Source: Planctomyces sp. SH-PL14
GTDB lineage: Bacteria > Planctomycetota > Planctomycetia > Planctomycetales > Planctomycetaceae
Direction of reading: 5' to 3'
Assembly: GCF_001610835.1 (NCBI RefSeq)
Contig: NZ_CP011270.1
Location: 620,001 to 684,000, forward strand
DNA: 64,000 bases
Below the pieces are notes generated by a model, which saw only the letters and a list, made by a program, of their open reading frames with translations, had not been told where the DNA came from and did no database searches. Position 1 is the first letter of the stretch. The number at the start of each line of letters is the position of its first letter. Positions 1-64,000 of the stretch are shown here, piece after piece. The position numbers and the translations under genes are program-made.

Positions 1-554
1 CCAAGAAGGGGCTCGACCTCCTGATCCGCGCCTTCGCGGCCCAGGCCGATCGGGACGAGACGCTGCACCTCGTGGTGGCGGGGACCGGCGACCCCGCGTA
101 CGTCGCCAGTCTCCAGGCCCTGTCGCAGTCGCTCGGGATCGAGCGGCGAATGACCTGGACCGGGATGCTGACGGGGGACCTCAAGTGGGGCGCGTTCCGG
201 ACCGCCGAGGCGTTCCTCCTCCCCTCGCATCATGAGAACTACGGGATCGCGGTCGTCGAGGCGCTCGCCTGCGGAACGCCGGTCGTGATCTCCTCCGCCA
301 TCAACATCTGGCCGGAGATCGAAGCGGACGAAGCGGGGCTGATCTGCGACGACAACGCCGCCTCGGCCGCTACCGCCCTTGGGCGCTGGCTGGACCTCGA
401 TCCCGCCGCGCGGCTGGGGATGCGGGACCGCGCTGCGGCGTGTTTCGCAACCCGTTTTTCCGCGGAGCAGGCCTGCCGGCAGTTCCTGGACCTGCTGCGC
501 GCGAGCGGCGTCGGCGACCGGCCGCGGCCCTCGCGGACGATCGCCGCCACCTGA
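1..554 (+). CDS. Glycosyltransferase family 4, C-terminal part (5' end outside window)
   Basis: The frame is open from the first full codon at base 3, so the gene begins before the window and 183 C-terminal residues remain. They form the nucleotide-sugar-binding domain of a GT-B retaining glycosyltransferase (Glycos_transf_1 family): KKGLDLLIRAF at the left edge, then an E-x7-E motif in HENYGIAVVEALACGTPVV, which contacts the donor sugar nucleotide in this family. Enzymes of this kind add a sugar to a lipid-linked or growing glycan on the cytoplasmic side of the membrane. The stop lies 3 bases before the next glycosyltransferase gene, so the two should share a transcript. Donor and acceptor cannot be read from the sequence. 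Confidence 0.9.
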   Translation, partial: KKGLDLLIRAFAAQADRDETLHLVVAGTGDPAYVASLQALSQSLGIERRMTWTGMLTGDLKWGAFRTAEAFLLPSHHENYGIAVVEALACGTPVVISSAINIWPEIEADEAGLICDDNAASAATALGRWLDLDPAARLGMRDRAAACFATRFSAEQACRQFLDLLRASGVGDRPRPSRTIAAT

Positions 555-557
555 TCT

Positions 558-1523
558 ATGCGTAAGGATTCCCGCTCGATGAGCGGAACAAAATGTCCGT
601 TGTCGGTGATCATCCTCACCGGCAACGAGGAACGGAACATCGCCGAGTGCGTCGCCGACCTTGACTGGGCGGACGACGTGATCGTCGTCGATTCCTACAG
701 CACCGATGCGACCCTGGAGGAAGCGCGGCGGGCCCGGCCCGACGTGCGGATTTTTCAGAACCCGTTCGAGGACTTCGGACAGCAGCGGAACTGGGCCCTC
801 GACAAGACCGGGCCGCGGCACGGGTGGATCCTGTTCCTGGACGCGGACGAGCGGTGCCCGCCAGCCTTCGCCGAAGCGATCCGGCGGACGGTGGCCGACC
901 CGGGCGAGAAGGTCGGATTCTTCCTCTGCTATCGGAACATGTTTCTCGGCCAGTGGATCAAGCGGTCGACGTTCTTCCCCTCGTGGCAGCTGCGGCTGTT
1001 GAAGCAGGGGGAGGTCCGATATCGGAAGGAAGGTCACGGGCAGCGGGAACTGACCGACGGCCCGCTCGGGTTCATTCAGGAGCCGTACGACCACTACGGC
1101 TTCAGCAAGGGGGTGGCGGACTGGATTGCCCGCCACAACCAGTATTCGACCGACGAAGTTGAGTTGATCCTGCGGCTGGCGGCCGAGCCGCTGCAGCTAA
1201 CGGACCTGCTGCGGCGGGACCCGGTGGTCCGCCGCCGATGTCTCAAGCGGATCGCGGCGAGAATCCCGCTGCGTCCCATGACGCGGTTTCTGTATTCGTA
1301 TATTGTTCGCGGAGGGTTTCTGGACGGGTTGGCTGGCTGGCACTACTGCCTGCTTCGGGCGTCGCACGAGATTCACGTGCAGGCCAAGCTCGTGGAGTGC
1401 GCCAGGCAACAGGAGTCCCAGCGGACCGCCGGGGCGGCGGATCGCTTCAAGGATGCGGGTGTCGATCGACTGCGGGAGTCTCAGGCGTCTCCGCTGGGCG
1501 AGTCCTCGAAATCGCCGCCGTGA
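558..1523 (+). CDS. Glycosyltransferase family 2 (WaaE/KdtX-like)
   Basis: This 321-residue protein carries a GT-A fold catalytic domain in its first 230 residues: LSVIILTGNEERNIAECV at the start of the domain, VVDSYSTDAT for nucleotide binding, and the metal-binding FLDADER. The pattern resembles the WaaE/KdtX branch that adds beta-linked glucose to lipopolysaccharide core, although the acceptor here is unknown. The last 40 residues are polar and probably disordered. An in-frame ATG at 579 would give a protein shorter by seven residues that starts MSGTKCPLSV; neither start has a clear Shine-Dalgarno sequence. It sits between another glycosyltransferase and the amidotransferase at the head of the polysaccharide island. 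Confidence 0.9.
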   Translation: MRKDSRSMSGTKCPLSVIILTGNEERNIAECVADLDWADDVIVVDSYSTDATLEEARRARPDVRIFQNPFEDFGQQRNWALDKTGPRHGWILFLDADERCPPAFAEAIRRTVADPGEKVGFFLCYRNMFLGQWIKRSTFFPSWQLRLLKQGEVRYRKEGHGQRELTDGPLGFIQEPYDHYGFSKGVADWIARHNQYSTDEVELILRLAAEPLQLTDLLRRDPVVRRRCLKRIAARIPLRPMTRFLYSYIVRGGFLDGLAGWHYCLLRASHEIHVQAKLVECARQQESQRTAGAADRFKDAGVDRLRESQASPLGESSKSPP

Positions 1524-1557
1524 GATGACATGACTCACCCCTCAAAGGGTCGGGAGC

Positions 1558-3564
1558 ATGTGCGGGTTTGCGGGCGTTGTGAATGCCGGGAGTCGCCATC
1601 TCCTGAGCCGGATGCTCGCGGTGCAGCAGCACCGCGGCCCCGATGACGAGGGATGCGACTGGATCGAATCCCGATCGGGAGACGTCGTCGGACTGGGGAG
1701 CCGCCGACTTTCGATCCTGGACCTTTCGGCGGCGGGCCACATGCCGATGTGGAACGCCGACCGGTCAATCGGCCTGGCCTACAACGGCGAGGTCTACAAC
1801 CATCAGGAGCTCCGCCGCGAACTCGAGCAGGCAGGCCACACGTTCCGCACCCGGACCGACACGGAAGTGGTCCTGGCCCTGTACGAGCGGGAGGGGGTGG
1901 CGGGCTTCCGCCGGCTGCGTGGGATGTTCGCCTGCTGCCTGTGGGACGACCGGAGGAACGAGCTGGTCCTGGCTCGCGACCCGTTCGGCATCAAGCCTCT
2001 GTATTACTACCACCGGGGTCGGACGTTCGCCTGCGCGTCCGAGCTCAAGGCGCTCCTCGAGCTCCCCGAGGTGGACCGCGCGATCGATCCCGAATCGGTC
2101 AACCAGTACCTGACGTTCCTGTGGATCCCCGAGCCCCGCACCCTGCTGAAGCACGTCCACAAGCTCCCTCCCGGCTACTACGCCGTGGTGAAGGAGGGGC
2201 GGATGGAACGGACCGAATACTGGGACGCCGCCTTCCCGCCGGAGCGGACGTCGTACAGCGTTCCGGCGGAGGAGCTGCGGCGGGAGACGCGGCGGCGGCT
2301 GGAAACGGCGGTGCGGGAACAGCTCGTCAGCGACCGCCCGGTCGGCGCCTTCCTCAGCGCGGGACTCGACTCGACCTCGATCGTGGCCTGCATTCCCCGG
2401 GAGGAACGGGAGCGGCTACGGACCTACACGATCACCTTCCCACAATCGGTCCGGCGGGGGGAGGTGGGGTTCGACGATCCGGACGTCGCCCGGCGGACGG
2501 CGGAGGCGCTGGGGACGCAGCATCAGGAGATCGTCGTCGAGCCGCGGGTGGCGGACCTCCTGGAGCGGCTGGTCTGGCACATGGACGACCCGGTCGCCGA
2601 TCCGGCGATCGTGATGGATTACCTCGTCTGCCGGGAGGCGGCGAAATCGTCGACGGTCCTGCTTTCGGGAGTCGGCGGCGACGAGATCTTCGGCGGGTAT
2701 CGCAAGTACTGCGCGCACTACCTGGCCCGGCATTACCAGCGGATCCCGGGAATGATCCGCCGGCGGGCGCTCGAGCCGATGATCCGGCGGCTCCCGACCC
2801 TGACGAGCGGCGGATGCCAGGGGTGGGTCCGGCTGGTAAAGAAGATGGCGGCGAGCGGCTCGCTCCCCGCCCGCGAGCGGTTCCTGACCGACTCGACGTA
2901 CATGGACCGGGAGTTCAAACGGGAGCTCCTCTCCGCCGACATGTGGAACGAGACGCGGGGGTTCGACCCTTGGACGCGGCACTGGGAGGCCTTTGAAAAG
3001 GTGGCCCATGCCGACTTCCTCCACCAGATGCTCTATGTCGACACCAAGACGTTCCTCCCGAGCCTGAACCTGAACTACAACGACAAGATGAGCATGGCCT
3101 GCTCGGTCGAGGTTCGCGTACCGTTCCTAGATCAGGAGCTGTACGAGTTCGCGGCGTGGCAGGTCCCCCCGCGGGAGAAGGTCCGGGTCGGCGCGTCCAT
3201 CCGGACCAAGGTCCTGCTCCGGTCCGCCATGCAGGGGGCGATCCCGTCCGAAGTCCTGCGGCAGCGGAAAGCGGGGTTTGCCGCGCCGGTGGGCTGCTGG
3301 CTGCGGGGCGAGCTGCGGGAGATGGTGACGGGACTCCTCTCCGACGCCCGGTTCGCCGCCCGCGGGATCTTCCATCCGCAGCAGGTCGAGCGGCTCATCA
3401 CGGAACATACGCGGGGACTGCGGGACCACTCCCTGCAGCTGTGGCAGGTCCTGACGCTGGAGCTCTGGTTCCGGCAGTTCGTCGACTCCCCGGCTCCCTC
3501 GTCGTCCCCGCCCCCGTCCCCCCCGCCCTCGCCTCCTCCTTCCCCTTCCCTCTCTCTGGTGTGA
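1558..3564 (+). CDS. asnB: Asparagine synthase-type glutamine amidotransferase (AsnB family)
   Basis: The start MCGFAGVV exposes the N-terminal nucleophile Cys2 of a class II glutaminase after methionine removal, and YNGEVYNHQELR and RTDTEVVLALYE are typical of that domain (about residues 1-200). The C-terminal half holds the PP-loop SAGLDSTSIVA that binds ATP in the synthetase domain. The family transfers ammonia from glutamine to a carboxylate activated by ATP. Inside polysaccharide clusters such proteins are often thought to amidate uronic acids rather than make asparagine, which fits the context but is inference. The 668 residues end in a Pro/Ser-rich tail of about 25 residues encoded by a C-rich simple repeat (3488-3556). 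The downstream methyltransferase starts inside the stop codon. Confidence 0.88.
   Translation: MCGFAGVVNAGSRHLLSRMLAVQQHRGPDDEGCDWIESRSGDVVGLGSRRLSILDLSAAGHMPMWNADRSIGLAYNGEVYNHQELRRELEQAGHTFRTRTDTEVVLALYEREGVAGFRRLRGMFACCLWDDRRNELVLARDPFGIKPLYYYHRGRTFACASELKALLELPEVDRAIDPESVNQYLTFLWIPEPRTLLKHVHKLPPGYYAVVKEGRMERTEYWDAAFPPERTSYSVPAEELRRETRRRLETAVREQLVSDRPVGAFLSAGLDSTSIVACIPREERERLRTYTITFPQSVRRGEVGFDDPDVARRTAEALGTQHQEIVVEPRVADLLERLVWHMDDPVADPAIVMDYLVCREAAKSSTVLLSGVGGDEIFGGYRKYCAHYLARHYQRIPGMIRRRALEPMIRRLPTLTSGGCQGWVRLVKKMAASGSLPARERFLTDSTYMDREFKRELLSADMWNETRGFDPWTRHWEAFEKVAHADFLHQMLYVDTKTFLPSLNLNYNDKMSMACSVEVRVPFLDQELYEFAAWQVPPREKVRVGASIRTKVLLRSAMQGAIPSEVLRQRKAGFAAPVGCWLRGELREMVTGLLSDARFAARGIFHPQQVERLITEHTRGLRDHSLQLWQVLTLELWFRQFVDSPAPSSSPPPSPPPSPPPSPSLSLV
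3488..3556 (+). repeat. C-rich simple repeat coding a Pro/Ser tail
   Basis: A run dominated by C and T with the recurring units ccgccctc and cctcctcc encodes repeated SPPP units at the end of the amidotransferase. It looks like slippage-prone low-complexity DNA, so tail length may vary between strains. It has no spacers and is not a CRISPR. Confidence 0.65.
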
Positions 3565-4316
3565 GATCGTCTGTGCGGCAGTGGTTGAAATGGATGCTGT
3601 TTCCCGGTCTCAATCTGCATTCCCGGCTGCGGACCCGTCTCCTGCCGAGGTACGTCGGCCGCCCGCAGGGGAATCAGGACCGCGTCGTTCTGGACGCGGG
3701 TTGCGGCAACGGCTCGCTGGCGTGGCAGGCCTACAAGCTCGGCAACCGCGTGATCGGCGTGTCGATCAAGGACGAAGTCGCCCGCAATCGCCGGCTGTTC
3801 AATGAGTTCCACGGCATCCGCGAAGGGCGGCTGAGTTTTCGCGACCTGAATCTCTATGACATCGAGTCGCTGGGGGAGCCGGTCGACGAGATCATCTGCA
3901 CGGAGGTCATGGAGCACATCCGGGGCGACGAGCAGGTCTGCCGGAGCTTTTTCAAGATCCTGAAGCCGGGCGGAACGCTCCATATCTGCTGCCCCAACGC
4001 GGAGCATCCGTATCACCGGGCCTATCCGCTCGACCACGACGAGACCGGGGGGCACGTGCGGCCGGGCTACACGTATGACACTTATCGAAAACTCCTGGAG
4101 CCGATCGGCTTCGAACTCTCCGAGCCGATCGGAGTCGGGGGCCCGATCCGCCAGACCTGCAACGTGGCGATCACCCGCGCCCAGGAAGTCGCCGGGCTGC
4201 CGGCGGGGCTCGTCGCCTTCGCCCTCCTCCAGCCGCTTTCGCTCTTCGACCGCGGCGAGCCTCGCGTCCCCTACAGCCTGTATGTCCGCGCCCGCAAGCC
4301 GGAGACCCGGACCTGA
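3561..4316 (+). CDS. SAM-dependent methyltransferase
   Basis: A class I methyltransferase of 251 residues. Motif I is VVLDAGCGNGSLAWQAY, the acidic post-I region follows, and CTEVMEHI matches the UbiE/Methyltransf_11 pattern. The product probably methylates a sugar or glycan precursor in the cytoplasm. The start chosen is GTG at 3561, which overlaps the stop of the preceding amidotransferase by 4 bases (GTGA); the frame is open further upstream but would run deep into that gene. GTG 3573 or ATG 3594 are weaker alternatives. Its own stop overlaps the next start (TGATG at 4314-4318), pointing to translational coupling. Confidence 0.85.
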   Translation: MRSSVRQWLKWMLFPGLNLHSRLRTRLLPRYVGRPQGNQDRVVLDAGCGNGSLAWQAYKLGNRVIGVSIKDEVARNRRLFNEFHGIREGRLSFRDLNLYDIESLGEPVDEIICTEVMEHIRGDEQVCRSFFKILKPGGTLHICCPNAEHPYHRAYPLDHDETGGHVRPGYTYDTYRKLLEPIGFELSEPIGVGGPIRQTCNVAITRAQEVAGLPAGLVAFALLQPLSLFDRGEPRVPYSLYVRARKPETRT

Positions 4317-5647
4317 TGTCCCTGATTGATGGCAGTCGGTCCGGAGCAGCGGCCGATCTTCACGCTTCCGGCCCCGCCGGCCGCCCCGCCGGCGATCCTC
4401 CGAAAGTCCTTGTCGCGCAGCTCGGCGCCAGGCGGCATTATGCCGTCCCGGCGGCTCTGCACTCCGCCGGAGCGCTCCACGGACTTTATACCGACTTGTA
4501 TCTGGGCCCGGGGCGCGCCTCCGGACTGCTCCGGTCGCTTTCGAGCGGCCTGGGAATCCCCGCGCTGAAACGGCTGGCCGGCCGGACCTCAGAAGGGATC
4601 CCCGCAGCCCGGATTCGAGCCTTCCCCCTGTTCGGAGCCGAGTACAAGGTGCGGGCCACGATCGCGAGAAGACGCCAGCGCCTGACGAAGACCTGGATCT
4701 GGGCCGGTCGCGCCTTCAATCGGCGCTGTCTCCAGGCGGGACTGGGGGCAGCCGAGGTCGTTTACGCCTATTCGTCCGCCGCGCTGGAAGTGTTCGAGGC
4801 GGCCAAAGCGCGGGGCATCAAGTGCGTTCTGGATCATGCGACCGCCCCCCGCCATCTGGAAATGGCGCTGGTTCAGCGGGAAATCGATCGCTACCCGGGA
4901 TGGGGGGCGCCGGAGGCGCACGATCCCTGGCTGGACGAGTATGTGGAGCGGCAACGCGCGGAGGCCATCCTGGCCGACCAGATCCTCTGCGGTTCGGCGT
5001 TCGTTCGGACGCTGGTCGAGGAAGCCTGGGGGCTGGGGCACAAATGCTCGATCGTTCCGCTCGGGCTGCGAGTCCCCGCGGAACCGGCCGTGCGCGAGCC
5101 TCGGACCGAGGGCCCCTTACGCGTCCTGTTCGTCGGCGATGAGCCGATCCGCAAGGGGCTCCCGGAACTGGCGGCCGCCGCGGAAATGGTCCCTCCGGAG
5201 ACCTGTCACTTCCGTGCCGTCGGCGATCTGGATCTGGCCGAACCCGGCCGACGGCAAGCCGCGCGGCGGATCGACCTGAGACCCCGGGCGGCCCGGGCGG
5301 AAATGAATGGCCACTACGACTGGGCGGACGTTCTGGTCCTCCCTTCCGTCAGCGACACCTTTGCGATCGTCGTCCTGGAAGCTCTCGCGAGGGGCGTCCC
5401 CGCGATCGTCTCCACGAACACCGGGGCCGCCGACGCGATCGTCGCGGGGATGAACGGGTTCGTGACTCCTCCATTCGAACCGGCGCCGATCGCTGAAGCT
5501 CTGGGAGTGCTGGCGGCCGACCGCTCCCTCCTCAATTCCATGTCACAGGCGTCGCAGGAAAGCGTCCGCGCCTTCGACATCCAGACTTACGCCGATCGAC
5601 TCGTTCAAGCCCTGGGCCACAAGGTGGAGACGGCACCCTCCGTATGA
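4316..5647 (+). CDS. Glycosyltransferase family 4
   Basis: A 443-residue GT-B glycosyltransferase. The N-terminal acceptor domain is divergent, while the C-terminal half shows LRVLFVGDEPIRKGLPEL and the late donor-binding region DVLVLPSVSDTFAIVVLEA followed by LARGVPAIVSTNTGAADAI. In the usual E-x7-E motif the first Glu is replaced (DTFAIVVLE), so donor binding may differ from its relatives. It starts within the stop of the methyltransferase and ends with the ATGA overlap that opens the oxidoreductase gene, placing it in a tightly coupled run from about 1.5 to 7.8 kb. Confidence 0.88.
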   Translation: MSLIDGSRSGAAADLHASGPAGRPAGDPPKVLVAQLGARRHYAVPAALHSAGALHGLYTDLYLGPGRASGLLRSLSSGLGIPALKRLAGRTSEGIPAARIRAFPLFGAEYKVRATIARRRQRLTKTWIWAGRAFNRRCLQAGLGAAEVVYAYSSAALEVFEAAKARGIKCVLDHATAPRHLEMALVQREIDRYPGWGAPEAHDPWLDEYVERQRAEAILADQILCGSAFVRTLVEEAWGLGHKCSIVPLGLRVPAEPAVREPRTEGPLRVLFVGDEPIRKGLPELAAAAEMVPPETCHFRAVGDLDLAEPGRRQAARRIDLRPRAARAEMNGHYDWADVLVLPSVSDTFAIVVLEALARGVPAIVSTNTGAADAIVAGMNGFVTPPFEPAPIAEALGVLAADRSLLNSMSQASQESVRAFDIQTYADRLVQALGHKVETAPSV

Positions 5648-7845
5648 AACAGATCCTTCAACATCGCAAGCAGGGCGATGTCCGCGTCCACGACGTCCCG
5701 CCTCCGCAGCTGCGCAGCGGCGGAGTCCTTGTGAGGAATCGCGCCTCGCTGATCTCGGCGGGGACCGAGAAGGCGGGGATCGAGCTGACGCGGCAGAGTC
5801 TCGTCGGGATGGCGCAGGAGCGCCCGGACCTCGTCCGGCGGGTCCTCGACAAGGTCCAGAAGGACGGGGTCCTGGCGACCTGGAACGCCGTCCGGGACCA
5901 GCTCGACCGCCATGTCCCGCTCGGGTACAGCTGCGCCGGGACGGTCGCCGCGCGGAGCGCCGAGGTGACCGAGCTCGAAGTCGGCCAGCTCGTTGCCTGC
6001 GCCGGGGCGGGACATGCCTGCCACGCGGAGGTCAACTTCGTTCCCCGGCTGCTCGCCGCGGCGGTGCCGGAGGGGGTGTCCGCAGAGCAGGCGGCCTACG
6101 CCACGGTCGGCTCGATCGCCCTCCAGGGGATCCGCAACGCGAACGTCCAGCTCGGCGAGTCGGTGGCGGTGATCGGCCTGGGGCTGATCGGCCAGCTCGC
6201 GGTGCAGATCCTGAAGTCGGCCGGGTGCCGGGTGCTCGGCTTCGACGTCTCGGAGGCGCGGGCGTCCCTCGCCATGGAGCACGGGGCGCTGTCTGCCTTC
6301 GGCGCGCTCGGCGCGAAGGAGGCGGGCGAAGCGGGACGGCTGACGCGCGGCCGAGGCGTCGATGCGGTCCTGATCTGCGCCGCGACCAAGAGCAACGATC
6401 CGATCGAGTTCGCGGCGAAGATCTCCCGCGACCGCGGGAAGGTCGTGATGGTCGGCGTGACGGGCATGGATGTGCCGCGGAACGACTACTACCACAAGGA
6501 GCTCTCGCTCATCGTCTCCCGCTCCTACGGCCCCGGCCGGTACGACGCCTCTTACGAGGAGCGGGGAAACGACTACCCGGCGGGCTACGTCCGCTGGACG
6601 GAGCAGCGGAACCTGGAGGCGTTCCTCGACCTTGTTGCGGCCGGAAGCATCCGGCCCGAGCTCTTTACGACGCATCGCTTCCCGATCGCCGACGCCGACA
6701 AGGCGTACGAGCTGATCCTCGGCGGGAGCGAGCCGTACCTCGGCGTCATCCTGGATTATCCCGCGTCGGCTCCCGGCTTGGAGTCGACCGCCGCGACAAA
6801 CGGCGAAAGCAACTCGACAACCCGGATCGCGCTCGCGGGAACGAATCCGGAAACGGCGGGGGGGCGCGCGACCGGAGTCTCGTTCGTCGGCGTCGGCAAC
6901 TTTGCCCGCGGAACGCTGCTGCCGCACCTGCGGGCCCTTCCCGGCCTTCGCCACGAGGGTCTCCTCTCCGCCTCCGGGCACTCCGCGGCGACGACTGGCG
7001 AGAAGTTCGGGTTCCGGTACTGCACATCCCGGCTCGAAGACCTCCTCGACGACGGCGCCACGGACGCGGTCTTCATCGCCACCCGGCACTCGCAGCACGC
7101 GGAGCTCGCCAGCCAGGCACTTCGCGCCGGCAAGGCGGTCTTCGTCGAGAAGCCGCTGGCGGTCAATGGGGATCAGCTCCGGTCACTGGTCCGGACGACG
7201 GTCGAGACCGGCGGTCGGGTGATGGCCGGATTCAACCGGCGGTTCGCTCCCCTTGCGCGGGCGCTCAAGGAGCACCTCGTCGGGGCCGGCCCGCTGACCA
7301 TGCATTACCGGGTCAATGCGGGCCCGTTGCCGCACGACCACTGGCTCGCCGCGCCGGACGAAGGGGGCCGGATCATCGGCGAAGGGTGCCACTTCCTCGA
7401 CTTCTTCGCATTCCTCTGCGGAGCCCGGCCCCGCTCAGTCTTCGCGACCCCGGCGGGGGGCGAAGGAGCCGACGACCTCGATCTCGTGGTCTCCTACGAG
7501 GATGGCTCCGTCGGCCATCTGAGCTACTGCACGACAGGAGCCAGCGCGACGCCGAAGGAGCGCGTGGAAATCTTCGGCGGGGGGCGGAGCGGACTCCTCG
7601 ACGACTTCCGCCGTCTGGAACTGCACCGCGGTCCGCGGCGGAGCGTCCGCGGCGGACGCTGGAGCCGCCAGGACAAGGGGCATCGGGCGGAGCTTCAGGC
7701 CTTCCTCGAGGCGGTCCAGACCGGCGGTCCGACGCCGATCCCGTGGGAATCGCAGATCGACACGACCCTGACGACCTTCGCTGCCCTGCGGAGCGCCGCC
7801 GAAGGCCGGCACGTCCCGCTCGACGAGCTCCGCCGCGAGCTCTGA
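5644..7845 (+). CDS. Two-domain oxidoreductase (zinc-type dehydrogenase plus Gfo/Idh/MocA)
   Basis: The 733-residue protein fuses two dehydrogenases. Residues 1 to about 365 resemble the medium-chain alcohol dehydrogenase family, with the nucleotide-binding VAVIGLGLIGQLAVQIL. From about residue 400 a Gfo/Idh/MocA domain begins with GVSFVGVGNFARGTLLPHL and contains VFVEKPLAVN, the EKP motif of that family, and WLAAPDEGGRIIGEGCHF. Such fusions occur in bacterial polysaccharide clusters, usually beside a heparinase II/III-like gene and a WbuB-like glycosyltransferase, exactly as here. A role in oxidising or isomerising a nucleotide sugar is inferred. The ATG overlaps the previous stop by 4 bases. 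Confidence 0.9.
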   Translation: MKQILQHRKQGDVRVHDVPPPQLRSGGVLVRNRASLISAGTEKAGIELTRQSLVGMAQERPDLVRRVLDKVQKDGVLATWNAVRDQLDRHVPLGYSCAGTVAARSAEVTELEVGQLVACAGAGHACHAEVNFVPRLLAAAVPEGVSAEQAAYATVGSIALQGIRNANVQLGESVAVIGLGLIGQLAVQILKSAGCRVLGFDVSEARASLAMEHGALSAFGALGAKEAGEAGRLTRGRGVDAVLICAATKSNDPIEFAAKISRDRGKVVMVGVTGMDVPRNDYYHKELSLIVSRSYGPGRYDASYEERGNDYPAGYVRWTEQRNLEAFLDLVAAGSIRPELFTTHRFPIADADKAYELILGGSEPYLGVILDYPASAPGLESTAATNGESNSTTRIALAGTNPETAGGRATGVSFVGVGNFARGTLLPHLRALPGLRHEGLLSASGHSAATTGEKFGFRYCTSRLEDLLDDGATDAVFIATRHSQHAELASQALRAGKAVFVEKPLAVNGDQLRSLVRTTVETGGRVMAGFNRRFAPLARALKEHLVGAGPLTMHYRVNAGPLPHDHWLAAPDEGGRIIGEGCHFLDFFAFLCGARPRSVFATPAGGEGADDLDLVVSYEDGSVGHLSYCTTGASATPKERVEIFGGGRSGLLDDFRRLELHRGPRRSVRGGRWSRQDKGHRAELQAFLEAVQTGGPTPIPWESQIDTTLTTFAALRSAAEGRHVPLDELRREL

Positions 7846-7900
7846 AAACCGCCCCCACAAGAGTCCCCTCCGCGGCCCCGCCGCATCCGAGTCCGGTCCG

Positions 7901-9205
7901 TTGCGAATCCTGTTCTTCAGCCACTACTTCCCTCCCGAGGTGAACGCCCCCGCCTCCCGGACGCACGCCCACACCGTCCGCTGGGCGCAGGAGGGGCATG
8001 ACGTGACGGTCATCACCTGCGCGCCGAACTGTCCTGACGGGGTGGTCTATCCCGGCTATCGCAATCGTCTCCTGCCGCAGATCGAGATGGTGGACGGCGT
8101 GCGGGTGGTCCGGGTCTGGACCTACGTCGCGGCGAATGCCGGGACAGCGAGGCGGATCGTCAACTTCCTGAGCTACATGGTCTCCGCCGCGGCGGCGGCC
8201 TTGTTCCGCCGGCGCCCCGACATCATCGTGGCGACCTCGCCGCAGTTCTTCTGCGGGTGGGCCGGCGTCCTCGCGTCGTGGCTGCGGTGGCTGCCGCTCG
8301 TCCTCGAGATCCGGGACATCTGGCCCGAGTCGATCGCCGCCGTCGGAGCGATGCGGAAAGGGCTCGTGCTCCGCGCTCTCGAGTTCCTCGAAGTCCGGAT
8401 GTACCGCGCCGCGCGGCACATCGTGACCGTCGGCGAGGGCTACCGGGAGCAGATCCTCGCCAAGGCCCCCGAAGCAGAGAGCCGGACGACGGTCATCACG
8501 AACGGCGTCGACACTCTCTTCCAGGAACCCGCGGCGCCCGACCTCGCGCTTCTCCGCCAGTATGGCCTGGAAGGAAAGTTCATTGTCTCGTACGTCGGGA
8601 CGATCGGGATGGCCCACGGCCTTGAAGTCACGATCGCGGCGGCCCGCCGGCTGAAGGACGAGGGGCGCGGCGACGTGGCGTTCCTGATCGTCGGCGACGG
8701 CGCCCGCCGGGCGGAGCTGGAAGAACTGGCCCGCGCGGAAGGGGTCTCCGACCTCGTCGTCTTTGCCGGCCGGATGCCGCGGGAGCGGATCCCCGGGGTC
8801 CTGGCCGCCTCCGACGCCTGCCTGATCCACCTCCGGAAATCGAGCCTGTTCGAGAAGGTCATCCCGTCCAAGATCTTCGAGACGATGGCTCTCGGCCGGC
8901 CCATGATCATGGGGGTCGAAGGGGAATCGCGGGAGATCGTCCTCCGCGCGGAGGCGGGCGTGCCGATGACCCCCGACTCTCCCGCGTCGCTCCTGGAGGC
9001 GATCGGAAGCCTCCAATCGCCGGAAGCCTCGGCCCAGCGACGCGGCACGCGGGCGAAGGAATTCGTCCGGCAGAACTACGACCGGGACGTGCTGGCCCGC
9101 CGCTACCTGCGGCTCCTCGAAACCGTGGCGGGGCGGCCCGTCGCCGCTCGCGCGCCTCGTCCCTCTTCTCCCGGTCCCGAAGCCGTCCCGGATCCCACGC
9201 CATGA
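7901..9205 (+). CDS. Glycosyltransferase family 4 (WbuB/WcaI-like)
   Basis: The protein of 434 residues opens with MRILFFSHYFPPEVNAPASR, the characteristic N terminus of WbuB-like GT4 enzymes, and continues with EIRDIWPESI and the donor-site region IPSKIFETMALGRPMIMG. WbuB-type enzymes commonly add an N-acetylated amino sugar. The start is a TTG at 7901, the only start that keeps the conserved N terminus; the preceding 55 bases show no gene. The 25 C-terminal residues are Pro/Arg-rich. The stop overlaps the next ATG (ATGA), so it is coupled to the methyltransferase. Confidence 0.9.
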   Translation: MRILFFSHYFPPEVNAPASRTHAHTVRWAQEGHDVTVITCAPNCPDGVVYPGYRNRLLPQIEMVDGVRVVRVWTYVAANAGTARRIVNFLSYMVSAAAAALFRRRPDIIVATSPQFFCGWAGVLASWLRWLPLVLEIRDIWPESIAAVGAMRKGLVLRALEFLEVRMYRAARHIVTVGEGYREQILAKAPEAESRTTVITNGVDTLFQEPAAPDLALLRQYGLEGKFIVSYVGTIGMAHGLEVTIAAARRLKDEGRGDVAFLIVGDGARRAELEELARAEGVSDLVVFAGRMPRERIPGVLAASDACLIHLRKSSLFEKVIPSKIFETMALGRPMIMGVEGESREIVLRAEAGVPMTPDSPASLLEAIGSLQSPEASAQRRGTRAKEFVRQNYDRDVLARRYLRLLETVAGRPVAARAPRPSSPGPEAVPDPTP

Positions 9206-9843
9206 GCGGCCAAGTTACCGCCAGCGCCTATCGTCTTCCCGGAGCGCGGGGCTCCGCCGGAGCGGCCGGCTATCTGCTGCCGGTTGTCGGGAAACTGCTG
9301 GCGGAAATCCCTCGCCGGCGGATCCTCGACATCGGCTGCGGCAACGGCGTCTGGGCGCGGGAATTCCTGCAGCAGGATCCGACGTGCCAGGTCGTCGGGA
9401 TCGACCCGTCCGCCTCAGGGATCCGACTCGCGCGGGAGTCGGTCCCGGGAGCCCGGTTCGAACAGGAGGTCGCAACGGAGGACCTGCTCGGGCGGCTTGG
9501 CGAAGACCCGTTCGATCTCGTCATCAGCACCGAGGTGGTCGAGCACCTCTATTCGCCGCGGACGTGGGCCCGCGCCTGCTGGAACGGTCTCGCCCCGGGC
9601 GGGACGCTCCTCTGCTCGACCCCGTATCACGGGTACGTGAAGAACATCGCGATCGCGCTGTCGGGAGGATGGGATAAGCATCACTCCGTCCACAACGAAG
9701 GGGGACACATCAAGTTCTTCAGCCGCGCGACCCTCACGGCGCTGCTGCGGGAGGCGGGCTTCGTCGACATCACGTTCGCCGGAGCGGGACGTCTACCGGG
9801 ACTCTGGAAGTCGATGGTCCTGCGGGCGAGGAAGCCGCAATGA
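9202..9843 (+). CDS. SAM-dependent methyltransferase
   Basis: A compact class I methyltransferase of 213 residues. RILDIGCGNGVWAREFL is the SAM-binding motif I, VVGIDPSASGI contains the acidic residue that binds the ribose, and ISTEVVEHLY is the motif after it. The C-terminal HNEGGHIKFFSR is typical of Methyltransf_23/UbiE-like proteins in glycan clusters. It overlaps the glycosyltransferase before it and the heparinase-like gene after it by 4 bases each. Sugar O-methylation is the likely function but the target is unknown. Confidence 0.88.
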   Translation: MSGQVTASAYRLPGARGSAGAAGYLLPVVGKLLAEIPRRRILDIGCGNGVWAREFLQQDPTCQVVGIDPSASGIRLARESVPGARFEQEVATEDLLGRLGEDPFDLVISTEVVEHLYSPRTWARACWNGLAPGGTLLCSTPYHGYVKNIAIALSGGWDKHHSVHNEGGHIKFFSRATLTALLREAGFVDITFAGAGRLPGLWKSMVLRARKPQ

Positions 9844-11729
9844 AGGACATCCCGCTCGCCGAGAGCGGCCCTCCTCCGCGGTCCCCGGCGACGCTCCGGC
9901 AGTCGCTGGGCCGGGGGGTGGCGCTGCTCCGTTATCACCGTCCTTCGCAACTGTGGCGGCGCGCCGCGAAGCTCGCTCTCCAGTACGCCGGCTGGCCCCG
10001 TCCTCCGCGCCCCCATGGCGGTGGCGACATCTCCCTCCGGGAGTCCTCCGCCGCGGCCTTCGCGAAGATTCGCGCCCGCCGGCTGGCGGCATGGGGACAC
10101 CGGCTGGAGGAGTGGACGGGCAACCTGACGACGCGGACGATCCGCTCCCTGAATCACTCCCATCCGTTCGGCGACGCGATCGACTGGCGCCTCGGCCGCG
10201 CCCAGGGCGTCTCAGACCTGTGGCGGTTCCATCTCCACTACCAGGACGAACTGCTCGCCGCCTTGGCGGAAGGAGACGACGCCTCTCGCCGCCGCGCCGC
10301 GGCCCACGTCCGGATCGCGGAATGGATCGACGGAAACCCGCCGACCGCCCGCCGGCGCGACGCGTGGCATCCATTCTGCATTTCGCGGCGGGTCATCAAC
10401 TGGATCCTCGCCTGGCCTGCCCTGGAGACGCACCGGAACGCAGCCGTTCGCCAGAGTGTGCTGGAGAGCCTCGCTGCGCAGGTCGAGTTCCTCCGAAAGA
10501 ACCTCGAATGGGACCTGCGGGGGAATCACCTCCTCGTGAACCTGCACGCTCTGGGACTCGCCGGCGCGTTCCTGGGGGGGGCGGAAGGAGATCGAGCGCT
10601 CGAGTCCGTCGAGCGGCACCTCCCGGGACAGCTCCGCGAACAACTGCTGCCCTCCGGAGAGCACTTCGAACGTTCTCCGATGTATCACGCCCAGATGCTC
10701 GAAGCGGTCCTCGACCTCCGCGACGCCCTGACGGATGTCGCCCCACCGCTCGCCGCGGAATGTGTCTCCGCCGCGCGGCGGATGGCGGAGTTTCTGGAGG
10801 GGATCCTGCATCCGGACGAAAAGATTCCGCTGCTGGGGGACTCCGTCTTCGACGAGACGCCCGAGCCGGCGATCCTGATCGGAGCCGCACGGGAGGCGGC
10901 AACAGATCGGGAATCGTCCGCGCACAACGCCAGCAATGAAACCGGCGACTGCTGGACATTCCGCGACGAGACGACGTTCCTGCTGTTCGACACCGGACCG
11001 GTCGGAGCGGACGAACTTCCCGCCCACGGGCACTGCGACCTGCTCTCGTTCGAGGCGAGCGTTCATGGTCAGCGGCTCTTTGTCGATTCCGGGATCTTCG
11101 ACTACGAGGACTCCCCGCTTCGCCGCTACGGACGTTCGACCGCCGCGCACAATGTCCTGCAGATTGACGACAGCGAGCAGTGCGACCTCTGGTCAAAGTT
11201 CCGGATGGGACGGCGGGGAAAGCCGGTCCGCCGGGCGTCGGGCCGCACGGAGGAGTGGAGCTGGTGCTTCGCTTCCCACAACGCCTATCGCCGCGCCGGC
11301 GTTCCCGAGACCGGCCGCTGGATGGCGGCCCGCGGCGGCGGGTTCTGGGTCGCCGTGGAGTCGCTCGGCGGCGCGGGACCGCGGACGGCGACCCTCCGCT
11401 GGCACCTGCATCCGGATGTCACGGCGACACGGGAATCCCCGACGGAATGGAGGCTCGCCGTCGCGGGGCAATCCCTCGTCCTGGCCCTCCCTGCGGAGGG
11501 CGAGACTCGGCAGGAGCGCTATCCCTACTGTCCCGAGTTCGGCTGCCGGATCGACGCGGCCGTCCTTGTCTGGCAGACCCGCCGCGAGCTGCCGTGCCGG
11601 CTCCTCTGGTCGCTGCGTCCGGCCGGCACCGACCTGTCGGCCCGCATCGAGTGCCCGTCGGCCGACACGCCCCCCGTGGTCGTGATCGAAGCGGCGGGTG
11701 AGTCCACGAACATTCCCCTTCCCCTGTAA
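9840..11729 (+). CDS. Heparinase II/III family protein
   Basis: This 629-residue protein has an alpha/alpha-toroid N-terminal half with the conserved NHLLVNLHAL and SPMYHAQMLE, then a beta-sandwich beginning around LPAHGHCDLLSFEAS, the signature stretch of the heparinase II/III family. Characterised members cleave uronic-acid-containing glycosaminoglycans by beta-elimination. No signal peptide is visible at the N terminus (MKDIPLAESGPPPRS), so it probably acts in the cytoplasm or is not a classical secreted lyase. Paired with the two-domain oxidoreductase and a WbuB-like transferase, it suggests an editing or epimerase-like role on a uronic-acid-containing glycan. That role is inference. Confidence 0.85.
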   Translation: MKDIPLAESGPPPRSPATLRQSLGRGVALLRYHRPSQLWRRAAKLALQYAGWPRPPRPHGGGDISLRESSAAAFAKIRARRLAAWGHRLEEWTGNLTTRTIRSLNHSHPFGDAIDWRLGRAQGVSDLWRFHLHYQDELLAALAEGDDASRRRAAAHVRIAEWIDGNPPTARRRDAWHPFCISRRVINWILAWPALETHRNAAVRQSVLESLAAQVEFLRKNLEWDLRGNHLLVNLHALGLAGAFLGGAEGDRALESVERHLPGQLREQLLPSGEHFERSPMYHAQMLEAVLDLRDALTDVAPPLAAECVSAARRMAEFLEGILHPDEKIPLLGDSVFDETPEPAILIGAAREAATDRESSAHNASNETGDCWTFRDETTFLLFDTGPVGADELPAHGHCDLLSFEASVHGQRLFVDSGIFDYEDSPLRRYGRSTAAHNVLQIDDSEQCDLWSKFRMGRRGKPVRRASGRTEEWSWCFASHNAYRRAGVPETGRWMAARGGGFWVAVESLGGAGPRTATLRWHLHPDVTATRESPTEWRLAVAGQSLVLALPAEGETRQERYPYCPEFGCRIDAAVLVWQTRRELPCRLLWSLRPAGTDLSARIECPSADTPPVVVIEAAGESTNIPLPL

Positions 11730-11771
11730 ACACGTTTCCGCCGCGGCGAACGGCCGCGGCGCAGGTTTTCC

Positions 11772-12878
11772 ATGCCCCACTTTGCCTGCATCGTCGGCGC
11801 CCGTCCGAACTTCATGAAGATGGCGCCGCTGCTCCGCGCCCTCGACGCCCAGCCGGGAGCCCGCACGACGCTGATCCATACCGGCCAGCACTACGACGCC
11901 AACCTCTCCGACGTCTTCTTCGAACAGCTCGGGATGCGGCGGCCCGATGTCGCCCTGGAAGTCGGCTCCGGGAAGCAGGGGGCGCAGACCGCCAAGGTCC
12001 TGGAGCGGATCGAGGGAGTCATCGAGGATTTTTCGACGGAGGGACGCCCCTTTGACCGGATGGTCGTCGTGGGGGATGTGAATTCGACCCTCGCCGCCGC
12101 GCTGGCGGCGGTCAAGCTGGGAGTCCCGGTCGCGCATGTCGAGGCGGGGCTGCGGAGCTTCGACCGGACGATGCCCGAGGAGATCAACCGCATCATGACC
12201 GACGCGATCTCGGACCAGCTCTACGTCTCCGAGCCGGTCGGGATGGAGAACCTCCGCCGCGAGGGACGGTCCGAGGACCAGCTGTTTCACGTCGGAAACG
12301 TGATGATCGACACCCTCCTGCACCTCCTCCCGGCAGCGCGGGACCGGAACCTGGCGGGGGAATACGGCCTGCCGCGGCGGCAGTACGCCGTCGTCACGCT
12401 CCACCGCCCCTCCAACGTCGACTCCCCGGAGCGGCTCGGCGAACTCGTGGACTGCCTCCGCACGATCGCCCGGAAATGGAAGCTCGCGTTCCCGATCCAT
12501 CCCCGGACGGAAAAGAAGCTCCAGGAATTCGGCCAGCTGCCGCGGCTGCAGGAGGCGGGGGTCAAGCTGCTCCCGCCGCTCGGCTACCTGGAGTTCGTCT
12601 CCCTCGTCGCCGCCAGCCGCGCGGTCATCACCGACTCCGGCGGGATTCAGGAAGAGACGACCGTCCTCGGCGTTCCGTGCCTGACGCTCCGCCCGAACAC
12701 CGAGCGGCCGATCACGACCGAACTCGGGACCAACACACTCGTCGACGGCCCCCTCGGCCGGCTCGTGGAACTGGTCGATGACGTCGACGCCAGCCGCTAC
12801 AAGGAGGGCCGGATTCCGGAATTCTGGGACGGCCGAGCGGCCGAGCGGATCGCCCGGCTCCTGTGCCGGTCCTCGTAA
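11772..12878 (+). CDS. wecB: UDP-N-acetylglucosamine 2-epimerase (non-hydrolysing)
   Basis: The 368 residues cover the whole UDP-GlcNAc 2-epimerase family. ARPNFMKMAPLLRAL, HTGQHYDANLSDVFF, GDVNSTLAAALAA, HVEAGLRSFDRTMPEEINR and TDSGGIQEE are the family signatures and include the substrate-binding and catalytic residues. The enzyme interconverts UDP-GlcNAc and UDP-ManNAc in the cytoplasm. With the WbpA-like dehydrogenase at 31.7 kb, the cell could make UDP-ManNAcA or UDP-GlcNAcA for the polymer. It follows the heparinase-like gene by 42 bases; the next 255 bases hold no gene. Confidence 0.93.
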   Translation: MPHFACIVGARPNFMKMAPLLRALDAQPGARTTLIHTGQHYDANLSDVFFEQLGMRRPDVALEVGSGKQGAQTAKVLERIEGVIEDFSTEGRPFDRMVVVGDVNSTLAAALAAVKLGVPVAHVEAGLRSFDRTMPEEINRIMTDAISDQLYVSEPVGMENLRREGRSEDQLFHVGNVMIDTLLHLLPAARDRNLAGEYGLPRRQYAVVTLHRPSNVDSPERLGELVDCLRTIARKWKLAFPIHPRTEKKLQEFGQLPRLQEAGVKLLPPLGYLEFVSLVAASRAVITDSGGIQEETTVLGVPCLTLRPNTERPITTELGTNTLVDGPLGRLVELVDDVDASRYKEGRIPEFWDGRAAERIARLLCRSS

Positions 12879-13133
12879 ACAGAGCGAGGATTGGAACGCA
12901 TCGGATCATTCCTTCCCGAACGCGAGGGGCTTGTTTGACTGAGGATGGCGCACCCTCCTATTTTCCCCCTCCTCCCCGCTCTGCCGGGAAGGACCGCGCG
13001 GTGACCTGTCACCCAGAAGGACGGAGTGCGCGCCGAGGCCGCTTGTTCCGGCACGGATCGTCCGCCGGTCCACAGTCCCTCCTCGGTTAGAATCCCTCCT
13101 CGCCTTCGTCGACTGTCCCTTCACTCCCTCGCC

Positions 13134-14108
13134 GTGACTTCGAACTCCGAATCCCTGACTCTCGCCGCAACCGCCGCCGCCGCCGAACGTGCCGCAATGG
13201 CGGCGAGTCACGACGGCACGCCGCCCACCGGCCCGGACGGGGGAGCGGCGGGCGAAGGGGCGCGGCACGAGGTGGTCATCGCGCCGGGCCGCGGCGACCG
13301 GATGATCGACTGGCGAGAGCTCGTCGACTACCGCGATCTCTGTCTGTTTCTGATCTGGAGAGGGATCAAGGCCCGTTACGCCCAGAGTGTGATCGGCGTC
13401 GGCTGGGCCGTGGTCCAGCCCCTCTTTTCGATGCTTGTCTTCACGGTCGTCTTCGGAAAGCTCGCCCGGATCAGCTCCGACGGCGTTCCCTACGCCGTGT
13501 TCAACTTCGTCGCCATGGTCCCCTGGACCTATTTCTCGAACGCCGTCTCGGACGGGTCCGCCAGCCTCGTCACCAACGCCGGGATGATCAGCAAGGTCTA
13601 TTTCCCGCGGCTCATTCTCCCGCTGGCGGCCGTGGCGGCCAAGCTGGTCGACTTCGTCATCGCCCTCGCGCTGCTCGCCGTCCTCCTCGTGGTCTACCGC
13701 ATCGTCCCGACCTGGGGCGTCGTCACGCTCCCGCTCCTGACCGGCCTGATGGTCCTCACCGCATTCGGTATGGCGACCTGGATGACCGCCCTGGCGGTCC
13801 AGTACCGGGACGTCCAGCACGCCATGACCTTCGTGCTGCAACTGCTGATGTACTCCGCCCCGGTCGTCTACCCCGCGAGCCTCATCCCGAACCGCTACGA
13901 GCTGCTCGGCTGGACCGTCAATCCGCAGTGGCTCTACGCCCTGAACCCGATGGTCGGGGTGATCGAGGGGTTCCGGTCCGCCCTCCTGGGGACGCGGACC
14001 ATGCCCTGGGACTTCCTCGCAATCGGCAGCGTCAGCGCCGCCCTCCTGGCCTACAGCGGCCTCCGCTACTTCCGCAGCCGCGAGCACGTTTTCGCCGACG
14101 TCGCCTGA
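13134..14108 (+). CDS. Polysaccharide ABC transporter permease (Wzm-like)
   Basis: A membrane protein of the ABC-2 family with about six hydrophobic segments. The cytoplasmic lead LVDYRDLCLFLIWRGIKARY and SVIGVGWAVVQPLFSMLVF are the hallmark of Wzm/TagG permeases, which form the channel for undecaprenyl-linked O-antigen-type glycans. The conserved domain begins near DWRELVDYRDL. GTG 13134 is chosen as start; ATG 13197 would remove 21 Ala-rich residues and is equally possible, while the frame is open back to 13026 in unlikely sequence. The ATPase gene follows after 50 bases. Confidence 0.88.
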   Translation: MTSNSESLTLAATAAAAERAAMAASHDGTPPTGPDGGAAGEGARHEVVIAPGRGDRMIDWRELVDYRDLCLFLIWRGIKARYAQSVIGVGWAVVQPLFSMLVFTVVFGKLARISSDGVPYAVFNFVAMVPWTYFSNAVSDGSASLVTNAGMISKVYFPRLILPLAAVAAKLVDFVIALALLAVLLVVYRIVPTWGVVTLPLLTGLMVLTAFGMATWMTALAVQYRDVQHAMTFVLQLLMYSAPVVYPASLIPNRYELLGWTVNPQWLYALNPMVGVIEGFRSALLGTRTMPWDFLAIGSVSAALLAYSGLRYFRSREHVFADVA

Positions 14109-14158
14109 GACCGGCCGCCCCTCCACGACCACCGAAGCCGCAGCAAACCCTCGTCCTG

Positions 14159-15463
14159 ATGCCGAAAGCCGCCATCACCGTCGAGCATCTCTCCAAGGCC
14201 TACCGCATCGGCCGGAAGGAGGAGACTCACAACACCCTGACGGGGGCGATGCTCTCCTTCGCACGGGCGCCGCTCCGGAACTTCCGGCAGCTCCGCACGC
14301 TCGACGCCGCGAGCGCCCCCGAGGAGGAGGTCGTCTGGTCCCTGCGGGATGTCAGCTTCGAGATCCAGCCCGGCGAGGTGGTGGGGATCATCGGCCGCAA
14401 CGGCGCCGGGAAGAGCACGCTCCTCAAGATCCTCTCGCGGATCACCGCCCCTACCTCCGGCCGCGCGGTGATCCGCGGCCGCGTCTCGAGCCTCCTGGAA
14501 GTCGGGACCGGCTTCCATCCGGAGCTGAGCGGGCGCGAGAACGTCTACATGAACGGCACGATCCTCGGGATGCGGAAGCGCGAGATCGACCGCAAGTTCG
14601 ACGAGATCATCGACTTCTCCGGCGTGGAGAAATTCATCGACACGCCGGTCAAGCGGTACAGCAGCGGCATGAAGGTCCGCCTCGCCTTCGCGGTGGCCGC
14701 CCACCTGGAGCCGGAGATCCTCATTATCGACGAAGTCCTCGCCGTGGGGGACTTCGAGTTCCAGAAGAAGTGCCTCGGCAAGATGAACGACGTGGCGACG
14801 AGCGGACGGACCGTCCTGTTCGTCAGCCACAATATGGCGGCGGTCGAATCGCTCTGCTCCACCGGTCTGCTCATGGAGCAGGGACGGCTCACCTACCGGG
14901 GCAGGACTCCCGAAGCTCTGCAGCGATATCAAAGAGCGGCTCAGAGCTCACAAGCCTCTCACAACGACCTGACCGGGCATCCGGGACGCCCCTCTCACGT
15001 GACGTCGATCATGCGGCACGTCACCCTCAGGGGAGACGATGGTGAGCCGACGACCACGTTCCGCATGGGGGGGGAACTCTCCGTGGACGTCGCGTTCGAG
15101 AACGACAGCCGGTTCAGTCCGGTCCTGGGAATCGTCGTCAAGACGGAGATCGGCAGCCCCCTCTTCGGAATCGACAATCGAGTCGTGAGCGGCTTCGACC
15201 TCGGCGAGACGGCCGGCGGCGGAAGAATCGTCTGTACGCTCGCCGGGCTACCGCTGATGCCCGGGAATTATTCGCTGGACCTGTATCTGGGAGACCGGCA
15301 CCGGGGCCTGGATCAGATCTACGACGCGATCGCCTTTTCGGTCGTTCCATCGGACGTCTTCGGAACCGGAAAGCTTCCGTCGCCTCATTGCGGCCCGATC
15401 TGGCAGTCGGCGGAATGGTCCCTGGCACCGCAGGAGCCGGCGCTCGAGAGGGAGGTGTGTTGA
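14159..15463 (+). CDS. Polysaccharide ABC transporter ATP-binding protein (Wzt-like) with C-terminal glycan-binding domain
   Basis: A 434-residue ATPase. The Walker A motif GRNGAGKST lies near residues 79-87, the signature YSSGMKVRLAFA near 176, and Walker B LIIDEVLAVGD near 200. After residue 270 there is a beta-rich domain (about 160 residues, from SHVTSIMRHVTLRGDDG onward) that matches the Wzt_C type. In characterised systems this domain recognises the finished, end-modified glycan before export, so it may dictate which methylated or capped polymer leaves the cell. The ATG at 14159 places the N terminus at MPKAAITVEHLSKAY; the frame is open upstream but overlaps the permease. Confidence 0.92.
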   Translation: MPKAAITVEHLSKAYRIGRKEETHNTLTGAMLSFARAPLRNFRQLRTLDAASAPEEEVVWSLRDVSFEIQPGEVVGIIGRNGAGKSTLLKILSRITAPTSGRAVIRGRVSSLLEVGTGFHPELSGRENVYMNGTILGMRKREIDRKFDEIIDFSGVEKFIDTPVKRYSSGMKVRLAFAVAAHLEPEILIIDEVLAVGDFEFQKKCLGKMNDVATSGRTVLFVSHNMAAVESLCSTGLLMEQGRLTYRGRTPEALQRYQRAAQSSQASHNDLTGHPGRPSHVTSIMRHVTLRGDDGEPTTTFRMGGELSVDVAFENDSRFSPVLGIVVKTEIGSPLFGIDNRVVSGFDLGETAGGGRIVCTLAGLPLMPGNYSLDLYLGDRHRGLDQIYDAIAFSVVPSDVFGTGKLPSPHCGPIWQSAEWSLAPQEPALEREVC

Positions 15464-15468
15464 AGCCC

Positions 15469-16239
15469 ATGTCCGCCCAGTTGGAGCCTCGTCCCGAAAC
15501 CGCGTATTCGGCAAAGTTCTTCGATCAGCTGGATGGCCAGACGCGGGCCTCGGCCGAGGTGATCGTGCCGATGGTCATGGACCTCCTCGGCCCGACCAGT
15601 GTCGTGGACGTCGGGTGCGGCCGGGGCGTCTGGCTGTCGGTCTTTCGGGAGGCGGGGGTCCATCGCGTCGCCGGTCTCGACGGCGCCTGGGTGGACCCGC
15701 GGCAACTGGCGATTCCGGGCGAATGTTTCCAAGCGGTCGATCTCACGGCGGACTGGCCGGCCCCTGGGACGTTCGATCTGGCGGTCTCCCTCGAAGTCGG
15801 CGAGCACCTGGCCGAAACGGCTTCCGGACGGCTCGTCGAGAACCTGACTCGCGCGGCCAGCGCTGTGCTCTTTTCCGCGGCCCTCCCCGGCCAGGAAGGG
15901 ACGCACCACATCAATGAGCAGTGGCCCGAGTTCTGGGAAGGGCTCTTTGCGGAGCGGGGCTTTGCGCGTCTCGATCCCTTTCGGCGGCGGATCTGGCAGG
16001 ACCCGCGGGTCGCCTGGTACTACCAGCAGAACCTGACGCTGTTTGTCGCCCAGGGCGTGCTCGACGGCTCGGCCGCGCTGCGGCAGGAGCGAGATCGAGC
16101 CGCCATCTGTCCGTTGACGCTCGTGCATTCCAAGGTGCTGCGGCCCATGAAACACCCGCGGCCGGCCCTGCATCTCCTGCCCCGGCTGGTGCTGGAGGCC
16201 ATCCGTCAGCGCTGGAACCGCCTGATCCGCGGCCAATGA
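15469..16239 (+). CDS. SAM-dependent methyltransferase
   Basis: This 256-residue protein has motif I VVDVGCGRGVWLSVFREAG and the post-motif SLEVGEHLAE, both typical of Methyltransf_23. The ATG at 15469 has ggaggtg about 11 bases upstream (15451-15457); the TTG at 15460 would be too close to it. It directly follows the Wzt gene. In ABC-dependent O-antigen systems a methyltransferase next to Wzt can place a non-reducing terminal methyl cap that the Wzt_C domain reads. That is a reasonable hypothesis here, not something the sequence proves. Confidence 0.82.
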   Translation: MSAQLEPRPETAYSAKFFDQLDGQTRASAEVIVPMVMDLLGPTSVVDVGCGRGVWLSVFREAGVHRVAGLDGAWVDPRQLAIPGECFQAVDLTADWPAPGTFDLAVSLEVGEHLAETASGRLVENLTRAASAVLFSAALPGQEGTHHINEQWPEFWEGLFAERGFARLDPFRRRIWQDPRVAWYYQQNLTLFVAQGVLDGSAALRQERDRAAICPLTLVHSKVLRPMKHPRPALHLLPRLVLEAIRQRWNRLIRGQ

Positions 16240-16264
16240 CGCCTCCACTACACTGAAGTCCACC

Positions 16265-17167
16265 ATGCTCGGCGTCTCGATCATCGTCCCGACCTACAAC
16301 CGTGCCCAATTCCTCGGGCCGACGCTGGAGAGCATCGGGCAGCTGCGGCGTCCGGACAACGCCTCCGTCGAAGTCCTGGTCATCGACAACAACTGCACCG
16401 ATGACACCGCGCGCGTCGTGGCTGCCGCCGCGGAGAGCTTTCCGTTGCCGCTCCGGCACGTCATCGAAACGCGCCAGGGGCTGTGTCACGGACGGAACCG
16501 GGGGTTGCAGGAGGCGCGCCATGACTGGCTTGTCTATCTGGACGACGACATCGCCGTGAATCCCGGATGGCTGGAGGGACTGGCGGAATCGATCGACCGC
16601 TGCGCCGCCGACGCCGTCGTCGGGCCGGTCTTTCCCAAGTTCCTCGACGGGAAGCCGTCCTATCTCGTCGGCGAGGTCCTCGATTCGATCAGCTCCGGAT
16701 ACAGCCGCAGGGGAGAGTCGATCCAGGTGCTGCCCTCCGAAGTCGCCCATGAGCTGCCCGGCTGCAATTTTGCCGTTCGAAGGGAGGCCGCGCAGGAGGT
16801 CGGCGGCTTCGATCCCGAGCTGGACCGCATCGGAAAGTCGCTCCTCGCCGGCGGAGACTTCGAATTGGGAATGCGGCTCGTCGCGGCAGGAAGGCGGACG
16901 GTCTACCATCCCGAATGCCGCATCGAGCACATCATCATCCCGGAAAAGCTGACCAAGACCTACCTCCGCCGCCGCTCCTTCGGCCTGGGAATGACGGTCC
17001 GCAGAGTGTCCGCCTGCCAACTGAGCTGGGGCCGGAAGATCCGTCTGGCGCTCGGCGTTTGCCGGCTCGGACTGGGTGCGATCTGCAGCCACGCGTTCCG
17101 GCGGCCGGCGACGGCGCTCGCCTGGGAGCTGCGAATGTTGAGGGCGATGGGGTACTTGCGGGGGTAG
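16265..17167 (+). CDS. Glycosyltransferase family 2
   Basis: A GT-A family enzyme of 300 residues. GVSIIVPTYNRAQFLGPTLE forms the N-terminal nucleotide-binding strand, VLVIDNNCTDDT follows, and VYLDDDIAVNPGWLE contains the DxD-type metal site. ELPGCNFAVRREAAQEVGGF and the later His/Glu region complete the usual catalytic layout. It starts 25 bases after the methyltransferase. The donor sugar is not predictable. Confidence 0.9.
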   Translation: MLGVSIIVPTYNRAQFLGPTLESIGQLRRPDNASVEVLVIDNNCTDDTARVVAAAAESFPLPLRHVIETRQGLCHGRNRGLQEARHDWLVYLDDDIAVNPGWLEGLAESIDRCAADAVVGPVFPKFLDGKPSYLVGEVLDSISSGYSRRGESIQVLPSEVAHELPGCNFAVRREAAQEVGGFDPELDRIGKSLLAGGDFELGMRLVAAGRRTVYHPECRIEHIIIPEKLTKTYLRRRSFGLGMTVRRVSACQLSWGRKIRLALGVCRLGLGAICSHAFRRPATALAWELRMLRAMGYLRG

Positions 17168-17200
17168 CTTCTTCCGCACCGGGCCGCTTCGGATCGAACG

Positions 17201-18211
17201 ATGTCCCGGCCAGCGGGGCGGGGTGTGGGGGGGACGAGGACCCAGGGAATGAACGAGACCGCTCGAACGACACCGGCCAGACAGACCGGCCACCCCCAGG
17301 GGGGACTTCCGCGCCACGCCGCGCTGGCGCTGCTCACCCGGTTCAACGCCCCGCTCCCCTGGCTCAACCGGCCCGCCCCCGACGCCGCGTGGCTTGAGCA
17401 TCGATGCCACCTGTTCGAGACGTTCTGCCTGCCGACCGTTCAGGCTCAATCCTTCCAGGACTTTCGCTGGATGGTCTACTTCGACTCCCGGACTCCGGAT
17501 GCGGTCCGGGCGCGGATCGACTCGTATCGTCGATCCTGCCGTCAGCTCGAGCCCTGCTTCGTCGATGAGCTGGACAACGCGGTGGCCTCGCAGGCTATTC
17601 GCGACTCCTGCGGAGATGACGTGCAGTTTCTGGTCACGGTTCGCCTCGACAATGACGACGCCGTTTCCAGGCAGTTCCTGTCGCGGTTCGCGGCGGCGGT
17701 TCGGCCTCACGAACCGGAGCGGCGGTTCATCAACATGCGTCGGGGTTACACCTGGAAAGAGGGGCGCGTTTTCGAACAGGACGACCCGTCGAGCCCGTTC
17801 TTTGCCGTTATCGAGCCGCGACGAAGCGCGGTGACGGGGCTCTCCTTCGACCATACGAAGATGGCCGAGCATGGCGACGTCCAGCAGATCGTGGACGGCC
17901 GCCATTTCCTTCAGGTCGTTCACGGCCGGAATGTCTCCAACAGCCTGCGGGGACGGCCGCGCGAGGTGTCGGCGCGGGGCCTTCTCCCGCAGTTTCCGTC
18001 CGCCGCGCTCGATGTCCCCCCGAACGCGCTGCGCCGGATGTGGTGGAACGGCCTGGGAGCGGTCAGCCAGGCGCGGCGAACCCTTCGCCGGGTCCTGAGT
18101 CAGGACATCGGGCGTCTCGGAGTGACGGATCCGTCGTCGCGAGAGTCCCTCTCCGGGCTTTCGCGAGGGGAACACTCTTCGCCACCGGATCGGGAGCAGA
18201 CAGAGACATGA
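17201..18211 (+). CDS. Putative rhamnosyl transferase (Rhamno_transf family)
   Basis: The 336-residue protein matches the putative rhamnosyltransferase family: LLTRFNAPLPWL near the N terminus, WLEHRCHLFETFCLPTVQAQ, FRWMVYFDSRTPD, and the acidic cluster TVRLDNDDAVSRQFL that likely binds metal and nucleotide sugar. The family name rests on sparse experiments, so rhamnose specificity is tentative, though it fits with the gmd-led 6-deoxyhexose pathway in the same island. ATG 17201 is the longest plausible start; ATG 17249 (MNETARTTPARQ) would remove 16 residues. Its stop overlaps the next gene (ATGA at 18208). Confidence 0.78.
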   Translation: MSRPAGRGVGGTRTQGMNETARTTPARQTGHPQGGLPRHAALALLTRFNAPLPWLNRPAPDAAWLEHRCHLFETFCLPTVQAQSFQDFRWMVYFDSRTPDAVRARIDSYRRSCRQLEPCFVDELDNAVASQAIRDSCGDDVQFLVTVRLDNDDAVSRQFLSRFAAAVRPHEPERRFINMRRGYTWKEGRVFEQDDPSSPFFAVIEPRRSAVTGLSFDHTKMAEHGDVQQIVDGRHFLQVVHGRNVSNSLRGRPREVSARGLLPQFPSAALDVPPNALRRMWWNGLGAVSQARRTLRRVLSQDIGRLGVTDPSSRESLSGLSRGEHSSPPDREQTET

Positions 18212-19059
18212 GCGGTCACGAGCAGGAGATCCAGCCGATGCCGATGTTCGGCTTCCTGAGGCGCGTCGTGCATTCCGTTGCGGGAGAAGCGAACTACGCG
18301 CGTCTCCGGAGACGCCTCCGGCGGTCGCACCTCGCGGCCTGGCCGATCCGGAAAGACCTCCGCGCCCTGGCCCGCTTCTATGGTTCGGACAAGTGGGGCG
18401 CCCATCGCTATGCCGCGCATTACCAGCAGCACTTCGGCCCGTTGCGGCGCGACAAGCTGACCATCCTGGAGATCGGCGTCGGCGGATACCGCGTTCCCTA
18501 CGCCGGAGGGGAGTCGCTCCGGATGTGGAAGAGGTTCTTCCCCAGGGCGCGGGTCTATGCGATCGACATTTTCGACAAGTCTCCCTTGAACGAAGACCGC
18601 ATCCGGATTTTTCAGGGAAGCCAGGACGACCCGGTCTTCCTCCGGTCGGTGGTCGACGCGGCCGGCCCCTTCGACATTATCGTCGACGACGGAAGCCACG
18701 TGAACGCGCACGTGCTAGCGTCGTTCGAGTTCCTCTTCCCCCACCTGCGATCCGGCGGCTGGTATGTCATCGAGGACCTTCAGACCTCCTACTGGCCGGA
18801 CTTTGGGGGAAGCGAAGATCCGCTGGCCGCGGACACCGGGATCGCGCTCTGCAAACGCATCGCGGACGGGCTGAACTGGGAGGAATTCCGGAGCCGTCCC
18901 CCCGGACGCTTCGATGCCGAGATCACCGCGATCCACCTGTACCACAACCTGGCGCTGATCAAGAAGGGGGACAACAGGGAGGCGAGTCTCACCGCCCCCT
19001 CTCGCCCGCCATGCGCCGAGCGCGGACCGGCGCCAGGAAACGACGGAGCCACCCACTGA
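18208..19059 (+). CDS. SAM-dependent methyltransferase (TylE/macrocin O-methyltransferase-like)
   Basis: The 283 residues contain YGSDKWGAHRYAAHYQQHF, a stretch shared with the sugar O-methyltransferases of the macrocin/TylE group, followed by ILEIGVGGY (motif I), VYAIDIFDKSPL and IIVDDGSHVNAHVLASFEF. The relatives methylate hydroxyls of deoxysugars, which would suit a rhamnose-like residue here. ATG 18208 overlaps the previous stop by 4 bases and is preferred; the frame is open to 18040 inside the upstream gene. The last 30 residues are Pro/Ala-rich. Confidence 0.82.
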   Translation: MSGHEQEIQPMPMFGFLRRVVHSVAGEANYARLRRRLRRSHLAAWPIRKDLRALARFYGSDKWGAHRYAAHYQQHFGPLRRDKLTILEIGVGGYRVPYAGGESLRMWKRFFPRARVYAIDIFDKSPLNEDRIRIFQGSQDDPVFLRSVVDAAGPFDIIVDDGSHVNAHVLASFEFLFPHLRSGGWYVIEDLQTSYWPDFGGSEDPLAADTGIALCKRIADGLNWEEFRSRPPGRFDAEITAIHLYHNLALIKKGDNREASLTAPSRPPCAERGPAPGNDGATH

Positions 19060-19231
19060 ATCACAACGTTTCTTTGCGACGACCACCACGCGTCCTTCAG
19101 GGGACTCGGAGCGCGTTCCCTGGCTGCGCTGAAGGATCGATCAGCACGTGCGAGAGCCTTCACTCCCTCCATCGCTCCAGAAAGCCGGCGCGGAGCCCAG
19201 CACGCGGCGGCCATCGGATCGGCCAAGGGGC

Positions 19232-20230
19232 ATGAGTTCCACTCCACTCGTCTCCATCGTAATTCCCTGTTTCAACGCAGAGTCCTTCGTCGGCGAAGCG
19301 ATCTGGAGCGCGCTCCACCAGACGTATCCGAATGTCGAAGTCATCGTCGTCGACGACGGTTCCGCCGACGGCAGCCTCGCGGTTGTCCGATCCTTCGGAG
19401 ACGCGATCCGGTGGCAGACCGGACCGAACCGAGGAGGATGCGCCGCGCGAAACCAGGGTCTGCGCCTGGCCGCGGGGGAATTCGTGCAGTTCCTCGACGC
19501 GGATGACGTTCTGGCTCCCGACAAGCTGGTGAAGCAGGTCGCGGTCGCCCGCGAGAACCCCGAAGCCATCGTCTATTGCGACCATGATCTGCAGGGGGGG
19601 CCCGGAGGGGGGATCACGACGCGGGGGATGCCTTGCGGCGACACGGATGGCGTCGTCTTCGTCCTGCGGCATCGCGCGCTGACGACCATCGCCCCGCTGC
19701 ATCGAAAGGAGTGGCTCATCGACGTGGGAGGCTTCCGGGAGGGCCTGAAGGCCAGTCAGGAATTCGATCTGCACCTGCGTCTGGCGGCCACGGGACGGCG
19801 TTTCGTTCATCTGCCGGAGGCATTGTTTACCGTCCGGCGGCGGTCCGGCAGCGTCTCGGCCGACGCCGCGCGGACTCTGGCGGCCCTGATCGCCTTTCTG
19901 CCCGGGCTGATCGAGCAGATGCAGGCGCAGGGTGCGCTGACGGCCGATCGGCGGAGTGAGTTCGCGGCCTATGCCGCCCGCGCCGGCCGACAGTGCTGCC
20001 GGGGCAAACAGTTCGAGGCCGGCCTGCAACTGCTCAACCTGGCCTTTCGCCTTGACCGGAGAGCGGCGACCCAGGCCGCCTACACCGCCGGATCACGACT
20101 CCTGCTGGCCGCCCTGGGACCGGGGCCTGTCGAGCACCTGGCGGCTTTGCGCCAAGCCCTGAGCGTCAACGGTCTCAAGCGAATCGCTCCCGGTCCCCCC
20201 CAACAGGGATCTGCAGCGTGCGCAGAGTGA
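19232..20230 (+). CDS. Glycosyltransferase family 2
   Basis: A 332-residue GT-A enzyme starting MSSTPLVSIVIPCFNAESF. VIVVDDGSADGS is the nucleotide-binding motif, GGCAARNQGLRLAAGEFVQF leads into FLDADDVLAP, the DxD metal site, and a helical C-terminal region follows. ATG 19232 has aagggg just upstream and is better placed than the GTG at 19148. The 172 bases in front hold no gene. The next gene begins 13 bases before this stop, so translation is probably coupled. Confidence 0.88.
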   Translation: MSSTPLVSIVIPCFNAESFVGEAIWSALHQTYPNVEVIVVDDGSADGSLAVVRSFGDAIRWQTGPNRGGCAARNQGLRLAAGEFVQFLDADDVLAPDKLVKQVAVARENPEAIVYCDHDLQGGPGGGITTRGMPCGDTDGVVFVLRHRALTTIAPLHRKEWLIDVGGFREGLKASQEFDLHLRLAATGRRFVHLPEALFTVRRRSGSVSADAARTLAALIAFLPGLIEQMQAQGALTADRRSEFAAYAARAGRQCCRGKQFEAGLQLLNLAFRLDRRAATQAAYTAGSRLLLAALGPGPVEHLAALRQALSVNGLKRIAPGPPQQGSAACAE

Positions 20231-20805
20231 GGAGCAAGGCCGCCTCGTTGTTGCGGCGCATTCACCGGTTTTTCAGTGCAGTCCTGTTCTGGGTCTACAA
20301 CCACGTTGTCACCAGGTTCCCGTCGCACTGGCTGCGAACCGTCTTCCTTCGCCGAGTCCTGGGGATGCCGGTCGGCCGAGGGACGGCGATTCACATGGGG
20401 TGCTTCGTCACAGGGACGCAGATCCGCATCGGAGCGACGTCGGTCGTGAATCGCCGATGTTACCTCGATGGCCGAGGGGGGCTGACGATTGGCGACAACG
20501 TCAGCATTTCGCCGGAGTGCTACATCCTGTCGGCGTCCCATGACGTTCAGTCCCCGACGTTCCAGTCCCGGATGGCCAGCGTTCTCATTGAGGACCGGGC
20601 GTGGATCGGAGCGCGGGCGATCGTTCTTCCTGGCGTAACGATCGGTGTCGGCGCCGTCGTGGGAGCGGGGGCCGTCGTCACGAAATCGGTTCCGCCGTTC
20701 ACCATTGTGGCCGGCAACCCCGCGCGCGAGATCGGCAAGCGAAACGAGCAGCTGACCTATCAGCTGCGCTATTTTCCCTGGTTCGATACGGACATCGGAC
20801 AGTAG
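20218..20805 (+). CDS. Hexapeptide-repeat acyltransferase (WcaF/maltose acetyltransferase-like)
   Basis: The protein of 195 residues is a left-handed beta-helix acyltransferase: the hexapeptide pattern runs through LTIGDNVSISPECYILSA, the probable catalytic His is in SASHDVQSP, and AWIGARAIVLPGVTIGVGAV plus VVAGNPAREIGKR close the helix. The family transfers an acetyl or other acyl group from CoA to a sugar hydroxyl or amino group. A basic, partly hydrophobic N terminus of about 50 residues may sit at the membrane. The GTG at 20218 overlaps the preceding glycosyltransferase. Confidence 0.88.
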   Translation: MRRVRSKAASLLRRIHRFFSAVLFWVYNHVVTRFPSHWLRTVFLRRVLGMPVGRGTAIHMGCFVTGTQIRIGATSVVNRRCYLDGRGGLTIGDNVSISPECYILSASHDVQSPTFQSRMASVLIEDRAWIGARAIVLPGVTIGVGAVVGAGAVVTKSVPPFTIVAGNPAREIGKRNEQLTYQLRYFPWFDTDIGQ

Positions 20806-20862
20806 AGCCCACAGTGACGCCCTGAGGGTGACGGGAGACGTCACTGAGGAGGCGTCGTTCCA

Positions 20863-22089
20863 GTGGCTCGAAGATTCCTCCTCCCCGCCCCCCCGCTTTC
20901 CCGCCGGCACCCGCGAGGCACTCCGGTGAGCGACGGGATGACTGTGAAGCAGATGTTTGACATGACAGCAGACCTGTTGTCCGCCGGCTCGAATCCGACA
21001 GGGACCACGGCACTCAGCCACCCTCTCCCTTGTCCCGTCTACTTCGTATCGCACCGATACCAGAATCATGCCGGCCCGAGCGGCTATGATCGATTCGCGG
21101 ACTACCTGGGAGAATCGGTCACCGCTCCCCGGTGGCTCGACCACCTGGGACGATCAGTCCTGCGGCCGATGACCAAGCTGGTCGAGTGGTACAACGGAAG
21201 TTTCGAATACAGCCGCCACGACTGCCTTCGCGAGATTGCGACGCGGCTGCATATGTCCGGTCGCCAGGACGCGATCTACCACTTTCTTTATGCGGAGAAG
21301 TCGCTGCGGTATCTGGGCCCCATGAATCGCCGGGGCGGCCTGCGGATCATCGGCAGCTTTCACCACTGTGCCTTCAAGTACCCGACGTATTTCCGCTCCA
21401 CGGAGCACTTCCGCGCGATCGAGCACGCGGTCGTCGTCTCGAGGATTCAGATCGAGCACATGGAGTCGATCGTCGGACCGGGCAAGGTCTCCTTCGTGCC
21501 GTACGCCGTCGATGCGAGTTATTTCGTTCCGGGAGAGCGCGTTTCCAATCGTCCGCTCCGCTGCACGTGCGTCGGCCAGCATCTGCGAGACTTCGAAAAC
21601 CTGCCCGCCATCATCAAAACGCTCCTGTCCGCCGAGCGGGACCTGGAGTTCTACGTCGTCGGCGCCCCTTCCAAGGTCCGACAGAGCGTCGAGTTCGATC
21701 GCGTCGTCTGGAAACAGGGGATCTCGGACGCGGAGTATCTGGACCTCCTGCAGCAGACGGATGTCCTGGTCCTCCCGCTGATCGACAGCACGAGCGTCAC
21801 CACCGTCAACGAGGCGCTGGGGTGCGGGGTGCCGATCGTCACGAATCGAGGGGGAGTGTCCGACTACCTCAACGACGCATGCAGCATCGAGTTGACCACC
21901 GGGGACGTGGCGGGGATGGTCGATGCGACCCTCGCGCTGCTCCGCGACGATCGCCGGCGGAACACCATGGGCCTGGCCGCTCGCCAGCAGGGGCTGGAGC
22001 TCGACTGGTCCCGCAGCGCGGCGAAGATGGCCGACGTCTACCGGCAGGTCTACGACGGCATGCCTCGGTCCGAATCCAGGGGACACTGA
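20863..22089 (+). CDS. Glycosyltransferase family 4
   Basis: A GT-B enzyme of up to 408 residues. YFVSHRYQNHAGPSGYDRF lies in the acceptor domain, and the donor domain has LRCTCVGQHLRDFENLPAII, DVLVLPLIDSTSVTTVNEAL and GCGVPIVTNRGGVSDYL. The usual first Glu of E-x7-E is a Ser, so the donor site is somewhat divergent. The N-terminal 25 residues before ATG 20938 are Pro/Arg-rich and the true start may be GTG 20926 or ATG 20938 rather than GTG 20863. After the stop 166 bases pass before gmd. Confidence 0.85.
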   Translation: MARRFLLPAPPLSRRHPRGTPVSDGMTVKQMFDMTADLLSAGSNPTGTTALSHPLPCPVYFVSHRYQNHAGPSGYDRFADYLGESVTAPRWLDHLGRSVLRPMTKLVEWYNGSFEYSRHDCLREIATRLHMSGRQDAIYHFLYAEKSLRYLGPMNRRGGLRIIGSFHHCAFKYPTYFRSTEHFRAIEHAVVVSRIQIEHMESIVGPGKVSFVPYAVDASYFVPGERVSNRPLRCTCVGQHLRDFENLPAIIKTLLSAERDLEFYVVGAPSKVRQSVEFDRVVWKQGISDAEYLDLLQQTDVLVLPLIDSTSVTTVNEALGCGVPIVTNRGGVSDYLNDACSIELTTGDVAGMVDATLALLRDDRRRNTMGLAARQQGLELDWSRSAAKMADVYRQVYDGMPRSESRGH

Positions 22090-22255
22090 AAGCCCCAAGG
22101 TCGTCCTCCGACGACCTCGACAGGGCCCTCGAGCCCCCGGCGCTCTCGAGCCGACTCTCCGAGGGCCACGTGTCTGCTGCGACAGACACCAACCATTCTC
22201 TTCCTCCACGGGCGGGCCTCTCGCCATGTGGGCTTTTCGAAACTGGGACTGACCT

Positions 22256-23296
<1,041 letters not shown>

Positions 23297-23333
23297 CCCG
23301 GACCGGTTCCCATCGATCGACGGACGACTTCCC

Positions 23334-24533
23334 GTGGACAGCATCTTGCCGCAACCCGATCTTTTGGAGCCAGGCCCGTCTCTTGAGGGGCTGCGGGTTC
23401 TCCACGTGGTGGACAACCTGAAGCTGGGGGGGACGCAGGCCCTGGGCCTGCGGATGCTGACCTGGTTGAGCCAGGCCGGATGTCAGGTGAAGCTGTGCGT
23501 CCTGTCGAGATCGCCCCGTGACCATCAGTGGCCCTGGCTTCCCGACGTCGTCGATCTCGACTTCTCCGGCGACTACCGCGTTCCGTTCGCCCTGAGCCGC
23601 TGTGCCGGGAAGTTTCGAGAGGTCGTCGAAGACTTTCATCCGGATCTCATTCACTCCTACCTCTGGACATCGGATGTCGTCGCCGCCCTGAGCAACCGGG
23701 GGGCTCGGCTGCCGCATGTGGTCCATATTGTGGACCGGCGCTCCTGGCAGGCGTCGCGAGCGATCAAGGCCCGGATCCGGCAATGGATGACGCGGCGGGC
23801 CTTCGCTCGCTCGCAGCCCCGGTTTCTCGCGGTCTCAGCGGCGGCGGGGGACTTCGCCGTGGAGCACCTGCGTCTCGACCCCGGCCGTGTCGGCGTGGCC
23901 TACAACAGCATCGACGTCGAAGGCTACGACGGCGTCGGCCCCAGCGCCTGGATCGAAAAAAGCGACCGGCCGCTGACCCTGGGAATCGCCAGCCGCATCG
24001 AGCCGGAGAAGGGGCATGCCATCCTTCTGGACGCGCTCAGCCGCGTCGCCGACAGGGGGAACATCCGTCTGCGGATCGCGGGAGAAGGTTCCTCCCGTCC
24101 GATGCTGGAGCAGCAGGTGCAGCGTCTCGGCCTGTGCGAAGTGGTCCAGTTCATCGGGTGGGCCGAGTCCTTCCAGAAGTTCATGGGCGAGATCGATGTC
24201 TTCGTCGTTCCATCCGTCGACTCGGAAGGCCTGCCGACGACGATCCTGGAAGCGATGGCCAGCCGGCGCCTCGTGATCGCAACGGACGTAGGGGGAGCCC
24301 GGGAGGCGATCCGGAACCGGGTCGACGGGTTGATGGTTCCGCCGGGCTCGGCCCCGGAGTTTGCCGCGGCGATTGAAGCGGTCGTCAACGATCGACCGGC
24401 CGTGCGGCGGATGATCGAGAGCGCCCGAACGCGGGTGGCCCGCGATTTCTCGACCACAAAGATGATGCAGACCGTGGTGGAGAGCTACCGCGCGGCGATC
24501 GCCGAACGTCAGCCCATGGGGGTGGCCCCATGA
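23334..24533 (+). CDS. Glycosyltransferase family 4
   Basis: A 399-residue GT-B transferase. LRVLHVVDNLKLGGTQALGL shows the N-terminal Gly-rich loop. LTLGIASRIEPEKGHAILL and DVFVVPSVDSEGLPTTILE, with an intact E-x7-E, form the donor site. The start is GTG 23334 with no obvious ribosome-binding sequence. Its stop overlaps the ATG of the next gene (ATGA), so it is probably made together with the epimerase/reductase, which may provide its donor. Confidence 0.9.
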   Translation: MDSILPQPDLLEPGPSLEGLRVLHVVDNLKLGGTQALGLRMLTWLSQAGCQVKLCVLSRSPRDHQWPWLPDVVDLDFSGDYRVPFALSRCAGKFREVVEDFHPDLIHSYLWTSDVVAALSNRGARLPHVVHIVDRRSWQASRAIKARIRQWMTRRAFARSQPRFLAVSAAAGDFAVEHLRLDPGRVGVAYNSIDVEGYDGVGPSAWIEKSDRPLTLGIASRIEPEKGHAILLDALSRVADRGNIRLRIAGEGSSRPMLEQQVQRLGLCEVVQFIGWAESFQKFMGEIDVFVVPSVDSEGLPTTILEAMASRRLVIATDVGGAREAIRNRVDGLMVPPGSAPEFAAAIEAVVNDRPAVRRMIESARTRVARDFSTTKMMQTVVESYRAAIAERQPMGVAP

Positions 24534-25456
24534 TCGCCGACGTCGTCGTCACGGGCGCGGGGGGGATGATTGGCCGCGAGCTCTGCAAGGCTCTGGCACG
24601 CAAGGCGGCGAAGGTGACCGCCGTTTCCCGCCAAGAGGTCTCGCTTCCCGGCTGCGACGGACGGGTCGCCGATCTGCGCTCGCCGGACTCCCTGCACGGC
24701 CTCCTGCGGCCGGGAACCGTGGTGTTTCACCTCGCGGGTCGCACCAGCGTGGCCGGCTCGGTCCACGATCCCTGCGGGGATTTCGAGCACAACGTGGCCG
24801 CGACGGTCCAGGTCCTGAACGCGTCGGTGGCCGTGGGGGCTCGGGTGATCCTGGCCTCTTCCGCGGCGGTCTTCCAGCCGGGGCAGCCCCTCCCGCTCTC
24901 CGAAACCGCCCTCAAACGGCCGACATCGCCTTATGGCGCGGCCAAACTGTCGTGCGAGAACTACGCACAAGCCTTTCACGCGAGCCGGGGGCTCGATGTC
25001 CGCGTAGCGCGGCTGTTCAACGTGTACGGCCCGAACATGCGGAAGTTCGCCATCGTCGACTTCTTCCGGAAGCTGCAGGCCAATCCCCATTCGCTGGAGA
25101 TCCTGGGGGATGGGGAACAGCTCCGCGACTACCTCTACATCGACGATACGATCGCCGCTCTGATGGCCGTCGCCGAACGTGGAGTTCCGGGCCAGGACTA
25201 CAACATCGCCTCGGGACAGCCGACGCGACTGGTCGACCTTGCGAAGCTGGTCGCCGACGTCATGGGACTGAGCGACGTCCGGCTGACCGTGACCCGGAAG
25301 TCGTTTCCCGGGGACATCCCCCAGTGGTATGCCGACATCCGCAGGATTCGCGGCCTCGGTTTCGAGGCGCAAGTCCCATTGAGGGAAGGACTGGTCAGGA
25401 CGATCGAGGGGCTGCGTCGCCATGAGTTCGACCAACCCGCTCCGGGTTCACGGTGA
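24530..25456 (+). CDS. NAD-dependent epimerase/dehydratase family protein (candidate GDP-6-deoxyhexose reductase)
   Basis: An extended short-chain dehydrogenase of 308 residues: TGAGGMIGRELCKAL for NAD(P) binding, VVFHLAGRTSVAGSV, SSAAVFQPG, and the catalytic Tyr-x3-Lys in SPYGAAKLSCENYA. ARLFNVYGPNM and LRDYLYIDDTIAAL are general features of nucleotide-sugar epimerases. Because it lies two genes after gmd with no other reductase nearby, it may reduce GDP-4-keto-6-deoxymannose to GDP-rhamnose or a related sugar. A UDP-sugar epimerase role cannot be excluded. Overlapping start and stop couple it to the glycosyltransferase. Confidence 0.8.
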   Translation: MIADVVVTGAGGMIGRELCKALARKAAKVTAVSRQEVSLPGCDGRVADLRSPDSLHGLLRPGTVVFHLAGRTSVAGSVHDPCGDFEHNVAATVQVLNASVAVGARVILASSAAVFQPGQPLPLSETALKRPTSPYGAAKLSCENYAQAFHASRGLDVRVARLFNVYGPNMRKFAIVDFFRKLQANPHSLEILGDGEQLRDYLYIDDTIAALMAVAERGVPGQDYNIASGQPTRLVDLAKLVADVMGLSDVRLTVTRKSFPGDIPQWYADIRRIRGLGFEAQVPLREGLVRTIEGLRRHEFDQPAPGSR

Positions 25457-25468
25457 ATCGGCCGGGCC

Positions 25469-26641
25469 ATGACCTTGAGTCTCTCCACAGACATCGACAC
25501 GCCGCCAGTTCCCGAACGGGAGCTTCCTGCGGAAACGGTGCCCACCTCCCCAAGCAATGCTGGGCCGATCCTCCGTCCCCGGTCCTACTACCCGGCGCTC
25601 GACGGAGTCCGAGGGCTCTCCATCCTGGGAGTGCTCCTCTTTCACTTCTACGGACACTACCACGCCCTGGCGGCGACCTTGCCCAAGCCGCTGGCTTACG
25701 TGTGCCGCCTCGGACAGACCGGCGTCGACTGCTTCTTTGTTCTCTCCGGATTCCTGATCACCGGAATTCTCCTCGATACCCGCAAACAGACGCATCGCGC
25801 CCGGAACTTCTACGCCCGGCGGGCGCTGCGGATCTTTCCGATCTATTTCCTGACCGTCCTCGTCGTCTACGGTCTCTTTCCCGGGTTCTTCGGCACCCGC
25901 TATCTGGTGCCCTACCAGCTCTGGTTGTGGACGTACACGCAGAACATCGGGACCACGTTCCACTGGTGTCCGGATTTCGGCCACTTCTGGTCCCTCGCCG
26001 TCGAGGAACAGTTCTACCTGGTGTGGCCGCCGCTCGTCTGGTTCCTGCGGACCGAGAAGAAGGTCGCTGCGCTGTGTCTGGCGACCATTGCGCTTGCGCT
26101 CGGCACGCGAGGAGTCTTCGCCGCCTTCGACCAGTTCCCGGCTCAGTTCACGCTCTGCCGGGTTGACGAACTGGCGTTCGGAGGACTGCTGGCCGTCATC
26201 GGCCGTCGGGTCACATCCCGCGCTCAGTGGACCGCCGCCACGCTGGGGATGGTCGCCGTCATCCTGTTGTTGGCCGTCCCCTTGTATTTCCTGGAGAGCG
26301 GAAAGGGCTCGCCGCTCGTTCAGGTCGTGAAGTTCGATATGCGGGCGGGCCTGTTTGCCGCGGCCATCGCCGTCGTCGTCGGCGCCACGTCCACAACGTG
26401 GTGGAATCGCCTGTTGATGGTCGGGCCCCTCGTCTGGTGCGGACATCACAGCTACGCGATGTACGTCTTTCACCCGTTCATCATGTCGGCCTGCGAGAAG
26501 GTCCCGGTTCCGGGGAGTACCGTGACCGCGGATGTCGGTCGAATGAGCCTGGCCACGGTCATCACATTGGGGATGGCCTGGTTGAGCTGGCGATTCGTCG
26601 AAGCCCCCTTCTTGAAACTGAAACGTCACTTTCTTGAATAG
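25469..26641 (+). CDS. Membrane acyltransferase 3 family protein (OafA/YrhL-like)
   Basis: A polytopic membrane protein of 390 residues with about ten hydrophobic segments. YYPALDGVRGLSILGVLLFH carries the R-G-x motif, TGVDCFFVLSGFLITGIL and RNFYARRALRIFPIYF are the family signatures, and HFWSLAVEEQFYLVWP follows. OafA-type enzymes O-acetylate lipopolysaccharide or capsule on or across the cytoplasmic membrane. About 40 polar residues precede the first membrane segment. It starts 12 bases after the epimerase gene. Confidence 0.92.
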   Translation: MTLSLSTDIDTPPVPERELPAETVPTSPSNAGPILRPRSYYPALDGVRGLSILGVLLFHFYGHYHALAATLPKPLAYVCRLGQTGVDCFFVLSGFLITGILLDTRKQTHRARNFYARRALRIFPIYFLTVLVVYGLFPGFFGTRYLVPYQLWLWTYTQNIGTTFHWCPDFGHFWSLAVEEQFYLVWPPLVWFLRTEKKVAALCLATIALALGTRGVFAAFDQFPAQFTLCRVDELAFGGLLAVIGRRVTSRAQWTAATLGMVAVILLLAVPLYFLESGKGSPLVQVVKFDMRAGLFAAAIAVVVGATSTTWWNRLLMVGPLVWCGHHSYAMYVFHPFIMSACEKVPVPGSTVTADVGRMSLATVITLGMAWLSWRFVEAPFLKLKRHFLE

Positions 26642-26692
26642 CAGCCCGACCGACCGCGGACGTGAGCTGGTTCTGCCGCCAGGCGATTCTGT

Positions 26693-27688
26693 ATGGAAGT
26701 GAACACGAGATCGCCTGGCCTCGATGGCCCCCATGAATCCGATGGCTACCCGCAGGGCCTCGCAACGACCGGCACCGCCCCGCGCGTTTCGGTCGTGATC
26801 ACGACGCGGAACCGCCGGGAAGAACTCCGGCGGGCCTTGCGGTCCTGCGTGCTGCTGACGGGCCTCGAATACGAGGTCCTCGTGTTCGACGACGCCTCCG
26901 ACGATGCCACGTCCGACATGGTCGCTCGAGAGTTCCCGGGCGTCCGGTTGATCCGGCATGAAACGCGCCAGGGATACATCCGGCTGCGAAACGAAGGCTT
27001 TGTCGAGAGTCGAGGCGAGTTTGTCGTCTCAATCGACGACGACGCCGAGTTCACCGATCCGGCAACGCTTGCCCGGATCGCGACGTTGTTTCACAGCTAC
27101 CCGCAAGCGGCCGCTCTCGCCCTCCCCTTCGTCGAGCCGCAGCGGCCAGAGGGTTCGGGAGGGATGCGGCCTGTCGCGGCGGGGACTCCGCTGCGGAACT
27201 ACATCGGCTGCGCTCACGCCATTCGGCGGTCCCTCGCCTTGGAATGCGGAGGCTATCCCGAACTGCTCGTCCATCAGGGGGAGGAACGGGACCTGTGCAT
27301 CCGACTGCTGGACCGCAGTCACCAGATCCTGTTCGCAGACACCGGCCCCATCGTCCATCACGCCAGTCCGAATCGATCGGCGGCCCGATTGAACTACTAC
27401 GGCTATCGGAACACGATCCTCTTCTGCTGGATGCGGTTCCCCTTTCCCTATTGTCTGGGCCGGATCGGAATCTCCTCGGTGCAACTCCTTCTCCACAAGT
27501 TCCGCTGGAGCCGCTTCCCCTCCCAGGTGGCGCTGATCGGGGCGGGATACCTCGCCTGCCTCAAAAATTTCTCCGCCCGCCGACCGGTCTCAATCGACGC
27601 CTACCGTCGCTTCCGCTCGCTCCCTTCCCATGGCCCGCTCGCCGCGACAGAAATCGCTCTGCCCAGCGCGGGTGGTCCCCAGATGTAG
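26693..27688 (+). CDS. Glycosyltransferase family 2
   Basis: The catalytic domain of this 331-residue protein begins with VSVVITTRNRREELRRALRS, continues with VLVFDDASDDAT and FVVSIDDDAEFTD (metal site), and includes IGCAHAIRRSLALECGGY, a stretch near the acceptor site in this family. The first 30 residues are polar. The ATG at 26693 follows the acyltransferase by 51 bases. The gene closes the run of ten glycosyltransferases in the island. Specificity is unknown. Confidence 0.88.
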   Translation: MEVNTRSPGLDGPHESDGYPQGLATTGTAPRVSVVITTRNRREELRRALRSCVLLTGLEYEVLVFDDASDDATSDMVAREFPGVRLIRHETRQGYIRLRNEGFVESRGEFVVSIDDDAEFTDPATLARIATLFHSYPQAAALALPFVEPQRPEGSGGMRPVAAGTPLRNYIGCAHAIRRSLALECGGYPELLVHQGEERDLCIRLLDRSHQILFADTGPIVHHASPNRSAARLNYYGYRNTILFCWMRFPFPYCLGRIGISSVQLLLHKFRWSRFPSQVALIGAGYLACLKNFSARRPVSIDAYRRFRSLPSHGPLAATEIALPSAGGPQM

Positions 27689-27857
27689 CGATCCCGCGAG
27701 GGAGCAAGCGCGAGGCATGGCGGCCTCAGCGGCGAGCCGCCACCTCGACTTCAGACGGGACGCACAGGTGGATGACGTCCGCTGAAAAGGGGGCGGCATC
27801 CACGGGCATCCATCGTTTCAATCACGGAATCAAGCAAAGGACACTCGTCCCTTGGAT

Positions 27858-28967
27858 ATGAGTACTCGTCCCCAAACGCCGCGCCTCGAACCGGGGCCAT
27901 GCGCCGCGCCCTCCGGATCCACATTGAACCGTCGTGAAAGTCCGTCGTTGGTCTCCGATTTTCGTCATCCGATCGTGTTCGACCGCTTCCACCGTCCGCA
28001 ACCGTGGGGCGGACGCGAGATGGCTGAGCTGTTCGGACAGAAGTTGCCGCGCGCTTGTCCGTATGGCGAGTTCTGGGAGATCAGCGGCCTGCCCCAGCAC
28101 CCCAGCCGGGTCCTCAGCGGGCCGCACGCGGGCGTCACGTTGCCGGAACTCTGGAGTCAGAGCGCTCGTCAGTTGACGGGGGACGACGGCCCGCACGAGG
28201 AGGACTTTCCGCTGCTGCTCAAGTGGCTGGAATGCAGGGACTTCGTATCCCTTCAGGTCCATCCCGACGATGGGCTCGCCCGGCAGATCACGAGCGAACG
28301 CCGCGGAAAATCGGAGGCCAGCGTCGTCGTCGCAGCCGGGCCCACCTCGCGGGTCTACGCGGGTCTCAAGAAGGGCGTGACCCCGCGGCAATTCGCGGCC
28401 AGCCTGGAGCAGGGCCGGGTGCTCGAGTGTCTTCACTCCTTCACGCCGCGCGTGGGAGATTGCATCTCGATTCCCGCCGGAACAGTGCACGCGACCGGAG
28501 GAGGCCTGATCGTCGCCGAAGTCCAGCAGGCCAGCGACGCGACGTTTCGCCTTCACGACTGGGGGCGGATGGGACTCGACGGCCAGCCGCGCCCGCTGCA
28601 GATTCCCGAGGCGTTGCAGGCGATCAACTGGGACCAGGAGCCGGTGGAGCCGACCGTGCCCCGGCGACTGCCCGACTCCGGTGACGGGGTCGAGATGGAG
28701 CGTCTGCTCGCGACACCCCATTTCCGGCTGGATCGCTATCGCGTCTCGCGGTTGTGGCCGTCCGTCCATGTGGGCGAACTGACGATGTGGATGGTGCTCG
28801 ACGGAGAGGCCGAACTTCAGACGGCGGACGGCGAGTTCCGTCAGTCGCTCAGACGGGGATCGTCGGTAATGATTCCTGCGGAGGCCCGGGATCCGGTCTG
28901 GACGCCGGTTCAACCGCGGGGATCGGTTACGTTGCTCTGCGTCCGCATCGGCAGCGGCGAGTCTTAA
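27858..28967 (+). CDS. manA: Mannose-6-phosphate isomerase, class I
   Basis: A type I phosphomannose isomerase of 369 residues. QVHPDDGLA contains two zinc ligands, PAGTVHATGGGLIVAEVQQ the remaining ligand region, and DATFRLHDWGR the substrate-binding arginine; RPQPWGGREMAELFG is the conserved N-terminal element. The enzyme interconverts fructose-6-phosphate and mannose-6-phosphate and so feeds GDP-mannose to gmd. ATG 27858 is preferred to the TTG six bases upstream. The 169 bases before it hold no gene. It faces the export lipoprotein gene, with 181 bases between the two stops. Confidence 0.92.
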   Translation: MSTRPQTPRLEPGPCAAPSGSTLNRRESPSLVSDFRHPIVFDRFHRPQPWGGREMAELFGQKLPRACPYGEFWEISGLPQHPSRVLSGPHAGVTLPELWSQSARQLTGDDGPHEEDFPLLLKWLECRDFVSLQVHPDDGLARQITSERRGKSEASVVVAAGPTSRVYAGLKKGVTPRQFAASLEQGRVLECLHSFTPRVGDCISIPAGTVHATGGGLIVAEVQQASDATFRLHDWGRMGLDGQPRPLQIPEALQAINWDQEPVEPTVPRRLPDSGDGVEMERLLATPHFRLDRYRVSRLWPSVHVGELTMWMVLDGEAELQTADGEFRQSLRRGSSVMIPAEARDPVWTPVQPRGSVTLLCVRIGSGES

Positions 28968-29148
28968 TACCAGCGGGCTGTCGCGATGGGCTCAACCGCG
29001 GAACGCCTTCATGCGGCGTCCCGGCGTTCTGAAAGACGGGCGGCCAGATTCCAAGTCCGCCGGAGCGGCCGACGTCGCCGTCCGTGAACGCCGTTCGGCA
29101 TGGCGCCGCTTTCACCGCCCGGCGGCCTTCTTTTCCGCGGTCGCCACT

Positions 29149-30534
29149 TTACCGGTTCAACAGGTAGTTGAACTGGAGCATGTTGAGCGCCGCGTTCGTG
29201 ATCTCTTCTGCGATCGTGTACTGGACGATGATCATGTCGTCCGGCTGGATCAGGACGCGCTCGCTGCTGTCCGTAATCGCCTTTCGCAGGTCGACGCGGA
29301 TGGCGATCGTCTGACCGTTGCAGGTCTTGCGGACGATGATCGCCCGAGACGGGCCGACCGCTCCCCCCCCGCCGCCGTTGCCGCGGAACGCTCCTCCCTG
29401 CTGACCGATTGACATGACGCCGGTCTGGCCCTGTCCAGCGTTGCCGCCCGCCATCGAGATGGCCTGCATGATGTCGATGTCGTAGTCGCGGGGAATCAGG
29501 TGATCGGAGCCGGGGATCGCTCCTCCGGTGTAGAACTTCTCGCTGTCGCGGGAGGCGATGTACACGATGTCGCCGTCGTTCAGGATGATGTCCCGCTCGG
29601 CGAACGTCGGCGGGGTTTCCGGGTAGTAGCGGAGCGGGATCCGGACGACGTTGGGCGCGTCGGGCAGGATCGGCGGGCATTCGCAGGGCTGGCGGCTCGC
29701 GGCGATCTGCGCCACGAGCAGGTCGTGCTTGGCCGCATCCTGGTCGCCGCCGCGGATGATGATGACTTCGTTCTCCGCGTCGAGACCGGGGAGGCCGCCG
29801 GTCTTGTTGAGGGCGTGCAGGACGTCGTTCTCGTAGGCGGGGAGGTCGAGCGTCTCACCCGTCCCGCGCTTGGCGCTCGCGAGTCCCGGAACGAGGGTTC
29901 CCCCCGCCTCTTCGCGGATGACCATGACCCGGAACTGCCGGGGCCGCTGCAGGGTGACGATGATCCGGTCCTTCCCTTCGGGGAGGATCCGCTGCGTCTT
30001 CGTGTAGGCGGTCCGGATCGCTTCCGTCGCCTGGGCCAGCGTCATGCCGTCCACGCTGATCGGCTCGACCAGCGGCAGGGAGAGCGTGCCATCTTCGCGG
30101 ATCGGGATCGGAAAGCCGATCGACGGGGCCCGCGTGCCGTCCTCGGGATAGAAGACCGGCGGGGCTTCATCGGGCTGGCCGAGGACGTTCTCAATGTAGA
30201 TCCCGAGAACGTCGTTCGCCCCGAGCTTGTAGATCGGTGGAGGGGTCTGCCGGAGGCGGGCCATCGAGATGTCGAGCATGTCCGACCGGGGACGCCCCAG
30301 GAGGGCGCGGGGGACACGGTAGGCGGGGATCGACGGAATCCCCTTCAGGCAGTCGAGAGTCGTGCAGCCGGGAGCCAGGAGCAGGGCGGCGACGAGGCAT
30401 ACGAGCCCGCCGATCGACCGGCTCGCGGTCCGGCCCGGGCGGCTGGGACCGTTCCGGTCGCGACCCGACACGGCGGGAGCGGAGATGCTCACGTTCATTG
30501 CGTTCGACTCGATGGCGAAATCGTTCCGACCCAT
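29149..30534 (-). CDS. Polysaccharide export outer-membrane lipoprotein (Wza-like)
   Basis: About 460 residues. After an N-terminal stretch with VCLVAALLLAPGC, a lipobox whose Cys would be acylated, there are two export-type domains: YKLGANDVLGIYIENVLG with DGTLSLPLVEPISVDGMTL (Poly_export) and later soluble-ligand-binding beta-grasp repeats such as LNDGDIVYIASRD and IQPDDMIIVQY. Wza-type proteins form the channel for glycan across the outer membrane. A Gly-rich insert (QQGGAFRGNGGGGGAVG) interrupts the C-terminal half. The frame extends to 30585; ATG 30534 or 30498 gives a more normal signal peptide. No Wzc tyrosine kinase accompanies it. Confidence 0.88.
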   Translation of the reverse strand: MGRNDFAIESNAMNVSISAPAVSGRDRNGPSRPGRTASRSIGGLVCLVAALLLAPGCTTLDCLKGIPSIPAYRVPRALLGRPRSDMLDISMARLRQTPPPIYKLGANDVLGIYIENVLGQPDEAPPVFYPEDGTRAPSIGFPIPIREDGTLSLPLVEPISVDGMTLAQATEAIRTAYTKTQRILPEGKDRIIVTLQRPRQFRVMVIREEAGGTLVPGLASAKRGTGETLDLPAYENDVLHALNKTGGLPGLDAENEVIIIRGGDQDAAKHDLLVAQIAASRQPCECPPILPDAPNVVRIPLRYYPETPPTFAERDIILNDGDIVYIASRDSEKFYTGGAIPGSDHLIPRDYDIDIMQAISMAGGNAGQGQTGVMSIGQQGGAFRGNGGGGGAVGPSRAIIVRKTCNGQTIAIRVDLRKAITDSSERVLIQPDDMIIVQYTIAEEITNAALNMLQFNYLLNR

Positions 30535-30633
30535 GGCACGATCTCTCACTTCCGTTTTGACGTTGGTGCGGGCGATGACGGGCAATCCACGCTTCCGGCG
30601 GTTGTCGGGGGAGAGGGGCGAACGCCCAGGCGG

Positions 30634-31179
30634 CTACTGGAATTCCAGCCGCGGGACTTCGGCCCCCGAAACGGGAGGCGGCAGGAAGGCGGCCGGGGCC
30701 AGCTCCGGGAGCGGCGTCGTCTCGATCGGGCCGGCGGGATACCCCGCCTGGGCCGGCATGCCGGCGGGCATGGCCTGCGGGGCGCGGATCTGGATCGTAT
30801 TGACGCCGACCATGTCGTCTCCGTGAGCCATGGCGACTCCCGCCGAATAGCCGGCGTACCACGCACAGTTCTTTTCCTCCGGCGAGCAGTGATCCAGCCA
30901 CGAGTGGCTGTGACACTTCGGAGGGACCATGATCGGCGGGCAGCCGGTCTTCCCGTTCAGGATGTCGGTGTAGCCCGCTTCGAAGCCTTCTTTGAAGGTA
31001 TGCGGGCAGGCGATTCGCTGGTGATGCTGGGCCGCCCGGTAGTCCTTGTAGGCCCAGTGAGCCATCATGTGGTTCCGAAACTGCATTTCGGATTCCTGGA
31101 TCTCGTCGCGAATGGCGTAAAAACATCCGGAGGCTGACGTCATCAACACCATGCCGACGATCGCGTTTCGGATTTTCAT
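30634..31179 (-). CDS. Planctomycete-type lipoprotein of unknown function
   Basis: A 181-residue protein starting MKIRNAIVGMVLMTSASGC, a short signal sequence ending in a lipobox Cys. The mature part has two related aromatic/Gly segments, FKEGFEAGYTDILNGKTGCP and AWYAGYSAGVAMAHGDD, and six cysteines; this paired pattern recurs in uncharacterised planctomycete proteins. The C-terminal 60 residues are Pro/Ala-rich. It lies 99 bases upstream of the Wza-like gene on the same strand, so a structural role in the same export or envelope complex is possible. An ATG at 31197 gives six more residues. No function can be assigned. Confidence 0.75.
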   Translation of the reverse strand: MKIRNAIVGMVLMTSASGCFYAIRDEIQESEMQFRNHMMAHWAYKDYRAAQHHQRIACPHTFKEGFEAGYTDILNGKTGCPPIMVPPKCHSHSWLDHCSPEEKNCAWYAGYSAGVAMAHGDDMVGVNTIQIRAPQAMPAGMPAQAGYPAGPIETTPLPELAPAAFLPPPVSGAEVPRLEFQ

Positions 31180-31197
31180 GTCAGTCGCTCGCAACAA

Positions 31198-31735
31198 GTC
31201 CCGACGCGGATGACGGACTGGCCTGACTCTCGGGGCCGATCGCCTCGGGAACGCTTTGGTGCTCCCCGCGCCGCACTCTGCCGAAGTTCAGGACTTCGAA
31301 CGGATCGGTGCTCCGCGATGGAACGACGGTCCGGATTCGGCGCGACGCCGCTCTCGTTTCTTCGGCAGAGCCGGCAAAGTCGCGCCAGACGAACAGACCG
31401 TCACGAGCGGAATTTTCGACGTAATCGGAAAAGTCGCCCCATTTCGCCATGGCGGTGATCGGTTCCGCCTCGGGCGCGCCGCGAAGCAGGCCGTTTCAGA
31501 CCGGCAGATCCCGCTTCACGGATCGCCCCGCTCCGGGTGCTCCCGGAGGAGAGGCGTTTGTCCCCCGAGCGATCAACGCCTGCCGATGGAACCGGAGCGG
31601 CCTTGCGGGGGATCGTTCACCGAAGCCGTTCAGCGGACGCACGTGGTGGACAAGGGGCCGCGGCCTTGATGCAATCCCCCTTCGTGCTCCATTGCCTCCT
31701 GTTTGCCGTCCTTGTTCAAAACACGTCGAGTTCGT
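31198..31735. other. Divergent intergenic region (538 bp)
   Basis: This gap separates the minus-strand lipoprotein gene from the plus-strand UDP-sugar dehydrogenase gene, so promoters for both should lie here. No convincing -35/-10 pair was recognised by eye. An 89-codon minus-strand frame (31181-31450, MAKWGDFSDYVENSARDG) ends just before the lipoprotein gene, but it lacks a ribosome-binding site and its codon choice is not clearly coding; it is left uncalled. Confidence 0.5.
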
Positions 31736-33067
31736 ATGTCCACGTCCCGTGAATCACTCACCCAGGCGTTCCAGAACAAGTCCGCCGTGATCGGCGTCAT
31801 CGGCCTGGGGTATGTCGGGCTGCCGCTGCTGGACGCCTTCATTTCGAAAGGCTTTCGCTGCGTCGGCTTCGACGTCGACGCGAAGAAGGTGACGGAGCTC
31901 AACGCCGGGCGGAGCTACATCAAGCACGTCTCGTCGGAGAAAGTCGGCGGCTGGCGGGAGGCGAAGAAGTTCGAGGCGACGGCCGACCTGTCCCGTCTCA
32001 AGGAGCCGGACGCCCTCATCATCTGCGTGCCGACCCCCCTGACCGACTCCCGTGATCCGGACCTGTCGTTCGTCGAAGGGACCGCCCGGTCGATCGCGGC
32101 CGCCCTCCGGCCGGGGCAGCTCGTCGTCCTTGAGAGCACAACCTATCCGACGACGACGCGGGACGTCGTGCTCCCGATCCTCGAAGAAGGAGGCCTCGTC
32201 TGCGGGCGGGACTTCTTCCTGGCGTTCAGCCCCGAGCGCGAAGATCCCGGGAACGCCAAGTATTCGGCGGCTGGCATCCCCAAGGTCGTGGGGGGGATGG
32301 ACCCGGCGGCACTCGAACTGGCGGCGGCGATGTACGCCCAGGCGGTCGTCTCCGTCGTGCCGGTGTCGAGCCCGGAAATCGCCGAGGCGTGCAAGATCCT
32401 CGAGAACACCTACCGGGCGGTGAACATCGCCCTCGTCAACGAGCTCAAGACTCTCTTCGACCGGATGGGGATCGACGTCTGGGAAGTGATCGACGCCGCC
32501 AAGACGAAGCCGTTCGGCTTCTCTGCCTTCTACCCCGGCCCCGGACTGGGGGGGCACTGCATCCCGATCGATCCCTTCTACCTCACGTGGCTGGCCCGCA
32601 AGTACTCAATGACGACGCGGTTCATCGAGCTTGCCGGCGAGGTCAACGCCCGGATGCCCGAGTACGTCGTGATGCGGCTGATGGAGTTTCTCAACGAGCT
32701 CGGAAAGCCGATCCGCGGAAGCCGGATCTGCCTGCTGGGGGTCGCGTACAAGAAGGACATCGACGATCCGCGGGAGAGCCCGTCGTTCGTCCTGATGGAG
32801 CTCCTCCTGGCGCGGGGGGCGACGCTGACCTACAACGACCCGCACGTCCCCAAGCTGCCGAAGATGCGGCATCACCCCTCGCTGCCGGAGATGGCCAGCC
32901 AGGAGCTGACGCCCGAATTCCTCGCCAGCCAGGACTGCGTGCTGATCGCCACCGACCACTCGGCCTACGATTACGCCGAGATCGTCCGGCACGCCCGGCT
33001 GGTCCTCGACACGCGGAACGCGACGAGCAAGGTGACTGCGGGGCGGGAGAAGATCCGCAAGGCCTGA
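31736..33067 (+). CDS. UDP-N-acetylglucosamine 6-dehydrogenase-type nucleotide sugar dehydrogenase (WbpA-like)
   Basis: A 443-residue member of the UDP-glucose/GDP-mannose dehydrogenase family. GVIGLGYVGLPLLDAFISKG binds NAD, FSPEREDPGN is typical of the WbpA/WbpO branch, KILENTYRAVNIALVNELKT contains the catalytic Lys/Asn region, and PGPGLGGHCIPIDPFYLTW holds the active-site Cys. It oxidises UDP-HexNAc to the uronic acid in two steps. With wecB at 11.8 kb it can provide HexNAcA residues, a plausible substrate for the AsnB-type amidotransferase. ATG 31736 matches family length; the frame is open to 31703. Confidence 0.9.
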   Translation: MSTSRESLTQAFQNKSAVIGVIGLGYVGLPLLDAFISKGFRCVGFDVDAKKVTELNAGRSYIKHVSSEKVGGWREAKKFEATADLSRLKEPDALIICVPTPLTDSRDPDLSFVEGTARSIAAALRPGQLVVLESTTYPTTTRDVVLPILEEGGLVCGRDFFLAFSPEREDPGNAKYSAAGIPKVVGGMDPAALELAAAMYAQAVVSVVPVSSPEIAEACKILENTYRAVNIALVNELKTLFDRMGIDVWEVIDAAKTKPFGFSAFYPGPGLGGHCIPIDPFYLTWLARKYSMTTRFIELAGEVNARMPEYVVMRLMEFLNELGKPIRGSRICLLGVAYKKDIDDPRESPSFVLMELLLARGATLTYNDPHVPKLPKMRHHPSLPEMASQELTPEFLASQDCVLIATDHSAYDYAEIVRHARLVLDTRNATSKVTAGREKIRKA

Positions 33068-33123
33068 CGTGGAGAGTGGGCGTCAGGGACGAGTGACAAG
33101 GGCACGGACGGGGCGGGAGAGAG

Positions 33124-33795
33124 TTGGACCAGGCGCTCTACATCATCGGGGACATTCACGGCTGCAGCCGCGCGTTCGAACGGATCCTGGAGGAGTGCAG
33201 CCCGACGGCGGGCGACACGGTAATCCTCTTGGGGGACGTAATCGACCGCGGACCGGACAGCCGCGGCGTCCTGCGGCGGATCGTCGAGCTCGAACAGACG
33301 TGCGCGACGCACCTGATCCTCGGGAACCATGAGGAGATGCTCCTGAGCGCCCTCCACGGCTACCAGACGCAGGGTTGGCTGCGGCACGGCGGCATCGAGA
33401 CGCTCGAGTCCTACGGCGGCCAGTTCAGCGACATCCCCGACGCGCACCTGGAGCTGCTTCACGATGCCCTCCCCTGGTGGGAGGGGCCGACGGAGATCTG
33501 CATTCACGCCAACCTCGAGCCCGGGGTGCCGTTGGCGGAACAGGACAGCGACTGGCTGCGGTGGAAGAAGTTCACCGGCCGCGAACCGCCGCACCCCTCC
33601 GGCAAGCGGATCGTCTGTGGCCATACAATCTGCCCTGGCGGAGTCCCGTTCGTCCGCAACGGCTGGATCTGCCTCGACACACAGGCCTACCGGGGCGGGT
33701 TCCTGACCTGCCTGGCGGCCCACACCGGCGAGATTCTTCAAGCGAGCGAAACGGGACGCTTCCGCCGCGGGGCGTTCCTCTCGGACCTGGAGTAA
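33124..33795 (+). CDS. PPP-family metallophosphatase
   Basis: The 223 residues show all metal-binding motifs of PPP-type serine/threonine or bis(5'-nucleosyl) phosphatases: IIGDIHGC, GDVIDRGPDSRG, LGNHEEML, the later single His in CIHANLEPG and GHTICPGG. The substrate could be a phosphoprotein or a nucleotide. Genes of this kind do occur near polysaccharide loci, so a regulatory phosphatase is possible. The start is TTG 33124, which keeps the conserved first strand. It is 56 bases after the dehydrogenase and 35 bases before the DUF218 gene. Confidence 0.85.
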   Translation: MDQALYIIGDIHGCSRAFERILEECSPTAGDTVILLGDVIDRGPDSRGVLRRIVELEQTCATHLILGNHEEMLLSALHGYQTQGWLRHGGIETLESYGGQFSDIPDAHLELLHDALPWWEGPTEICIHANLEPGVPLAEQDSDWLRWKKFTGREPPHPSGKRIVCGHTICPGGVPFVRNGWICLDTQAYRGGFLTCLAAHTGEILQASETGRFRRGAFLSDLE

Positions 33796-33830
33796 GATTG
33801 AGGGGCGGCTCGCCCCCACTCCATCGATCG

Positions 33831-34544
33831 ATGAGCACCGTACCGCCACCGCCGCCCTCCTCGAACGCCCCCCGGCCGGCCGTCAAGTCGAGCTGGCGGC
33901 GGCGTCTCGCCCTAGTCGCGGTCGGGCTCCTGATGGCGTTCGTCTTTCGAGCTTCCATCCTCACCGGCCTCGCCCGGCCGCTGGTCTACCCGGAGGCGGA
34001 GCGACCGGCCGACACGATCGTCATCGTCGGAGGGGACAACGCCGCGGAACGGGCCGCCCGGTCGATCCTCGAGAAGGAGGCCGCGCGGATCCTGGTGGCG
34101 ACCAATCCCCCCACCGAGTGGGAGGCGAAAGGGATCCTTCCCGACGAGTACTCCCCGATGCAGGCCGGCCTGAAGTCGCTCGGCGTCTCCGCGGGAGTTG
34201 TGGAAGAGATTCGTCTCCACAATGTCGATGACACGCTGACGGATGCCCTCGCCCGGTGGCTGGACCGGCATCCCGAGGCGCGGTGCCTCGTGCTGTGCGA
34301 AGAGATGCGGAGCCGCGAGGTCCGCTGGCGTCTCGACCGGACGCTCGCTTCCGCGGACCGGGATCGGGTCTGCCTGGGGCTGGTCGTCGACCGCAAATTC
34401 TGCCGGTCGAACTGGTGGAAATCCGAGGAGGGGATCTCGGCCTTCGTCACCGGGTGGATGAGTCTTATTCTCCAGGCGACGCGCGGCGATGCGATCGACG
34501 AGTGGCGCGAATGCAAACCGACCGATTTCACGATGGCCCGCTGA
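33831..34544 (+). CDS. Membrane-anchored DUF218-like protein, first of a pair
   Basis: A 237-residue protein with a Pro-rich cytoplasmic lead, one membrane segment (LALVAVGLLMAFVFRASIL) and a DUF218-like domain: TIVIVGGDNAAERAARSIL, VDDTLTDALARWLDRHPEA, and a C-terminal SNWWKSEEGISAF. DUF218 proteins (YdcF, SanA, ElyC) sit at the cytoplasmic membrane and influence envelope glycans. The domain here is divergent and may lack the usual T-x-x-E motif. Its last 34 bases overlap the next gene in another frame. The frame is open to 33375, inside the phosphatase gene, but ATG 33831 gives the sensible N terminus. Confidence 0.7.
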   Translation: MSTVPPPPPSSNAPRPAVKSSWRRRLALVAVGLLMAFVFRASILTGLARPLVYPEAERPADTIVIVGGDNAAERAARSILEKEAARILVATNPPTEWEAKGILPDEYSPMQAGLKSLGVSAGVVEEIRLHNVDDTLTDALARWLDRHPEARCLVLCEEMRSREVRWRLDRTLASADRDRVCLGLVVDRKFCRSNWWKSEEGISAFVTGWMSLILQATRGDAIDEWRECKPTDFTMAR

Positions 34545-35176
34545 ACCGGCCGCAGCCCTCCCGTCTATGGGTGCTGGGGCTCGGCTGCGCGCTGCTCGTG
34601 ACGCTGGCGGTCGTGACGCTCACTTGGCGCGAGTCGCTGCTCGCCGCCGCTGGCCGGTGGATGAATGTCGGGGAGCGACTGGACCACTCGGTCGACTACA
34701 CGTTCGTCCTCGGGGGGAATCCTAAGACGCGGGTCGTCATGGCCGCGGCGCTCTATCGCGAAGGCTTCACTCGTCGAATCCTGCTCCCTGAAGTGGAAGT
34801 CCCCCCGGAGGCCGTACAGGGACTGGCGCTGCCGGAGCGGGAAGTGGCCCGGCGGATTCTCCTCGCCTCGGACGTCCCGCTGGAGGCGATCGTCGACGTG
34901 GACGGCGAAGTGACCAGCACGCGTGACGAGGCGCGAGCGCTGGGCCGCTTTCTGGACCAGCACCCCGAGGCGGAGGTGGCGGTCGTGACGAACGACTACC
35001 ACACCCGCCGGGCGCGAATGCTCTTCGAGCGACAGGTGCCGGGACATTCGCGACGGCTGCACTTTGTGGCGGCTCCCACGCGCGGCTTCGGTCCCGACAA
35101 CTGGTGGAAGCTCAATAACGGCGTCAACACTTACGTGACAGAGTTTGCGAAGCTCTGCCGCGACGCCTTCCGGTAG
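34511..35176 (+). CDS. Membrane-anchored DUF218 (YdcF/SanA-like) protein, second of a pair
   Basis: A 221-residue DUF218 protein. One membrane helix (LWVLGLGCALLVTLAVVTL) precedes DYTFVLGGNPKTRVVMAAAL, VTSTRDEARALGRFL and VVTNDYHTRRARMLFE, which match the conserved DUF218 blocks, and NWWKLNNGVNTYVTEFAKL at the end matches the NWWK of its upstream partner. The two are probably an ancient tandem duplication. ATG 34511 starts inside the end of the first gene (34-base overlap). Envelope glycan processing is the general family context; the reaction is unknown. Confidence 0.8.
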   Translation: MQTDRFHDGPLNRPQPSRLWVLGLGCALLVTLAVVTLTWRESLLAAAGRWMNVGERLDHSVDYTFVLGGNPKTRVVMAAALYREGFTRRILLPEVEVPPEAVQGLALPEREVARRILLASDVPLEAIVDVDGEVTSTRDEARALGRFLDQHPEAEVAVVTNDYHTRRARMLFERQVPGHSRRLHFVAAPTRGFGPDNWWKLNNGVNTYVTEFAKLCRDAFR

Positions 35177-35210
35177 GCGCAGCGGGTTCTGGTCTCGGAC
35201 TGGGTGTGTT

Positions 35211-35307
35211 AAACACCAAGACACCAAGGGGGCACCAAGAGCACGAAGGATCAGGCGGTCTAAGAATGCCTCTGTGACCTTGGTGTCGTCTTTATGTCTT
35301 GGTGTTT
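35211..35307. repeat. Imperfect long inverted repeat (ACACCAAGG type)
   Basis: Eleven bases at 35211-35221 (aaacaccaaga) are complementary to 35297-35307, and caccaagg at 35222-35229 is complementary to 35278-35285, leaving a bulge of 11 bases and a loop of about 48. The element lies between the convergent ends of the DUF218 gene and the GlmU-like gene. Low-GC hairpins with the words accaagacaccaagg are known as dispersed intergenic repeats in many bacteria. It could act as a two-way terminator. Confidence 0.75.
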
Positions 35308-35316
35308 CACTCTTCG

Positions 35317-36627
35317 TCAGCCCCGAGAGTTCAGCATCTTCCGGGTGACGGCGGCCGCCTCCAGAAAGGCCGCCCGTTCCGCCTCGGACATCAGGATCCG
35401 GCGGCGGGCCATCATCTTCTCGGCCACATTCAGGGCTCGCTCCGGCTCGTAAAGCACGCTTCGGCCGTCTTCGAGCCACTGGAAGTTCGGGACGAACTTG
35501 GGAGAGCGGACCGTGTTCACGGCGCTCGAAAACCCGATCGACGCGCCGGTCGGAATCGCGCAGTTGATCCCGATCTTCGCGTGGTCCCCGATCGTGGCCC
35601 CCACAAACATCTCACCGGTCTCGACCTCCGTCCCGTTGATCGGCACGCGGACCGTGCCGTAGGTGTTCTTGAGATCGCTGTTGGACGATCCGGCCCCCAG
35701 GTTCACCCACGAGCCGACATAGCTGTGCCCCAGGAAGCCGGTGTGCTGCTTGTTGGAGTACCCCGCAAACACGCTCCCTTCGATCTCCCCTCCCACCTTG
35801 CAGAACGGCCCCAGCGTCGCCCCTCCGCGGAGGACGGTCCCGGCCTGGAGCACGCAGTCATCACCGATGTAGGCGGGCCCCTGAATGGAACAGTGCGGCA
35901 GGATCTTCACCCGATCGCCGATCCAGACCGGCCCTTCATCGGCGTCGATCACGTTCGCGGGGAAGATTTTCGTGCCGCGGCCAATCCGGATCCCCGCGCG
36001 GTTCAGCAGGTAGACTCCTTCGCGCGGGGGGCTCTCTGACTCGTCCGGCTGCGACAACGCCGCGGGCCCCAGATCGGTCAGCAGCAGTTCCTGGTTCTTC
36101 TTCACCAGGTTCCAGGGCCAGTCGACCAGTTCGACGCACTCGCTCACGTCGCGGCGGGGAAGCTTGGCGAAGCGAACATCGCTCCCGTCCGGCTCCAGAA
36201 AATCGCCGGGAGCCAGCGTCCGCGCCAGTTCGGCGTCGGCAAAGAGGCAGGCGAGCTGCCGATCCGCTCCGGCGATGCCGATCCACGACCCGCTTTGCCC
36301 CCGGCCGGGCAGAGACCGCCAGATCCCGCGCCCGTTCAGCAGCAGCGTCGGCCCCTCGAGCGCGGCGTTGACCTCCAATCCAGTCGTCCGGGCCGCGATC
36401 TCCTGGAGCCCCGGCCGACACCAGGCCCCCCTCAGTGAGGAGAGCCCGTCGCCCGATGACTCAGGCCGTAGATTTCCTACGCGCCACGCCAGCGTGCCGG
36501 CGCCAACCCGCAGATCGAACACAGACCGGAGCAGTGTCAGCGGAAGAAACTGAGTCCACCGGTGGTCTTCGAAGATCAGGAGCGGGACAGCCGCGGACGC
36601 GGACAGGGAAGCAACAGCAGTCGTCAT
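35317..36627 (-). CDS. GlmU-like putative sugar nucleotidyltransferase
   Basis: A 436-residue protein with a reduced nucleotidyltransferase-like N-terminal half (PLLIFEDHRWTQFLPLTLLR, LPGRGQSGSWIGIAGADRQ) and a left-handed beta-helix C-terminal half (VWIGDRVKILPHCSIQGPAY, FVGATIGDHAKIGINC). This architecture matches the GlmU family found in Bacteroidetes and planctomycetes, not E. coli GlmU. The product is predicted to make an activated sugar such as UDP-GlcNAc, with acetyltransferase-like repeats. ATG 36627 is chosen over the ATG nine bases upstream. It converges on the DUF218 pair. Confidence 0.85.
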   Translation of the reverse strand: MTTAVASLSASAAVPLLIFEDHRWTQFLPLTLLRSVFDLRVGAGTLAWRVGNLRPESSGDGLSSLRGAWCRPGLQEIAARTTGLEVNAALEGPTLLLNGRGIWRSLPGRGQSGSWIGIAGADRQLACLFADAELARTLAPGDFLEPDGSDVRFAKLPRRDVSECVELVDWPWNLVKKNQELLLTDLGPAALSQPDESESPPREGVYLLNRAGIRIGRGTKIFPANVIDADEGPVWIGDRVKILPHCSIQGPAYIGDDCVLQAGTVLRGGATLGPFCKVGGEIEGSVFAGYSNKQHTGFLGHSYVGSWVNLGAGSSNSDLKNTYGTVRVPINGTEVETGEMFVGATIGDHAKIGINCAIPTGASIGFSSAVNTVRSPKFVPNFQWLEDGRSVLYEPERALNVAEKMMARRRILMSEAERAAFLEAAAVTRKMLNSRG

Positions 36628-36703
36628 GCGAAACAATATCTCTCGTTCGAGCCCGCGGCCGCGATTTTCCGGCTTGGGTTTCGTCAGCGAATCCGGCGAA
36701 TCG

Positions 36704-38425
36704 TCAGACGTTCTTTCCCATCCGCTCGCCGAGCCGCTTGAGCGCGGGGCTCGTGTCGTACGGGTCGAGATGGACGTTCAGGATCGTGAACGCGTCCTGG
36801 CTCGCCATTGCGGCCTTCATGGATTGATGCAGGTCGCCGACGGTGTGGACCTCGAAGCCCCACCCCGCGCCGAGGAGATCGGGCATGCGGTGGTAGTTCC
36901 AGTTGAGGATGTTGTTGAACTCCCCGTCGAGGATGAACCGTTCCGTCGTGTACCCCTTGTTGTTCAGGACCACGATGATCGGATTGAAGTCGTAGCGGAC
37001 CGCCGTCGAGAGTTCCATGCAGGTCATCTGGAACGCCCCGTCCCCCACGAAGACGATCGGCCGCAGCTTGCGATTAGCGACCTGCACGCCGACCGACGCC
37101 GGGATCGCAAAGCCCATCGAGGTGTAGTAGGCGGGAGAGAGGAACTCCGTGTGCTTGTGGATCGTCAGGTCGCTGGAGGCAAAGAGTGAGTCTCCCACGT
37201 CGGCGACCACCACCATGTCGTCGTCGAGGATCGAGTTCATGTGGTCGAACAGCGACTTGATCGTGACCGGATCCGACGGGCTCGCTTTCGCGACCGGCTC
37301 GGACTTCTTCGGAGGGAGCTTGAGTTTCTTCTTCTTCCCCAGATCCGCCTGCGTCAGCCCCGTCAGGAACTCTTCGAGGCCCACCCCCTGGAAGTGGTGG
37401 TGACCGATCCGCAGTTTTTCGCTGGTCGCATAGATACAGCGGCCGACATCGAGCTTGGCCGTGTAGATCCCGAGGTTGATATCGGTCATGAAGGCGCCGA
37501 GGAGGATGACGCAGTCGCTCCCCTCGACCGTCTCCGTCACGCTCTGCCGCCCCATCGCCCCTTCGTAGACCCCGAGATAAAGCGGGTGCCGTTCGGAGAC
37601 GACCGATTTCCCCAGGAGCGTCGCCGCCATCGGGATCTGACGGTCCTCCGCGAGTTTCAGGACCTGGGCCTGGAGGCCGAAGCGGTGGATCTCCACGCCG
37701 GCAATGATGACCGGATTCTCGGCCGCCGCGATCCGCTCCGCCGCCTCCGACAGGGCTGCCTGCAATGCTTCGGGATCCCCCTCGGGAGTCGTCCGCGTCG
37801 GAGTGTGGGGATAGAGGGCCGGCGAATGGACCCGGTCCCGCGGCAGCTCCAGGAAGACCGGCCGCTTGTATCGGGCGCACGCTTCGAGGCAGCGGTCGAT
37901 TTCCCGGAAGGCGGTCAGCGGGTCTTCGAGGGCGGCGTTCGCGATGGTGATCTTCTCGAAGACCTGCTGCTGGGTGTTGAAGTCCCGGACGCGGTGGTGC
38001 AGCAGCGGGTCGTTGTGCCGCTCGCCGATCCCGGGCGAGCCGGTGATGACGACGACGGGGGATTTCTCCGCGAAGGCTCCGGCGATCGAGTTGCACAGGC
38101 TCAGCCCGCCGACGCAGTAGGTGACGCAGACCGCTCCCATGCCGTGAACGCGGGCGTAGGCGTCGGCGGCGTATCCGGCGTTGTCTTCCCGTGTGCAGCC
38201 GATGACCCGGATCGGGCTGTTCTGCAGCATGTCGTAGAAGCCGAGGACAAAGTCGCCGGGGATCCCGAAGACGTCGCGGACTCCGTAGTCCTGGAGCCGT
38301 TGGATGAGGTAGTTTCCGATCGTCTGGGCAGAACCGTTGGTGGCGGCTTTTCCCCTCGCCCCGACCGCCTTCGCCGGCGATTCCTTGGTAGCCGAGGTCT
38401 TCATCGCGGTCGCTTTGCGTGCCAT
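36704..38425 (-). CDS. Thiamine-diphosphate-dependent 2-keto acid decarboxylase (pyruvate/indolepyruvate decarboxylase family)
   Basis: The 573 residues hold three ThDP-enzyme domains: the PYR domain with [15 protein letters not shown] and [15 protein letters not shown] (its Glu activates the cofactor), the central domain around [18 protein letters not shown], and the PP domain with [16 protein letters not shown] ending in the NN that binds the diphosphate. The first 34 residues are Lys/Ala-rich and precede the conserved fold, so they may be a flexible extension or a mis-set start (ATG at residue 8 is an alternative). Members decarboxylate 2-keto acids to aldehydes. An alcohol dehydrogenase lies in the divergent block at 39.3 kb, which could reduce such an aldehyde. 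Confidence 0.88.
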
Positions 38426-38614
38426 GACATCGTCCCTGCATCAAGAGGCCGTCACGTCCGTCACTTCTCCATTATAGGAGGAGCCCCAGATGCCGGAACA
38501 CCAGCGTCCGCCGGCTCCCGGCGGCCCTTTGTGAAAATGGCAAGATCCGGCCATCCTCTCTACCTTCCGCCTTAAGCCTTCCGTCTTCCGCCTCCCAATC
38601 GAAAGGAGACCAAC

Positions 38615-39292
38615 ATGCTCCCCCGCGTTCTCGAACCGGAAGCGATGGACACCGCCGAGGAGGCCGAAGCCTACGACCGGATGGACCACTCCACCGTCAA
38701 CCGGGCCTTCGCCTCAGACTGGCTTGCCACCTGGATGACTGTCCGAGGGGACGCGCCCAGCTGCCACATGATCGACATCGGGACCGGCACCGCCCTGATC
38801 CCGATCGAGCTGTGCGGCCAGTCCCCCCACGTCCGGATCACCGCCGTCGACCTCGCCGACGAAATGCTCAAGCGGGCCGAGGTCAACTGCCGCCGCGCCG
38901 GCTGGGAAAGTCGGATCACCCTCCAGAAGATCGACGCCAAAGGGATCCCCTATGGCGACGGCACGTTCGACTCGGTCGTCTCCAACACCATCATCCACCA
39001 CATCCCGCAGCCCAGGCAGGCCTTGGCCGAGATGCACCGGGTCCTCGCCCCCGGCGGGCTCCTCTTCTTGCGGGACCTCTATCGCCCGGAATCCGCGGAT
39101 GAGGTCGAACACTTCGTCCGGACCTACGCGGGCAACGAGACCGCCGAGCAGCAACAACTCTTCCGGCAGTCGTTCCACGCCGCCCTGACTGTCGAGGAGG
39201 TGGCGAAACTGCTGGAGGAACTGGGCATTTCGCCGACCGCCGTTAGGATGACTTCCGACCGGCACTGGACGATCTCCACCTGGAAGAGCTGA
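38615..39292 (+). CDS. SAM-dependent methyltransferase (UbiE-like)
   Basis: The protein has 225 residues. CHMIDIGTGTALIPIELCGQ is SAM motif I, AVDLADEMLKRAEVNC the post-I acidic motif, and GTFDSVVSNTIIHHIPQP motif II. A canonical gaaaggag lies six bases before the ATG, unusually clear for this window. It is divergent from the decarboxylase gene across 189 bases. It is separate from the polysaccharide island, and its substrate may be a small molecule or lipid. Confidence 0.85.
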   Translation: MLPRVLEPEAMDTAEEAEAYDRMDHSTVNRAFASDWLATWMTVRGDAPSCHMIDIGTGTALIPIELCGQSPHVRITAVDLADEMLKRAEVNCRRAGWESRITLQKIDAKGIPYGDGTFDSVVSNTIIHHIPQPRQALAEMHRVLAPGGLLFLRDLYRPESADEVEHFVRTYAGNETAEQQQLFRQSFHAALTVEEVAKLLEELGISPTAVRMTSDRHWTISTWKS

Positions 39293-39325
39293 GCGGCCAT
39301 CGCCCGGCCGGATGAGCAAGGAACA

Positions 39326-40495
39326 ATGACCTACGACTTGTTGCTGCCGCGGCGGATCGTGTTCGGCTGGGGCCGCCGCGCTGAGCTGCCGCAGTGGGCC
39401 GCCTCCTTGGGACGGCGGGCCCTCCTGGTCAGCGGCTCGCGCACGCTCTCCGCCAACGGTACCCTCGCCGCCCTCAAGGAATCGCTCACCGCGGCGGGCT
39501 TGGCGACGCTCGACGTAGCCGAGATCCACCGCGAACCAGAAGTCGAAGATGTCGACGCTGCGGTCTCCCGTCTCCGGGAGAGCGGCGTCCAGCCGGGGGA
39601 CTTCGTTCTGGCGGTCGGGGGCGGTTCGGCGATCGACCTCGGCAAGGCGGTGGCGGCCCTGGCGACGAACCGGCAGAGCGAGACCGTCAAAGACTACCTG
39701 GAAGGGGTCGGCCGGGGCCTCAAGCTCGACCAGCCCCCGCTTCCCTGTCTCGCGATGCCGACGACGTCGGGGACCGGGAGCGAGGCGACCCGCAACTCCG
39801 TCATCTCCAGCCGGGCCGAGGGCTTCAAGAAGAGCCTCCGCTCCGACGCCATGGTCCCCGCGGTCGTCCTCGTCGATCCGGAGCTGACCGTCTCCGCCCC
39901 CCGCAACGTCACGGTCTGGTCCGGCCTCGACGCGATCACGCAGCTCATCGAGAGCTACATCACCAGGAACGCACGTCCGGTCCCGCAGGCCCTGTGCCTC
40001 GAAGGTCTCCAGAAAGCGGTCCCGGCCCTCCCCCGTCTGGTCGACGATCCTGCCGACCGCGCGGCCCGCGAGGCGATGTCGCACGCCGCTCTCCTCTCCG
40101 GGATCGCCCTGGCGAACTCGGGGCTCGGCATGGCGCATGGTGTCGCGGCGGCCCTCGGCGTCACCTGCGGAATCGCTCACGGCCTCGCGTGCGCCGTCAT
40201 GCTCCCGACCGCCATGGACCTGAACCGCCGCGCCCGCGAGCCGGAGATGGCAACGCTCGGACGGATCTTCACCGGCGATGACCGGTTGAGCGGGGCCGCG
40301 GGGGCCGATGCCGCCGTTCGGTTCATCCGGGACTACTGCCAGCGGCTCAGCGTTCCGACGCGGTTGCGAGACCTCGGCGTCACCAAGGACCAGGTCGAGC
40401 CGCTCGTCCTCGGATCGCAGGGGAACAGCATGAACGGCAATCCGCGGCCGATCTCGGAATGCGAATTGTCCGACACCCTGGAGGCGCTCTGGTGA
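39326..40495 (+). CDS. Iron-containing alcohol dehydrogenase
   Basis: A group III alcohol dehydrogenase of 389 residues. VLAVGGGSAIDLGKAVAAL binds NAD(P), AMPTTSGTGSEATRNSVIS is the conserved substrate/cofactor loop, and SGLDAITQLIESYI, GMAHGVAAAL and GIAHGLACAVMLP are the metal-ligand blocks. In the first block the usual His of DAxTH is a Gln (DAITQ); a similar Q occurs in a subgroup of the family, so the metal site may differ. The enzyme would interconvert an alcohol and an aldehyde. Its stop overlaps the GTG of the PfkB gene. Confidence 0.88.
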   Translation: MTYDLLLPRRIVFGWGRRAELPQWAASLGRRALLVSGSRTLSANGTLAALKESLTAAGLATLDVAEIHREPEVEDVDAAVSRLRESGVQPGDFVLAVGGGSAIDLGKAVAALATNRQSETVKDYLEGVGRGLKLDQPPLPCLAMPTTSGTGSEATRNSVISSRAEGFKKSLRSDAMVPAVVLVDPELTVSAPRNVTVWSGLDAITQLIESYITRNARPVPQALCLEGLQKAVPALPRLVDDPADRAAREAMSHAALLSGIALANSGLGMAHGVAAALGVTCGIAHGLACAVMLPTAMDLNRRAREPEMATLGRIFTGDDRLSGAAGADAAVRFIRDYCQRLSVPTRLRDLGVTKDQVEPLVLGSQGNSMNGNPRPISECELSDTLEALW

Positions 40496-41454
40496 TTCTG
40501 GCCGTCGGTCTGAGCCCCGCGTGGCAGCAGATTCTCGTCTTCGACAACCTCGTTCCGGGTGAGGTGAACCGCGCCGCGGAGTCGCACTGGTGCGGCTCGG
40601 GGAAAGTTCTCAACGTCGGCCGGGCGATCCACTCGCTCGCCCCCGGCGCGGGCGCCCTCACGATCTGCCCGCTCGGCGGCCCCGCGGGGCAGGCGATCTT
40701 CCATGAGTTCCAGGAAGACCGCATCCCGCTCGTCCGGATGGCGTCGGTCGCCAACACCCGGGTCTGCACGACGCTGATCGAACGCCCCACCGGCCGGATC
40801 ACGGAGCTCGTCGAGAACGCCCACCCGATCCGCCGCGACCAGCTCTTCGCGTTCGAGTACATGGTCGGCGAAGCCTGGCGAAAGATGTCCACGGTGAAGT
40901 GCGCCGTCTTCAGCGGCTCGCTCCCTTCGCTCTCCGATGGATCGTCCACCGCCGACTGCTACGCCCGCATGATGTCGGGCCTCGAAGCCCCGGTGATCCT
41001 CGACGCCCGCGGCCCGGAACTCCTCGCCGCCCTGGCCCACCGCCCGCTCCTCGTGAAGCCGAACCGTGAGGAACTCGCCGCCACGGTGAAACGTCCCCTG
41101 GAAACCGATGACGGCCTCGTCCGTGCGATGCGGGAAGTCATCGACCTCGGTGCCCAGTGGGTCCTGGTGACGCAGGGAGCCGACTCGGCCTTCCTCGCCT
41201 CGCGGACGGAGGTCTACCGCTTTCACCCGCCGAAGGTCGAAGTCGTCAACCCGATCGGCTGCGGCGACAGCGTCGCCGCGGGGATCGCCGTCGGCATCGC
41301 GGACGATCAGCCGGTGGTCGAAGCGGTCCGCTACGGCCTCGCCGCCGCCGCCGACAACGCAACTCGTCTCCTGCCGGCACGGCTGGATGGGCCGTCAGTC
41401 GAGTCCCTCTTGAACCGCATTGCCGCAACCCCGACGCCTCACTCACGCTTCTGA
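40492..41454 (+). CDS. PfkB-family sugar kinase (1-phosphofructokinase-like)
   Basis: This 320-residue kinase matches the hexose-phosphate kinase branch of PfkB: VGLSPAWQQILVFDNLVPGE near the N terminus, GKVLNVGRAIHSL, PLGGPAGQAIFHEF, LVKPNREELAATV, and the anion hole and catalytic base in NPIGCGDSVAAGIAVGI. Members phosphorylate fructose-1-phosphate or tagatose-6-phosphate. The GTG at 40492 overlaps the dehydrogenase stop by 4 bases and gives a start that fits the family; the frame is open to 40459. Coupling to an alcohol dehydrogenase hints at a small sugar or polyol route, but the substrate is not known. Confidence 0.85.
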   Translation: MILAVGLSPAWQQILVFDNLVPGEVNRAAESHWCGSGKVLNVGRAIHSLAPGAGALTICPLGGPAGQAIFHEFQEDRIPLVRMASVANTRVCTTLIERPTGRITELVENAHPIRRDQLFAFEYMVGEAWRKMSTVKCAVFSGSLPSLSDGSSTADCYARMMSGLEAPVILDARGPELLAALAHRPLLVKPNREELAATVKRPLETDDGLVRAMREVIDLGAQWVLVTQGADSAFLASRTEVYRFHPPKVEVVNPIGCGDSVAAGIAVGIADDQPVVEAVRYGLAAAADNATRLLPARLDGPSVESLLNRIAATPTPHSRF

Positions 41455-41470
41455 CCGCCGAGCCATTCCT

Positions 41471-41544
41471 ATCTGTGTGCATCTGTGTTTATCTGTGGCT
41501 GAAACATTTCGGTGAGCCACAGATGAACGCGGATAAACACCGAT
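41471..41544. repeat. Long hairpin repeat (ATCTGTGG type)
   Basis: Two 30-base arms (41471-41500 and 41515-41544) are reverse complements at 24 of 30 positions, with a perfect 10-base stem next to a 14-base loop. The arms are AT-rich with the words atctgtg and aaacacc, unlike neighbouring genes. It lies between the PfkB gene and miaA, starting 16 bases after a stop. This is a widespread bacterial intergenic repeat type and may work as a terminator. Confidence 0.85.
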
Positions 41545-41577
41545 GAAGGGGCGAGGGCATCGAAGGTTTCCAGCCGC

Positions 41578-42510
41578 ATGAAGTTTCCCTCCGATATCCT
41601 CTGCCGCTGCTGGTTCCTCGCCGGGCCGACCGCGAGCGGCAAGACCGCGGTCAGCCTGCGGCTGGCGGAGCGGATCGGGGCCGAAATCGTCGCGATGGAC
41701 TCGATGACCCTCTATCGCGAGATGGACATCGGGACCGCCAAGCCGACGGCCGAGGAGCGGACGCAGGTCCCGCACCACCTGTTCGACATCGTCGACCCCG
41801 CCGAGGACTTCTCGGTCGCCGAGTACCTCGACGCGGCGCTGCCGACGGTGAGCGACATCCTGGGACGGGGTCGCGTGCCGCTGTTCGTCGGCGGGACCGG
41901 TCTTTACCTCCGGTCACTCCTGCGAGGAGTCTTTGAAGGGCCGCCGGCCGACTGGCCGTACCGCCACGGGCTCGAAGCGGAGCTGGCCGCGACCTCCCCC
42001 GAAGCCCTGCATCAGAAGCTCGCCGCCGTCGATGCGGCGTCCGCGGCACGGCTGCACCCCAACGACGTCCGCCGCGTCATCCGGGCCCTGGAGATCGTCC
42101 ACCTGACGGGCCGGCCCGCCTCGGAACTCCACGACGAGCAGCCGCTCCCCGCGGATCAGCGGCCGCAGCACGTCGTCTGGCTGAGCCCGGACCGCGAGCG
42201 CCTTCACGAGCAGATCAACCGCCGCGTCGATCAGATGCTGCAGCAGGGACTCCTCCACGAAGTCACGGCCCTTCTGCGACGGCCGCGCGGACTTGGCCGG
42301 ACGGCACGGCAGGCGTTGGGCTACAAGGAGCTCCTGGACCACCTGGAAGGCCGCGAACCGCTCCCCGCCGCCGTCGATGCCATCAAGACCCGGACGCGGC
42401 AGTTCGCCAAACGGCAGTGCACGTGGTTTCGAAATCTCGAAGAGTGCCGCGCCGTCGAGATCGCACCGGGAGAAAGCGCTGATGCGATCGTGGAACGGAT
42501 CACGGGATAG
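41578..42510 (+). CDS. miaA: tRNA dimethylallyltransferase
   Basis: MiaA moves a dimethylallyl group onto A37 of tRNAs that read UNN codons. The 310-residue protein shows the P-loop LAGPTASGKTAVSLRL, then DSMTLYREMDIGTAKPTAEE, VPHHLFDIVDPAEDFSVAEY, LFVGGTGLYLRSLLRG, and the C-terminal LGYKELLDHLEGREPL and RTRQFAKRQCTWFRN, all standard for the family. The start at 41578 fits the family length, with ten residues before the P-loop strand. It is followed by the first copy of the 330-bp repeat and faces the ECF sigma gene. Confidence 0.94.
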   Translation: MKFPSDILCRCWFLAGPTASGKTAVSLRLAERIGAEIVAMDSMTLYREMDIGTAKPTAEERTQVPHHLFDIVDPAEDFSVAEYLDAALPTVSDILGRGRVPLFVGGTGLYLRSLLRGVFEGPPADWPYRHGLEAELAATSPEALHQKLAAVDAASAARLHPNDVRRVIRALEIVHLTGRPASELHDEQPLPADQRPQHVVWLSPDRERLHEQINRRVDQMLQQGLLHEVTALLRRPRGLGRTARQALGYKELLDHLEGREPLPAAVDAIKTRTRQFAKRQCTWFRNLEECRAVEIAPGESADAIVERITG

Positions 42511-42972
42511 GCAGCGGAATGGCTGGCTTAAACCGCGTCCTCGCCGGCACAGCTATGCTCGCTTAATCCCAACGTGCGACGGCCGCTGGGGTCAAGGGGG
42601 TCTCACCCCCTTGCCGCCGGAGGCACTTCCATGAGGAACCGTGGTAAGCAACGGGCGAAGCCTTTGTGGTACCGGCGTTGAGCACTCAACGCCCGCTTTG
42701 CAGTCCCCGCGGGTTGGTGAGGGGGCATACGACACGGTATCCGCGCTTGGACACGCCCCCCTTCAGACTATCTCTCGACGGCCAGGCCTCCGGCGGGCAA
42801 AGGGCCAGAAAAACAACACAGGCCCCTCTGCACTCCCCACCAGGGGCCAGCCCCTGGACCCCGGTTCGGCCAAGTGCGCCGTTCGAGCTGCAGCAGAAAC
42901 GAAAAAGACCACTCGGCAGCGCACTTGCGCCACCGAATGGTCTCACATTCCTGCTTCGCTGAAGCTCACAGC
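42511..42972. other. Convergent intergenic region (462 bp)
   Basis: The stretch between the stops of miaA and the ECF sigma gene is mostly filled by repeat copy A. The remaining 100 bases before the sigma gene stop show no gene and no clear terminator with a T run. Confidence 0.6.
42538..42867 (+). repeat. Structured intergenic repeat, copy A
   Basis: A block of about 330 bases begins 27 bases after the miaA stop and is shared with 50314-50643 (reverse orientation) and 52080-52391 (same orientation). Shared words include gaggaaccgtgg, tgagggggcatacgacacg, cgcgcttggacacg and ctgcactccccaccagg. Copy A differs by an A-rich stretch (agaaaaacaacacagg) where copies B and C have a GGGGC-x-GCCCC hairpin. 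Internal complementary runs (ggggtcaaggggg with cccccttg) suggest a folded RNA or DNA. Open frames across it are not conserved and are not called as genes. Confidence 0.85.
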
Positions 42973-43524
42973 TCACGCCGGCTGAAGCTCGCCAAGAGCA
43001 TCCTTCAACCGCGCCCGAGCCGTGTGCAACCGTCGCTTGATCGTCCCGACCGGGCTCGAAAACCGATCACTCATCTCCTTGAGAGACTGACCCTCAAAGT
43101 AGAACGCGACCAGCGTCTCCCGATCCAGCTTCCGCAACCGCGACAGGCCCTTCTTGACCTCCCGCGCCTGCTCCTGCCGGACCAGACCGTCAATCGGAAC
43201 ATCCGGCCGCGTCCGGAAGGCATCGAAGGTCTCCGGCGCCTGAGTCGTCTCATGCGGCCGCCGAACCGCCCGGTTGATCGACAACCGGATGGCAATCCGC
43301 TTGAGCCAGCCCACGAACCGTTCCGGTTCCCGGAGCTGATCAAGCTTACGGAGCATCCGCACAAAGACGTCCTGCGTCACTTCGGCCGCCTCGGCGCTGT
43401 TCCGCAACCGACGCATGACGATGGCGAAGACGGTCCCTTCGAACTGCTGGACGAGCTGGTTGAAAGCGGCCGGACAACCGGCCTGAGCCTGGCGAACCAG
43501 GAGGAGGAGTTCTAAGTCAGTCAT
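42973..43524 (-). CDS. ECF RNA polymerase sigma factor
   Basis: A sigma-70 family protein of 183 residues. Region 2 includes AFNQLVQQFEGTVFAIVMRR and EVTQDVFVRMLRKLDQL with the core- and -10-binding helix. The linker is rich in Arg/Pro. Region 4 holds REVKKGLSRLRKLDRETL, VAFYFEGQSLKEMSDRFSSP and VGTIKRRLHTARARLKDAL, the helix-turn-helix for the -35 element. ATG 43524 has GAGGTG six bases upstream on its strand; the frame runs on to 43815 in unlikely sequence. No anti-sigma gene is adjacent. The ribosome-binding site lies in a small hairpin (43530-43548). Confidence 0.9.
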   Translation of the reverse strand: MTDLELLLLVRQAQAGCPAAFNQLVQQFEGTVFAIVMRRLRNSAEAAEVTQDVFVRMLRKLDQLREPERFVGWLKRIAIRLSINRAVRRPHETTQAPETFDAFRTRPDVPIDGLVRQEQAREVKKGLSRLRKLDRETLVAFYFEGQSLKEMSDRFSSPVGTIKRRLHTARARLKDALGELQPA

Positions 43525-43529
43525 GGGCA

Positions 43530-43548
43530 CCTCTCGAAACCTGAGAGG
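43530..43548 (-). promoter_or_regulatory. Hairpin covering the ribosome-binding site of the ECF sigma gene
   Basis: On the minus strand CCTCTC and GAGAGG form a 6-bp stem around a 7-base loop, five bases before the ATG. The downstream arm contains the Shine-Dalgarno sequence, so the stem could hold translation down. Confidence 0.45.
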
Positions 43549-43914
43549 GGACGCCCCGTTCCCGTTTGAGGAGAATAGAGCGTGAGGATCAGCCCTTCGT
43601 CGCCGACTCACTTCGGCAAAAGTGAAGAGGCTGCTGAGAGACCCGGCGCTTGCGAATGACACATTCGAAAACGAGTGAAATCGGCCCCCTGATCGCGGAC
43701 AACGCCTGCGGATCAGAGGAGCACGCCGACACGAAGTCGGAAATTCCATCGGGGGCCTGGACAGGACTAGTCGCCGCGTAGAGCGTGAACTGCACGCAAA
43801 CGGCAACCGCATCAACTGATCTGAAACGACCAGCGACCGGTTTGGGCCACGATGGCGGGGCGGGCGGGGAACAACCGTTGTCCGTGGGTGCGGACGATCG
43901 TTTCCCCAACCCCG
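43549..43914. other. Intergenic region with no recognised feature
   Basis: Nothing convincing is seen between the ECF sigma leader and the small gene at 43915. A 121-codon minus-strand frame (43589-43954) overlaps both neighbours' signals, has no ribosome-binding site and is left out. The sigma factor promoter probably lies here. Confidence 0.4.
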
Positions 43915-44217
43915 TCAAAGTGAGACAGCTCGACTGATGGCGAGCAGTGCCCAAAGGGGCGCCGGAAGTTCGCTCTCAACTGGCGGCATGACGGATACGC
44001 CCGGTACCCGTACTGGCGAATATCTGCGGCTTGGCATCGATTCGCGCACGCTGGAGAGACAGCCTGTCTCCATCGACTTAGAGCGATGGATCTCAGAAAG
44101 CGGTTTCCCGAGGTGCATACGAATGCCCGAGCCGACGACGCGATCGCAAACGGTCGCGGCGGCCGCATTGAATGCGAACGTCTGTGCCGTGGCGGTCTTC
44201 GTGATCTGCTGGTTCAT
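43915..44217 (-). CDS. Small protein of unknown function behind a strong ribosome-binding site
   Basis: A 100-codon gene starting MNQQITKTATAQTFAFNAAA. AGGAGGT lies exactly seven bases before the ATG, the best Shine-Dalgarno sequence in the window. The first 30 codons favour G or C in the third position, the rest less so. The protein has an Ala/Thr-rich N terminus, a middle with GSGIRMHLGKPLSEI and a weakly hydrophobic end (APLWALLAISRAVSL). No domain was recognised. It is an orphan on the same strand as the ECF sigma gene 390 bases downstream. The frame is also open upstream to 44541, but the ribosome-binding site decides the start. Confidence 0.6.
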   Translation of the reverse strand: MNQQITKTATAQTFAFNAAAATVCDRVVGSGIRMHLGKPLSEIHRSKSMETGCLSSVRESMPSRRYSPVRVPGVSVMPPVESELPAPLWALLAISRAVSL

Positions 44218-44224
44218 CGCTGAT

Positions 44225-44287
44225 ACCTCCTGCGACCGCTCAGGGCGGTCTTCGGGAAACGAAACAAGGTGCCCCGTATTGTTTCCC
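44225..44287 (-). promoter_or_regulatory. Structured 5' leader of the small gene
   Basis: On the minus strand a 6-bp hairpin (GACCGC with GCGGTC, 44234-44250) ends two bases before AGGAGGT. Just upstream, GTTTCCC (44254-44260 complement) can pair with GGGAAAC (44281-44287), or the neighbouring TTGTTTC (44261-44267 complement) with GAAACAA (44279-44285). The two stems share bases and exclude each other, a layout seen in switching leaders. No known riboswitch consensus was recognised. Confidence 0.45.
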
Positions 44288-44840
44288 CGGGGCGGGTCCT
44301 CGAAAAGGGAGACCGAAAAGTTGGGTTGCTGGTCGAGCGCCAGGTCGGACGCCACGCCAGAAGGCATTCCCCATGGCCCGCAAACGCATCTCGTGCGTAG
44401 AAAGGAATGCATGGGAGTCAATACGTCACTACGACCCGGGCAGACCAGAAAAGGTTCGCGAGAAATCCGGAGATTCGGGGAAATTCGGAAATTCGTCCCG
44501 CTGGACACGTCGGAAAACCGGCCGCAAACGTGTTTTTCCAAGGAGAATTGATGCGTCCCGAACCGCAGGACGAGAGCGAAAAACGTCCGACAGCGGGAAC
44601 ACCATGGTGAGGCGGGCTAAGACCCACCCGGCTCGACCGCTGCCGGACGGACGCATTGTTCGGCAGCGAATCAATTCCTCAAGAGTCCGATCGACGTCGT
44701 TCCAGTGAACTCAGGGTTTCCCCGGACCTTTGGCCCTCCAGCAGTAACAACCCTTCCGGTGAAAACGATCCTCGGAAAACGAAACACGAACCCGCGCCGT
44801 CCGAAGGTGAGCACCGCCCGAAGAAGCCCCAGCGCAAACG
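44288..44840. other. Intergenic region with only tiny candidate frames
   Basis: No gene of normal size is seen. On the plus strand aaggag (44540-44545) precedes an ATG at 44551 that opens 19 codons (MRPEPQDESEKRPTAGTPW), overlapped by a 34-codon frame from ATG 44604. Both are too short to judge and may be chance. Confidence 0.35.
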
Positions 44841-44876
44841 AAGACGCCGCAATCGTTTACACGATTGCGGCGTCTT
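44841..44876 (-). terminator. Perfect 15-bp hairpin downstream of tRNA-Lys
   Basis: aagacgccgcaatcg (44841-44855) and its exact complement (44862-44876) flank a 6-base loop. It lies 9 bases past the 3' end of the minus-strand tRNA gene. There is no long T run after it in either direction, so it may stop or trim transcripts without a classical U tract. Confidence 0.75.
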
Positions 44877-44885
44877 GCCGATGAG

Positions 44886-44958
44886 TGCCCCCACAAGGAC
44901 TCGAACCTTGGACTTACTGATTAAGAGTCAGTTGCTCTACCAACTGAGCTATAGGGGC
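44886..44958 (-). tRNA. tRNA-Lys (anticodon CUU)
   Basis: The minus strand folds as a 73-base cloverleaf. The acceptor stem is GCCCCTA with TGGGGGC and discriminator A, the D arm is GCTCAGTTGGTAGAGC, the anticodon stem-loop is ACTGACTCTTAATCAGT with CTT at positions 34-36, and the T arm is CAAGGTTCGAGTCCTTG. CCA is not encoded. It reads AAG codons. A 15-bp hairpin follows it. Confidence 0.97.
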
Positions 44959-45099
44959 TTTTTGCGAGCGGGGAAAGGTATCGGCTCGCTCGCGGGAATT
45001 CAACCGCTCACATCGGCAATTTCGCCGGCACGCATGATGCAATTCGACCGCCCCCGACTGGACCGTCCCGGCCGCTCGTGGGTTCGCTCGGGAATGGCC

Positions 45100-45756
45100 T
45101 CACCCCTGGGCCTTTTGCCGAACCTCTTTCATCTTAGAGACATACTTCTCCGCCATCGCCCGGATGGTCCCCATGTCTCCCTTTGCCAGGGCCTCTTTCG
45201 TCACCAGATTGCTTCCCAACCCGACGGCACAGGCCCCGGATTTCACAAAGTCGCCGAGGGTATCGAGGTTGACGCCCCCCGTCGGCAGGAGCCGGACGTA
45301 GGGCAAGGGTCCATGAACCGCCTTCAGGTAGCCGGGGCCGCCGACTTCCGCCGGGAAAACCTTGATGAACTCCGCCCCCGCCTCCCAGGCGGTCAGAATT
45401 TCTGTCGGCGTGAACGCCCCGCACATGACCACCTTGTCGTAGCGGTGGCACGTTTCGATCACCGCCGGACGGACGACCGGGGTCACCAGGAATTCCGCCC
45501 CGGCCAGGATCGCGGCGCGGGCCGTCGCCTCGTCAAGGATCGTTCCGGCCCCCAGCAGGATCTTGTTCCCCAGTCGATCCCGCACCGCGGAAATGACCTC
45601 GAGCGCCCTGGGGACGGTCAACGTCACTTCCAGGACATCTACGCCCCCCTCGGCGAGCGCCTCGGACACCTGGACCAGCTGGTCACTGCTGGAAGACCGA
45701 ATGATCGCCACGATCCCGCTGTCGAGCACCCGCTGCACATCGTTGTGTCGAGACAT
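45100..45756 (-). CDS. eda: 2-keto-3-deoxy-6-phosphogluconate aldolase (KDPG/KHG aldolase)
   Basis: A class I aldolase of 218 residues. VLDSGIVAIIRSSSSDQLVQ, LEVTLTVPRALEVI (with the catalytic Glu), ILLGAGTILDEATARAAILA, AEFLVTPVVRPAVIETCHRY, EFIKVFPAEVGGPGYLKAV (the Lys forms the Schiff base) and VRLLPTGGVNLDTLGDF are the signature blocks. It splits KDPG into pyruvate and glyceraldehyde-3-phosphate in the Entner-Doudoroff route or in uronate breakdown. No edd or KDG kinase is adjacent. tRNA-Lys follows 141 bases downstream on the same strand. Upstream 279 bases separate it from the divergent DUF1549/1553 gene. Confidence 0.93.
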   Translation of the reverse strand: MSRHNDVQRVLDSGIVAIIRSSSSDQLVQVSEALAEGGVDVLEVTLTVPRALEVISAVRDRLGNKILLGAGTILDEATARAAILAGAEFLVTPVVRPAVIETCHRYDKVVMCGAFTPTEILTAWEAGAEFIKVFPAEVGGPGYLKAVHGPLPYVRLLPTGGVNLDTLGDFVKSGACAVGLGSNLVTKEALAKGDMGTIRAMAEKYVSKMKEVRQKAQG

Positions 45757-46035
45757 ACCCCTCGCCTGACCGTCAAAGAACTGATTTTTCGGACGAGTCA
45801 GTTTGTAGGACCTCCGCTGGGGAAACGCGAGAGTCTCGCTCGCACCGCCCCAGCAGGATTCGACCGGGGCATTTCATACACCAGTGCTTATTGATACGTT
45901 GTCCCCCGGCGAGTACCGTAGTGGCAGCGCTCCGAGTGCTCCCCTCCCGACAAGGAAGCGGCTGAGCCTTCCCCCCGACGCGCTCTCCTCTCCCCTTCCC
46001 CCCGGGAGCGAGCCGCTCTCATTCGAGCCTTTCGA

Positions 46036-48870
46036 ATGCCTGCCTCCCACGTCTTCCTGACTGTTACCCCCGCCAGAGCGCTGCTGTGGCGACTCGTCGC
46101 TCTCTTCGTGTTCCTCGCCCCCCTTCCGTCGCGCGTCGCGGCCGAAAATCCCTCCTCTCCGATGGGGCAGGCCACGAATGACGAGCGTCAGGGACACGAA
46201 TATTTCGAGCGGAACGTCCGGCCACTCCTGTCGCAGCACTGTTTCTCCTGTCACGCCAAGGGGCAGGCCAAAGGGGGCCTGAGTCTTGCCGACCGGAAGG
46301 GACTACTCGCCGGCGGCGAGGGAGGCGCGGTCGTCTCGCTCGAGAAGCCGAACGACAGCCCGCTGATCGCGGCGGTCGAGGGACGGGACGGCCTTCAAAT
46401 GCCGCCGAATTCGAACCTGAGCGACGCGGAAGTCGCGGTTCTCAAGCGATGGATCGAGCTGGGTGCTCCGTGGCCGGAGGCGGTCGAGGGGACCGCTCCG
46501 ACGGCCGGGACCGTAACCGCCGAAGCCCGCGAGTTCTGGGCCTTTCAGTCGGTGAAGCCGGTCGCGCCCCCTACAGTCCAGGACTTTGCCTGGGTCCGCC
46601 AACCGCTCGACCGGTTCGTGCTGGCCGCATTGGAAGCCCAGGGTCTCCGTCCTGTCGAGGAAGCCGATCGACGGACATTCATTCGCCGGGCCACGTTCGA
46701 CCTGACAGGCCTCCCTCCCAGTCCGCAGGAGGTCGCGGCGTTCCTGGCGGACGACGCTCCCGATGCCGACTCGCGGCTGGTCGACCGGCTGCTGGCATCG
46801 CCGCAGTATGGCGAGCGGTGGGGACGGACCTGGCTCGACGTCGCCCGCTACGGTGAAGACCAGGCCCACACCTTCCAGGCGCGGACCTATCCCAACGGCT
46901 ACCGCTACCGCGACTGGGTCGTCGCCGCGTTCAACGCCGACCTCCCATACGATCAGTTTGTGGTCGAGCAGATCGCGGGCGACCTGCTGCCGGCCTCAGA
47001 CCGTGCCGACGAAGAGCGTAAGGCGCGTTCCGCGGCACTCGGCTACTTTGCTCTCGGTCCGGTGTACTACAAGGACGCCGGCTGCGCGGGGAAGGCGGAG
47101 TCGGACGAGCTCGACGACCGGATCGACACCCTCTGCCGCGGATTCCTCGGGCTGACCGTCTCGTGCGCCCGCTGCCACGACCACAAATTCGATCCGATCT
47201 CGACGAAGGACTACTACGCGCTGGCCGGCGTCTTCGCCAGCACCGAGTACCGGGAAGTCCCGCTCGTCGCGGACGACGTCGTCCGCCGCTACGACGAGGC
47301 CGCGACCGCGATCAAGGACCGCGAGAAAGCGGTCAACGAGGCAAAGGCCGAGGCCACGCGTGAAGCGGGCGAACGGTTCGCTCCGGAAACGGCCAAGTAC
47401 ATCGTGGCCGCGTGGCGGCGGCGTCTCCCCGGTTCCGATGCCTCGGCCAAAGCCGATGCCGCCGCGAAGGACCAGGGCCTGAAACCGTTCCTCGTCGACC
47501 GGTGGGTCGAGTTCCTCAAGTCCGACATCGTTGGCAAGCGGCCCTACCTCGCTGGGCTTCAGCAAGCCCTCGGGGCCGAGGATCCCGCGGCCATGGAGAA
47601 GGCGGCCGTCCTGGTCCAGGACGAGCTCGTCGCGGCGCTGCAGACCCGCGATCAGGCGAAGACCGCGGAAGCAGGAGGATCGGAGAACTCCTCCTCAAGA
47701 CCGGCAACGGCCTCAGCGGCTCTGGCCCAGCCTGAGATCCTCAAAGACCTGCTGACCGACCGGAACGCCCCGTTCGCCATCCCCAAGGACCGGGCCGAAA
47801 AGCTGTTCTCCGACTCCGCCAAGGCGCGGCTCACCGCGCTGCAGAAGGACGTCGAGCAGGCGAAACAGAACCTCGGCCCCAAGTACCCGTTTGCTCATAG
47901 TCTGGCCGATGCCGCTCCGAAGAATCTCCAGGTCCATCTCCGGGGCAACCACAAGGACCTTGGCGACGAAGTCCCCCGACGCTTCCTCACCATCCTGACG
48001 GCGGACGCCGCCGAGCCCTTCCATGAGGGGAGCGGGCGGCTCGAACTGGCGCGGGCCATTGCCAGCCCCGCCAACCCGCTCACGGCGCGGGTCATGGTGA
48101 ACCGAATCTGGCTGAATCACTTCGGCCGCGGCCTGGTCGGGACTCCCAGCAACTTCGGCCTCCTCGGCGAGCGGCCGACGCACCCGGAGCTCCTGGACTA
48201 CCTCGCCGACCGATTCGTGTCTTCGGGCTGGTCGATCAAGGAGCTCCATCGCGAAATCCTGCTCTCCGCGACGTACCGGCTCAGCAGCGATTCGCGCGGC
48301 GAAGGGGCGGCGACGGCTCTCAACCGCGATCCCGACAACCGACTTCTCTGGCGGCAGAATCGCCGCCGCCTGGAGATCGAGGCGTGGCGGGACGCCATGC
48401 TGCTCGTCGGCGATCGTCTCGACGACCAGTTGGGTGGCCCCGCGGTCCGACTCGACGACGCCGGGAACCGCCGCCGAACGCTCTACGCCGCGATCAGTCG
48501 CCACGACCTGAACGGGACGCTCCGGATGTTCGACTTCCCCGATCCCAACCTGACGAGCGAGCGGCGCGTCAGCACGACCGTCCCGATGCAGCAGCTGTTC
48601 GTCCTGAACAGCGAGTTCCTCGCGCAGCAGGCCCGGGCGCTGTCTCAGCGGATTGCCCGGGAGGCGTCGGCCGATGACACCGTCCGAATCGCCGCTCTTT
48701 ATTCCCTCCTGTTCCAGCGCGATCCGACCGAGGCCGAGACGCAGGTCGGTCTCGCGTACCTCCAGAGCCCGCTCCCTGAAACCGTCGCGCCGGACGTCGT
48801 CAAGCTCTCCCCATGGGAGCGGTACGCGCAGGTCCTGCTCGGAACGAATGAGTTCCTGTTCCTCGACTGA
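46036..48870 (+). CDS. Planctomycete cytochrome c, DUF1549 and DUF1553 protein
   Basis: The 944-residue exported protein has a signal peptide (LLWRLVALFVFLAPLPSRVAA), then a cytochrome c-like domain with the haem motif CFSCHAKG, DUF1549 (FVLAALEAQGLRPVEEADRR, GERWGRTWLDVARYGEDQAH, and a second CxxCH in VSCARCHDHKFDPIST), a helical middle rich in Lys and Glu, and DUF1553 (NPLTARVMVNRIWLNHFGRG, SGWSIKELHREILLSATYRL). Many paralogues occur in planctomycetes, usually paired with DUF1501, as here. They are thought to act in polysaccharide use or electron transfer at the cell surface, but no reaction is established. The DUF1501 gene starts 15 bases later. Confidence 0.93.
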   Translation: MPASHVFLTVTPARALLWRLVALFVFLAPLPSRVAAENPSSPMGQATNDERQGHEYFERNVRPLLSQHCFSCHAKGQAKGGLSLADRKGLLAGGEGGAVVSLEKPNDSPLIAAVEGRDGLQMPPNSNLSDAEVAVLKRWIELGAPWPEAVEGTAPTAGTVTAEAREFWAFQSVKPVAPPTVQDFAWVRQPLDRFVLAALEAQGLRPVEEADRRTFIRRATFDLTGLPPSPQEVAAFLADDAPDADSRLVDRLLASPQYGERWGRTWLDVARYGEDQAHTFQARTYPNGYRYRDWVVAAFNADLPYDQFVVEQIAGDLLPASDRADEERKARSAALGYFALGPVYYKDAGCAGKAESDELDDRIDTLCRGFLGLTVSCARCHDHKFDPISTKDYYALAGVFASTEYREVPLVADDVVRRYDEAATAIKDREKAVNEAKAEATREAGERFAPETAKYIVAAWRRRLPGSDASAKADAAAKDQGLKPFLVDRWVEFLKSDIVGKRPYLAGLQQALGAEDPAAMEKAAVLVQDELVAALQTRDQAKTAEAGGSENSSSRPATASAALAQPEILKDLLTDRNAPFAIPKDRAEKLFSDSAKARLTALQKDVEQAKQNLGPKYPFAHSLADAAPKNLQVHLRGNHKDLGDEVPRRFLTILTADAAEPFHEGSGRLELARAIASPANPLTARVMVNRIWLNHFGRGLVGTPSNFGLLGERPTHPELLDYLADRFVSSGWSIKELHREILLSATYRLSSDSRGEGAATALNRDPDNRLLWRQNRRRLEIEAWRDAMLLVGDRLDDQLGGPAVRLDDAGNRRRTLYAAISRHDLNGTLRMFDFPDPNLTSERRVSTTVPMQQLFVLNSEFLAQQARALSQRIAREASADDTVRIAALYSLLFQRDPTEAETQVGLAYLQSPLPETVAPDVVKLSPWERYAQVLLGTNEFLFLD

Positions 48871-48885
48871 CATGGAATCCGGCCG

Positions 48886-50292
48886 ATGACTCCTTCGCCA
48901 CGCCTCTCGCGCCGCCACCTCCTCTCACAGATGGGGGCCGGATTCGGAACGCTCGGTCTCGCCAGCGTCCTGACCGAGGGAGGTCTGCTCTCTTCATCGG
49001 CTGACGCCGCGCCTGCGGCTGCCAGTCCCCTGGCTCCCCGGTCGCCGCACTTCGCCGCGCGGGCCAAGCGGGTGATTTTCCTGTTCATGAACGGCGGACC
49101 GTCGCACGTCGACACGTTCGATCCGAAGCCCGACCTTGCCCGTTACGCCGGCCAGCAGCCGGAGGAGCTGACGAAGAACTACCAGCGTTCGGTCGGCAAG
49201 CTCTTTCCTTCGCCGTTCAAGTTCGGGAAGTACGGTGAGAACGGGATCGATGTGAGCGAGCTCTATCCGCACGTCGCCGGCGTGATCGACGAGTTGTGCG
49301 TGATCCGCTCGATGCACACCGACATCCCCAATCACGAGCCCGGACTTCTGATCATGAATTCGGGGAACTCGCAGCCGACGCGGCCGAGCCTGGGTTCGTG
49401 GCTGACCTACGGCCTTGGGACCGAGAACCAGAATCTTCCCGGGTACGTTGTCCTCTGTCCCGGGAAGCCGGTTGTCGGTCCGCAGCTGTGGGGGAGCAGT
49501 TTTCTGCCGGGAATCTTCCAGGGCTGCCACATCAACAACAGTAAGCTCGACCCGCAGACCGTCATCCAGCACGTCCACAACGCGAACATGCCTCCGGCGG
49601 TCCAGCGGCGGCAGGTTGACCTGCTGCAGCAGCTCAACACGATGCACCAGGAACAGCATTCCGACGATCCGCAGCTCGATGCGCGGATCCAGTCGTTCGA
49701 GATGGCGTTCCGGCTGCAGTTCGCCGCACAGGAAGTGTTTGAGCTGAAGAGTGAGACGCAGGCGACGCGGGACCTGTATGGGGCGGGGCAGTTCGCGGAT
49801 GCCTGCCTCGTCGCGCGGCGGATGGTGGAGCGGGGAGTTCGGATGGTCCAGCTCTACTACGGCGGCGGCCAGCCGTGGGATGACCATGGCGACATCATGA
49901 ATCACGCCGACCATGCCAAGAAGAGCGATCAGGCGATTGCGGGGCTGATCCGTGACCTCAAGAGTCGGGGGCTTCTGGAGGAGACGCTTGTGGTCTGGGG
50001 GGGCGAGTTCGGTCGGACGCCGTGGTCGCAGGGGGCGAAGGGGCGGGACCATCACAGTCGTGGGTTTACGATGTGGATGGCGGGCGCGGGCGTGAAGGGG
50101 GGCCTGGCTTACGGGACGACCGACGCGTTCGGGAACATGGCGGCGGACAACCCGGTCCATGTCCACGATCTGCATGCCACGATTCTGCATCTGATGGGGC
50201 TGGACCATGAGCGGCTCACGTACCGTTACAGCGGGCGCGATTTCCGGCTGACGGACGTGCATGGTAGGGTCGTCCACGACATCCTCGCGTGA
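48886..50292 (+). CDS. Tat-exported DUF1501 protein
   Basis: A 468-residue member of DUF1501, related to the sulfatase/alkaline phosphatase fold. The N terminus has a twin-arginine signal (LSRRHLLSQMGAGFGTLGLA) ending near SSSADAAPAA. VIFLFMNGGPSHVDTFDPKP holds the first metal-ligand-like Asp, VRMVQLYYGGGQPWDDHGD and TLVVWGGEFGRTPWSQGAKG the later ones, and GRDHHSRGFTMWMAGAGVKG the conserved C-terminal block. The natural substrate is unknown. It is the obligate-looking partner of the preceding DUF1549/1553 gene. Repeat copy B begins 21 bases after its stop. Confidence 0.93.
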   Translation: MTPSPRLSRRHLLSQMGAGFGTLGLASVLTEGGLLSSSADAAPAAASPLAPRSPHFAARAKRVIFLFMNGGPSHVDTFDPKPDLARYAGQQPEELTKNYQRSVGKLFPSPFKFGKYGENGIDVSELYPHVAGVIDELCVIRSMHTDIPNHEPGLLIMNSGNSQPTRPSLGSWLTYGLGTENQNLPGYVVLCPGKPVVGPQLWGSSFLPGIFQGCHINNSKLDPQTVIQHVHNANMPPAVQRRQVDLLQQLNTMHQEQHSDDPQLDARIQSFEMAFRLQFAAQEVFELKSETQATRDLYGAGQFADACLVARRMVERGVRMVQLYYGGGQPWDDHGDIMNHADHAKKSDQAIAGLIRDLKSRGLLEETLVVWGGEFGRTPWSQGAKGRDHHSRGFTMWMAGAGVKGGLAYGTTDAFGNMAADNPVHVHDLHATILHLMGLDHERLTYRYSGRDFRLTDVHGRVVHDILA

Positions 50293-50709
50293 CATCGCCG
50301 AGGCTCACTATCACAGCGGGTCCAGGGGTCCCCCCTGGTGGGGAGTGCAGAGGGGCAACGCCCCTTTGCCCGCCGGAGGCCGTCTCGTCGAGAGATGTCT
50401 GAAGGAGCGCGTGTCCAAACGCGGACACCGTGCCGTATGCCCCCTCACCAACCCGCGGGGATTCCAAAGCGAACGGTGAGACGTAAGGGAGTCCTCATAG
50501 CTGGTGCCACAAAGCGGATGCCCGTTGCTTGCCACGGTTCCTCATGGAAGCGCCTCCGGCGGCAAGGGGGCGTGGTCCCCTTGACCCCAGGCTGCCGTCG
50601 CACGTTGGGTTTGAGCTATGGGAGCCGTGCCGGCAACGGTGAGCCCGTCCGGCCGGATTGCTAGAGTGTCCCTCCGGACCATGATTCTTTGCAGCTCAGG
50701 ACCCAAGTG
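50293..50709. other. Intergenic region filled by repeat copy B
   Basis: Outside the repeat, 66 bases remain before the hydrolase gene. They should contain its promoter unless it is read through from the DUF1501 gene, but no clear promoter was recognised. Confidence 0.5.
50314..50643 (-). repeat. Structured intergenic repeat, copy B (inverted)
   Basis: This is the reverse-orientation copy of the element at 42538 and 52080, with the shared words on the minus strand. Obvious hairpins include ccaggggtcccccctgg (50332-50348) and the ggggcaacgcccc unit. It sits between the DUF1501 gene and the hydrolase gene, both on the plus strand. Frames that run across it (for example 50338-50664) look like proteins only because of the base composition. 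Confidence 0.85.
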
Positions 50710-52062
50710 ATGACTCTCTCCCAGATGGCCGGCGCGTGCCGCCTCGCCGCGGCGCTCGTCCTCCTTTCCTCTTCGCTGTTCGCCCAGCAGCCCCCCTACG
50801 ACGTCTTCCCGGAGGCGAAGCCGCCCTACTACCGCGTGCGGTACGAAGCCTCCACGAAGCCGGGCGAGCTGATCTATCCCGTCAACTACACAATCTGGAT
50901 CCCGCAGGACGTCAAGGTGCTCCGCGGCGTCGTTGTCCATCAGCACGGCTGCGGGGAAGGGTCCTGCAAATCGGGGCTGACCGGCGCCTACGACCTCCAT
51001 TGGCAGGCCCTCGCGCGGAAGCACGACTGCGCTCTGCTCTCCCCCTCGTACGAGCAGCCGGAGAAGGCCGACTGCCAGATGTGGTGCGATCCCCGCAACG
51101 GCTCCGCGGCCGCGTTCCAGAAAGGCCTCGTCGATCTGGGGGCGAAGTCCGGTCATCCCGAACTCGCCTCGGCGCCGTGGGCCCTGTGGGGGCACAGCGG
51201 CGGCGGTCACTGGGCGGGGGGGATCGTGATGATGTTTCCGGACCGCGTTGCGGCGGCGTGGCTCCGGTCCGGCGTGCCGCTCCTGAAGGAGGAGCCGAAG
51301 CGGATGGGGATCAAGTCGCATGTCCTGCCCGACGCGGCTCTCCAGGTGCCGATGATGTGCAACCTGGGGACGAAGGAGGGGGTGACGGACAAGGAGGGGC
51401 GGTTTGCCGGCGTGTGGCCCGGCAACGAGGTGTTTTTCCGGGAACTCCGCGGAAAGGGGGGACTCGTTGGCGTGGCGGTCGATCCGCTGACCGCGCACGA
51501 GTGCGGCAACCAGCGATACCTCGCGATTCCGTGGCTCGACGCATGCCTGACGGCGCGGTTGCCGAAGTCCGCCGGTCCGCTTCGCGCCATGTCGACGGAC
51601 GGGGTGTGGCTGGCTCCGATCACCGGTCTGGAGGCGATCCCGGCCACTGGTGCTTCAACCGCTCCGCTCGAAGCGGGTTGGCTGCCCGATGAGGCGATCG
51701 CCCGGGCGTGGATGCAGTATGTGAAGGACACGGGCGTCACCGATACGACTCCGCCGCCGGCTCCGACTCAGCTTCGCGTGGCGGGGAATCAGCTCACCTG
51801 GGAGTGCGTGGCGGACGTCGAAAGCGGCTTGGCGAAGTTCGTTGTGGAGCGGGATGGGGCGTTCCTGGCGGATGTTCCAGGGGCGGGGAAGAACCCGTTT
51901 GGTCGACCGTTGTTTCAGAACCTGCAGTACAGCGACACGCCGACACAGCCGCTGGTGCCGATGCAGTTCACGGATGCGACGGCCAAGGCGGGTGAGAAGC
52001 ATGTGTACCGGGTGATTGCGGTCAACACGGCGGGGTTGAAGTCCGAGGCTGTGGCGGAGTAA
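50710..52062 (+). CDS. Secreted alpha/beta hydrolase with C-terminal FN3-like domain
   Basis: The 450-residue protein has a signal peptide ([16 protein letters not shown]), then an alpha/beta-hydrolase domain with the nucleophile elbow [14 protein letters not shown] (Ser in GHSGGG), an early [13 protein letters not shown] loop, and a possible catalytic His in [14 protein letters not shown]. From about residue 345, [20 protein letters not shown] and [20 protein letters not shown] form a fibronectin type III-like beta-sandwich. An esterase or depolymerase acting outside the cell is plausible, substrate unknown. ATG 50710 gives the best signal peptide; a TTG at 50689 is also in frame. Confidence 0.8.
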
Positions 52063-52394
52063 GTTGACGGTCGACCAGCGCCCTCGCCGGCGCGGCTCGA
52101 TAGCTCAAACCCAACGTTCCACGGCAGCCTGGGGTCAAGGGGGCCACGCCCCCTTGCCGCCGGAGGCACTCCTATGAGGAACCGTGGTAAACAACGGACG
52201 TCCCCTTTGTGGTCCCGGCGTTGAGGACTCACCGCTCGCCCTGGAATCCCCGCGGGTGGGTGAGGGGGCATACGACACGTTGTCCGCGCTTGGACACGAG
52301 CTCCTTCAGACGTCTTCCGACGAGACGGCCTCCGGCGGGCAAAGGGGCGTTGCCCCTCTGCACTCCCCACCAGGGTGCCCCTGGACCCGGTTCT
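52063..52394. other. Convergent intergenic region (332 bp)
   Basis: The gap holds repeat copy C and nothing else that can be supported. A minus-strand frame at 51915-52370 crosses it and the hydrolase end and is not called. Confidence 0.6.
52080..52391 (+). repeat. Structured intergenic repeat, copy C
   Basis: The third copy, in the same orientation as copy A, starts 17 bases after the hydrolase stop and ends 3 bases before the end of the RND gene. It contains the same words as the others (gaggaaccgtgg, tgagggggcatacgacacg, ctgcactccccaccagg) and the ggggcgttgcccc hairpin. It fills almost all of the 332 bases between two convergent genes. Confidence 0.85.
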
Positions 52395-55300
52395 TCAGGT
52401 CGCGATCGCCGGGATTGGAGACAGCGCTGGAGACGGGGCGACAGGGACAACCGGACCATGGTGGCCGCCATGCCCCGCATGCACATACTCCGCCGGCGGC
52501 CCCTCCTGAACATGCTCACCAGGAGCCGACCACTTGATCAACCCGAAATCCTCCACAAACAGCACGTAGAACACCGGAACCACCACCTTCGTCACCAGCG
52601 TCGCAATCAACAGCCCCATGATCTGCACATAACAAAGCGGCTCCCACAACGGCCCCCCCTTGATCGCCAGCGGAATCAACCCACCGACTGTCGCCAGCAC
52701 AGTCACCAGAACAGGCCGCAACCGAACGAGAGCCGCATCAATCACCGCCCGCCGCAACGGCTCGCCTCGTTCATGCGCCTCCTCGATGTACTCGAAGAGA
52801 ACAATGACGTGGCTGATGATCACCCCGATCAGCGACGACACCCCCAGGAGAGCAAAGAACCCCAGCGGCACCCCAAACACAATCAGCCCCATCAGCCCAC
52901 CCACCATGCCGAACGGCACCGCCGCAAAGACGACCAGCGGCTTCGTCAGGCTGTTGAACTGCAGGATCAGAGCGACATAGATCGCCAGCACCGAAACGAT
53001 CATCGCAATCGTCAGCGACCCGAATCCCTTCCCCTGCTCCTCCTTCTCGCCGCCAATCTGGAAGTGATACCCGGGAGGCCACTCCGGGACGGCCCCCGCC
53101 AGTTTCGCCTCGATGAGCTCATACGCCCGGCTGGCCAGAAGCCCCGGCGCCACGTCGCACTTCACCGTCAGGCATCGCTCGTTGTCCCGACGGGCGATCT
53201 TGGGAGGAATGAACTCCGGCCGCAGCGTCCCGATCTGTGACAGCGGAACCCGCGCCCCACTCTTCGAACCGACCACGCTCAACGCCTGCAGCGCCTCCAG
53301 GCTGCCCCGCTCATCGGGCCGCAGCCGGAACGCGATCGGGATCAACCGGTCCCCTTCGCGGATGCTCGTCGCCGTGTAGCCGGACAGGGAGGCGTTCATC
53401 AGCATCGCCACATCCTCGTGCGAGACACCGCTGACGTTGGCCCGCTCCGGATCGACCTCGAGGCCGACCCGCAGATACTCCGGATCCCAGTCATCCTGAA
53501 TGTTGTGGGTCCCAGGGATCTCCCGCATGAACCCCTTCACCTGCTCGCCCAGCCGGCGAAGCGTCGCCACGTCAGAGCCCAGCAGCCGGAACTGAACCGG
53601 AATCCCGATCGGCGGACCGGACTCCAGGGCCTGGACATGGACACGCGCGGCCGCCAGGTGCTTCGGCAGCTCCGCCTTGAGCCGCTCCGCCACGGCGTAC
53701 GTGTGCCGCTTGTCACGGGTATGGACCATCAGCTGGGCATAGTTCGTCGCCGGCTGCTCCGGGACGATCGACAGCCAGAACCGCGGCCCTCCTTGCCCCA
53801 CAAACGTCGTGTACCCCTCCACGTCCTTGCCGATGAGGCCGTCGATCCGCCGGATCGCCGCCAGAGCCTCCCGCTTCGTCTCGTGGATCGACGTCCCCTC
53901 GGGCAGGAAGAGGTTGACGGTGAACGCCGAGTGCAGGTCCTTCGGGAACAGATTCGTCCCGATCAGCGGCAACAGGCTCAGCCCCGCGATCAGCACGATC
54001 AGGCAGATCGTCAGCGAAGCCCACTTGTGGTTCATGCAGGCTTCCGAGAAGCCGTTGTAGATCCGGGCGAAACGCGAGCCCTTCCCCCCTTCGGCCATCC
54101 CCGCCTCGAGACCGAGCTGCCCCTTGAGGAGGTAGTAGCCCAGGAGCGGGATGAAGGTCATCGACACAAGCCGACTGGCCACGAGCGAAGCGGTCACGAC
54201 CACCGGCAGCGACCAGATGAACTCGCCCACCCCGCCGCTGACGACGAGCAGCGGCAGAAACGCCGCGCAGTTCGTCACCGTGGCATAGAGGATGGCCCGC
54301 GAGAGCTTCTGCGGCCCGAGCCACGCCGCGACGTCGCGAGGCGTGCCGTGAGCCAGTTCACGGTTGATGGCGTCCCCCGCCACGACCGGGTCGTCGACCA
54401 GCAGTCCCAGCGCGATGATCAGCGCCGCGATCGAAATCTGCTGCAGGTCCACCCCCAGCAGCGCGCAGAACAGGAACGTCATCGCCAGCGTAATCGGGAT
54501 CGACAGAGCGATGATCAGAGCGCTCCGCCACTCCATGAACAGGAGCGAAACGAGAACGACGATCACGATCGCCTCAACGAGGCACTGCACGAACTCATGA
54601 ATCTTGAAGCCGACCCGCTCCGGCTCGTCGCTCGTCCGCTCGATCCACAGGTCGTCGGGCAGCACTCCGCGGAGCGACGCCAGCCCGGCGTCGACATCGC
54701 GGCTGAACTCCTCGATCTGCGTCCCCTTGACCTGCCGGATCGCAAGCGTGATCGCCCGCGACGTCCAAAGCTGCGGGGCTCCGGAAGCGGCCGAGGCTTC
54801 AACTGAAGACTCGGCCGAAGAGCCTGTGACCGGTACGACCGACGAACCGGCGGCGACAGGCCCCGTTGGCCGGTCCATCGCCGGGAACTTGCGGGTCCGA
54901 AAGTTCAGCAGCCGCGGCGAGTCGTCGTACCCGCGCGAGATATCGACCAGATCGCGAAGGTAGAGCGGGGTCCCATCCCGCACGTCGACCACGATCTCGC
55001 CGATCTCGCGCTCGCTCCGCAGTTTTCCGCTGGGCTTCACCGCCAGGTTCTGATGCGGCAGCTCGATCGTCCCGCCGGGGAGGGTCATGTTCCGCTTCTG
55101 CAGTGCATCGGCGAGTTGCCCGAAGTCGAGTCCATAAGGGGCGAGTCGCGGGTTGCTGAAGTAGAGGTCGATCCGCTGGTCGACGACTCCCATCTGTTCG
55201 ATCTTGCCGATCTTGGTCGACTGCCGCAGCCGGTCTTGGACCACATCCGCCAACTGCCGCAGCTCCTCATAGCTGTAGCGGGCCACTCCCCCCGGTTCCT

Positions 55301-56144
55301 CCTGACAGCGCTGCCGGAGCGCGGCCTCCAGATCGGTGGGGTTCTCCACCACGACTCCTGGCCAGACGTCCGGGTGCGACAGCGTCCGCGGCGCTTCACG
55401 CCACTCGGCGAGCGCGGTTTCGATCCGCGCCGAGTCTGCTCCCGAGGGAACGTGGAAGTCGATGACCGCCGCCCCCAGGAGGGGAATCGTGACGCCGTCT
55501 TCCGCCAGCCCCTGATCCGCCAGCGTCCGCAGCCCCTGCTGTCCCAGCCGCTCCAGCAGAGCCGAGTCGACGGTCGAGGGATGAACGATCACCGCGCTCC
55601 AGCGATGGTTCTGGAACTGCGGCTCGCGTGCCGCGCGGCTCTCTTCAATCCGCCGGCGAATGACGCCCGCCCGCTGCGCCACCTCCTGGTCGGTCACCGG
55701 AGGACTGGCGAGCGTCAGCATGATCGCGACGGTGTCGCCAAAGTCCTTGTCGAGGATCGGCTTCACCATCGTCCCGCCGACACTCGGCAGGTCGGTCATC
55801 GAAGCCAGCTTGTTGTCGAGGTCCTGCCAGATCGCATCTGCGTTCTTCGTCGTGTCATAGAGGTCGACAAACACCGCCGAGAGCCCTTCGCGATTCGTCG
55901 AGCGGACATGCTCCACGGCGGGGTTCTCGGCGAGCTTCCGCTCGATCCGGCGGCTGACCTCCTGTTCCACTTCCAGCGGGTCCGCACCGGGATAGACCGT
56001 CATGACCAGTCCGCTCCGGATCTGGATCACGGGGTCCTGCCGCTGCGGCATGGCCCGGTACGCCGCGAAGCCTGCGATGAGCGTCGCCATCAGGAGGGTC
56101 CAGGCGATCGGACGCTTGTAGACGAAGTACTGAGAGACGGTCAT
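52395..56144 (-). CDS. RND-family efflux permease with extra periplasmic segment
   Basis: An inner-membrane proton-driven pump of 1249 residues, against about 1030-1050 for most RND pumps. The first helix is in KRPIAWTLLMATLIAGFAAY, the proton-relay aspartates are in LGLLVDDPVVAGDAIN, and twelve membrane helices can be followed. Residues about 160-290 are an extra stretch in the first periplasmic subdomain (RIEESRAAREPQFQNHRWSA onward), and about residues 415-455 add a Ser/Ala-rich loop. The C terminus ends in a His-rich tail (AEYVHAGHGGHHGPVVPV). ATG 56144 is chosen because MTVSQYFVYKRP fits the family; the frame extends to 56180. With the fusion protein and TetR gene it forms an efflux operon that lacks an outer-membrane channel gene. 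Confidence 0.9.
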   Translation of the reverse strand: MTVSQYFVYKRPIAWTLLMATLIAGFAAYRAMPQRQDPVIQIRSGLVMTVYPGADPLEVEQEVSRRIERKLAENPAVEHVRSTNREGLSAVFVDLYDTTKNADAIWQDLDNKLASMTDLPSVGGTMVKPILDKDFGDTVAIMLTLASPPVTDQEVAQRAGVIRRRIEESRAAREPQFQNHRWSAVIVHPSTVDSALLERLGQQGLRTLADQGLAEDGVTIPLLGAAVIDFHVPSGADSARIETALAEWREAPRTLSHPDVWPGVVVENPTDLEAALRQRCQEEPGGVARYSYEELRQLADVVQDRLRQSTKIGKIEQMGVVDQRIDLYFSNPRLAPYGLDFGQLADALQKRNMTLPGGTIELPHQNLAVKPSGKLRSEREIGEIVVDVRDGTPLYLRDLVDISRGYDDSPRLLNFRTRKFPAMDRPTGPVAAGSSVVPVTGSSAESSVEASAASGAPQLWTSRAITLAIRQVKGTQIEEFSRDVDAGLASLRGVLPDDLWIERTSDEPERVGFKIHEFVQCLVEAIVIVVLVSLLFMEWRSALIIALSIPITLAMTFLFCALLGVDLQQISIAALIIALGLLVDDPVVAGDAINRELAHGTPRDVAAWLGPQKLSRAILYATVTNCAAFLPLLVVSGGVGEFIWSLPVVVTASLVASRLVSMTFIPLLGYYLLKGQLGLEAGMAEGGKGSRFARIYNGFSEACMNHKWASLTICLIVLIAGLSLLPLIGTNLFPKDLHSAFTVNLFLPEGTSIHETKREALAAIRRIDGLIGKDVEGYTTFVGQGGPRFWLSIVPEQPATNYAQLMVHTRDKRHTYAVAERLKAELPKHLAAARVHVQALESGPPIGIPVQFRLLGSDVATLRRLGEQVKGFMREIPGTHNIQDDWDPEYLRVGLEVDPERANVSGVSHEDVAMLMNASLSGYTATSIREGDRLIPIAFRLRPDERGSLEALQALSVVGSKSGARVPLSQIGTLRPEFIPPKIARRDNERCLTVKCDVAPGLLASRAYELIEAKLAGAVPEWPPGYHFQIGGEKEEQGKGFGSLTIAMIVSVLAIYVALILQFNSLTKPLVVFAAVPFGMVGGLMGLIVFGVPLGFFALLGVSSLIGVIISHVIVLFEYIEEAHERGEPLRRAVIDAALVRLRPVLVTVLATVGGLIPLAIKGGPLWEPLCYVQIMGLLIATLVTKVVVPVFYVLFVEDFGLIKWSAPGEHVQEGPPAEYVHAGHGGHHGPVVPVAPSPALSPIPAIAT

Positions 56145-56267
56145 GGCAGAACCTGTCCCGATCCCGTCCCGGGCGAGCACCCGGACGGAAGGAGGTCGAG
56201 GAACGAAAGCGAACAGAAGCGTGGACGGTCAAAGACGAGACACAGACATCCGCCGATCCGGCGGCGA

Positions 56268-57527
56268 TCACGGAACGACGTGAACCACTTCCCCATCGCG
56301 GAGCCGGTGAACCCCGGTCGAGACGATCTCGGCGCCGGCATGCAGGACGTCCGCCGTCGAACCGGACGCATCAAGCGACACCGCGACCCGGTTGTCGAGA
56401 ACATCCCCGATCCGGATCGGCACTCGGCGAAGGACCATCCGCTCTCCATCGCGCGTCACGCGAAAGACGGCAGCCTCGCCGCTGTCGCCGGTCTCTACCG
56501 GGACAATCGCCGTCAGGGGCACGAGCGCCGCGCGGCGCTCATGGCGAAGACGAACGGTCGCGACCATCCCGGGACGCAGTCCGTCGGGCCGATCGATACG
56601 AACTTCCACGGGATAGGAGCGCGACCGCTCATCGGCTGCCGCGCTGATCATGTGGACCACCCCGCGGAACACGCGGCCGGGGAGCCCCTCGGCCGTCACC
56701 TCAATCGTGTCGCCGATCGCCAGCCGGCCCAGGAGCGTGTCCTGCACTGCGAAGGAGACCACAACGCTCGACAGGTCGGTCACCACGAACACCGGATGCC
56801 CCGCCGCCACCTGCTGCCGCTGATCAATCGAACGGAGCGCGACCGTCGATTCCTCGAACGGCGCGGCCAGCTCGCAGTAGCGAAGGTTTTCGTCTCCCTG
56901 CTGGAGGGCAATCCGCGCGGCCGCGACATCCCGCTCGGCGACCTCGATCGACGCCTCGGTCATCAGCCGACGGGCGCGGGCGGCGTCGAGGGCCGCCACG
57001 GTCGTCGCCTTGCTCGCGGCCAGGGCCGTCGTGCGGTCATAGGCGGACTGCGCCTCGCCACAGTCCGCCTGGGCCTGCTTCAGCCGGGACTCGGCCGCCG
57101 CGAGCTTCTGCGAGGCGGAGTCCCGTTCGCGGCGATAGTCCGCCGGATCGAGCCGGGCCAGGATCGTTCCCGCCGGCAGCCGGTCTCCTTCGTGGAGGTC
57201 GCGGGTCTTGCCATCGGCCCCGGTCACCTGCCGCAGTTCCTGAACCGTCCCGCCGACCCGGAACGAGAGCTCGACCTTGCGGAACTCGTGAACGACACCA
57301 CCGAAGTGAGTCCCGGCGACCACGACGCTCTCGGCCACCGGCTCGATCCGAACCGGCGTCGGCTGGGCGGGCGGAATTGCGATGTCATGCGAAGCGGCGA
57401 GCCGCGCCATCCCGCTTCGCCCGATGAGGACGAGCGGGATCGTCACCAGAACCGCGAGGAGACCGATTGTCGATTTCCGACGGTTCGTCGACTTCGAGGC
57501 AAAAAAAGGGACTTTGGAGTCAGTCAT
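56268..57527 (-). CDS. Membrane fusion protein of RND efflux system (HlyD/AcrA family)
   Basis: A periplasmic adaptor of 419 residues with an N-terminal signal anchor (IGLLAVLVTIPLVLIGRSG). It has a beta-barrel/lipoyl half motif (VVHEFRKVELSFRVGGTVQE), a coiled coil of Arg/Ala-rich helices (RRERDSASQKLAAAESRLKQ), and DLSSVVVSFAVQDTLLGRLA in the barrel. It links the RND pump to an outer-membrane channel. ATG 57527 overlaps the end of the TetR gene by 8 bases, so the two are coupled; the frame is open to 57590 inside that gene. Confidence 0.9.
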   Translation of the reverse strand: MTDSKVPFFASKSTNRRKSTIGLLAVLVTIPLVLIGRSGMARLAASHDIAIPPAQPTPVRIEPVAESVVVAGTHFGGVVHEFRKVELSFRVGGTVQELRQVTGADGKTRDLHEGDRLPAGTILARLDPADYRRERDSASQKLAAAESRLKQAQADCGEAQSAYDRTTALAASKATTVAALDAARARRLMTEASIEVAERDVAAARIALQQGDENLRYCELAAPFEESTVALRSIDQRQQVAAGHPVFVVTDLSSVVVSFAVQDTLLGRLAIGDTIEVTAEGLPGRVFRGVVHMISAAADERSRSYPVEVRIDRPDGLRPGMVATVRLRHERRAALVPLTAIVPVETGDSGEAAVFRVTRDGERMVLRRVPIRIGDVLDNRVAVSLDASGSTADVLHAGAEIVSTGVHRLRDGEVVHVVP

Positions 57528-58248
57528 TGGCAGAACCCTCGTCAGACAGGATCTGGTCCGCCACGCGGGGGACCGTGACGGAGTAGTCAAAACTCGTCGA
57601 CAGCGGCTTCCATTGAAGGCCGTCGAGAAGCAGGCTGAGGTTGTCGAGCAGGTGTGGGGAGCTGGAGGTGATCCCCATCTTTCCCACGACCGAGGCGTAG
57701 TTCATGACCGCCATATGGGCGCCGATGTCCTGGCAGAAGAGCGCGAACGTCACCTTCTCGGGCGTCCAGGGGGGCGTCAGCGTCAGGTCCCCTTGCTCGA
57801 CCCCATCGCGGACGAGGCTGAAGGCAATCTTGAGGATCTGCTGTTCCAGCTGCTCGAGGCGCTCGCGGCGCTCGGACGAAGCCCGGGCGTCGAGGTTCGC
57901 CATCCGGATGATCATCTCTGACTGGAAGTAGTGCGGATATCGCTGAGCGAAGATCTCGTCCGCGGCAACGAGAGCCAGGATCCGCTCGCGGGAGATTCCA
58001 GGGAGCCGGGAGGCCCGGGCAAAGAGGTCCAGGCGGGTCTCACAACTCTGGATCGCCAGAGCGGCAACGAGGTCTTCCTTCGAAGAGAAGTGCTGGTAAA
58101 TCGTCCCTTTGGAATACTCGGCCGCCTCAGCCAGCCGGTCGAGCCCCAGGTTGGCGAAGCCGTCTTCGACGAGCATCGTCCGAGCCAGACCAAGGAGCAT
58201 TTGCTCCCGTCTGCGGATCTCCTGCTGCTTGCGCGTCGCCGTGCTCAT
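57520..58248 (-). CDS. TetR/AcrR-family transcriptional regulator
   Basis: The 242-residue repressor has the N-terminal DNA-binding helices of TetR: EQMLLGLARTMLVEDGFANL and GLDRLAEAAEYSKGTIYQHF, the helix-turn-helix, followed by SSKEDLVAALA. The rest is the helical ligand domain. It is the first gene of the efflux operon and most likely represses it until an effector binds. A promoter with a TCGAC-N5-GTCGA dyad lies directly upstream. Because the -10 element is only seven bases from the ATG, the mRNA may be leaderless. Confidence 0.92.
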   Translation of the reverse strand: MSTATRKQQEIRRREQMLLGLARTMLVEDGFANLGLDRLAEAAEYSKGTIYQHFSSKEDLVAALAIQSCETRLDLFARASRLPGISRERILALVAADEIFAQRYPHYFQSEMIIRMANLDARASSERRERLEQLEQQILKIAFSLVRDGVEQGDLTLTPPWTPEKVTFALFCQDIGAHMAVMNYASVVGKMGITSSSPHLLDNLSLLLDGLQWKPLSTSFDYSVTVPRVADQILSDEGSAND

Positions 58249-58626
58249 AGACTCATTTTCGACAGATCGTCGATTTTTGTCAACTCGTCATTTCCATTGT
58301 GGATCGGAATGTCAAAGAGGCGCTCGGGGGAGCCGGTCCCGCAACGTTTGCGGCCATCAGCCAATGTGGTGGGTCCGAAAACCCGCGGCCGACGCCCTCT
58401 GGGACGGAAACGCAGCCGGATGAGGCGACGAACCGTGACACCCGTGTGGCATTTGGCTACGCTTTGAATGCGGACGCTGACAGCTGAGCGGGCTCAGGGC
58501 ACAGGTCGGTTGGCCCTGGCTCCCACCGGCACCGATCCTATTCGACGGCCGGGAGGGCGAAACGCGGAAACGGATGTCGGCGTCCGAAGGCCCCACTCCC
58601 TACCTCGTTGTCCAATCCGATTCGGG
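58249..58626. other. Divergent intergenic region (378 bp)
   Basis: It holds the efflux promoter near its left end. The right part should contain the promoter of the sigma factor-kinase operon; none was recognised. The sigma frame is open back to 58468 but that segment lacks a ribosome-binding site and family similarity. Confidence 0.5.
58255..58283 (-). promoter_or_regulatory. Promoter and probable TetR operator of the efflux operon
   Basis: On the minus strand TTGACA (58278-58283) and GAAAAT (58255-58260) are separated by 17 bases. Between and partly inside them lies the dyad TCGAC-AGATC-GTCGA (plus-strand reading, 58259-58273). A repressor bound there would block polymerase. The predicted transcript start coincides with the ATG of the TetR gene. 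Confidence 0.6.
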
Positions 58627-59226
58627 ATGAGTTCTCAAACAGACGACTCGATCTCCGGCTGGCTGAGTCAGCTCCATGCGGGGGACGCCGCCGCCATTCA
58701 GCTGCTGTGGGACAAGTTCTACAAGCGGCTCGTGGCCGTCGCGGACAGGTTTCTCACAGGCCTCCCTCCGATCCAGGACGACGGCGAGGACGTCGCGGCC
58801 AGCGTGTTCCAGAGCTTCTGGAGGGGGGGCAAGGAGGGGCGGTTCCAGAACATCAACGACCTCGACGAGGCGTGGTGGTTTCTGTTCCGCATGGCCTGGA
58901 GGAAGTGCGTGGACCGCGTCCGGCGGGACAAGGCCCAGAAACGGGGGGGCGGCACGCAGATCGTTTCCCTGAACGGAGAAGCGTCCCACGAGTTCCTGGA
59001 GATCGTGTCTGAAGAACCGGGCCCGGAATTCCTCGCCAGTTTCAATGAGCAGTATTTTCGACTTTTGGACGCCTTGCCCGACGCGAGCACCCGCAAAATT
59101 GCGGTATTAATGCTGCAGGGCCATTCCGCCAACGACATCAGCGAGCGGACCGAGATCTTCAAGTCGACGGTCCGCCGCAAGATGGATCTCGTGCGCAAGG
59201 TCTGGAAACACGAGCTCGACAAATGA
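58627..59226 (+). CDS. ECF-type sigma factor (planctomycete group)
   Basis: A protein of 199 residues. Region 2 runs from ISGWLSQLHAGDAAAIQLLW through DVAASVFQSFWRGGKEGRF to WWFLFRMAWRKCVDRVRRDK, and region 4 is PDASTRKIAVLMLQGHSAND with ISERTEIFKSTVRRKMDLVR as the helix-turn-helix. This matches the ECF group that lies next to Ser/Thr kinase genes in planctomycetes. Its stop overlaps the start of the kinase gene (ATGA), so kinase and sigma factor are made together and the kinase may control the sigma factor by phosphorylation. Confidence 0.88.
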   Translation: MSSQTDDSISGWLSQLHAGDAAAIQLLWDKFYKRLVAVADRFLTGLPPIQDDGEDVAASVFQSFWRGGKEGRFQNINDLDEAWWFLFRMAWRKCVDRVRRDKAQKRGGGTQIVSLNGEASHEFLEIVSEEPGPEFLASFNEQYFRLLDALPDASTRKIAVLMLQGHSANDISERTEIFKSTVRRKMDLVRKVWKHELDK

Positions 59227-61577
59227 ACAACCAGGATCTTCCCACGGGGCCAGTCGAGGGAGGAACGTCTGTCGTCGTCGCCGGGAGCGGCCTGTCCGAT
59301 CTCGAAATCGACCTCGAACTGAACTCAGTCTGCGACGCGTTTGAGAGCGCCTTGCAGACCGGTCAGCGGCCGCAACTGGCGGACTACCTGACCGACACAC
59401 GGCTCCCCGTCTCGACGCTCTTCGTCGAGCTCGTCCAGATCGAGATGGAGTACCGCCGCCGCAAGGGGGAGCCGGTCACGCTCGAGGAATACGTCGTCCG
59501 GTATCCGGAGTTCAGCGAAGCGCTCTCGAAGCTCGCCCCGAGCCTCGACACGGTGTCGATGCCCGCCCCGCGGGGAGCGCCGACCACGTCGCTCGGCCGT
59601 TTCGAGCTCGTCGCCCCGCTGGGCCAGGGAACCTTCGGCGTTGTCTGGAAGGCCCGCGACACCAAGCTCCGCCGCTGGGTCGCCATCAAGCGGTTTCGCG
59701 AAACCGCCCCGGCCCCCAGCCGGGACCTGTTCGCCCGCGAGGCGCGGGCAGTCCAGAAGCTGGATCACCCGAATGTCGTCCGCCTCCTGGAACTGAGCCA
59801 GGGAGCGACGACCGATTACATCGTCTTTGAATACGTTGAGGGACGAACTCTCAAGGAGATCCTCGAAGAGCGGAACCACACGCCGCTCGATCCGGACCGC
59901 GCGGCGCGAATCGCGCTGCAACTCGCCAACGGCCTGCAGCACATTCACGAGCGGGGTCTCATCCACCGGGACCTCAAACCGGCGAACGTGATGATCACCC
60001 CCGCCGGGGACGCCAAGTTCCTCGACTTCGGCCTCGCCCGCCACACCGACACAACATCAACGATCGGTGGCGGCCAGGGGTTCCTGGGGACAATCCCCTA
60101 CATGAGTCCCGAGCAACTCCAGAAGGGAAAGTCGGTCACAAGACAGTCCGACATCTACGCGCTGGGTACGGTCCTCTACGAGATGCTCTCCAGCCGGCGA
60201 CCGTTCGAGGGTTCGGTAGAGGAACTCATTGCCACGATCCCCAAAGGGAATCCCTCCCCCATGGACGTGCCGGCCGTTCTACGAACCATTGTGGGCCTGG
60301 CAATGGAGGTCGATCCCTTGGACCGCTACGCCTCCGCGGAGGCGATGGCCGAGGACCTTCAGTGCTTTCTAGATGGCTCTACCCCCGCCAGCCGAATCGG
60401 CAGAAAGTTGAGGAAACTCGGACGCCAGGTCACGCGTCGAGATTTCCTCGTGAAGTCGGCTGTGGGCATTGCGGCAACGGCTGGAATCGTGAAAGCGGCG
60501 GGAGTGTTAGTCCGAACACACGACGACGGCCGCCACGACGTTCTGCTCACCACTCAACCAGAAGGAGCTGAAGTCCATATCATTCCCATCCGCTCTCCTA
60601 CTGGCGAGCCGGACCTGGCGAGCATCCAGCAACTTCCCGGAAACTCCCCTCTTCGAAGCCGGCTTCTTCCCGGCAACTACTTGGTCGTCGCAGTTCTTCC
60701 GGAATCTCGCCGCTTCCATGAGGTTTTTCGGAGAGTGCCGGAAAGTCCCAACGGCTTCATTGACGGGATTGGCGAACACCAACGGTGGGAGCTGCACGAC
60801 GGCGTCGTGCATTTGCCGTCTATCAAGATTCCGGACGTGACTGTCGTCGACGATATGACTTTGTTTCCTGGAAGCCCAACGTTCCTAACGGGGGAGGTTG
60901 GAGTCACATCGGCGCCACGAAGTATGCTCGCCATTCCTTCGTTTTATCTGGACCGTTGCGAGGTCACGATTTCGGACTATCGTCACTTCTTTCGAGGTGA
61001 CCGTCCCGCTATCGCACCGAAATGGAAGGCCCCCCTCACTGACCGACAAGCCGCCCCCATGTCTTGGGATGCTGCCGTATTGCTGGCGGAGATCATGGGC
61101 AAGCGGCTGATGAGCGAATATGAGTATGAGTTTGCGGCAACCAATGGTGGCGAGCGTCTTTGGTCCTGGGGCGACAATCCCTCGCCAAACTTCGACATCG
61201 GCGCCGCATTCCAAAATGCCGGCCTCCCAGCAGAAGACCGAGTCGGCGATCCACCCGTCTACGGCCTGTGCAGCAATCTCGCAGAATGGACATCCAGCGG
61301 CTTGCTTGGCGCTGGAAATGGAACCGCAGACGGAGGTGCAAGCCGTTCACAATTGGTAAGTGCGGAGCTCACCAAATTTCAAATTGTACGGGGAGGGAGT
61401 TTGAACGTGCTGCAAGAGCAGGAAGTCGCCGCCGCGGATCGGAATCCACGGCGGCGACTCCCACGAGAACGCTATCGAGTCGACCGAGGCCTCGGATTGC
61501 GATGCGCCAGAAGCCCGCAACCTCGTTGCCGTCCCGAGCATTTCATTCAGGCGATTTTGCCTTATTCTCGGGAATAA
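59223..61577 (+). CDS. Ser/Thr protein kinase with internal twin-arginine motif, PEGA-like and FGE-like domains
   Basis: The 784-residue protein begins with an acidic regulatory lead, then a Hanks-type kinase domain (about 125-385): Gly loop [12 protein letters not shown], Lys156 in VAIKRF, His248-Arg249-Asp250 in [11 protein letters not shown], and Asp268 in FLDFGLARH. Residues 404-430 read [20 protein letters not shown], a complete twin-arginine signal with a weakly hydrophobic core, in the middle of the protein. After it come a PEGA-like domain (about 438-505) and a formylglycine-generating-enzyme fold (about 570-763; [37 protein letters not shown]) that lacks an obvious catalytic cysteine pair. 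A cytoplasmic kinase with an exported sensor is inferred. GC falls in the second half (60961-61020 is 33/60; 59641-59700 is 40/60). Confidence 0.88.
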
Positions 61578-62349
61578 CAATCCTCCCATCCTTGCGTTCG
61601 TAGGACAACAGAACCATTGGCGGCAATCGTAGATCGCCCAGAATCCCATCCGTCAGACGATGCACATTGCTGGACCTGAACGTCGCCCTCGCGTTGACAT
61701 CAACGGCCACTGCGGCGCCGTCGACAGTGCGCGGAACGGGAGCGTTGTCCATGGGTCTGTCTTCCACATACTCCTTCCCAAGATGAACAGTCCGATACGT
61801 CGTCCCCCCCAAATGAAAACGAATCTTATGGACCTGATAAATACGCCACTCGTTTGCCGCGACCTGAATGCGCAAGTACACAGGTTCGTCATCGTCGTTA
61901 TAAACTTCTGGCGGCCGAATATGGCTTGGAAACGGGTGCCTTAAGACGAACTCAACTGGATTGTGTTCGCGAGTGGTTTGCCTGCGCAGTCCGGGAAATT
62001 CGCCGACGCGGGTCGTGCTGTTTGCTGCCAGTCTTCCAGCTTTCACCTCAGCAGGAGCGCCCCCCAGACAGTCGCACGCATCCGGAGACGTGTAACAGAA
62101 GTGCGGCCAGTTGCTACACATCGCAATCAAGCCGCCGCTGACGGGACTGTTGCAGTCAAGGTGATTGTAATCTGTCCAGAATGGTTGATAGCCATCATCG
62201 TCCGGATCGTCCAGCGGAACAAGAAGGCACGTGCAGGCGGGGTTCGCCCAACGCCGCTTCACAGCCTCAACAGCCTTTTCATCTGAGAAGCCCCTCTGCA
62301 AGGGAATCAGCCACATCAGCGAGGCCCACACACACACAGCAACACGCAT
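61543..62349 (-). CDS. Secreted Cys-rich protein of unknown function
   Basis: 268 residues with a signal peptide (MRVAVCVWASLMWLIPLQRG). The mature N-terminal part carries about eight cysteines (ANPACTCLLVPLDDPDDDGY, AMCSNWPHFCYTSPDACDCL), suggesting disulfides or metal binding, followed by a beta-rich region (FVLRHPFPSHIRPPEVYNDD) that has no recognised domain. Its last 35 bases overlap the end of the convergent kinase gene. The base composition is lower in GC than the rest of the window. The upstream DUF1559 gene is 82 bases away on the same strand, so co-transcription is possible. Confidence 0.7.
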   Translation of the reverse strand: MRVAVCVWASLMWLIPLQRGFSDEKAVEAVKRRWANPACTCLLVPLDDPDDDGYQPFWTDYNHLDCNSPVSGGLIAMCSNWPHFCYTSPDACDCLGGAPAEVKAGRLAANSTTRVGEFPGLRRQTTREHNPVEFVLRHPFPSHIRPPEVYNDDDEPVYLRIQVAANEWRIYQVHKIRFHLGGTTYRTVHLGKEYVEDRPMDNAPVPRTVDGAAVAVDVNARATFRSSNVHRLTDGILGDLRLPPMVLLSYERKDGRIVIPENKAKSPE

Positions 62350-62431
62350 TGCAAGAAACTCCCAAGTCGTCCAGCAAAATAAAACTGCCCTAAACCGCGA
62401 ACCTCCAACAAGCTCCTTGTCGGGGCCACAG

Positions 62432-63436
62432 CTAGAACTCTCCGATAAGCCGTCCGTCAGCGATCATTCCCAGTAACTTGAACGTCTTCATCTCGATGGA
62501 GTCGTCGATCGCACGGACAGCGCCGTCACCCATGCACACATGAACCATCCCGGTGTGCGGCGATGTCAACGGATTGTTTGGCCCCTTGTTCTGATGAACA
62601 CCCGGCTGATTGTAATGAGAATTCGGCGGATACCTCAGAGTAGTAATGTTGTAACTATCTGTGACGATGTTTCCGACGGGGTTCAGGTAGACCGGAGGAA
62701 CACCCAATGCCGCCGTCCCCGCCAGGAGGCCGACATTGTGGGCTCCATCCACCCGCATCAGAGTCGGAGGGTTGGTGGCCAGGTTCTTCGCCTGCGAGGA
62801 ACACTCTCCCACCACGATCACGTTTGAGCTCCCGTCCTTCATCATCTCAACCGATGCGGTGCCATTTGGAAAGAGGGCGCCATCCGCTGAGATCTGCCCA
62901 GCGTTCGAGGACAGCAGACAGCAGTCCCGGACCCGAGTGGCAGGGGTCCCATCATGATTCGTTGACCCGGCGATACCAACGTACCCGGAAATCGGGAGAT
63001 TGAATCCGCCGGTCAACACGGTCGGCGCAAGGGAGCTGGAAGGGCATCTAAAAACGGGAAGATTCTTGTTGTGGAACACCTGACCGTTCGGCGAGTTCGA
63101 CAGACCGCAATTTGGATGCTGAAAATCGAAATCTTTGAATGCGTCACCCTGCTCAATATGAGGCAGCAGGCCGACAATCCAGGATGGTCCCACTCCGCGC
63201 GGTTGCGCGCGTGCGCCAATCGGGAACGAACCGAAGGTGTCTTGATAGTTATGGAGGGCGAGGCCGATCTGTCGAAGATTGCTCCGGCACGCCGCCCGAT
63301 TGGCTATCTCCCGCGCATATTGGACCGCAGGCAGCAAGATCGCGACGAGAATGGCGATGATCGCAATGACGACCAGCAATTCGATCAGCGTGAAACCTCG
63401 CTGACGCCGTGAGGACCTTGGAAAATCCAACACCAT
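62432..63436 (-). CDS. DUF1559 protein with type IV pilin-like N terminus
   Basis: A 334-residue member of DUF1559, greatly expanded in planctomycetes. [20 protein letters not shown] is a prepilin cleavage and assembly motif, followed by [40 protein letters not shown] and the C-terminal [19 protein letters not shown], all family signatures. The product is probably processed by a prepilin peptidase and assembled into pseudopilin-like structures, function unknown. AGGAGGAG directly precedes the ATG at 63436; the frame is open to 63610. A perfect 8-bp hairpin lies in its leader. Confidence 0.92.
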
Positions 63437-63768
63437 CTCCTCCTGCCGGAAATGACTGGGCCTAGTCACCCGGAAAACAGCCTCGACACCCGGCGGACTT
63501 GACCGGCGAAAGCGCCACCAGCCCTGGCCCGCTGCAACGAGAGAGATCGTTGCATGAAGTCCGCGAGGTGTCGAGAGTCTGTTCTCCCTCTGCGCCGAAA
63601 TCCGCGACAAAAAGTGCCACGAATTCTTCCAATTTTTTTCGATGTGCCCGCGCCGCTGAAACTGACCTGCTCGCCCCGCGGCTGACCCGCTGAGCCGTCG
63701 TACTGCAAGAACGGAACTGGGCCGAGCGCCACGGGTGTCAAACGTTCAGGGGAACCCGCATGCTCAAT
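63437..63768. other. Upstream region of the DUF1559 gene
   Basis: The 332 bases contain the inverted repeat at 63533 and an AT-rich patch (63615-63640) that may belong to a promoter, but no -35/-10 pair with correct spacing was found. No gene is seen. Confidence 0.45.
63533..63554 (-). promoter_or_regulatory. Inverted repeat in the DUF1559 upstream region
   Basis: tgcaacga (63533-63540) and tcgttgca (63547-63554) are exact complements around a 6-base loop. It lies 97 bases before the ATG on the minus strand, and may be an operator or a leader hairpin. Confidence 0.5.
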
Positions 63769-64000
63769 TCACTCGTCGCCGCCCCTAATAGATGAGCGAG
63801 CCAGCGGGGCGACTCGGACGCCGTCTATGATCACATCAGCCCGACAAGGCCCCCCCTCGGCAAGCAGAGGCCCCACAAGTCGCAACGCGGGCCTTGCCCC
63901 CAGATGACGAACGACGTTGGGTTGGGCTGAGAACACCCCGTCGTCGAGCGCGCGTTCCAACATTCGCTCGAACACCGCGCCCGCTGGCACAGTTCTGTTC
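63769..64000 (-). CDS. C-terminal end of an unrecognised gene (5' end outside window)
   Basis: The minus-strand frame is open from the right edge to a stop at 63769, about 76 residues including VPAGAVFERMLERALDDGVF and PCRADVIIDGVRVAPLARSS. The codon choice looks coding. No family was recognised, and with so little sequence the call could be a chance frame. Confidence 0.4.
   Translation of the reverse strand, partial: NRTVPAGAVFERMLERALDDGVFSAQPNVVRHLGARPALRLVGPLLAEGGPCRADVIIDGVRVAPLARSSIRGGDE

Follow-up and report, generated by a model that had tools for sequence, protein, structure and literature searches.

A small gene of Planctomyces sp. SH-PL14 has counterparts in related planctomycetes that keep their order and strand upstream of an ECF sigma factor gene while other neighbours change. 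The small gene, P0001, encodes 100 residues on the minus strand of a 64,000-nt stretch of contig NZ_CP011270.1 (positions 620,001–684,000 of the forward strand; hereafter the window, whose own numbering we use). It runs from an ATG at 44217 to a TGA stop at 43917–43915, and its partner, an ECF gene of 183 residues (42973–43524, minus strand), begins 390 nt 3′ of that stop. Comparative sequence evidence indicates that P0001 is a real, fast-changing protein-coding gene of no catalogued family and a likely regulator of the neighbouring sigma factor. We consider it a candidate leader gene, in which the translation state of the small ORF would set ECF sigma output from one transcript, and we place the probability of this reading at roughly 0.4. 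No account of the pair turned up among the open-access papers listed by our searches, although the sigma factor may already have an ECF group number, and a preliminary description of the region, made from the letters of the window, had overlooked the most informative fact about it, namely the constant ECF sigma partner.

Profile searches of P0001 against Pfam and NCBIfam returned zero matches, which bears out the earlier assignment to no known family, and nine relatives gave nothing beyond three sub-threshold hits (E 0.14–0.2). The partner has the two sigma-70 domains expected of an ECF sigma factor, region 2 and region 4 (Pfam Sigma70_r2, 3.7e-13; Sigma70_r4_2, 1e-7; TIGR02937, 4.4e-24), and it is matched at E ≤ 1e-25 in 204 of 248 genomes of the class, with one match per listed genome among up to 13 candidates scored in each. 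The other neighbours are a convergent IPP-transferase gene (41578–42510) and a KDPG-aldolase-type gene (45756–45100); there is no anti-sigma gene among the window's own annotated neighbours. The sole tRNA gene that ARAGORN finds in the window, tRNA-Lys (CTT; 44885–44958, minus strand), lies ~0.6 kb upstream of the small-gene leader. Elsewhere in the window, an ORF starting at 63436 on the minus strand is preceded by an AGGAG Shine–Dalgarno (SD) sequence, and its N-terminus resembles what we take to be a prepilin-type signal.

Directly upstream of P0001, an AGGAGGT SD sequence (44225–44231, minus strand) stands 7 nt 5′ of the ATG. It is the single AGGAGGT in the 64 kb that has an ATG 3–9 nt after it, when both strands are scanned for ATG starts; the preliminary description had called it the strongest SD in the window. 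Rfam gave seven matches at E ≤ 5 in 42500–46100 (the tRNA and sub-threshold hits elsewhere), none of which overlaps 43915–44287. No promoter was recognised near the small gene, the leader alignment contained no −35-like element in register with the leader hairpin described below, and terminator-like sites in 43500–45100 numbered two, against 2.2 expected by chance.

Because its protein drifts, the small gene is hardly visible to plain homology searches. A scan of genome contigs with P0001 found no relative, DNA similarity across the region in relatives amounted to scattered short hits, and the top match from 170 genomes of the family was a weak one (38%, E 3.3e-5). That match, in genome G011, lies ~390 nt upstream of the ECF orthologue, the same spacing as in the window. 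We uncovered the relatives by position, searching the regions upstream of ECF orthologues. Of the 338 loci from an ECF-alignment scan we kept the best 80, nearly all labelled as planctomycetes; 73 of these named loci hold the small gene with an assigned start, and BLAST clustering raises the count to 76, since the upstream ORFs of L131, L139 and L141 group with that of L138. The remaining four loci (L079, L091, L106 and L107) have less than 430 nt of upstream sequence. The gene had been called an orphan; with relatives upstream of the orthologous ECF gene at 73 to 76 of these best 80 loci, it is not one. Two further loci fall outside parts of the comparison: L133 is absent from the first leader set, and L198 is too short.

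The layout is specific to strand and place. An SD-led ORF of 85–200 residues lies upstream of the ECF gene in the sense direction at 53 of 74 named loci, compared with 3/74 in antisense and 0/60 in sense far upstream. When we clustered the flanking ORFs of 81 loci, the largest non-ECF cluster was a clade of the small ORF (11 loci), and apart from the ECF and small-ORF clusters every flanking cluster covered at most 9 of the 81. The ECF gene and the small ORF are therefore the only recurring pair, and no anti-sigma gene is conserved nearby. P0001 could instead be an independent small-protein gene that merely stays beside the ECF gene, which would have a promoter of its own in the spacer (43549–43914 in the window, from the small gene to the hairpin at the ECF ribosome-binding site). 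The gap is indeed long, 184–735 nt from stop to ECF start with a median of 309 over 49 non-redundant loci, and the spacer is patchily conserved in close pairs, with an unconserved middle in the pair L119/L136. We nevertheless judge this explanation unlikely, given that order and strand stay constant while other neighbours vary.

The small protein has three blocks: a polar N-terminus, a middle in which GK(R/P)L is frequent and, at the C-terminus, the motif LPAxxWAxLVxSRA. In P0001 the last block reads LPAPLWALLAISRAVSL (43918–43968, minus strand), a predicted helix. The window was excluded from the training of the N- and C-terminal HMMs, but most of the loci that they later matched were included (58 of them for the N-terminal model), so that for both models only the strand and place controls are informative. 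At E ≤ 0.05 the N-terminal HMM matches 61 of 81 loci in the sense direction upstream of the ECF gene, a count that is largely by construction; its controls (antisense, downstream and, at 61 loci, far upstream) gave no match. The C-terminal HMM matches 46 of 81 loci; its controls gave one antisense match at E ≤ 0.05 but no downstream or far-upstream match. This HMM also recovers the window protein (E 6e-6 at Z 3000), for which the N-terminal HMM is not convincing (E 0.5). In the AlphaFold2 model of P0001 (mean pLDDT 64, pTM 0.25), the confident part is the C-terminal helix alone (residues 86–99; block pLDDT 84 and 90).

Substitution patterns support coding, as measured by pairwise NG86 dN/dS within clades, values that are not independent events. 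In seven of eight clades of relatives the annotated frame has a dN/dS of 0.33–0.55, below both shifted frames; the exceptional clade is Gimesia, at 0.75. In three clades the small gene (0.21–0.66) evolves under weaker constraint than the ECF gene (0.03–0.18). In 10 of 12 clades, all except those of Gimesia and L075, synonymous divergence in codons 2–26 falls below that of mid-gene, which indicates that some of the selection on these codons acts on nucleotides; the corresponding segment of P0001, codons 1 to ~26, is 44140–44217 (minus strand), its constraint being read from relatives rather than from the window. Over the last 20 codons, clades with the W motif show protein-level constraint (dN.02/dS.25 in the L108 clade,.12/1.05 in the L119 clade), and clades without it do not (.44/.43 in a second family, f2;.24/.37 in the L083 clade;.16/.06 in Gimesia). 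This motif is present near the stop in several clades; it was not seen in the clades of Gimesia (L097), L083 and L123 or in the aligned proteins of families f2, f3 and f5. By these measures selection on the gene is composite, with nucleotide-level constraint on the first ~25 codons, a weak middle and protein-level constraint on a C-terminal helix motif in several clades. Two pairs of loci, L119/L120 and L132/L135, stand apart in that synonymous divergence is much lower in the small gene than in the ECF gene (dS 0.013 versus 0.178 and 0.099 versus 0.707), which suggests unusual nucleotide constraint or local recombination.

The leader of P0001 contains a 6-bp hairpin, GACCGC-cctga-GCGGTC, with arms at 44250–44245 and 44239–44234 (minus strand). 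The preliminary description had noted this hairpin touching the SD; in relatives it is conserved with changing stems. A covariance model, R1, built from 12 relatives with the window left out, recovers the leader of the window at 23.8 bits (E 2e-4 over 646 kb), and at E ≤ 0.0024 it matches 41 of 79 sources, namely the window, the 12 loci used for training and 28 more. Over 297 genomes of the class, 61 have a match at E ≤ 0.01, 50 of them in the family of the window (f1, probably Planctomycetaceae, judging by the labels of the named records). There are 38 matches at E ≤ 1e-4, and all 31 for which the place of the ECF gene is given lie on its strand, ~0.5–1.0 kb upstream (compared by eye). R1 is specific and not sensitive: at E ≤ 0.01 it misses no fewer than 19 genomes of f1 in which the ECF gene is present. 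Matches between E 1e-4 and 0.01 in f1 include unlinked ones in G061, G184 and G029 and a second in G001, and G164 has a partial match and no ECF match; outside f1, 11 genomes are matched, and the three with an ECF place (G205, G244 and G324) are all unlinked. We read the weak unlinked matches as chance. A regulon-wide leader was also considered and rejected: in the organism's own 8.4-Mb genome the window is the top and sole clear R1 match (E 0.0027; next 0.088) among the 150 of 12,915 first-look candidates that were scored.

Hairpin conservation rests on shuffle tests that are not fitted to R1 and on comparisons between clades. Over 49 non-redundant leaders the hairpin beats shuffled sequences (19 at p ≤ 0.05, Fisher 1.7e-15), compared with 5/49 and 4/49 in controls 200 and 300 nt upstream (Fisher 0.17 and 0.52). 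Among 34 leaders with starts picked regardless of hairpin or R1, 10 reach p ≤ 0.05 (Fisher 1.1e-9), against 4 of 34 in the −200 control (0.048). In one set of 34 loci, the window included, starts were scored partly by the hairpin, and 33 of those 34 starts are unchanged without that term. The stems vary by clade with pairing kept, as in GAGCCCG/CGGGCTC, GAGCCTG/CAGGCTC and GAGTCTG/CAGACTC, and likewise in CTGCGG/CCGCAG, CCGCC/GGCGG and GCGGG/CCCGC. Double changes are rare in pair counts from the R1-fitted alignment (3 of 6 pairs, 10 of 220 cells), since that alignment is pinned to CTGCGG. Exceptions exist: L063 has no hairpin, and L100 and L140 have deviant leaders. Of 49 non-redundant small-gene leaders, 31 have a GGAGG within 18 nt of the start; for the ECF leaders the figure is 7 of 49 when starts are refined (5/49 unrefined).

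Taken alone, the window could be explained by a chance ORF beside a chance hairpin. Its hairpin has p 0.05, its leader (44287–44218) folds like shuffled sequences (z −0.49, with 57 of 200 shuffles as good), and the N-terminal HMM gives E 0.5 on it. Conservation refutes this account, to which we assign next to no weight: R1 and the C-terminal HMM, each built without the window, both find the window, and the strand and position controls point the same way. Once relatives are counted, the alignments place the ORF, its SD and the 6-bp hairpin far beyond chance.

The same is not true of the alternative stems reported in the preliminary description, two mutually exclusive 7-bp pairings in 44254–44287 (minus strand). 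Both are present: stem 1 pairs 44287–44281 with 44260–44254, stem 2 pairs 44285–44279 with 44267–44261, and GAAAC is common to both. Two such exclusive stems arise in 2 of 1,000 shuffles, yet in 42 of 3,654 70-nt windows of the same 64 kb. Of the 49 non-redundant leaders, the window's is the only one to have them, and no conserved alternative pairings were found over these 49. Folding 5′ of the hairpin is close to that of controls (mean z −0.72 versus −0.49 and −0.26 over 43 leaders; +0.22 for the window), and the whole window leader has the unremarkable z given above. A riboswitch-like leader with mutually exclusive stems, for which the existence of both stems in the window speaks, is therefore largely refuted by these leader comparisons and in our view very improbable. 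What survives of the proposed regulated leader, or new cis-regulatory RNA, is a conserved cis element at the SD and not an exclusive-stem switch; conservation in related genomes extends to the ORF frame and the leader, but not to the 7-bp stems.

Within the same segment, a pyrimidine-rich tract, TTGTTTCGTTTCCC (44254–44267, minus strand), lies 3 nt 5′ of the hairpin and coincides with an information peak at −14 to −7 before the stem in 43 non-redundant leaders. The tract keeps its character across leaders, being TTTYC-like in f1 and, by eye, TTCTCTC or CCTCAC in other families. As an anti-SD element it was rejected: matched duplexes average −4.88 kcal/mol versus −5.10 for swapped ones, and 90% of 2,000 swaps over 81 leaders are as good or better. 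A second upstream stem-loop or terminator is not clearly above controls family-wide, and some clades have one. In the Gimesia clade (L097, L098, L112, L113 and L121), a terminator-like stem-loop with a T-rich run precedes the conserved hairpin, for example GAGGC-AGAAC-GCCTC-T8 in L097, with a GAGGT/ACCTC variant in L112 and L113. Short GC hairpins beside a strong SD are also known from ompA-type leaders, where they are 5′-terminal or at the ribosome-binding site. The small-gene leader shares this arrangement; unlike the ompA type, it goes with a single gene, throughout one bacterial family and probably its class.

Whether such a leader would act in cis, through the ORF's own translation, or in trans, through the peptide, is a choice that we infer. 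In the trans alternative, a mostly disordered small protein would bind the ECF sigma factor or RNA polymerase through its C-terminal helix, as a FlgM-like anti-sigma. FlgM-type anti-sigma factors have ~100 residues, are largely disordered with a C-terminal helix, and partner the flagellar sigma factor. P0001 is alike in size, disorder, C-terminal helix and sigma pairing, and it is encoded adjacent to its ECF gene, but it has no Pfam match and its binding is putative. Constant association with the ECF gene, beside which nothing else recurs, the confident helix in an otherwise low-confidence model and the protein-level constraint on the last 20 codons in the L108 and L119 clades would all fit a trans-acting partner. 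They are offset by the absence of the motif from whole clades that keep leader, ORF and ECF gene, by near-neutral evolution of the protein outside f1 (within-family dN/dS 0.61–0.89, 12 pairs) and by the lack of any Pfam or NCBIfam domain match, known anti-sigma domains included, for P0001 and the nine relatives searched. We regard the trans reading as possible, if less probable, and rank it close behind control by leader translation.

Two observations tip the balance toward the leader-gene reading. The leader, the SD, the start region and the frame are kept even where the end of the peptide is not, which favours control through translation of the leader ORF, and clades that lack the C-terminal motif still retain the ORF, so that translation seems to matter more than sequence. 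We propose that the small ORF and the ECF gene form one regulatory unit on the same transcript, that translation of the small ORF would be gated at the hairpin and SD, and that in f1 the C-terminal nascent peptide might provide a further gate. The target for coupling could be the ECF gene's own SD, which some members of the family have within a hairpin or next to one; the hairpin of the window is CCTCTC-aggtttc-GAGAGG (43548–43530, minus strand), a 6-bp stem with the SD in its 3′ arm and p 0.32 when taken alone. Such hairpins are modestly enriched over 66 non-redundant ECF leaders (8/66 at p ≤ 0.05, Fisher 3.9e-6). Comparable ones, such as CCCTCC/GGAGGG and CCACTC/GAGTGG, occur in part of the relatives.

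Several findings count against this leader-gene reading. TnaC- and SecM-type leaders have an upstream ORF with a drifting body, a C-terminal motif near the stop and the regulated gene immediately downstream. The small ORF is like them in its upstream position and drifting body and, in some clades, in a motif near the stop, but this motif is absent in many lineages, arrest would be hypothetical, and the 184–735-nt gap is long for classical attenuation or arrest-peptide control, with no regulated ribosome-binding site or terminator directly 3′ of the leader ORF. The protein-level selection at the C-terminus would fit a free-standing protein too, coding evidence outside f1 is thin, enrichment of the ECF ribosome-binding-site hairpin is modest, and no promoter was recognised.

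To look beyond f1, we hand-picked 56 upstream regions from the listed ECF matches. Here, an SD-led ORF of 85–200 residues lies upstream of the ECF gene in 43 of 56 regions in sense and 3 of 56 in antisense, and most of the regions have a similar layout with family-specific ORFs. In f2, MLNRNNLTLSALSNRLNLGTRSLVL occurs with hairpins such as CCGCCT/AGGCGG and CCACCTC/GAGGTGG, and the f5 hairpin is CTGCGCG/CGCGTAG. Some regions are misfits: no ORF came up in L199, and the ORFs picked in L206, L215, L219 and L222 seem unrelated. The small proteins of different families are not alignable by eye, and in f3 frame 0 does not have the lowest dN/dS. Homology of the small ORFs across families would rest on their position, on the leader and on the frame staying open. 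The broadest form of our proposal, which we hold to be doubtful, is a class-wide leader gene of ancient origin that would couple the cell's translation state to an ECF sigma factor through a hairpin-gated start and, in f1, a nascent peptide.

Planctomycetes signal through a large class of ECF sigma factors, many of which have no obvious partner. If the leader-gene reading is correct, the ECF sigma factor described here would be governed by a leader ORF in place of an anti-sigma factor. According to the portions of one survey that we consulted, several ECF groups have a conserved neighbour other than an anti-sigma factor as candidate regulator, and such neighbours comprise known domains, two-component systems, kinases, proteases and regulator genes (PMC8999054). 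The present pair is like those groups in having no conserved adjacent anti-sigma gene and a conserved neighbour as candidate regulator; unlike the neighbours named in those portions of the survey, this one is an uncatalogued ORF of ~100 residues behind a hairpin leader. An ECF sigma factor matched in 204 of the 248 class genomes thereby gains, in its one constant companion, a concrete candidate for its control, and the case illustrates how a leader-level signature can conceal a conserved gene.
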